A stretch of DNA of 20,668 nucleotides from a virus. Within the stretch, counting starts at the first letter, position 1; every line of letters begins with the position of its first letter. The stretch is taken from the IMG/VR virus record IMGVR_UViG_3300044530_002207, positions 1 to 20,668 of that record; one strand, given 5' to 3'. Made by a program: the position numbers and the translations under genes. The notes beneath the pieces are model-generated. The model saw only the letters and a program-made list of their open reading frames with translations, had not been told where the DNA came from and did not search any database. Shown here piece by piece: positions 1 to 20,668 of this stretch.

Positions 1-333
1 GGCGGCCTATACATCCCCTCCAAAGGCTCGTCCGCCGCATTCGGCACATGGAATCAATCCACCATTAATGGCTACCCCGGCCTCCGCCTCGTCACCTACG
101 TCGACCACACAGCCAAGATCGAGCTGTACCTCGAGCGCATTAATAAAAAAATGCCGCCTCCCTTCCATCTTCCCTCCGACGCAGGCAACGACTTCATCGT
201 CGGACACTCAGGCCAGCAACTCCTCCAGAATAAACACTCCCGCCTAGCCCCATTCTACTGGAAGAAAGTCGCCGAAGATCACTACGGCGACTGCACCAAG
301 CTCCACGGCGTCGCCTGGTGGGTCATCAAATAA
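1..333 (+). CDS. Terminase large subunit, GpA type, C-terminal part (5' cut by window edge)
   Basis: The frame is open from base 1 and gives 110 residues ending in TAA at 331-333. Terminase large subunits of the lambda gpA family pack DNA into the prohead, with an N-terminal ATPase and a C-terminal nuclease. The visible part resembles the end of the nuclease domain: a H-L-P stretch near residue 56, then W-K-K-V-A-E-D-H-Y-G-D-C, which fits the family's 'W.k....NH..D' tail. ATPase motifs would lie outside the window. The lambda-type portal and protease downstream support the call, since this is the A-(W)-B-C order. The stop codon abuts the stop of the TM2-domain gene on the other strand with no spacer. 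I am fairly sure of the family; homology was judged by eye. Confidence 0.72.
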   Translation, partial: GGLYIPSKGSSAAFGTWNQSTINGYPGLRLVTYVDHTAKIELYLERINKKMPPPFHLPSDAGNDFIVGHSGQQLLQNKHSRLAPFYWKKVAEDHYGDCTKLHGVAWWVIK

Positions 334-639
334 TCAAGCCGCCATCGCCTTGTATTGGATCGCCAACTCCCGCGCCACATCTTGGTTGTGACGGGAGACC
401 ATTCCCCACACTCGGAAAAAATCCACCAACCATCCGATGATAAGAAATCCTCCCGTGAACCAGAAGGCAAACTGGAATCCCACCCGCCCCAGATACAAAT
501 AATGCCATCCCAAAAACAACCAGGCCAAGTATCCCACAATCACGGATTTTTCCCGCCGATAGTAATCCTTCAAAAAAGCATCTTGGAAATCTTTGGGACA
601 ATTATCGAGACTCAGTAAGATCGCATTTGAAAGGGCCAT
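334..639 (-). CDS. TM2-domain membrane protein, antisense within head gene cluster
   Basis: Encodes 101 residues from the ATG at 639. The frame stays open upstream to 753, but that extension is a translated GC-rich repeat (T-H-A-E-A-R-R-A-R-R) and is unlikely to be protein. Residues 1-30 are soluble; two hydrophobic segments follow at about 33-46 and 53-72. F-L-G-W-H-Y-L-Y-L-G-R (42-52) matches the TM2-domain signature of a G/H and F-Y-L-G turn between two helices, and I-I-G-W-L-V-D-F-F (67-75) matches its W..D end. TM2 proteins are small inner-membrane proteins of mostly unknown role. It runs against all neighbouring late genes and its stop abuts the terminase stop, as expected for a moron expressed from its own promoter. 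I see no clear promoter. A superinfection or membrane-defence role is speculation. Confidence 0.8.
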   Translation of the reverse strand: MALSNAILLSLDNCPKDFQDAFLKDYYRREKSVIVGYLAWLFLGWHYLYLGRVGFQFAFWFTGGFLIIGWLVDFFRVWGMVSRHNQDVARELAIQYKAMAA

Positions 640-690
640 ACCCTTTAGACTTACACCCCCATCGCCTTGCCGCCAGCAAAAAGGCATTTT

Positions 691-729
691 CCTCCGCGCC
701 CTCCGCGCCTCCGCGTGAGTCCTCCCCCT
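691..729. repeat. GCGGAGG-type dispersed intergenic repeat, copy 1
   Basis: A C/G-rich stretch of CCTCCGCG-like units ending CGCGTGAGT and then TCCCCCTCC. A near-identical stretch lies at 12716-12754, differing by only a few bases. Read on the minus strand it translates as T-H-A-E-A-R-R-A-R-R, a peptide that often contaminates gene models. Both copies sit in gaps just upstream of a TTTGACA-preceded start. Similar repeats are common between genes in environmental bacteria, so the phage probably picked it up from a host. Confidence 0.7.
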
Positions 730-733
730 CCCC

Positions 734-740
734 TTTGACA
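734..740 (+). promoter_or_regulatory. TTTGACA start-associated motif, 13 nt before GTG 754
   Basis: A perfect TTTGACA with a 13-nt gap to the start codon, the same gap as at 1043 and 4987. Seventeen bases further on lies ACGACA, inside the gene, which does not resemble a -10 box. Confidence 0.55.
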
Positions 741-753
741 CCCCCCGCCCCAT

Positions 754-1035
754 GTGAACGACAACTCCATCGCCCGCGTGGCCTACAAAGCCCTGCTCAA
801 AGCCCAGGGAAAAACCAAAGCCGAGTTGCTCGCCATGGCATCCGCCCTCGAGAGCGGCATCGAGGAGACCATCATCACCAACCTCAACACCGACGGCACC
901 GGCACCTCCGCCCAGCTATCCGCCCTCACCAAGACCGACCGCCTGTCGGCGATCATGGAGGTTTACACCGAAGGCAACGGCATCCGCTCCCTCTGCTCCG
1001 TCATCGATCGCTCCCTTTACGAGACCCCGCTTTGA
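754..1035 (+). CDS. Small phage protein between terminase and portal (gpW position)
   Basis: A GTG start gives 93 residues. An ATG two bases earlier (752) is followed at once by TGA, so GTG 754 is the only workable start. TTTGACA at 734-740 lies 13 nt before it and there is no Shine-Dalgarno sequence. The protein has an Ala/Leu-rich helical N-terminal half (about residues 5-40), then a Gly/Thr-rich link and another helical part. In lambda the gene between terminase and portal is W, a head-completion protein of 68 residues. The position fits but I see no gpW sequence likeness, so the role is not established. Codon use is C-rich like its neighbours, so I am confident it is a real gene. Confidence 0.7.
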   Translation: MNDNSIARVAYKALLKAQGKTKAELLAMASALESGIEETIITNLNTDGTGTSAQLSALTKTDRLSAIMEVYTEGNGIRSLCSVIDRSLYETPL

Positions 1036-1042
1036 TCCCCGC

Positions 1043-1067
1043 TTTGACACGCCCGCCTCGGCGTGTC
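1043..1067 (+). promoter_or_regulatory. TTTGACA motif plus hairpin covering the portal start codon
   Basis: TTTGACA (1043-1049) lies 13 nt before the GTG at 1063. GACACGCC (1046-1053) and GGCGTGTC (1060-1067) form a perfect 8-bp inverted repeat with a 6-nt loop. The left arm overlaps the motif and the right arm contains the start codon. In mRNA this stem would mask the start and could limit portal translation, but that is inference. Confidence 0.55.
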
Positions 1068-2508
1068 CGCAATCAAACCGAATTCAAATAAATCAAACCG
1101 AGGCGGTCCCCGTCCCGGAGCCGGTCGCAAACCCAAAGCCGCCGCCTTCGAGGCCGCCGAGTTCTCCCGCAATCGCGGCCTCATCGTTTTAAATACCCTC
1201 GAGCCCAAGCGCGAAGCCACCCCCGCCACCCGCCTCGAGCTGCTTAAAAAATCCCGCTGGCTTTACAATAACGTCGGCATCGCCTCCTACCTCATCGAGC
1301 ATCTCGCCCAGCGCGCCGTCGGCACCGGCATCGTCCCGCAGGCACGCACCTCCGATCCCGAGTGGAACCGCCGAGCCGAGCGCCTCTTCGAGGACCGCGC
1401 CTGCGCCGAGACGTGGGCATTCGACGCCTCCGCCCAGGTGAATTTCTACGGCGCGCAGTCTCTCATCCTTCGGCAAGTCGCCGTCGATGGCGACTTCTTC
1501 GCCCAGTTCATCCGCACCGAAGCAGGCGGCACCCGCGTCCGCTTCATCGGCGGCGAAGCCATAGGCAGCACCGCCGACTCCTCCGACCGCGCCTACGACG
1601 GCGTCCTGCTCGATAAGTTCGGCGCACCCACTAGCTACCGCGTCATCACCGACCGCGCCAATGGGAAATACCAAGACGTCCCCGCCGCCGACATGCTGCA
1701 CTTTCGCCACGTCCGCCGCAGCGGCTACCCACGCGGCATCTCCTGGCTGCACAACGCCATCATCAATTGCCACGACCTCGCCGAGTATATGGCCTACGAG
1801 AAAGGATCCGCCAAAGCCGGAGCCCAAGTCGCCTTCGCCATCACCAGCGATGAAGCCGTCCGCCTCGGCGGCGGCCTGTCGAATATCCAGAGCGCCGACA
1901 ACCAAGAGATCACCACCGAGACCCTCTACAACGGCACCCTCATTCCCAAGCTCAAGCCCGGCGAATCCATCCAATCCTTCAAGAACGAACACCCCGGCAC
2001 CGCCTTCGAGCCATTCATCCGCACCATCATGGGCGAGATCGCCCGAGGCATCGGCCTTCCCCCCGAGGCCCTCATGGTCTTCGTCGGCACCGCAGGCACC
2101 GAGTTCCGAGGCCTCCTCGAAGTCGCGCAGAACTTCCTCGAGCGTCTCCAGCAAATGCTCGTCGATCAATTTTGCCGCCCCTTCTGGAAATACTGGCTCT
2201 GGCATGAGATCCAATCCGGCAACTTGCCCTACCCCGGAGACGACTGGTGGAGGCACGAATGGGTCACCCCAAAGAAAATCACCGTAGACAACGGACGCGA
2301 CGGCCGTCTCTACGCCCAGCTCCTCGACTCCGGCTACATGAGCTGGGAGCGCTACTGCAACATCCACGGCTTGGATGCCCAAGCTGAGGAAGACGACATC
2401 CTCCATACCTACATCCGCCGCCAGCAAAAATGCGCCGCCCTCGGCCTCAACCCCTCCGACGTCTTCCCAAGCCATGCCTCTTCCATTCTCGGCAACCCCA
2501 TCCCCTGA
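1063..2508 (+). CDS. Phage portal protein, lambda gpB family
   Basis: 481 residues from GTG 1063. Portal proteins form the dodecameric ring at one capsid vertex that DNA passes through. Length, position after terminase and before a ClpP-like protease, and sequence fit the lambda-type portal family. Supporting motifs include W-L-Y-N-N near residue 67, a V-D-G-D-F-F segment, H-F-R-H-V-R-R-S-G-Y-P-R-G-I-S-W-L followed by a helical stretch, and I-A-R-G-I-G-L-P-P-E-A-L. Residues 13-25 read R-G-G-P-R-P-G-A-G-R-K-P-K, a basic Gly/Pro element better known at the N-terminus of small terminases and other DNA-binding phage proteins, and unusual on a portal. There is no SD. The start is marked by TTTGACA 13 nt upstream and lies in a hairpin. 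Confidence 0.9.
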   Translation: MSAIKPNSNKSNRGGPRPGAGRKPKAAAFEAAEFSRNRGLIVLNTLEPKREATPATRLELLKKSRWLYNNVGIASYLIEHLAQRAVGTGIVPQARTSDPEWNRRAERLFEDRACAETWAFDASAQVNFYGAQSLILRQVAVDGDFFAQFIRTEAGGTRVRFIGGEAIGSTADSSDRAYDGVLLDKFGAPTSYRVITDRANGKYQDVPAADMLHFRHVRRSGYPRGISWLHNAIINCHDLAEYMAYEKGSAKAGAQVAFAITSDEAVRLGGGLSNIQSADNQEITTETLYNGTLIPKLKPGESIQSFKNEHPGTAFEPFIRTIMGEIARGIGLPPEALMVFVGTAGTEFRGLLEVAQNFLERLQQMLVDQFCRPFWKYWLWHEIQSGNLPYPGDDWWRHEWVTPKKITVDNGRDGRLYAQLLDSGYMSWERYCNIHGLDAQAEEDDILHTYIRRQQKCAALGLNPSDVFPSHASSILGNPIP

Positions 2509-2662
2509 GCACATCACCTTCATCAACGCGCTGCGGACCAAGTGGCAGCGCCCCTTGATGGCCCCACTCCCACCACAAAAAGAAAATGATAAAGAACCAC
2601 CAAGAGTACTTCAGCTCAACCTCGCAGACTTCCTCCGCAGTCGACGAGAAGCTCGACGCTGA
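2474..2662 (+). CDS. Possible small overlapping gene after portal
   Basis: ATG 2474 opens a 62-residue frame that overlaps the portal end by 35 nt and the next gene by 77 nt. It fills the otherwise empty 2509-2585. The middle and end look protein-like (F-I-N-A-L-R-T-K-W-Q-R, then L-Q-L-N-L-A-D-F-L-R-S-R-R-E-A-R-R, an amphipathic basic helix). Against it, the two overlaps are large and the codon third positions are less C-biased than in neighbours. No SD or TTTGACA precedes it and I recognise no family. Confidence 0.35.
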   Translation: MPLPFSATPSPEHITFINALRTKWQRPLMAPLPPQKENDKEPPRVLQLNLADFLRSRREARR

Positions 2663-2897
2663 GAGCAAGCCCATCCGCGCCCTCCTTTGCGCGCTCATCG
2701 ACCGCGCCGTCGAGGATCTCCGATCCACCGCCACCTACCGATCTCCGCAGATGAACAACGCCGCCGCCTTCGACAAGGTCACCGCCAGCCATTTCATCGA
2801 TTCCCGCATTTACCGCTGGATGTGCGCTCGCATGCACCTCCCCAGTGCCCGCATCCGCAACGCCGCCTTTGACAACCAAACAGAATCACATGCGTAA
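2586..2897 (+). CDS. Small hypothetical phage protein between portal and protease
   Basis: 103 residues from ATG 2586. From about residue 20 on, codon use is strongly C-ending like the portal and the composition is that of a helical soluble protein (P-I-R-A-L-L-C-A-L-I-D-R-A-V-E-D-L-R, then F-I-D-S-R-I-Y-R-W-M-C-A-R-M-H). The first 20 residues (Ser/Thr-rich) are less certain, so a later start is possible. The last eight bases overlap the protease start at 2890, and its C-terminal codons contain the TTTGACA element (2868-2874) of that start. The family is unknown; the position suggests a head assembly accessory. Confidence 0.6.
   Translation: MIKNHQEYFSSTSQTSSAVDEKLDAESKPIRALLCALIDRAVEDLRSTATYRSPQMNNAAAFDKVTASHFIDSRIYRWMCARMHLPSARIRNAAFDNQTESHA
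2868..2874 (+). promoter_or_regulatory. TTTGACA motif, 15 nt before protease start
   Basis: TTTGACA lies inside the end of the preceding gene, with a 15-nt gap to ATG 2890. The same 15-nt gap recurs at 3483 and 17297. No SD is present and no -10 box follows at 17 nt (GCGTAA). Confidence 0.55.
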
Positions 2898-4014
2898 CTG
2901 GTATGCCCTCACTCCTAAGCCCTCGGTCAGCGAAACCGAAATCTCCATTTTCGACGAGATCGGTATGTATGGCATCAGCGCCAAGCAATTCATCACCGAC
3001 CTCAAGGCCATCCCCGCCACCGACAAGATCGTCCTCAAGATCCACTCCCCAGGCGGAGAAGTCTTCGACGGCAACGCCATTTTCAACGCCTTGCAGCGTC
3101 GCGGCAACGTAGAGGTCCAGATCGAAGGCCTCGCCGCCAGCATGGCCACCGTCATCTCCCTCGCCGGTATGCCAGTCAAGATGGCCGCCAATGGATTTTA
3201 CATGATTCATAATCCCTGGGGCGTTGCCATGGGAGACGCCGCCGAGCTCCGCGACCAAGCCGAGTTGCTCGACAAGATCCGGTCCAACATGGTCGGAGCC
3301 TATGCCGCCAAGAGCGGACAAGACCCCGAGCAGATCCAAGAGTGGATGGACTCCGAGACATGGTTCACCGCCGCCGAAGCCCTCTCCGCCGGATTCATAG
3401 ACGAGATCACCGACACCCTATCCCTCGCCGCCTCCTCCAATAAATTCGCCAGAATGGCGAAATTCAAAAACGCCCCCGCCAATTTGACAGCCCAGCCACA
3501 TCGTATGGAAATAGAAATCACACCCGAGCCCGAGATCGTCGAAGAAGTCATCGCCGATAGCATCGTCAGCGACTCCGTTCCCGCCGAAGAGATCGAGATC
3601 ATCGAAGAGATCGCGCCCGCCGACCAAGTCGAAGTCGCACCAGATGCAACACCCCAGCCCATTGTCAGCCCCGTATCCCTCGCCGCCGCCGATTCGATCT
3701 TGGCAAAATACAACGCCATCTTAGCCGAGCGCGACTCCGCCATCCTCGCCCTCCAAGCCTACTCCGCCAAAGTGGAGACCCTCCGCGACGAGCTCAACGA
3801 AGAGCGCGAATCCTTCGCCCGCCTCGAGCGCAGCCTCGGCCTCTCCGCCGCCCGCGTCGTTCCCATCATTTCCAATGCCGCACCGGAAGCCCTCGACCCC
3901 GTCGCCGAGTATCTCGCCGCCGTAGAGTCCGGCGACCGCCGAGCCGCATCCGCCCTTTTTGAGAAGCACAAAGCTCTCATCTGGCAAGCACGCCAAAAAA
4001 TTTCCAAAGCCTAA
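2890..4014 (+). CDS. Head maturation protease (ClpP-like, S14) fused to scaffold
   Basis: 374 residues. The frame is open back to 2845, but ATG 2890 is preferred because TTTGACA stands 15 nt before it and the sequence matches the family from M-R-N-W-Y. Residues 1-180 form a ClpP-like serine protease: I-H-S-P-G-G (51-56), catalytic Ser84 in L-A-A-S-M-A, His107 in M-I-H-N-P-W-G, and the third triad position near D154/E156 in M-D-S-E-T-W, followed by A-E-A-L-S-A-G-F-I-D-E-I. These proteases cut the scaffold and themselves during prohead maturation. Residues about 206-300 are very Glu/Ile/Val-rich and low complexity; 300-374 form a coiled-coil helix and then a helical end, as expected for a scaffold. 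The lambda gpC/Nu3 arrangement is the parallel. Confidence 0.88.
   Translation: MRNWYALTPKPSVSETEISIFDEIGMYGISAKQFITDLKAIPATDKIVLKIHSPGGEVFDGNAIFNALQRRGNVEVQIEGLAASMATVISLAGMPVKMAANGFYMIHNPWGVAMGDAAELRDQAELLDKIRSNMVGAYAAKSGQDPEQIQEWMDSETWFTAAEALSAGFIDEITDTLSLAASSNKFARMAKFKNAPANLTAQPHRMEIEITPEPEIVEEVIADSIVSDSVPAEEIEIIEEIAPADQVEVAPDATPQPIVSPVSLAAADSILAKYNAILAERDSAILALQAYSAKVETLRDELNEERESFARLERSLGLSAARVVPIISNAAPEALDPVAEYLAAVESGDRRAASALFEKHKALIWQARQKISKA
3483..3489 (+). promoter_or_regulatory. TTTGACA motif, 15 nt before internal scaffold start
   Basis: A perfect TTTGACA inside the protease coding sequence, 15 nt before an in-frame ATG at 3505. It is the only TTTGACA internal to a long gene in the window with an in-frame ATG at that distance, which supports a nested start. 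Confidence 0.55.
3505..4014 (+). CDS. Scaffold protein from internal start within the protease gene
   Basis: ATG 3505 is codon 206 of the protease frame and gives a 169-residue protein that is only the scaffold part. In lambda, Nu3 scaffold is made from an internal start in gene C and shares its C-terminus; this layout is the same. The start falls at the domain boundary, just after the protease domain and a short linker. The product begins with an acidic region of E-I-E-I-T-P-E-P-E-I-V-E-E-V type (1-60). A coiled coil with heptad-like leucines follows (about 85-125), then a basic, Ala-rich helical tail likely to contact capsid protein. The exact start needs protein data. Confidence 0.6.
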   Translation: MEIEITPEPEIVEEVIADSIVSDSVPAEEIEIIEEIAPADQVEVAPDATPQPIVSPVSLAAADSILAKYNAILAERDSAILALQAYSAKVETLRDELNEERESFARLERSLGLSAARVVPIISNAAPEALDPVAEYLAAVESGDRRAASALFEKHKALIWQARQKISKA

Positions 4015-4024
4015 GCCGAGGAGA

Positions 4025-4064
4025 AACCCAACCAACACAAACCAAACACAACCACACCACTCAT
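4025..4064 (+). promoter_or_regulatory. CA-rich unstructured leader before capsid gene
   Basis: Forty bases almost free of G and rich in CCAACCAACA-like units, ending CTCAT-ATG. AGGAG occurs at 4020-4024 but is 40 nt from the start, too far for an SD. Similar leaders precede 5761 and 13943, the latter sharing ACCCAACCAACA. These are candidate SD-independent ribosome entry regions for strongly made proteins. Confidence 0.45.
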
Positions 4065-4919
4065 ATGGCAAATACATTCGACTCAGCTCTGGTTGCGGAT
4101 TCTATCTCCGCACAGACCAAAACCGTCCTCGCAAACCGCCTCGCGGCGCTCAACATCTTCGCATCGGATTTCTCGTCCGACGTTAAGACGGCTAAAGACA
4201 CCGTCCAGGTTCCGCTCGTCACAGCGGCAGCATCGACACTCACAAACCCGACCAACTTCGAGCCCGGCGGCGGCAACACTGTGGGTAAGATCACGGTCAC
4301 ACTTGATCACCTCTTCCAGCCCTTCGCCATCTCAGCCGCTGAGTTGGCATCCGGTCATCGCCTAGATCGCTTGATCATCTCCAACCTCAATGCACTCGCC
4401 GACAAGATCTGGGCAGTGGCCACCACCCCGATCACCGTAGCAAATTTCGGGGCAGCATCGGTCACCACCGCAGACCTCACAGGCACGAACTTCGCCAACC
4501 TAAAGGCACTCTGGGCCGCAGTGGCCAAGAGCGACCGCAAAGGTCTCGTTCTGAGCCCCGCGCTCTACAGCCAACTCCTGCCCACCAGCAGCCAGAGCCT
4601 CCCGCTCTCCGCTGGCGCTTACGGATTTGATGCCGGTGTCTTCTACGCCAGCAGCTTCGCAGGAGAATCAGGCATGGCAGGATTCGCTTGCTCTCCAGAC
4701 GCAATCGCAATGGCGGCAGCCGCTCCAGCAATCGCAGACGAAGTTCGCAACCAATTCTCGATCAGCGAAGTGGTCACGCTCGAACAGCTCGGCATCTCGG
4801 TGCAGTACAATGTATGGGGTTCCACAGCGAATCGCCAAGTCAACGCATCGCTCGAACTTATGTTCGGTGCAGCGAAAGGCGTGACAGGCGGCACGATGGC
4901 CATCATCGACATCGCTTAA
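4065..4919 (+). CDS. Major capsid protein
   Basis: 284 residues, directly after the protease/scaffold and before head-tail joining genes, which is the capsid slot. It starts M-A-N-T-F-D-S and carries V-Q-V-P-L-V followed by F-E-P-G-G-G-N-T-V-G-K-I-T-V-T-L-D-H, typical of the E-loop and P-domain region of HK97-fold capsid proteins. It ends in a Gly/Thr-rich strand. Codon use differs from neighbours, with more GCA, ACA and TCG, as often seen for the most highly made protein. No decoration protein gene sits between scaffold and capsid. The 5' leader (4025-4064) is CA-rich and lacks an SD. A strong terminator follows. The family assignment rests mainly on position. Confidence 0.8.
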   Translation: MANTFDSALVADSISAQTKTVLANRLAALNIFASDFSSDVKTAKDTVQVPLVTAAASTLTNPTNFEPGGGNTVGKITVTLDHLFQPFAISAAELASGHRLDRLIISNLNALADKIWAVATTPITVANFGAASVTTADLTGTNFANLKALWAAVAKSDRKGLVLSPALYSQLLPTSSQSLPLSAGAYGFDAGVFYASSFAGESGMAGFACSPDAIAMAAAAPAIADEVRNQFSISEVVTLEQLGISVQYNVWGSTANRQVNASLELMFGAAKGVTGGTMAIIDIA

Positions 4920-4948
4920 TTCCTCGCGCCTCACAGCGCCCAACCCGC

Positions 4949-4989
4949 AAAGCCCGGCAGGAGCCTTTCCCTGCCGGGCTTTTCTTTTT
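4949..4989 (+). terminator. Rho-independent terminator after capsid gene
   Basis: AAAGCCCGGCAGG (4949-4961) pairs perfectly with CCTGCCGGGCTTT (4970-4982) around an 8-nt loop, followed by a T-rich tract to 4989. A 13-bp stem plus T-run is a strong intrinsic terminator. It separates capsid from head-tail joining genes and so probably sets the excess of capsid over downstream mRNA. Confidence 0.9.
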
Positions 4990-4993
4990 GACA
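4987..4993 (+). promoter_or_regulatory. TTTGACA motif, 13 nt before head-closure gene
   Basis: Overlaps the terminator T-tract and lies exactly 13 nt before ATG 5007. No -10 box at 17 nt (CGCCCG). Confidence 0.5.
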
Positions 4994-5006
4994 CCTCGCC
5001 ACGGGT

Positions 5007-5330
5007 ATGTCGCCCGACGCGATCCGCACCTTCACTCTCACCGCCGCCGCGCTGCGCAATTCCGCCCTTGGCACCACGGCCACCTTCCGCAGCCAGCCCC
5101 TTCGCGTCGTGCTCTCGCCCATCGCCATCGGCCTTGATCTCGAGACCGGCGGACTTCGCCAGGGCGGAGAGTTCACTTGCCGATTTTTGGCCACGTCCCT
5201 TGCCACCCCGCCGCGCCGTGGCGAGCAGATCCTCATCGGCGGCAAGGCCTACACGCTCCAGACCCTCAAGGAAGTCGTCACCACCCCAGGCGAATACGTC
5301 GCCATGATTTCCCCCGGCTCCTCCTTATGA
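5007..5330 (+). CDS. Head-closure / head-tail joining protein (FII-like position)
   Basis: 107 residues, starting 17 nt after the capsid terminator and overlapping the next gene by ATGA (5327-5330). The second half is beta-rich and reads R-R-G-E-Q-I-L-I-G-G-K-A-Y-T-L, then V-V-T-T-P-G-E-Y-V-A-M-I, the pattern of small stopper proteins that close the portal after packaging (a basic 'gD.i.idg..y.v' strand then a 'pg..v.l.l' strand). The middle has R-Q-G-G-E-F-T-C-R-F. Position (after capsid, before a tail-terminator-like gene) fits lambda FII or HK97 stopper. I have no strong signature, so the role is inferred. Confidence 0.6.
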   Translation: MSPDAIRTFTLTAAALRNSALGTTATFRSQPLRVVLSPIAIGLDLETGGLRQGGEFTCRFLATSLATPPRRGEQILIGGKAYTLQTLKEVVTTPGEYVAMISPGSSL

Positions 5331-5731
5331 ACGCAGCCCTCGAACTCGCCATCCGCGATTGGCTCCTCGCCGATCCCGACCTTGCCGACCTCACTATCTT
5401 GGCCGGACAAAGCGCCGAGACCATCCCCGGCGACCAGCCCGTGATCGTCGTTGGCCTCGAGTCCAACACAGTCCTCGTTGCCAACATATCAAAAGCCACG
5501 GTGTCGCTGGTATTGGCCACACCCTGCGAACTGGAAGGCGGCCTCGACGCCCACCAATCCCTGAGCGCCCGGCTGCATTCGCTCGCCGTCCCGCCCAACG
5601 ACCTCGCCGATTATTTTCCCGCCACATTGCGCCTGGCTGGTTCTGTTTTGACTTCGATCAACAACTCCATTTCCGAAGGCCGGTGGCTTTGCACGTTGCA
5701 AATCTCCCTCGGCCTCGTTGCCGAAATTTGA
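5327..5731 (+). CDS. Tail terminator-like / tail completion protein
   Basis: 134 residues from ATG 5327, chosen because it overlaps the previous stop by ATGA; the frame is open back to 5177 but that part is a shadow of the previous gene. The start resembles tail terminators, with a helix (A-L-E-L-A-I-R-D-W-L-L-A-D-P-D-L), then short strands including P-V-I-V-V-G-L and W-L-C-T-L-Q-I-S-L-G-L-V. These cap the tail tube and join it to the head. The stop TGA lies inside a TTTGACA (5727-5733). The gene sits just before the tube genes, as U and Z precede V in lambda. Family likeness is moderate. Confidence 0.6.
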   Translation: MNAALELAIRDWLLADPDLADLTILAGQSAETIPGDQPVIVVGLESNTVLVANISKATVSLVLATPCELEGGLDAHQSLSARLHSLAVPPNDLADYFPATLRLAGSVLTSINNSISEGRWLCTLQISLGLVAEI

Positions 5732-5760
5732 CACCCACAAAATAACGAAACCCACCAACC
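5727..5760 (+). promoter_or_regulatory. TTTGACA and CA-rich leader before first tube-like gene
   Basis: TTTGACA (5727-5733) contains the previous stop codon and lies 27 nt before ATG 5761. Between them is a CA-rich leader resembling those before the capsid and 13943 genes. There is no SD. Confidence 0.4.
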
Positions 5761-6078
5761 ATGCCATCTACCACTCAAACTTTTGGAATCACCGGCATCT
5801 CGAGCGCCAGCTTGCTCGTCAAGTCGATGGACCACACCAAGTCAGCGCAAAAAACGGAACTCCAAGGGCCGGACGGTGAGACCGTCGCCGTTGGCTATTA
5901 TGGCTTCAAAGAAGAGCTTTCCATATCCGCCGTAGGCGATCTCACAGCAGCGCAAACCGTGGGCGCCACATTGGCTCTCACTGGGGCTCCTACTGGCACT
6001 TGGAAGATCGATTCCATCTCCACCTCTCGCTCGCTCGAGGGCTTTGCCGAAATCCAAATCTCAGCCTCCAACTCATAA
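5761..6078 (+). CDS. Tail tube-like protein, copy 1
   Basis: 105 residues. Its C-terminal half reads L-S-I-S-A-V-G-D-L-T and W-K-I-D-S-I-S-T-S-R-S-L-E-G-F-A-E-I-Q-I-S-A, a beta-rich pattern matching the next gene's A-S-I-S-I-E-G and I-L-V-D-S-V-V-V-S-K-S-S-D-G-F-A-K-V-K-I-A-A. The two are clear paralogues. Small tail tube proteins have this beta-sandwich type of ending, and the position between tail terminator and chaperones fits tube protein V. Here it is about 105-120 residues, shorter than lambda gpV. Which copy forms the tube is not visible. The leader is CA-rich with TTTGACA 27 nt upstream. Confidence 0.6.
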   Translation: MPSTTQTFGITGISSASLLVKSMDHTKSAQKTELQGPDGETVAVGYYGFKEELSISAVGDLTAAQTVGATLALTGAPTGTWKIDSISTSRSLEGFAEIQISASNS

Positions 6079-6082
6079 TATT

Positions 6083-6442
6083 ATGGCCGCAAAATTTTTC
6101 TCCACTCAAACGACCGAATTCGGAATGACCGACGAAGCCGGGATGATGGTTCAGTCGTTCAGCTACGATGTTTCGTCCGACAAAGCCGAGGTCATGGACA
6201 TCACCGGCGACATCGTGCAAACGCACCGCTTCAACAAAAAGGCCTCGATTTCCATCGAAGGCCTTGCGTCCTCATCGGACGTAGAGGTCGGCGACGAGAT
6301 GGCCTCCATTGCCAATACCGCTATGGGGCAACTCGGAGGCACGATCCTTGTGGATTCTGTGGTTGTTTCCAAAAGCTCCGACGGATTCGCCAAGGTCAAA
6401 ATTGCCGCCACGCAATACGACCTCACGCTCACCGCGCAATAA
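6083..6442 (+). CDS. Tail tube-like protein, copy 2 (paralogue)
   Basis: 119 residues from ATG 6083, four nt after the previous stop; the frame is open to 6044, but that part overlaps copy 1. It contains F-G-M-T-D, A-S-I-S-I-E-G and V-V-V-S-K-S-S-D-G-F-A-K-V-K-I-A-A, parallel to copy 1 (F-G-I-T-G, L-S-I-S-A-V-G, I-S-T-S-R-S-L-E-G-F-A-E-I-Q-I-S-A). The N-terminus is longer than copy 1, with a Met-rich stretch. It is followed by an intrinsic terminator (6458-6490). The gene pair may encode tube plus a capping or minor tube protein. Confidence 0.65.
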   Translation: MAAKFFSTQTTEFGMTDEAGMMVQSFSYDVSSDKAEVMDITGDIVQTHRFNKKASISIEGLASSSDVEVGDEMASIANTAMGQLGGTILVDSVVVSKSSDGFAKVKIAATQYDLTLTAQ

Positions 6443-6457
6443 AATCCCTACGCCGCT

Positions 6458-6490
6458 GGCTCCCCGGCTAACCGGGAGCCGCCCTTTTTT
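6458..6490 (+). terminator. Rho-independent terminator after tube-like genes
   Basis: GGCTCCCCGG (6458-6467) pairs with CCGGGAGCC (6472-6480), with one bulged C and a 4-nt loop. GCCC and six T follow (6485-6490). It ends the tube transcript before the 6511 gene. Confidence 0.75.
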
Positions 6491-6510
6491 GAGAAATAGA
6501 ACCCGAAATA

Positions 6511-6903
6511 ATGAACCGCTCCTACACGTCCACCGGTAACCTCAAAGCCGCCTCGGCACTCGCCACGCTCGGCTTTGACTTCCACGAATCCACTCCCTGC
6601 GTCCGCATCGCCCGCGAAGACGGCAAAGAATCCAGCGCCTACTGGGTCGCCGAAGATGGCCCACGCGGCATGCGCGCCAGCAAGGTCATCCACTGGATGA
6701 CCAAAGGCCACGCCGAGCTCGAGGAGTCCGATGCCGAGCACCCTGTCAATTACATCCGCGCCGGATTTATTAACAGGGAGCGTCTCATCGATCTCCACCA
6801 CACCACATCCCGCACAATTGAGATCCGCCGCAACGGCAAAATCCTTCTTCTCTCCGAAAACGCCACGCAGGAAACGCGTCAAAAATTCGCGAAGTTTTTC
6901 TAA
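6511..6903 (+). CDS. Hypothetical tail-region protein
   Basis: 130 residues from ATG 6511, 20 nt after the terminator T-run. The composition is that of a mixed soluble protein (V-R-I-A-R-E-D-G-K-E-S-S-A-Y-W-V-A-E, H-W-M-T-K-G-H-A-E-L-E-E-S-D-A-E-H-P). It ends with a basic, Phe-containing tail (R-Q-K-F-A-K-F-F). I recognise no family. It lies between tube genes and the chaperone pair, so it may be a tail accessory. The short leader has no SD, only T-rich then A-rich bases. Confidence 0.6.
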   Translation: MNRSYTSTGNLKAASALATLGFDFHESTPCVRIAREDGKESSAYWVAEDGPRGMRASKVIHWMTKGHAELEESDAEHPVNYIRAGFINRERLIDLHHTTSRTIEIRRNGKILLLSENATQETRQKFAKFF

Positions 6904-6920
6904 AAACCAAAACCAAAAAA

Positions 6921-7319
6921 ATGAAAACAAAACAAAAACCCACCGACAACGATTTTGCAAAAGACGACGAAGCCCTCCGACTCCAAGGCATGCGCCCCGG
7001 GTCCACCAAAGTCGGCGACCTCAAGCTCCGGCGCTTTGTGCCAGGCACCATCGATATCGTGCAGAGCAACAGCACGGGCAAAAAAGGCAACTTCTGGTCG
7101 GTCGCCGCTTTCGGCTACGTCCACACCGTCCCGCTCGACGAAGTGCTCGAGATCGCAGACAACCCCGACGCCTTCTCCCGCGCCGTCCGTAAATGGCACA
7201 TCGAAAACTTTACGACCCTCGAAGCACAGACCGCGCTCACCGAGGCCGTCAAGCTCGAGTTCGAGCGCATCAACGCATCGGAGTCCACCTCAGCCACGGG
7301 CAACTCAGCGGGAAACTAA
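6921..7319 (+). CDS. Tail assembly chaperone, G-like (unshifted product)
   Basis: 132 residues ending in TAA 7317-7319. Starts M-K-T-K-Q-K, then a mixed region (V-G-D-L-K-L-R-R-F-V-P-G-T-I) and a helical end (A-V-R-K-W-H-I-E-N-F, then E-A-V-K-L-E-F-E-R-I-N-A-S-E-S) with a Ser/Thr/Asn-rich tail. Tail chaperones wrap the tape measure while the tube is built around it; in lambda, G and its frameshifted GT form do this. Here a slippery heptamer precedes the stop, and the gene lies two genes upstream of the tape measure. The leader is A-rich (AAACCAAAACCAAAAAA-ATG) without SD. Family likeness rests on position and the frameshift. Confidence 0.7.
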   Translation: MKTKQKPTDNDFAKDDEALRLQGMRPGSTKVGDLKLRRFVPGTIDIVQSNSTGKKGNFWSVAAFGYVHTVPLDEVLEIADNPDAFSRAVRKWHIENFTTLEAQTALTEAVKLEFERINASESTSATGNSAGN

Positions 7320-7537
7320 ACAGCCCCAACTGGCTCGCATCATATGTTTACCAAGTTGCGAAGATCACTGGTTGGGGCCATCACGCCATTTTATTCGAGG
7401 TCCCATTCACGGCAGGACTGCAACTCCTGCACGCAGACGCCACCGCGCAGGGAGCCCCCAAAGCATGGAAGCGCAATAACACCCCCGCCGCTTTTGACTT
7501 GGCAAGCGATATAGAAGCCGTCTTTGCACGCCTTTAA
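6921..7537 (+). CDS. GT-like fusion product by -1 frameshift at 7310-7316
   Basis: After slipping at GGGAAAC, reading continues in the -1 frame from CTA-AAC and stays open to 7537, adding 73 residues for about 205 in total. The added part looks fully coding: S-P-N-W-L-A-S-Y-V-Y-Q-V-A-K-I-T-G-W-G, then H-A-I-L-F-E-V-P and L-A-S-D-I-E-A-V-F-A-R-L. It has no ATG of its own near its beginning. In lambda the T part recruits tube protein, while G binds the tape measure. This is a canonical tail-chaperone arrangement; slip efficiency cannot be read from sequence. Confidence 0.8.
7310..7378 (+). promoter_or_regulatory. Programmed -1 frameshift signal: GGGAAAC and downstream stem
   Basis: The heptamer G-GGA-AAC (7310-7316) is in the right frame for XXXYYYZ slippage and directly precedes the TAA. 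Six nt later GCCCCAAC (7323-7330) pairs perfectly with GTTGGGGC (7371-7378), extendable by U-G, G-U and G-C pairs. The 40-nt loop could also form a pseudoknot. Lambda uses GGGAAAG in the same place. Confidence 0.85.
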
Positions 7538-7544
7538 ATAAAAC

Positions 7545-8324
7545 ATGGCAACTCCAAGCATACAAATCGACGACACCAAGTTTCTTCGGAAAATGAAGAA
7601 ATACGAAATGCTTGTCGGCAAAGAGGTCGGCCAGCTTGTCAATAATGCCGCCCGGCTCTGCGCGCTCGAGTGCATGCGCTACACCGCGCCGTCAGGCACA
7701 AGCGGGACCTCCAAGCAAGCAGGAGAGAAGCAAGTCGCCGGAGACATCCGCAGCATATTTACCATCATTAATCCAACCTGGTGGAAAGAGCTAAAAAAAG
7801 GCACCGCATTCAGCTCCGGCGGCGCGGCACTCCATAGCAAAAGCGGCATTGTGTGGGCGACCGATACGCAGACGCAAATTTCCGATGTCGGTGCAGCCAA
7901 GTCTTGGCACAAATCGCACAAGACCGCCGCCGGGCAGACCACTCGCCTCGGCCTCCTTAACCGTGCTCTCATTAAGCAAGCAACCTATCGCAAGTATCTC
8001 AAAGAGACGCTGAAAAAAGTCGGCATCGCCAAGGCAGGCTGGGCCATTGTGGCCGAGAAGTGCAACGCCGACGTGCGCGAGCCCCTCAAGGGCGTGCCGT
8101 CATGGGTCCAGCGGAATATGCCCAAAGCTGCGGGCATGGTCGCCGCCATGCAAAAAGAAGGCATGGGATTTTCCATCGCGATTACCAACTCTGTGTCCTA
8201 CGCCCGCGCCACCCTCGATGCCGGTGGAGAATCTTTTGCCGTCAACCTGGCGAAGAAAAAAATGATGAGCATGATGTCCCACGCCATTAAAGCGGAAAAA
8301 GCCAAACAAGCCGAACTACAATGA
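7545..8324 (+). CDS. Minor tail protein (gpZ/HK97 gp10-like position)
   Basis: 259 residues from ATG 7545, just after the GT frame ends at 7537. The next gene overlaps it by ATGA (8321-8324). The N-terminus (I-Q-I-D-D-T-K-F-L-R-K-M-K-K-Y) and a K/R-rich helical tail (K-K-K-M-M-S-M-M-S-H-A-I-K-A-E-K-A-K-Q-A-E) flank an Ala/Gly-rich centre with R-G-like turns. The shape recalls HK97 gp10/lambda gpZ minor tail proteins, but those usually precede the tube genes, so the position between chaperone and tape measure is unusual. I cannot assign it firmly. Confidence 0.55.
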   Translation: MATPSIQIDDTKFLRKMKKYEMLVGKEVGQLVNNAARLCALECMRYTAPSGTSGTSKQAGEKQVAGDIRSIFTIINPTWWKELKKGTAFSSGGAALHSKSGIVWATDTQTQISDVGAAKSWHKSHKTAAGQTTRLGLLNRALIKQATYRKYLKETLKKVGIAKAGWAIVAEKCNADVREPLKGVPSWVQRNMPKAAGMVAAMQKEGMGFSIAITNSVSYARATLDAGGESFAVNLAKKKMMSMMSHAIKAEKAKQAELQ

Positions 8325-10840
8325 GCGATATTACAGTCACCCTCGGCGCCAAAGACGAAGGCCTCAGCAACTCTTTAAAGAGCGTCACGAATAGCATCAA
8401 CGATTTTGGAGCCAAGGGCGCAGGAGCCGCCAATGGATTTGATATGTCTTTCGGCAAGATCGGCCTCGCCGCAGGCGTTGCCGGTGCCGCCGTCAAGGTC
8501 GGCATGATGGCTATTGAGGCCGCCACCGCCGCCGCCCGCGCTGTGGTCGATCAATTCGGCGCAGCCATTGACCTAGGCGGCAAGCTCAATGATCTCTCCT
8601 CCCGCACCGGCGAGAGCGCTGGCAATCTCCTCATTCTCGAGCGCGCCTTCACGAATACCGGAGTCAGCGCCGATGCTGTCGGCAGCTCCATGAACAAAAT
8701 GCAAAAGTTCATGGTGGACGCCGCTCAAGGCGGAGCCGCTCAATCCGACGCCATGTCCAGACTCGGCATCACCATGGACGATCTCGCAGGGAAGACACCC
8801 ACAGACCAAATGGGCGTATTCGCGCAGCGCATCTCTTCTATTCAAGATCCAGCGCAGCGCGCCGAGGCCGCAATGTCGATCTTCGGTAAATCCGGCGGAG
8901 AGCTTCTTCCTATTCTTCAAAATTTCAGCGGAGAGATCGAAGGGGCCAAAGGGCAACTCGGCGGACTCCCAGGCGTAATGGATCGCTCCGCCGCCGCCTT
9001 CGACTCAGTGGGCGATAACATGGCCGCTCTTAACAACAAGGTGCTCGAGTTTGCCGCCGGATTTTTAGAAAAAGCCTTACCAGCCTTGAACGTATTCACT
9101 GCCGCCCTCAGTGGCGTGGATGCTGCCGGTTGGGGGAAGGCCACCATGGACATAGTCGTCCGCTTGGCAGACCGACTCATTGGGGCTTTTAATGATCCCA
9201 TCGCCACCATTAAGGCCTACGGCACCTCGTTCGAGGTCGCAGTAAAGACTTTCGGCAATGCGTTTTTTAATACGTCCTCCACGGTCATTGATTTTTTGGT
9301 CAAGTCGATGGAGACTAACTTGGCATCAGCGGTCAGAGCCTATATTGGCAGCGCGCTCACCGATGCCGCGCTCACATTTGGGCGACACATCACCGAGGCG
9401 CTCATGACATTTTCCGCAGCGGTCTCCGAGTTGCCGGGCTTCCAAGCCGCAGGCGACCGGATGTTTCAGGTGCTCGACGCCGCAAATACCAAGCTCGGCG
9501 AAGCTCAGATTGCCAACATGGGCGAGACCGCCAAAGCCGCCGCTCTCGTGACTCAAGAATTTGATAAAACCGCCGCAAAAACTCGCGTATTTAAAGAGGA
9601 TTTTTTCGGAGCCGAAGACGCCACCAAGCGAATGAATGCTGAGATGGCGGCCATCGAGGCCAGCGGCAAAGCGACCCGCACATCGATGGAGACAGCCATG
9701 ATCCCAGCCACCGAAGGCGCAAAACAAGTCACGCAGGAACTCAATACGCAACTCGACACCGTCACAAAAATCCAAGCCGCCAAGCAAGCTGAACTCCAGT
9801 TTGAGCTCGATCTCGCCACCGCCAAAGCGACCGGCAACCAAGCCGAACAAAAAGCCCTCGAGGAGCGCAAGGTATGGCTCGACGCGTGGAAAAAATCCAC
9901 CGAATCCGGCATGGGCGAAGCGAACGCCAACGCCTTTGCCGACGCCATGCTCAGGACCAAGCAGATCACCGACGCCATTTCGGGCAAAGACATCATCATC
10001 ACCGTCACCACCACGGTCGAAGACAAGCGCTGGAAGACCCTTCTGGCCGAGATCAATAGTGCCACGGCCACGCAGCATTCCATCGATGTGGCCCTCAAGC
10101 TCACCGGGCAGTCCGATCTCACTGGAGCCCGCAAGATCCTTGGGCTGATGGAAAGCAAAAATATCGAGGTTGGGATGAAGACCGCCGGGGTGGACTCAGT
10201 CGAAAATTTGCAGAAAATCCTCTACAGCCTGCCCACTCAGAAGGATGTGGATTTGGCGATCAAACTGACAGGCAAAGACGATTGGAAGTCCGCCGCCGAT
10301 GAGGTTAGAAACCTCGCTCCAACCAAAGAAGTTTTACTCACTCTAAAGGAGCAAGGATTTGCGTCGCTGAAAGAATACAAGGAGTCCATCGCCGCCATCG
10401 GAAACGGAGCCACTGCCGAGATCGTCGCAAAAGACATGGGCGGATCTTTGGCCGATGTGCAAGCCGCCGTTTATGCCATCGTTCAGTCTGGCAAAGCGCC
10501 AACCGAGGTCAAAGTGAAGGCCACCGCAGACACAACCGCCGCCGCCGCCAGCATCGCCGAGCTGGGAGCAAAGCCCGTGGATCTCGTCGCCAAGTTCGAC
10601 ATGGCCGCCTTCGCCGACTCGCTCGCTTCGCTCAAGTCCGCCGCCGCAGCCGCATTTTCCGAGCCCTTTAAATTTAACCTCACCGACTCTGTCCCGAACT
10701 TCGGAACTGGCACCTCACCGATGCCCGAGCCCCCCGCCTCGGACACCAGCATTTTCTCGGAACTAAAATCCCTCGTCTCCGACATTAAAACCCTCGTCAC
10801 CACCCTGAGCAACAAGCTCCCCAGCCCTGTACTGACATGA
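8321..10840 (+). CDS. Tail tape measure protein
   Basis: 839 residues, by far the longest gene here, directly after the chaperones, which is the tape measure slot. The protein sets tail length and is ejected through the membrane. Residues about 45-85 are Gly/Ala-rich and hydrophobic (G-L-A-A-G-V-A-G-A-A-V-K-V-G-M-M-A), then D-L-S-S-R-T-G-E-S, typical of the N-terminal conserved part, and a second hydrophobic stretch near 240-265. A long helical middle (about 340-540) follows. Residues about 556-760 carry eight strand-helix repeats of roughly 28 residues with cores like I-D-V-A-L-K-L-T-G and V-D-L-A-I-K-L-T-G, then A-x-x-x-L. The C-terminus is Pro/Ser-rich. It overlaps both neighbours by ATGA, as in a tightly coupled operon. 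Confidence 0.9.
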   Translation: MSDITVTLGAKDEGLSNSLKSVTNSINDFGAKGAGAANGFDMSFGKIGLAAGVAGAAVKVGMMAIEAATAAARAVVDQFGAAIDLGGKLNDLSSRTGESAGNLLILERAFTNTGVSADAVGSSMNKMQKFMVDAAQGGAAQSDAMSRLGITMDDLAGKTPTDQMGVFAQRISSIQDPAQRAEAAMSIFGKSGGELLPILQNFSGEIEGAKGQLGGLPGVMDRSAAAFDSVGDNMAALNNKVLEFAAGFLEKALPALNVFTAALSGVDAAGWGKATMDIVVRLADRLIGAFNDPIATIKAYGTSFEVAVKTFGNAFFNTSSTVIDFLVKSMETNLASAVRAYIGSALTDAALTFGRHITEALMTFSAAVSELPGFQAAGDRMFQVLDAANTKLGEAQIANMGETAKAAALVTQEFDKTAAKTRVFKEDFFGAEDATKRMNAEMAAIEASGKATRTSMETAMIPATEGAKQVTQELNTQLDTVTKIQAAKQAELQFELDLATAKATGNQAEQKALEERKVWLDAWKKSTESGMGEANANAFADAMLRTKQITDAISGKDIIITVTTTVEDKRWKTLLAEINSATATQHSIDVALKLTGQSDLTGARKILGLMESKNIEVGMKTAGVDSVENLQKILYSLPTQKDVDLAIKLTGKDDWKSAADEVRNLAPTKEVLLTLKEQGFASLKEYKESIAAIGNGATAEIVAKDMGGSLADVQAAVYAIVQSGKAPTEVKVKATADTTAAAASIAELGAKPVDLVAKFDMAAFADSLASLKSAAAAAFSEPFKFNLTDSVPNFGTGTSPMPEPPASDTSIFSELKSLVSDIKTLVTTLSNKLPSPVLT

Positions 10841-11568
10841 CGCTCTACACATCCTTAAGCGATTGGATTCCGCAGCCTGGTCGCATCACAAGAACATGGA
10901 GCAGCGGCCTTGTCCTCCTCCAGCAGGAATTCATCGGCAATCTCGACACCCTGGGGCCTGTCGCCGTCCCCGGCGATCCGTTCCCCGCCGACGATGCAGG
11001 CACCAGCGCCAAAGTCTACGGCCTGCCCGAATACCGCGAGCTGGGCAACGGTCTCCAATCCGCCACTGTCAGCGCCTACGGCCTCGCCCCCGGCAGCGCA
11101 GGCGTGCAAAAAGTTGAGTCTCGCGGGGCTATAGCCTTGCCCTATTCGCAGGGTCTATCTTTTGGTGCAGCTTATTACCACCCAGACAACGGCGAACCTA
11201 GGTTTATTTCAAAAAAATTTCTTATTGTCGTAGAGTTTTCCAAAGAAGTCCGTAGTGGGCGGGGCGATATAAATTTGATGACTACCAACCTCACTTCTCT
11301 TGAAATATACGCTGGACAACAAATCGGCTATGCCGCCGCAGGCACCAAAATCACAAGCAGAAGTTTTAGTTCAGTTGAAATTTTTGGCCCTGGCCCATCG
11401 GGCGCGCCATTCGCAAATGTCTCAGCGTCCATTCAATATGCCATCGCAAAAAGCCTGACTGAGTTCCAGTATTACGGAGACATTTGGGAGGAGCGCGCCA
11501 CTTTTATTCCCAGCTTGTTTCCCGTAGGCTTCGACTATCTAAACGATCCGCCGCCCCCTTCATCATAG
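10837..11568 (+). CDS. Hypothetical tail protein after tape measure
   Basis: 243 residues; ATG 10837 overlaps the tape measure stop by ATGA. The first 90 residues are GC-rich in codons and contain W-I-P-Q-P-G-R-I-T-R-T-W-S-S-G. From about 11100 to 11540 the DNA is more AT-rich, with less C-ending codons, hinting at a recent exchange of the C-terminal part. It ends Y-L-N-D-P-P-P-P-S-S. The position (first gene after tape measure) suits a distal tail or tail-tip protein, but I see no known domain. Confidence 0.6.
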   Translation: MTLYTSLSDWIPQPGRITRTWSSGLVLLQQEFIGNLDTLGPVAVPGDPFPADDAGTSAKVYGLPEYRELGNGLQSATVSAYGLAPGSAGVQKVESRGAIALPYSQGLSFGAAYYHPDNGEPRFISKKFLIVVEFSKEVRSGRGDINLMTTNLTSLEIYAGQQIGYAAAGTKITSRSFSSVEIFGPGPSGAPFANVSASIQYAIAKSLTEFQYYGDIWEERATFIPSLFPVGFDYLNDPPPPSS

Positions 11569-11571
11569 ACC

Positions 11572-11829
11572 ATGGACCTTCCCGTGAAATTCGAGGCCCT
11601 CGCCCGCGCGGCTAACACGCCAGTCTCCGGAGCGTATCCGTATTCCTTGAAAGGCCGCGACCTCGATCAAAATTTCAACGCCGTCGCCATCGATATCGAC
11701 TCGAGTTGGGTGAGCGAGAGCGGCAACGGCCAACGAACCCTCCTGCTCCCCGCCGCGCCCACCACCGGCACCCACGTCCTCGGAGTGAAAGACGGCACTC
11801 TGCAATGGATCGCCACAGAGGAATGCTGA
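11572..11829 (+). CDS. Small tail-region protein
   Basis: 85 residues, three nt after the previous stop. Short beta-like stretches (A-V-A-I-D-I-D-S-S-W-V) and an end of V-L-G-V-K-D-G-T-L-Q-W-I-A-T-E-E-C, which resembles the 'g.....g.l.W..t' tail of small fibre or decoration proteins. A single Cys ends the protein. Family unknown. The next 98 bases hold an AT-rich repeat rather than a gene. Confidence 0.6.
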   Translation: MDLPVKFEALARAANTPVSGAYPYSLKGRDLDQNFNAVAIDIDSSWVSESGNGQRTLLLPAAPTTGTHVLGVKDGTLQWIATEEC

Positions 11830-11887
11830 CACAAGTCTTAAGTATAAAGTTTGTAAGTCTTAAGAGCCACCAGTCACCGAACCACGC

Positions 11888-11921
11888 CAACTTTAAACTT
11901 AATTCTTAAAACTTAAAACTC
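11888..11921. repeat. AACTTAAAACTT-type AT-rich intergenic repeat, copy 1
   Basis: Built of CTTAAA and TTCTTAAAAC units before the ATG at 11928. A nearly identical copy lies at 12676-12709. The upstream bases 11836-11862 have related CTTAAG units. Such A/T repeats with no coding role occur between genes in many bacteria; here both copies flank the Cys-rich pair. Confidence 0.6.
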
Positions 11922-11927
11922 TCTTCC

Positions 11928-12401
11928 ATGACCCTCGGCCTCACATCCACCGGCGCAGTAAAAATCAAAACCGACGGCGGCCTTCGCGCTGTTAATTGCG
12001 CGTGCTGTGGGTGTAATTGCAGCAACAGACCCACTGGGAAATATAAATTCATTTCCACAAATTTTTCGCCAATAGTCTATCAAGATACCGACGAGCAGTG
12101 CTATGAAGCGTATCCGGGCGACCCGAATCCTTACATCTGGCACACTTTTGCGGTTTTAGCAAATGGCGGAACTATGACGCTTATTTGGCAAAATTGCGGT
12201 GGGAATAATTGGATAAATTGGGAGGTCAAGCTATACAACTCTAACGGCTCAGTCCCATTCCAGTGCGTAAGTCTTTCGGCTTTCCCAAGCTCAATCGATC
12301 CTTCTGGAACACACCAATTTTACGGGTGTTTCCCTTTTAACCCAGGAGATTGCGACGATTGCGACGATTGGACGGTCACAATCGGATTAAACAATGAATA
12401 A
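11928..12401 (+). CDS. Cysteine-rich hypothetical tail-region protein
   Basis: 157 residues with 11 cysteines: C24, C26, C27, C29 and C31 in a tight N-terminal cluster (N-C-A-C-C-G-C-N-C), C58, C90, C113, C134, and C142/C145 in G-D-C-D-D-C-D-D-W. The rest is Trp/Tyr/Asn-rich (W-Q-N-C-G-G-N-N-W-I-N-W) and probably a beta-sandwich. The cluster suggests metal binding or disulfides. DNA is more AT-rich than neighbours. It overlaps the next, also Cys-rich, gene by eight bases. I recognise no family. Confidence 0.6.
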   Translation: MTLGLTSTGAVKIKTDGGLRAVNCACCGCNCSNRPTGKYKFISTNFSPIVYQDTDEQCYEAYPGDPNPYIWHTFAVLANGGTMTLIWQNCGGNNWINWEVKLYNSNGSVPFQCVSLSAFPSSIDPSGTHQFYGCFPFNPGDCDDCDDWTVTIGLNNE

Positions 12402-12696
12402 GGAAAAACTAATCGCGCATTTTGGACTAGAAAAAGGCACAAAAATCTTTGCGGATTTTCTTGCCGCCAGCACTCGCTTTGCTCGCTCCGGCTTCGCGAC
12501 CACCCCACCGGAAGCACTCGCCACCCGCGAGGCAACGTGCCGCGCGTGTCCCGAATGGGACGCGCAGGCACTCAACGCCACGGGCCGCTGTCGCAAATGC
12601 GGATGCTCGACGTGGGCGAAACTCCGCATGGCAACCGAGCGCTGTCCCCTCGGCAAATGGGAAGCTGTGGCTCCCGACTTAAAACTTAATTCTTAA
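12394..12696 (+). CDS. Small zinc-ribbon-like protein
   Basis: 100 residues, overlapping the previous gene. A helical N-terminus (1-45) leads into C49-x-x-C52, then C66-x-x-C69-x-C71 and C84-P-L-G-K-W. The K-C-G-C-S-T-W-A-K...C-P-L-G-K-W pattern is one I associate with short phage proteins near tail genes, likely binding one or two metal ions. The function is unknown. The DNA just after the gene is repeat-rich. Confidence in the gene is good, in the function low. Confidence 0.65.
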   Translation: MNKEKLIAHFGLEKGTKIFADFLAASTRFARSGFATTPPEALATREATCRACPEWDAQALNATGRCRKCGCSTWAKLRMATERCPLGKWEAVAPDLKLNS

Positions 12697-12754
12697 AACT
12701 TAAAACTTCCCACCCCCTCCGCGACCCCCGCGCCTCCGCGTGAGTTTTCCCCCT
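12676..12754. repeat. AT-rich repeat copy 2 joined to GCGGAGG-type repeat copy 2
   Basis: CTTAAA-type units (12676-12709, including the last codons of the previous gene) run straight into a C/G-rich stretch (12716-12754) matching 691-729. A partial third copy, CCGCGCCCTCCGCG, stands at 12777-12790. The rest of 12697-12819 shows no gene; it holds a TTTGACA and a small hairpin before the next start. Confidence 0.6.
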
Positions 12755-12792
12755 CCGCTCCGCTCCTGACCTAGTTCCGCGCCCTCCGCGCA

Positions 12793-12819
12793 TTTGACAT
12801 CACGCCGCCTCGTAGCGGC
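12793..12819 (+). promoter_or_regulatory. TTTGACA and short hairpin before first fibre gene
   Basis: TTTGACA (12793-12799) lies 20 nt before ATG 12820. GCCGC (12804-12808) and GCGGC (12815-12819) form a 5-bp hairpin that ends exactly at the ATG. A related hairpin covers the portal start at 1063. Confidence 0.4.
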
Positions 12820-13881
12820 ATGAAGTTATTCATCGACATCACATCTCGGCGGTTCGTAAAAAGCGCGGCATCCTCCGCCGCCCTCGCCTCGCTCACGCTC
12901 AAGCGCCGCGACCTTCTCCCCATCGAGATCCAATTCGTCCAACGCGGGGCCGCCGTCGCCACGCCCTCCGGCACGACCTTCACGACCGCGCTAAAAGCCA
13001 ACTACGCCGACGCCAATTTCCTCGCCCTCGCCGCCGCCGGCGTGCTCGATCTCAACACCGTCCCGCTCGAGGCCGCATTCGCATCCTCGCCCGCCGTAGT
13101 CACCGCCCTCCTCGAGGTCCGATGGACCGCCACCGGCGAAGCAACCCGCACCGCCACGCTCCCCGTGGAGATCCAGAACTCCGTCATCATCGGCACCGAG
13201 GCCACGCCCATCGCCATGCCCGACGGCAAAGCGACCCAAGCGCAAGCCGAGGCAGGCACCGATAACTCCTCCTGGATGACCCCGCTCCGCACCGCGCAGG
13301 CCATTCTCCGCCTCGCCGCCACTTCGTGGAGCTCGATCACCGGCAAGCCGACCGAGTTTCCACCTTCTCCACACACGCACACAATCACAGACGTCACCGG
13401 CCTTACCACCACCCTCGCCGGCAAGGCCACCGCCGCGCAAGGCGCTCTCGCAGACACCGCCCTCCAGCCCGAGCCAGTCAACTATCTCGGCGATTATAAC
13501 AACGGCCTCGACTACACTTACGGTGACGTCGTCACCTACACCGACGGTCTCCTCTACAAAAGAGTTTCAAACCCGAACAATCCCGGCTACCCACCCGGCC
13601 ATTCTAGCTGGGCGCTATTTTCTGCCACGACCGGGTCGCCCGCCTACGATCTCTGGGTATCCGCCGAGCTGGCCAACAAAGCCGCCGCCGTCCACACGCA
13701 CACGATTTCCGAAATCTCCGACTACGCCGAGCCGGTTGTCGTCTACCCAAGCCGCGCGGATTTCCCCACCCCCGGACGCCTCCAGCGCCTCTACCTCGCC
13801 GACGACCTCGGCACGCTTTGGCGTTGGACCGGCACCACCTACCAACAAGCCCCGGGCACCATCGACGCGGGCGAATATTAA
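12820..13881 (+). CDS. Tail fibre / baseplate protein with HTHT motifs
   Basis: 353 residues. The first 130 resemble N-terminal anchoring domains of fibre or upper baseplate proteins (M-K-L-F-I-D-I-T-S-R-R-F, then V-Q-R-G-A-A-V-A-T-P). Then W-S-S-I-T-G-K-P-T-E-F-P-P-S-P-H-T-H-T-I (histidines near 185-187) is a motif common in phage tail fibres. A second H-T-H-T-I lies near 291-293. A Y-x-x-G-D-V-V-type module sits between, and the end has F-P-T-P-G-R-L-Q-R-L-Y-L-A-D-D-L-G-T-L-W-R-W-T-G, a frequent fibre module. Histidine pairs may bind metal at a trimer axis. The gene begins a block of adsorption genes. Host receptor is unknown. Confidence 0.75.
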   Translation: MKLFIDITSRRFVKSAASSAALASLTLKRRDLLPIEIQFVQRGAAVATPSGTTFTTALKANYADANFLALAAAGVLDLNTVPLEAAFASSPAVVTALLEVRWTATGEATRTATLPVEIQNSVIIGTEATPIAMPDGKATQAQAEAGTDNSSWMTPLRTAQAILRLAATSWSSITGKPTEFPPSPHTHTITDVTGLTTTLAGKATAAQGALADTALQPEPVNYLGDYNNGLDYTYGDVVTYTDGLLYKRVSNPNNPGYPPGHSSWALFSATTGSPAYDLWVSAELANKAAAVHTHTISEISDYAEPVVVYPSRADFPTPGRLQRLYLADDLGTLWRWTGTTYQQAPGTIDAGEY

Positions 13882-13885
13882 CTTT

Positions 13886-13942
13886 TTTGACACTCTCCCA
13901 ACAGAGAACCCAACCAACAACAAACGCAACTAATAACATAAT
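13886..13942 (+). promoter_or_regulatory. TTTGACA and CA-rich leader before second fibre gene
   Basis: TTTGACA (13886-13892) lies 50 nt before ATG 13943. The leader between is A/C-rich, with GAACCCAACCAACAACAAAC at its centre, close to the capsid leader. Confidence 0.4.
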
Positions 13943-15022
13943 ATGGCAGCTCCAATTCTAAAAATCAAACGCGGCACGACAGTCCCCAGCTCTTTGCTGG
14001 CGGGCGAGTTGGCCTTAAACACAGCCTCAGGCGTCGTCTACGTGGGCGATGGAACAAGTGTCTTGAGCCTTGGCGGCTCGGGCGCATTCGTCGATAAAAC
14101 CTCGGCTCAGACCGTTGCTGGCGTTAAAACCTTCACATCGACAATCTCCGGCAGCATCGACGGCAACGCCGCGACAGCAACCGCATTGGCAACTGGCCGC
14201 GACATCAGCCTTACAGGCGACGTCACCGGCACAGCATCATCCTTCAATGGCTCGGCCAACGCCTCGATCAGCGCCGTGCTCGCCAACAGCGGCGTCAGCG
14301 CAGGCACCCACACCAAAGTAACGGTCAACGCCAAAGGGCTCGTCACCACAGGCGCGAACCTCGAAGCCACCGACATCCCGACGCTCACCGCGTCGAAAAT
14401 CAGCGACTTCGATACGCAAGTCCGCACCAGCCGCCTCGACCAAATGGCCGCGCCATCCGCGTCCGTTTCACTGAACACGCAAAAGATCACTGGCCTCGCA
14501 GACCCGACAGCCAGCACAGACGCCGCCAACAAAGGCTACGTCGATACGGCAGTCTCCAACCTCGTGGACGGAGCGCCTGATCTTCTCAACACGCTCAACG
14601 AGCTCGCAGCCGCCATCAACGACGATGCGAACTACACCTCGACCCTCACGACTGCCCTCGGCACCAAGCTCGCCAAGGCCAGCAACCTGAGCGACCTCAC
14701 CGACGTCAGCGTGGCCCGCACGAACCTCGGAGTCGCCATCGGATCGAATGTCCAGGCTTACGACGCCGAACTCGCCGCCATCGCCGGTCTGACCAGCGCT
14801 GCCGACAAAGTGCCGTATTTCACAGGCGCAGGCACAGCCGCAGTTGCCGACTTCAGCAGCTTCGGACGCTCCCTTGTGGACGATGCCGACGGCGCAGCAG
14901 CACGCACGACATTGGGCCTCGGCAGCATCGCCACCCAAGCCTCGAGCAACGTCAGCATCACTGGCGGAGCCATCAGCAACGTCACAATCGCAGACGTGAC
15001 GATTGATTGCGGCACCTACTAG
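13943..15022 (+). CDS. Tail fibre protein, long
   Basis: 359 residues. The N-terminus I-L-K-I-K-R-G-T-T-V-P-S-S-L-L-A-G-E-L-A-L-N-T is the anchoring 'RGT..P..L..GELa.n' motif of phage fibres, followed by V-Y-V-G-D-G. The body is beta-rich: G-D-V-T-G-T-A-S-S-F-N-G, T-K-V-T-V-N-A-K-G-L-V-T-T-G and L-A-D-P-T-A-S-T-D-A-A-N-K-G-Y-V-D. The last is the classic fibre repeat. It ends with G-L-G-S-I-A-T-Q-A-S-S-N-V-S-I-T-G-G. These form trimeric shafts. A terminator follows. Confidence 0.85.
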   Translation: MAAPILKIKRGTTVPSSLLAGELALNTASGVVYVGDGTSVLSLGGSGAFVDKTSAQTVAGVKTFTSTISGSIDGNAATATALATGRDISLTGDVTGTASSFNGSANASISAVLANSGVSAGTHTKVTVNAKGLVTTGANLEATDIPTLTASKISDFDTQVRTSRLDQMAAPSASVSLNTQKITGLADPTASTDAANKGYVDTAVSNLVDGAPDLLNTLNELAAAINDDANYTSTLTTALGTKLAKASNLSDLTDVSVARTNLGVAIGSNVQAYDAELAAIAGLTSAADKVPYFTGAGTAAVADFSSFGRSLVDDADGAAARTTLGLGSIATQASSNVSITGGAISNVTIADVTIDCGTY

Positions 15023-15039
15023 TCCAAATCCAAATCCCT

Positions 15040-15073
15040 AGCGGTGGCGCGGTCTATTCCGCCCACCGCTTTT
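15040..15073 (+). terminator. Rho-independent terminator after long fibre gene
   Basis: AGCGGTGG (15040-15047) pairs with CCACCGCT (15063-15070), with an inner GCGG/CCGC stem past one bulged C. A short T-run of four follows (15070-15073), so termination may be partial. Confidence 0.65.
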
Positions 15074-15112
15074 CGGGTTCTGAAAAGAACTCTGAAAACT
15101 GAAAGCTGAACC

Positions 15113-15463
15113 ATGGCCAATGTCCTAATACCGAAAAAATCGACCGTCGCCGCACGCGTTCCGACGAGCCAAGACCTCGCCCTCGGAGAGATCGCGGTTA
15201 ACCACGCCGACGGCATACTCTATGCCCGCCACCCAAGCACAGGCACCGTCTACGCCTTAAACTCCGGCGGAGGATCTAGCAGCTATCTCGTCCTCTCGGC
15301 ATTCGCCGCACCCTATAACTACATAGGCCGCGCCCCGACCGGCACAAGCACCAGCTCTGCAAGCTGGGATATTTCCCGCATTGAAATGGCCTCCGACGGC
15401 ACCACCACCACTCTCAATTCCACCGGCGCGTGGACCAACCGCGCCTCACTTTCCTACAGCTAA
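15113..15463 (+). CDS. Short tail fibre protein
   Basis: 116 residues. The N-terminus has the same anchoring pattern as the gene at 13943 (V-P-T-S-Q-D-L-A-L-G-E-I-A-V-N-H-A-D-G-I-L-Y), then H-P-S-T-G-T-V-Y-A-L. The C-terminal part, Y-I-G-R-A-P-T-G-T-S-T-S-S-A-S-W-D-I-S-R-I, is a fibre module. It starts 40 nt after the terminator. Shared anchoring modules suggest that this and 13943 attach to the same tail site or were made by module swapping. Confidence 0.72.
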   Translation: MANVLIPKKSTVAARVPTSQDLALGEIAVNHADGILYARHPSTGTVYALNSGGGSSSYLVLSAFAAPYNYIGRAPTGTSTSSASWDISRIEMASDGTTTTLNSTGAWTNRASLSYS

Positions 15464-15484
15464 AAACTCAACCCATATCCATAT

Positions 15485-15766
15485 ATGAACGCTACCAACC
15501 CACTCCAAATCGACGGCAAATCCTACGACCGCTACTCGCTCAACCTCGCCATCACGGGCAAATACAACGGCGATGGATCGAGGGACGCCAATGTTGCCAT
15601 GCGCCTCATCCCGACCCGCATCGATGACGGCGAGGTCATCACCGCAGACGAAGCCGCAATCGGAATCGCTCTCGGATCACTGGAAGGAAGCGACGAAGCC
15701 ACCCAGCAAGCTGTGAGAGCTATCCAAACCGCATTGCAACAATACATCGCCGCGAAAGGACTTTAA
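15485..15766 (+). CDS. Small hypothetical protein among fibre genes
   Basis: 93 residues, start 21 nt after the previous stop. M-N-A-T-N-P-L-Q-I-D-G-K-S-Y-D-R-Y, then V-A-M-R-L-I-P-T-R-I, and a helical C-terminus (A-I-G-I-A-L-G-S-L-E-G-S-D-E-A-T-Q-Q-A-V-R-A-I-Q-T-A-L-Q). I recognise no family. Small proteins of this shape often accompany fibres, perhaps as assembly chaperones, but that is inference. Confidence 0.55.
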   Translation: MNATNPLQIDGKSYDRYSLNLAITGKYNGDGSRDANVAMRLIPTRIDDGEVITADEAAIGIALGSLEGSDEATQQAVRAIQTALQQYIAAKGL

Positions 15767-15769
15767 GCC

Positions 15770-17041
15770 ATGGCCCTCATACTATCTGCCGCCACAGGCA
15801 ACTTTAACGCAACCGCGACATGGGTCGGTGGAGTTGTGCCTACGGTTGGCGACGAGGCCCGCGCCAGCACCGGCCACACAATCACGATCACAGCCAATGT
15901 CACTTGTGACGAAGTTTCAAACGCAGGCAGTGGCCTTTTCACACTGAATGACGGCGTCACTCTCACGGCAAATGTCACCAATAAAACGACTACCGCCGCC
16001 CGCGCCTGTATTCAATTTTTTGGGTCCAGTGCAACAATCGTCGGAAATGTAACGAGCGGGCCAGGGACAAACACGATAGGTATTAACAACGTGAATGCCG
16101 GAACCGTCAATGTTACTGGGAATGTGACAGGCGGCAGTGGGTCTAATGCGTATTGCCTTTATAATTCATCGACTGGGAGGTTCGTCGTCACCGGCAATGT
16201 TACAGGCGGGTCTGGAGGGTCGGCCAACGCAGTGCAGGGTCAAGGAAACGGGAACATTACAATAACTGGAAATGTCACCGCTTTTGGGGGCCTTGGCGTC
16301 AATAATGTCGGAACTGGAACGGTTACGATTACGGGAAATGTCCTCGCTGCGGGGTCTTTGGGCGTCAGCAACGCATCAAGTGGAACGGTTACGATTACGG
16401 GAAATTCCACAGGCGCAGGAGCAGCAGGCGTCAACAATGCCTCAACTGGAACAGTTACAATAACTGGAATTGCCACGGCTGGGAACACCGGAGCAGGCGT
16501 CAACAACGCATCAACAGGAACAATTAATCTGGGGCGAGCAAAGGCTAACGCCTACGGGCCGGGTAACACATCTGGCTTGTCTCCGACTCCCGGCGCATCA
16601 AACGCAGGACTTGGAATCATCGAAATCCAAGAAATCGAATACGGCACTTTCGGAATGTCTCCAATAAGCGGCACAGGCATCCGCCTCAAAAAAGCCAACA
16701 CCAATGTCGCCGTCTTTAATTACTGCGACACCGCAGGCGCGAAAACCCTCATCGACGCCACGCAGAACGCCGCAATGCCAGCCGCCACCGATGTCCGCAA
16801 CGGCGTGAGCTACGCCAGCGGAGCGTTGACGGGATCGGCATATATCCCAGGGGCGTCAAGTGTGGCAAGCGGAGTCCCCGTAGGGTCAACCACCGGCACG
16901 GCAGTCCTCACCGCCGCCGCCGTGTGGGAAACACTTACCAGCAGCCTCACCACCGTCGGAAGTATTGGTGAACGGTTAAAAAACACCGCCACCGTAGCCA
17001 GCACCGGCGACCAGATCGCGGCCGCCCTCACCGCACCATAA
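15770..17041 (+). CDS. Repeat-rich beta-solenoid-like tail or adhesin protein
   Basis: 423 residues. The N-terminus (A-T-G-N-F-N-A-T-A-T-W-V-G-G-V-V-P-T-V-G-D-E-A, then G-H-T-I-T-I) resembles the 'tW.GG..P..gD' beginning of beta-helical surface proteins. Seven Gly/Asn/Thr repeats of 22-25 residues follow, with cores like T-V-T-I-T-G-N-V and G-V-N-N-A-S-T-G, from about residue 89 to 253. Each would be one turn of a beta-solenoid. The C-terminal third (V-R-N-G-V-S-Y-A-S-G-A-L-T-G, then P-V-G-S-T-T-G-T-A-V-L-T) is a region I associate with phage fibre ends. The repeats are visible in DNA. The next ATG overlaps the stop (TAATG). A receptor-binding or biofilm-binding role is inferred. Confidence 0.72.
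   Translation: MALILSAATGNFNATATWVGGVVPTVGDEARASTGHTITITANVTCDEVSNAGSGLFTLNDGVTLTANVTNKTTTAARACIQFFGSSATIVGNVTSGPGTNTIGINNVNAGTVNVTGNVTGGSGSNAYCLYNSSTGRFVVTGNVTGGSGGSANAVQGQGNGNITITGNVTAFGGLGVNNVGTGTVTITGNVLAAGSLGVSNASSGTVTITGNSTGAGAAGVNNASTGTVTITGIATAGNTGAGVNNASTGTINLGRAKANAYGPGNTSGLSPTPGASNAGLGIIEIQEIEYGTFGMSPISGTGIRLKKANTNVAVFNYCDTAGAKTLIDATQNAAMPAATDVRNGVSYASGALTGSAYIPGASSVASGVPVGSTTGTAVLTAAAVWETLTSSLTTVGSIGERLKNTATVASTGDQIAAALTAP
16050..16530 (+). repeat. Tandem repeats coding for solenoid turns
   Basis: Units of about 66 bp, with recurring GGAACGGTTACGATTACGGG and GGCGTCAACAATGC-like cores. The later four or five units are closest to each other. This supports recent internal duplication in the gene at 15770. 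Confidence 0.6.
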
Positions 17042-17316
17042 TGCAAAAGGAAATCCTCGACATCACGAACTACGCCAGCGGTCAATCCGACCGGTGGCTC
17101 TTCGTCGCCCTCCTCGTCATCGGGCTCGCCGCAATCGGCGTCTTGTTCCGCTACTTCACGGGCCGCCTCGACAACTTGCAAAACCGCATGGACACTCAGA
17201 CAGCTGAGTTCGTCCAGCACTTAAAAACAGCCAACTCCGAAATGCTCACCGTCATCGCATCCGCCCGCAGCGTCATCGAAAGAGTGGAGCGCAAACTTGA
17301 CACGCGGCCCCAATAG
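17041..17316 (+). CDS. Single-TM coiled-coil protein, candidate inner spanin
   Basis: 91 residues; the start overlaps the previous stop by one base (TAATG). Residues about 19-39 are one transmembrane helix (W-L-F-V-A-L-L-V-I-G-L-A-A-I-G-V-L-F). The rest (about 43-87) is an amphipathic coiled coil (L-D-N-L-Q-N-R-M-D, then I-A-S-A-R-S-V-I-E-R-V-E). An N-terminal TM plus a periplasmic coiled coil is the plan of an i-spanin, here upstream of a lipoprotein and an endolysin. A holin is a less likely alternative. Its end carries the TTGACA for the next gene. Confidence 0.6.
   Translation: MQKEILDITNYASGQSDRWLFVALLVIGLAAIGVLFRYFTGRLDNLQNRMDTQTAEFVQHLKTANSEMLTVIASARSVIERVERKLDTRPQ
17297..17302 (+). 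promoter_or_regulatory. TTGACA motif, 15 nt before holin-like start
   Basis: CTTGACA inside the end of the preceding gene, exactly 15 nt before ATG 17318. No -10 box at 17 nt (GGTCCT). Confidence 0.45.
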
Positions 17317-17317
17317 T

Positions 17318-17491
17318 ATGGTCCTTCTTTTTAAAATCCTCGACAAGCTGTCCGAAAATTCCACCTGGCGTGGGCTCATCCTGCTGGCCACAGCGGCAGG
17401 CGTGAACCTCGAGCCCGAGCTTCAAAACCAAATTGTCGCCGCAGGCCTTGGCCTCGTCGGCCTCATCAACGTGATCCGCAAAGGAAAATGA
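17318..17491 (+). CDS. Small holin-like membrane protein
   Basis: 57 residues from ATG 17318, preferred over the GTG-like frame opening at 17297 because TTGACA stands 15 nt upstream. Two weakly hydrophobic segments: W-R-G-L-I-L-L-A-T-A-A-G-V (about 17-29) and I-V-A-A-G-L-G-L-V-G-L-I-N-V-I (about 39-53), ending R-K-G-K. This is a small holin layout with a basic C-terminus and the right place before the endolysin. It overlaps the next gene by ATGA. Holins pace lysis by opening the inner membrane. Confidence 0.6.
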   Translation: MVLLFKILDKLSENSTWRGLILLATAAGVNLEPELQNQIVAAGLGLVGLINVIRKGK

Positions 17492-17736
17492 GACCCCGCC
17501 GGATCGCGCTGTTGATGGTCCTCTTGTCATTTGTATTCCTCGGCATGGCCTTTTTGACCAGTTGCGTCAACGTGCCGATCCCGCCCTTCGGTGAGCGCAT
17601 CGGCGAGCTCGGAAACCTCCAACTCGCCCTATCCGCAAAATACATTCCCAACACGCCACCCGAATCCCCAGGCGAAAACGGAATGGCATTCGCCTGGTCA
17701 AAATACGGCGAAGCCAAACTCCTCCGCGACAAATGA
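17488..17736 (+). CDS. Small lipoprotein, candidate outer spanin (Rz1-like)
   Basis: 82 residues. Basic start (M-R-P-R-R), a hydrophobic stretch, and a lipobox L-T-S-C with C26, then V-P-I-P-P-F. The mature part of about 57 residues is rich in Pro/Gly (N-T-P-P-E-S-P-G-E-N-G). Outer-spanin lipoproteins are short and Pro-rich and work with an inner spanin, here perhaps 17041, to fuse membranes at lysis. It overlaps its neighbours by ATGA on both sides. An ordinary phage lipoprotein, for instance in superinfection exclusion, is the alternative. Confidence 0.6.
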   Translation: MRPRRIALLMVLLSFVFLGMAFLTSCVNVPIPPFGERIGELGNLQLALSAKYIPNTPPESPGENGMAFAWSKYGEAKLLRDK

Positions 17737-18212
17737 ACCTCGACGAACGCAGCGAGCGCAACCTCTCGACCCTCCACCCGGATCTGTACGCCCGCGCCGC
17801 CTCTTTTATGCTTGCGGCCAAAAAGCTCGCCGCGCCGCTCAACCTAGACGTCAAGTGCATCTGTGGCCTTCGCACATGGGCCGAGCAGGACGCCCTCTAC
17901 GCCAAAGGCCGCACCACGCCCGGCCCTAGGGTCAGTAACGCCGCCGGTGGCGCCTCCATGCATAACTACTCGCTGGCCCTCGATATCGCCGTATTTTCCA
18001 AAGACGGCAAGACCTACCACGGCGACCACCCATTCTACCGCGAACTCGGACCCCTCGGCGAATCCCTCGGATTCGAGTGGGGAGGCCGTTGGAAATTCAA
18101 CGACGAGCCCCACTACCAACTCCGGCCGAAGTGGGCGACCGGCATGACCGAGCGCGACATGCTCGCCACCCTCCGCTCCCGCGTCGCAAAAAAAATCGAC
18201 GTTCTGGCGTAG
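17733..18212 (+). CDS. Endolysin, M15-type peptidase
   Basis: 159 residues. Zinc ligands H77 and D84 lie in S-M-H-N-Y-S-L-A-L-D-I-A, and H127 in D-E-P-H-Y-Q. D124 or E125 is the likely catalytic acid. G-L-R-T-W-A-E-Q-D-A-L-Y-A-K-G-R-T-T-P-G (45-64) is the conserved motif upstream of the first ligand. The M15C group (T5 and Listeria phage endolysins) cuts L-Ala-D-Glu or D-Ala-D-Ala type bonds in peptidoglycan. No signal peptide, so it needs a holin. Last gene of the late operon; its end faces a minus-strand gene. Confidence 0.9.
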   Translation: MNLDERSERNLSTLHPDLYARAASFMLAAKKLAAPLNLDVKCICGLRTWAEQDALYAKGRTTPGPRVSNAAGGASMHNYSLALDIAVFSKDGKTYHGDHPFYRELGPLGESLGFEWGGRWKFNDEPHYQLRPKWATGMTERDMLATLRSRVAKKIDVLA

Positions 18213-18220
18213 GGAAATCA

Positions 18221-18265
18221 ACTATCGTAAAGCGATAGTAAACAGCGCATTAGCCCCCCCCCCCC
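18221..18265. other. Hairpin and C12 run in convergent gap
   Basis: ACTATCG (18221-18227) and CGATAGT (18233-18239) form a 7-bp hairpin with a 5-nt loop, followed at 18254-18265 by twelve C. There is no T-run, so this is not a clean terminator. The 18213-18314 gap lies between convergent genes and shows no other gene. Confidence 0.5.
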
Positions 18266-18314
18266 ATCATGTCGGGGTCAGAGTCAGGGTGCGTAGAAAG
18301 GTCGATCACTTTTC

Positions 18315-18620
18315 CTATCCAGTCCTGCGGGATTTCCCCTTCTGGAGAGTTGATGGCCCACCACCGGAAATCTCGGATGGATTGATTGTTTTGGCACCAG
18401 CAACTTTGAACTTCGGCGCTTTCTTTACGGGCGCGGGTTTTTCTTTTGTTGCCGCGCTTGGCTTTACCACGTTCACCAAGTGAGTGGTGTCGTTGCGTAT
18501 CAGCATTTGAACGTATTCGGTGAGGCCTTTTAAGCGCTCTTGTTCGATGCGGATATTTGCGAGTCGATAGTAACTCTCAGGCATCGAGATAGATTTTTTT
18601 ACACACGGATCATTGGGCAT
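18315..18620 (-). CDS. Ribbon-helix-helix regulator with basic tail
   Basis: 101 residues from ATG 18620; a longer frame opens at 18683 but its extra residues look unlike the family. Residues 8-44 form an RHH fold: strand K-K-S-I-S-M-P, helix with R-L-A-N-I-R-I-E-Q-E-R, then L-T-E-Y-V-Q-M-L-I-R-N-D. The remaining 57 residues are Lys/Pro-rich and probably flexible (K-E-K-P-A-P-V-K-K-A-P-K-F-K-V). RHH dimers bind operators through the beta strand, as P22 Arc and Mnt do. It diverges from 18720, whose RHH is similar. A repressor role is inferred. Confidence 0.72.
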   Translation of the reverse strand: MPNDPCVKKSISMPESYYRLANIRIEQERLKGLTEYVQMLIRNDTTHLVNVVKPSAATKEKPAPVKKAPKFKVAGAKTINPSEISGGGPSTLQKGKSRRTG

Positions 18621-18673
18621 GCGGGACTTTCGCACTAGGTAAGAAAAAAAGCAACTTTTTCCCAAATAAGGTA

Positions 18674-18716
18674 TTGACCCCATGCCTTCTTTTTCCTACT
18701 TTTCGCGAAGAAGTAG
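18674..18716 (+). promoter_or_regulatory. Promoter overlapping palindromic operator before RHH gene
   Basis: TTGACC (18674-18679) is spaced 17 nt from TACTTT (18697-18702), a plausible sigma70 -35/-10 pair with a weak -10. CTACTT (18696-18701) and AAGTAG (18711-18716) flank the palindrome TTCGCGAA (18702-18709), offset by one G. An operator here would cover the -10 and lie directly before ATG 18720. A similar half-site, ACTTTCGC, lies near 18627 towards the minus gene. Confidence 0.5.
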
Positions 18717-18719
18717 CAA

Positions 18720-18890
18720 ATGAACCCACAACAAACCACCATCAAAAAATCAATCTCACTGCCCGCAGAGATGCTTGAAATGGCGCTCTGCAAGGCACGC
18801 GAGGAACACAGAACTCTCTCGAGTTACATCCAATCTCTCATCGCGAGAGACTTTGCAAAAAATAATTCAGACAAAGAAAATATTTTATGA
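18720..18890 (+). CDS. Small ribbon-helix-helix regulator
   Basis: 56 residues, too short for many gene callers. I-K-K-S-I-S-L-P-A-E-M (8-18) is the DNA-binding strand; helices follow, ending L-S-S-Y-I-Q-S-L-I-A-R-D. The fold matches the minus-strand RHH at 18315 (K-K-S-I-S-M-P, Y-V-Q-M-L-I-R-N-D), so they are paralogues. It overlaps the next start by ATGA (18887-18890). The promoter/operator lies immediately upstream. It probably controls itself and the divergent gene. Confidence 0.72.
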   Translation: MNPQQTTIKKSISLPAEMLEMALCKAREEHRTLSSYIQSLIARDFAKNNSDKENIL

Positions 18891-19006
18891 TCGACCTCTA
18901 CGACCCACAAACTATCTGCCGCAGCATCGGCTTTTTTTTAGACTTCCTCACCCTCACCGTGCCGGTGATCTCAATGGCATTCTTCGCCTGGAGGCTTGCA
19001 CGGTGA
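18887..19006 (+). CDS. Tiny membrane protein
   Basis: 39 residues. It overlaps the RHH gene (ATGA) and the next gene (GTGA). M-I-D-L-Y-D-P-Q is followed by one hydrophobic segment (about 12-36: I-G-F-F-L-D-F-L-T-L-T-V-P-V-I-S-M-A-F-F-A-W) and ends R-L-A-R. Its place in a chain of overlapping small genes supports it. Function unknown. Confidence 0.5.
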   Translation: MIDLYDPQTICRSIGFFLDFLTLTVPVISMAFFAWRLAR

Positions 19007-19215
19007 GCGCCGCCGACTGGGACGCAATCCTCGCCAATCGCGACAAGGCTGAGGCCCTTCCTGAGACCGACTGGACAACCGAGACACCGGAAACCGAGGC
19101 CGCCGTCAAGGCGTCCGGATCAACCTTCGGCATCCCCCTCCGCGAATGCAGCCGACGCCTCGAGCGCCAACGCAACGCCCTCCACGATCTGCTCGCAAGG
19201 AGGTCAGCAAAATGA
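19003..19215 (+). CDS. Small hypothetical protein
   Basis: 70 residues from GTG 19003, chosen because it overlaps the previous stop (GTGA) and the upstream open frame (to 18775) is a shadow of the RHH gene. Starts M-S-A-A-D-W-D-A-I-L-A-N-R, an acidic Thr/Glu middle, then a basic helical end (C-S-R-R-L-E-R-Q-R-N-A-L-H-D-L-L-A-R-R). Likely DNA- or protein-binding; no family recognised. Confidence 0.55.
   Translation: MSAADWDAILANRDKAEALPETDWTTETPETEAAVKASGSTFGIPLRECSRRLERQRNALHDLLARRSAK
19197..19204 (+). promoter_or_regulatory. Perfect Shine-Dalgarno AAGGAGGT
   Basis: AAGGAGGT lies 7 nt before ATG 19212. It is the only perfect SD I see, contrasting with the SD-less late genes that use TTTGACA or CA-rich leaders, and shows that the host can use SD. 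Confidence 0.8.
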
Positions 19216-19352
19216 GCGACACGACCGCAATCATCTCGGCCTGCCTTATCCTGATGTCGCTCTACACGACATTCCATCTCGGCATCGAGTGCGAACGCGA
19301 GCGCGCCCGCAAGGCCCGCCGCCGCCGGTATAACGAAGAAGACACCGAATAA
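19212..19352 (+). CDS. Tiny membrane protein with basic tail
   Basis: 46 residues; overlaps the previous stop by ATGA. One hydrophobic segment (about 5-20: T-A-I-I-S-A-C-L-I-L-M-S-L-Y-T-T), then a charged end (E-R-E-R-A-R-K-A-R-R-R-R-Y). A strong SD precedes it. A frame opening at 19146 is a shadow. Function unknown. Confidence 0.55.
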   Translation: MSDTTAIISACLILMSLYTTFHLGIECERERARKARRRRYNEEDTE

Positions 19353-19366
19353 CCCCACCAAAACCC

Positions 19367-19546
19367 ATGACTCTCACAGCTCACCTCTCCGCCGCCCGCC
19401 GCCACCTCGCCGCCGTCGAGCGCCTCACCCGCCGCCAATCTCCCCCGAAACCCCTCGCGCCCCCTCAACCACCCGAAGACCCCGCCACCCCCGAAGAGAT
19501 CCGCGAGGCCTTCCGCCAACTCCGCGCCCAACTCGCCCAAGATTGA
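19367..19546 (+). CDS. Small Arg/Pro-rich helical protein
   Basis: 59 residues. N-terminal helix (L-T-A-H-L-S-A-A-R-R-H-L-A-A-V-E-R-L-T-R-R), a Pro-rich linker (P-P-K-P-L-A-P-P-Q-P-P-E-D-P) and a C-terminal helix (P-E-E-I-R-E-A-F-R-Q-L-R-A-Q-L-A-Q-D). The leader is CCACCAAAACCC-ATG, with no SD. The next gene starts at once. Probably a small adaptor; family unknown. Confidence 0.5.
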   Translation: MTLTAHLSAARRHLAAVERLTRRQSPPKPLAPPQPPEDPATPEEIREAFRQLRAQLAQD

Positions 19547-19551
19547 TCTCT

Positions 19552-20127
19552 ATGAAGGAAACGCCTCAAGAAATCGAGCAAGACACCCTCCTCCGCAACT
19601 GGCTCGACGGCCTCGAGCCCCTCGATCGAGCGACCATCGAGGCCACCCTCACCCCCATCTCCGCCCTGTCCACCGTGGATGCCGAGTATCTGGAATCCTT
19701 CCCCGACCCCGACTCCGCCTTCGACGTGGACCGCCCCGAGTGGAAGCTCGCCGAAGATCTCCGCCTCGGTCTCGAGGAAGCCGAGCGGGTCCATGCCTGG
19801 CATCTCTCCACCATCGCCCGCGAGATCGAATGGGCCAAAGCCGAGCAGCTCAACCTCATCGTGAGCTTCCTCTGCAAGCCCACAAAAAACCTCCGCGCCC
19901 TGGTGCGTGGCCTCGCCCTCGCCACCGGCCTCGCCGAGCTCAACGGCACCCACAGCCAAGCCGAAGTCGCCCGAGAGCTCGGAGTCACCCGCGCCCTCAT
20001 GAGCTACTACGTCACCACATGGGCCGACCTCCTCAAAATCAACGTCTTTAAATTTCGCAAAGGCTCCAGCTCACGGGAGACCTACCGCGCCGCCGCAACC
20101 AAATCGTGGGCAAAAAGAAAGGCATAA
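19552..20127 (+). CDS. HTH protein, possible small terminase or regulator
   Basis: 191 residues from ATG 19552; a TTG at 19543 overlapping the previous stop could add three residues. The N-terminal two thirds are helical and acidic (E-Q-D-T-L-L-R-N-W-L-D-G-L-E, A-E-D-L-R-L-G-L-E-E-A-E). A helix-turn-helix lies at about residues 134-161 (S-Q-A-E-V-A-R-E-L-G-V-T-R-A-L-M-S-Y-Y). The C-terminus is basic. It could be a small terminase placed far from the large one, or an early regulator; the sequence does not decide. Confidence 0.6.
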   Translation: MKETPQEIEQDTLLRNWLDGLEPLDRATIEATLTPISALSTVDAEYLESFPDPDSAFDVDRPEWKLAEDLRLGLEEAERVHAWHLSTIAREIEWAKAEQLNLIVSFLCKPTKNLRALVRGLALATGLAELNGTHSQAEVARELGVTRALMSYYVTTWADLLKINVFKFRKGSSSRETYRAAATKSWAKRKA

Positions 20128-20132
20128 ATAAT

Positions 20133-20668
20133 ATGACCAATAAAGAACTCACCTTACCAGAAGGCCTTTGCACGTTTTCGCAAGGCGCCCTTATGTTTAC
20201 CCGCCCTCCGACGCAAGAAGAGTGGGAGCAAATCGGGCGCTACGTCCATGCCGCCAGGGGATCTAGTCTCCGGTGGATGACCGATTGGCGCATGGAAGGC
20301 CGCCGCCAATTTGGCGACGCCATCGTGCTTGCCGCCGAAAAGCAACTGGAGTTTGAATTTAAAGACCTCAAGGCCTCCGAAGCACTCGAGAAGCTCGATG
20401 GATCTCACCCCTCCGCCCCCAGCGATGCCCATGCCTTCGTCGCAGCGAAGCTCTGCGCCAACTCCTACGATGCCGAAGAGTGGCTCGACCGCGCCCACAA
20501 GGAAAAGCTCACCCCGCTCGAACTCCAAAACAGCATCAAAGCGGGTGAAGTCACCCGCGAAGAAGACACGAAGCCCCGCCTCAACGTGAATGACCGCAGC
20601 GTCGGCCTCGTCACCATCGAGGGCGTCCACATGCAATTTAACCTCTGGCTCCGCAAGGTCAAGGAAGA
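20133..20668 (+). CDS. Hypothetical protein, cut at right edge
   Basis: ATG 20133 opens 178 residues without a stop, so the 3' end is missing. Near residues 43-55, S-S-L-R-W-M-T-D-W-R-M-E-G resembles the 'W..gdw...G...~G' element of a family found in plasmid and phage proteins of unknown or partition-related role, and W-L-D-R-A-H-K-E-K-L-T-P-L-E-L-Q-N-S-I-K-A-G-E-V-T-R fits the rest. The call is tentative. It directly follows the HTH gene (5-nt gap) with AT-rich bases upstream. Confidence 0.5.
   Translation, partial: MTNKELTLPEGLCTFSQGALMFTRPPTQEEWEQIGRYVHAARGSSLRWMTDWRMEGRRQFGDAIVLAAEKQLEFEFKDLKASEALEKLDGSHPSAPSDAHAFVAAKLCANSYDAEEWLDRAHKEKLTPLELQNSIKAGEVTREEDTKPRLNVNDRSVGLVTIEGVHMQFNLWLRKVKE

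Follow-up and report, generated by a model that had tools for sequence, protein, structure and literature searches.

The adjacent reading frames G and T of this virus almost certainly form a chaperone frameshift of the lambda G/GT type, in a family that lies outside Pfam and PHROGs, and it can be held with high confidence that a programmed -1 ribosomal frameshift gives a tail assembly chaperone in two lengths. The window, i.e., the whole stretch of DNA analyzed here, is the 20,668-base virus record IMGVR_UViG_3300044530_002207 from IMG/VR, and its features are collected in Table 1. Slippage itself, its frequency and the chaperone function are what we infer. Most ribosomes would read G_GGA_AAC and halt at the adjacent TAA, releasing G (132 aa), while a minority would move one base back at the heptamer, with GGA and AAC re-pairing as GGG and AAA. 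Aided by a stem 6 nt downstream, the slipped ribosomes would translate 73 more codons and yield a G-T fusion of 205 aa. By analogy with lambda, G would bind the tape measure protein, and tail tube subunits would be recruited by the T domain of G-T.

Table 1. Features of the window that bear on the G/T frameshift, with the basis of each assignment.
Feature	Position	Strand	Basis
Portal protein	1063..2508	+	PF05136 E 1.5e-51
ClpP-type head maturation protease	2890..4014	+	PF00574 E 6e-33; phrog_133 E 4.3e-72
Candidate tail tube protein	6083..6442	+	position; phrog_2005 (minor tail) E 0.034 only
Gene G, predicted tail assembly chaperone short form, 132 aa	6921..7319	+	0-frame ORF
Slippery heptamer GGGAAAC, read G_GGA_AAC	7310..7316	+	direct reading; X_XXY_YYZ phase
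T part, -1 frame	7316..7537	+	73 codons past the slippage point, ending at TAA 7535-7537; taken as G-T fusion
TAA stop of G	7317..7319	+	direct reading; adjoins last base of heptamer
Downstream stem, 5' arm	7323..7333	+	window fold, stem alignment
Downstream stem, 3' arm	7368..7378	+	window fold, stem alignment
259-aa protein between T and tape measure	7545..8324	+	ORF; matches in 56 fetched loci
Tail length tape measure protein	8321..10840	+	PHROG tape-measure families; phrog_2276 5.4e-11

The geometry of the site can be read directly from the window. From its ATG at 6921, the G frame ends in the codons GCG GGA AAC before its TAA, and the -1 frame entered at 7316 opens with CTA AAC AGC CCC AAC TGG. 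The original prediction had placed the heptamer in the correct frame and in contact with the stop codon, a stem 6 nt beyond it and a run of 73 coding-like codons in the -1 frame, all of which is borne out: the spacer between heptamer and stem is 6 nt, the predicted fold pairs G7323-G7333 with C7368-C7378 over 11 base pairs (U-G and G-U included), and the -1 frame stays open up to its own TAA with substitutions biased to third codon positions. Taken alone, the GGGAAAC heptamer is unremarkable in the window, where it occurs four times on both strands vs. 2.96 expected. Among the 15 window frames scanned, 20 in-phase XXXYYYZ heptamers can be found, and the GGGAAAC of G is the sole one abutting a stop. 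It is the position of the heptamer and its conservation in relatives, and not the window alone, that raise the site above chance.

Relatives were taken from IMG/VR with G, T, the head protease (Table 1) and the putative capsid protein as queries; as most were fetched via the last two, they were not picked for the signal. A scan of genome contigs with the head protease gave two remote loci, labelled Piscirickettsiaceae and Emcibacter, which are uninformative as to the host. Profile HMMs of G and T were applied to every plus-strand frame in 163 sequences (window and loci, overlapping loci of the same contig included) and matched 80 and 95 of them, respectively. The 80 G loci reduce to 47 distinct junctions once identical ones and one locus ending at the G stop (L067) are dropped. 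The T frame lies in -1 relative to G in 46 of these 47 junctions, L005 (+1) being the exception. The search for the same heptamer in relatives, which had been proposed as a check, returned a strict XXXYYYZ abutting the G stop in 40 of the 47 junctions, namely GGGAAAC (20), GGGAAAG (11), AAAAAAC (5), CCCAAAC (3), and GGGGGGG (1). With two non-standard GGGGGAG sites counted, stop and slip site are contiguous in 42 junctions, and an in-phase XXXYYYZ is present within the G/T overlap in 45. In the five junctions with another placement (L111, L118, L121, L125, and L127), a CCCAAAA or A-run occurs in phase about 18 nt before the stop.

It can be asked whether the T frame is open by chance or has decayed to a remnant, the heptamer being coincidental. 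Such a reading could draw on how common GGGAAAC is in the window and on a frame-breaking deletion in L005, and it is nonetheless extremely improbable given the -1 phase of 46 of 47 junctions, the third-position bias and the similarity of T across 49 sequences. As for the heptamer, coincidence can be rejected: among 1591 other distinct frames of the same loci (at least 120 codons, other than G/T), an XXXYYYZ precedes the stop in 15, and GGGAAA in none. The conservation of heptamer and -1 frame, on which the frameshift reading had been made to depend, is found for both, and that reading stands. Regarding L005 (region 4387-4430 of this locus; its contig, IMGVR_UViG_3300042396_000996, also carries L015, L018, and L097), a 34-nt deletion shifts T to +1 relative to G; the loop between the stem arms is gone and most of the arms are kept. 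This deletion is confined to a single contig and may reflect either a real mutant or an artefact of assembly or amplification at the hairpin.

The heptamer changes in its letters while its predicted slipperiness stays. On a quick tree of G plus T built without the heptamer codons, in which some branches are long, the minimum number of changes is at least eight for heptamer identity, six for stop identity and one for abutting vs. upstream placement, and GGGAAAG is found in two separate clades. In the 0 frame, the heptamer imposes GGA, used for 63 of the 299 Gly codons across eight genes of the window, and before it a G, the last base of 18% of codons, so that the encoded amino acids by themselves would not call for it. 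Another 15 distinct loci, picked up by the T profile alone, all carry GGGAAAG or CCCAAAC in phase, with 0, 3, 9 or 39 nt between it and the stop that ends the upstream frame (117-208 codons); the 0 frame is assumed there and not based on homology. The two GGGGGAG sites (L033 and L074), each before TAG, belong to a two-member clade beside a GGGAAAG clade; slippage there could involve re-pairing of GAG with GGA, which would make it an unusual shift site.

That T is translated as the continuation of G is supported by where its conservation begins. The conserved T sequence starts at the junction (LNSPNWLASYVY...), from the first residue on, and the 49 sequences chosen by us for the T alignment are 19-97% identical to the window copy (the G alignment covers 44 of the 47 junctions). 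Between the window and ten relatives, codons of the -1 frame differ most often in their third position. The competing view that T is a separate overlapping gene with its own start codon, translated without any frameshift, is very unlikely. It would find a start in the window at ATG 7193, which lies in the T frame inside G, and some upstream T-frame ATG, GTG or TTG in 22 of the 47 junctions. Against this, ATG 7193 is missing from the T frame of the three closest relatives of the window (L002-L004), and in the other 25 junctions the T frame offers no ATG, GTG or TTG ahead of the G stop; four of these (L039, L042, L049, and L082) have a T frame whose opening lies just 7-10 nt ahead of that stop. 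Conservation that starts at the junction also speaks against a gene beginning within G, and a separate gene would have no need for a slippery heptamer that is kept while its letters change. An independent start, which had been named as an observation that would overturn the frameshift, can thus be rejected for most of the family as far as ATG, GTG, and TTG are concerned; non-standard starts could still be used.

The downstream stem is weak on the window alone and well supported by the alignment. In the window, it does not exceed chance (z -0.74): equally good folds arise in 38 of 200 dinucleotide shuffles and in 27 of 200 synonymous recodings. The stem alignment comprises 37 of the 47 junctions in 30 distinct rows, without L005 (deletion), the CCCAAAC clade (L020, L045, and L050), the five loci with the slip site about 18 nt upstream, and L130. 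In it, 95.5% of the cells are paired and 17 cells have both sides changed, with exchanges of G-C for C-G and of A-U for G-C. None of 500 shuffles reaches the observed pairing, number of double-change cells or covariation score; two further measures, the number of pairs with a double change (58/500) and of further pair types (321/500), are not clearly above shuffles. When the partner is slid by 1 to 3 columns, pairing falls to 23-61%. Recoding with T-frame synonyms gives a mean z of -1.57 (about -4.6 to +0.7) over 47 related and hence non-independent loci, with z at or above 0 in four (L024, L086, L121, and L127), so that the peptide appears to account for part of the stem but not all of it. 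In the same region, another stem is predicted for the CCCAAAC clade. Among lambda-type G/GT frameshifts, downstream RNA structure is common though not universal.

A change of frame during transcription, by polymerase slippage, has also to be considered. Homopolymer runs such as AAAAAAC and GGGGGGG in some relatives could favor it, but GGGAAAC, GGGAAAG, and CCCAAAC contain no long run and fit tandem tRNA slippage instead, and a covarying stem begins about 6 nt downstream of the site. We regard this explanation as having a negligible chance of being right, and keep to ribosomal frameshifting.

With regards to gene context, the late region of the window is siphophage-like, with portal, ClpP-type protease, putative capsid and small tail genes followed by G, T, the gene at 7545-8324 and the tape measure gene. 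G/T thus sits between the tail tube candidate, assigned by position, and the tape measure gene, assigned by PHROG match. This position, the frames and the helical AlphaFold2 model of G (pLDDT 76) are consistent with a chaperone role. Neither Pfam nor PHROGs gives a useful match for G or a family for T, Rfam has no match in the window, a sequence-profile search of the PDB gives nothing convincing for G or T, and no named relative turns up among 50,697 phage records searched with G by tblastn. Homology to lambda G and T is not detectable by hhalign (probabilities of 0.2 and 0.3% against the window family). Foldseek gives no match at E <= 0.001, whether for G (PDB, BFVD) or for T (BFVD); several chaperone-named entries appear only at E 0.8 or worse. 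In a second-look structural alignment of G (VIA-align), the top two rows are YqbN (3klu, Z 4.6), which we take to be a tail chaperone relative, and the HK97 chaperone (2ob9, Z 3.9); both likenesses are weak, at about 10% identity, and the Foldseek E for 3klu is 4.4.

Several features of the site can be found in known systems. In lambda, G/GT likewise lies before the tape measure gene and uses the hexamer GGGAAA in the -1 direction; the tape measure protein is described as bound by gpG, and the major tail protein by the T domain of gpGT (PMC5009743). However, the lambda heptamer is GGGAAAG, and its G stop, read in the lambda sequence, lies 15 nt past it, whereas in the window the stop abuts GGGAAAC. 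Unlike lambda, the window also has a single gene that separates T from the tape measure gene, an arrangement reported for HK97, SPP1, and KL1. A close counterpart by published description is Burkholderia phage KL1, where GGGAAAC is predicted directly before the TGA of gp18/gp19, together with a stem-loop, and a gene intervenes ahead of the tape measure gene (PMC3483164). Heptamer, abutting stop, stem-loop and intervening gene are shared, the stop being TGA in KL1 vs. TAA in the window. The stop-abutting GGGAAAC arrangement is therefore not new, having been published as a prediction for KL1.

The same heptamers recur elsewhere. GGGAAAC is given for Caulobacter phage Colossus and AAAAAAC for its relatives of the phiCbK type (PMC3556154), and GGGAAAC, AAAAAAC, and GGGAAAG are listed as tail-chaperone shift sites of the haloarchaeal viruses HCTV-1, -2, and -5 (PMC5009743); taken together, these phages and viruses have three heptamers in common with the window family. 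The original prediction had singled out the heptamer as ending in C rather than G, which is correct, but this is no departure from reported sites, as HCTV-1, Colossus, and KL1 illustrate. Its view that the whole arrangement fits tail-chaperone slippage gains support from the heptamer and -1 frame conserved in relatives. In published passages where it forms part of a ribosome-binding-site string (PMC3091744) or a terminator (PMC6316719), GGGAAAC is not a shift site.

The distance of the slip site from the stop deserves separate attention. For phage frameshifts, the mean distance is given as 26 nt in the SEA-PHAGES training set and 36 nt in the Xu set (PMC10885494), and a distance of 0 nt in 42 of 47 junctions is thus on the short side for a whole family. 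Since the stop abuts the slip site in these junctions though the heptamer, the identity of the stop and the C-terminus of G all vary, we tentatively propose that the stop is itself part of the signal, a proposal more likely to fail than to hold. In a bacterial system with a modified HIV site, a stop after a -1 site is described as bringing in competition with release factor if slippage is post-translocational, and Rous sarcoma and barley yellow dwarf viruses are named as natural cases with a stop after the heptamer (PMC4373837); there, as here, the stop is the codon after the heptamer, in eukaryotic viruses and unrelated genes. If the proposal were true, slippage would follow translocation, when the stop occupies the A site and release factor competes, and the ratio of G to G-T would follow release-factor supply. 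In the wider family an abutting stop is not essential, because it lies about 18 nt away in five junctions and 3-39 nt away in some T-only loci.

A named phage carrying a homologous site is Akkermansia phage Moulinsart (ON453896), in which the family HMMs match both G (E 4.5e-7) and T (E 1.8e-10). Here AAAAAAC at 11081-11087, in place of GGGAAAC, abuts a TAG and T lies in the -1 frame. The deposit has two hypothetical CDS, 10632-11090 and 11120-11332, the second of which, that of T, starts 33 nt past the frameshift site. Judging from the sequence, this is probably an unannotated frameshift. Verrucomicrobia phage P8625 has no match to the family HMMs. Moulinsart is mentioned among the induced prophages of the OMM12 mouse consortium, its host being A. 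muciniphila, with YL44 as the cultured strain (PMC10197239), and this listing as an induced prophage makes it a laboratory test system. The family as a whole adds a divergent G/GT chaperone, unseen by Pfam and PHROGs, from an uncultured phage group, and provides a natural series of interchangeable heptamers with abutting stop (GGGAAAC, GGGAAAG, AAAAAAC, CCCAAAC, and GGGGGAG) that could serve to probe how bacterial -1 slippage competes with termination.

Some observations were made on other genes of the window. For the 259-aa protein encoded between T and the tape measure gene, no family was found in Pfam or PHROGs. Its relatedness differs from that of its neighbors: L008 shares about 76% identity with the window in G and yet only 26% in this protein, and L020 is 54% identical there with a very divergent G, which suggests module exchange. 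Upstream of G, the adjacent small genes at 5761-6078 and 6083-6442 encode proteins that are 30% identical to each other (E 1e-4), possibly through tandem duplication of a tail tube-like gene; fetched loci matching them number 14 and 36, respectively. Further downstream, the translation of 15770-17041 is a 423-aa protein with many GNVTGGSG- or GTVTITGN-like repeat units, probably a repeat protein of the tail fibre type.

Follow-up and report, generated by a model that had tools for sequence, protein, structure and literature searches.

A candidate immI-like switch of two divergent ribbon-helix-helix genes at the head of an early operon in a group of temperate tailed phages

The locus and its phage group

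The window, by which we mean the whole stretch of DNA analysed, is the IMG/VR record IMGVR_UViG_3300044530_002207 (20,668 bases, positions 1 to 20,668). Its plus strand carries genes for a portal protein, a Clp-type head protease, a tail tape measure protein and an M15 endolysin; the endolysin gene is followed by a minus-strand gene for a ribbon-helix-helix (RHH) protein, a 99-bp gap, a plus-strand gene for a second RHH protein, and a run of small plus-strand genes (Table 1). The two proteins are called RHH- and RHH+ after their strands, and the genes diverge at the distance of about 100 bp described in the first-pass annotation. The start of RHH-, which lies in a mechanical ORF extending to 18683, was set at 18620 because six relatives can be aligned with the resulting 101-aa form over its whole length; with this start the candidate operators stay outside the gene.

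Table 1. Features of the RHH locus and of a second pair in a related contig (positions refer to the window unless stated)
Feature	Position	Strand	Description
M15-type endolysin	17733..18212	+	Pfam PF13539, E=1.2e-11; phrog_2649; end of late genes, convergent with RHH-
Poly-C tract	18255-18266		between endolysin and RHH-
RHH-	18315..18620	-	101 aa; RHH at residues 1-44, then 57-residue basic tail, predicted disordered
C-terminal motif of RHH-	18315-18380	-	GGxSST...K(T/I)G
Divergent control region	18621..18719		99 bp; nearly invariant in close relatives, alignable across lineages
O- (candidate)	18628..18646		inverted half-sites TTTCGCACT-A-GGTAAGAAA; presumed RHH- promoter; from alignment and half-site localisation
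-10-like TACCTA, RHH- promoter (tentative)	18636..18641	-	inside O-; from sequence and alignment
-35 TTGGGA, RHH- promoter (possible)	18660-18665	-	from sequence and alignment
-35-like TTGACC, RHH+ promoter	18674..18679	+	identical in 12/12 aligned sequences
O+ (candidate)	18692..18720		inverted repeat TTTCCTACTT-TTCGCGAAG-AAGTAGCAAA (n9 centre); spans RHH+ -10, start site and start codon
-10-like TACTTT, RHH+ promoter	18697..18702	+	17-nt spacer; inside left O+ half-site; weak sigma-70 match
RHH+	18720..18890	+	56 aa; Arc-like RHH protein; first gene of presumed early operon
Post-RHH+ genes	18887..20127	+	presumed early operon; similar order in L028, L029 and L031
39-aa membrane-like peptide	18887-19006	+	first ORF after RHH+
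70-aa, 46-aa and 59-aa ORFs	within 18887..20127	+	after the 39-aa peptide, before the weak-HTH gene
191-194-aa weak-HTH protein	19543/19552-20127	+	after the small ORFs, in presumed early operon
Second, very diverged RHH/RHH pair (L049-L051)	34792-35049 and 35209-35379	- and +	contig G011 (IMG/VR 3300027746_000023), reverse complement

In the window, the small ORFs that follow RHH+ include no ant gene. The 39-aa peptide (MIDLYDPQTICRSIGFF...) is kept downstream of the switch in several lineages, and the 191-194-aa protein (19552-20127), in which the C-terminal half is nearly invariant and similarity to helix-turn-helix (HTH) proteins is weak, is a possible second regulator. Upstream, the poly-C tract varies in length among relatives, and one related contig (G004) begins and finishes near it. 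Two overlapping opposite-strand ORFs (3722-4006 and 3754-4011 in L028) lie between RHH+ and the antirepressor gene and are kept in L028 and L029.

Two related records, G005 and G009, of about 31.0 and 32.8 kb, have identical ends of 126 and 100 bp and are therefore probably complete. G005 encodes a tyrosine integrase, a primase, a DNA polymerase/primase-like replication protein and a GpA terminase. In all records that were oriented, the tyrosine integrase gene shares its strand with RHH-, and the early and late genes lie on the opposite strand. By terminase, the nearest named phage is Akkermansia phage Moulinsart (35% identity), so that a host from the Verrucomicrobiota is plausible, if unproven. 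Genome-contig scans with the 194-aa HTH protein and RHH+ returned no prophage copy, lysogen or named host; likewise, tblastn gave no matches for RHH+ and RHH- among INPHARED phages, or for the L031 RHH+ among phages and plasmids.

The RHH proteins and their conservation as a pair

The matching cores reported in the first-pass annotation belong to homologues, RHH- and RHH+ being 35% identical over 43 residues (E=1.8e-4 within the record). Positions common to both include K9, K10, S11, I12, S13, P15 and A22 and, further along, E29, L33, Y36, Q38, L40, I41 and D44. The basic tail noted on one of the two proteins is that of RHH-, whose 57 tail residues comprise 12 K/R versus 2 D/E. Several RHH- proteins with differing DNA-binding halves end in the same C-terminal motif (Table 1), which could be a degradation or partner-binding signal.

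AlphaFold2 placed the two helices of an RHH in each protein, at residues 15-27 and 33-44 in RHH- with the tail unstructured, and the RHH+ model had a mean pLDDT of 82.9. The first eight matches of RHH+ in a PDB fold search were all P22 Arc, with probabilities of 0.99-1.00 though E values of only 0.07-0.2; its match to the Pfam Arc family was below cut-off. RHH- gave weak fold matches, including ParD and NikR, and no significant family assignment in Pfam, PHROGs or PDB sequence searches; the PDB sequence searches found no significant relative.

The pair is consistently maintained. A profile of RHH+ found 17 IMG/VR loci, all of which have the divergent RHH- gene, and the control region is nearly unchanged in close relatives, which keep both genes. 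Searches with the downstream 194-aa gene reached four loci, L028, L029, L031 and L041; all four carry the divergent pair, with RHH- proteins only about 22-35% identical. Additional diverged RHH pairs occur in L028 and G011. The second G011 pair adjoins another integrase on the same 57.5-kb contig, and its RHH- terminates in GGSSTATTDDFRKIG, an ending similar to those of other RHH- tails. This contig carries the endolysin gene in two copies of 94% identity.

Among L028, L029 and L031, DNA identity is low in the RHH- core (42-55%), control region (47-68%) and RHH+ (52-62%), and high in the RHH- tail (77-84%) and the downstream gene (91-96%). The DNA-binding parts and the operators thus appear to diverge together, a pattern like that of an immunity cassette. 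The beta-strands of RHH- and RHH+ are also alike within a phage (KKSIS/KKSIS, KRTVS/RRTIS, FIGFR/FVGFR), which suggests that the two proteins read similar sites. Permutation tests of this matching gave 9/720 and 19/5040, but the strands were aligned by eye and the result is not significant without L028 (9/120), so that the matching is suggestive only.

Promoters and inverted half-sites

The proposed RHH+ promoter consists of TTGACC and, 17 nt further on, a -10-like element within the left arm of O+ that reads TACTTT, TACTAA or TACCAA depending on lineage; it was not reported by a scan for the sigma-70 consensus. Because the -10-like element lies within the left O+ arm, a protein bound at O+ should block RNA polymerase.

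The palindrome that the first-pass annotation had placed over the -10 and beside the plus start is there, and its position is conserved in relatives. In the window alone the inverted repeat is not significant, its score being reached by 47 of 500 dinucleotide shuffles, but at the O+ position L031, L028 and L041 have perfect arms of 13, 13 and 14 bp, each with a score reached by 0/500 shuffles. The half-site originally read from the palindrome, ACTTTTCGC, was rejected: in the lineage comparison its CGCG part is spacer sequence that is not conserved. The conserved half-site that emerges from the lineage alignment is TTCNTACT, which occurs inverted at each promoter in most lineages. Accordingly O+ reads TTCCTACTT-n9-AAGTAGCAA in the window and TTCATACTT-n10-AAGTATGAA in L041. 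At the presumed RHH- promoter there is a second candidate operator, O-, that was absent from the first-pass annotation; L060/L068 have it in the perfect form TTTCATACT-G-AGTATGAAA, and the window in a degenerate form. Gaps between the RHH genes measure 99-112 bp in the TTCNTACT lineages.

Away from the two promoters TTCNTACT is nearly absent: all four copies in G012 and three of the four in G011 are inside the switch. The P values for these patterns describe localisation and are not independent tests, since the patterns were derived from the same regions. The clearest relative is L041, where the 24-kb G012 contig contains exactly four copies of TTCATACT, two per promoter. Both promoters of the second G011 pair carry two copies of a different half-site, T[GA]CTAC[CT]. 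Base 4 of the half-site is lineage-dependent, and in most lineages the arms have the same base there: it is C in both O+ arms of L031/L057 and A in all four half-sites of L041/L060/L068. Agreement is poorer in L029, where O- and the right O+ arm are degenerate, and in L028, which has no half-site common to its two promoters. The half-sites would act as operators; however, their centre spacing is 1-3 bp in O- versus about 8-13 bp in O+, so that one protein may not occupy both sites alike.

Proposed function and relation to known systems

That the RHH pair is a conserved regulatory module is well supported. The first-pass annotation had gone further and proposed an RHH-based counterpart of cI/cro resembling P22 Arc/Mnt, and conservation of the pair and of operator position, the integrase, the Ant-type gene of two relatives and the Arc fold all argue for such a switch. 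We consider that the locus is probably an RHH/RHH switch of immI-like design that controls the early operon. As no CI/Cro-type regulator was found in nine records, it is probably also the main lysis-lysogeny switch of these uncultured temperate tailed phages.

We infer which protein binds which site, the direction of regulation and a role in lysogeny, as follows. RHH- and RHH+ are transcribed divergently from the common control region, and both probably bind inverted TTCNTACT half-sites, at O+ over the RHH+ -10 and start and at O- over the RHH- promoter. RHH- would be the lysogeny repressor, similar to Mnt or CI; by occupying O+ it would silence RHH+ together with the early lytic operon, and lysogeny and immunity would result. 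RHH+ would be an autorepressor of the lytic side, similar to Arc or Cro, made after infection or induction; it would act at O- to repress RHH- and, later, at O+ to repress its own promoter, leading to lytic commitment. Where relatives encode an Ant-type antirepressor in the RHH+ operon, that protein presumably relieves repression.

A more far-reaching version, which we advance tentatively as having somewhat less than an even chance of being right, is that a whole lineage of tailed temperate phages of about 30 kb has no lysis-lysogeny switch other than a paralogous RHH pair, which competes for one set of half-sites and replaces CI/Cro in function. In this version the DNA-binding halves would be exchanged jointly with their operators, as an immunity cassette, with the RHH- tail retained in several lineages. 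A point against the proposed switch is that the early operon encodes the 191-194-aa HTH protein, which could itself have a regulatory role. For the study of how immunity specificity changes, the relatives would provide naturally varying repressors with matching operators, and a repressor of the RHH- type is a candidate to seek in phages annotated without a repressor.

The pair might instead be an accessory module of the immI kind, controlling only an antirepressor or a small number of early genes, with lysogeny maintained by some other, unrecognised repressor, the part that C2 plays in P22. We regard this as rather unlikely. The P22 mnt-arc-ant module is indeed secondary to C2/Cro (PMC11016777), and the antirepressor genes downstream of RHH+ in L028 and L029 (Bro-N, 2.3e-22; phrog_130 Ant, 5.6e-48) imply a repressor target, possibly a protein other than RHH-; the 194-aa protein with its weak HTH is another point in favour. 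However, nine records, including G005 and G009, contain no CI/Cro-type HTH_3 domain above cut-off and no S24 repressor, and the leftover ORFs of G005 yielded no repressor family. Moreover, the pair is retained in the window group, in L031 and in L041 with no recognised antirepressor directly downstream, the RHH+ promoter heads the early operon, and the 194-aa gene is on the lytic strand.

It is very improbable that RHH+, RHH- or both are autoregulating toxin-antitoxin, copy-number or partition proteins with no switch function; of these possibilities the first-pass annotation had raised toxin-antitoxin and plasmid copy-control systems. RHH folds are common in antitoxins and CopG, and to the weak ParD and NikR matches of RHH- may be added weak HicB-like matches of RHH+ in relatives; but no toxin, partition or copy-control family was found among the neighbours of the pair, which are a conserved endolysin and early genes, and both divergent genes encode RHH proteins and are kept in every relative. 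Equally hard to credit is that the RHH+ inverted repeat folds into a hairpin in read-through mRNA and so conceals the start codon, rather than serving as a protein operator: the start codon is in or adjoins the right arm in L031 and L041, but RNA initiated at the promoter would lack the left arm, since that arm holds the -10-like element, and in the L041 group this half-site is found again at the other promoter.

A role for RHH proteins in lysogeny has some precedent. In SSV1 a small RHH protein, F55, alone maintains lysogeny by covering early promoters (PMC5569661); SSV1 differs in being an archaeal (Sulfolobus) virus with a single repressor and tandem rather than inverted sites. In Pf filamentous phages, PflM and Arc variants are Arc/Mnt-domain proteins linked to lysogeny, and some Pf prophages have Arc-family genes in place of repressor C (PMC7549136, PMC11112994), but these are single, longer proteins of filamentous phages and do not form a divergent pair with common operators. 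Our literature search, which covered few subscription papers, found no paper in which divergent RHH/RHH genes are described as the primary switch of a phage.

The lambda cI/cro region has divergent repressors, operators with a common half-site over both promoters, and an integrase on the repressor strand. The locus, with its candidate operators, resembles it in all three respects, and differs in that its proteins are RHH rather than HTH, with no S24 autocleavage domain, and in having one two-arm site per promoter where lambda has three. If the main decision is run by two RHH proteins, cI/cro logic would have evolved on a different fold.

Mnt and Arc of P22 are a textbook example of DNA recognition by a beta-sheet, yet they belong to an accessory immunity region. 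Like immI, the locus encodes a divergent pair of homologous RHH proteins, here candidate repressors, of which the minus-strand member is the longer and the plus-strand member the shorter (83 and 53 aa with a 90-bp gap in P22; 101 and 56 aa with 99 bp here). Sequence identity to Arc and Mnt is not significant, except between the L028 RHH- and Mnt (E 0.002, pairwise). Whereas ant follows arc in immI (PMC11016777), an Ant-type gene is downstream here only in L028 and L029 and not in the window. P22 immI is secondary to C2/Cro (PMC11016777, PMC8022706), a separate primary switch elsewhere in that phage; here C2/Cro was not found. The Arc and Mnt operators, moreover, are different sequences in the late region, while here a single half-site appears to serve the two promoters, and the early operon starts with the module. 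By sequence comparison, the locus does have the candidate operators overlapping divergent promoters that are typical of immI; because no CI/Cro-type region to which it would be subordinate was found, we call it immI-like rather than a member of immI. The divergent mnt/arc layout is thus common to P22 and this phage group, an Ant-type gene following in L028 and L029, while regulatory rank and operator design appear to differ.
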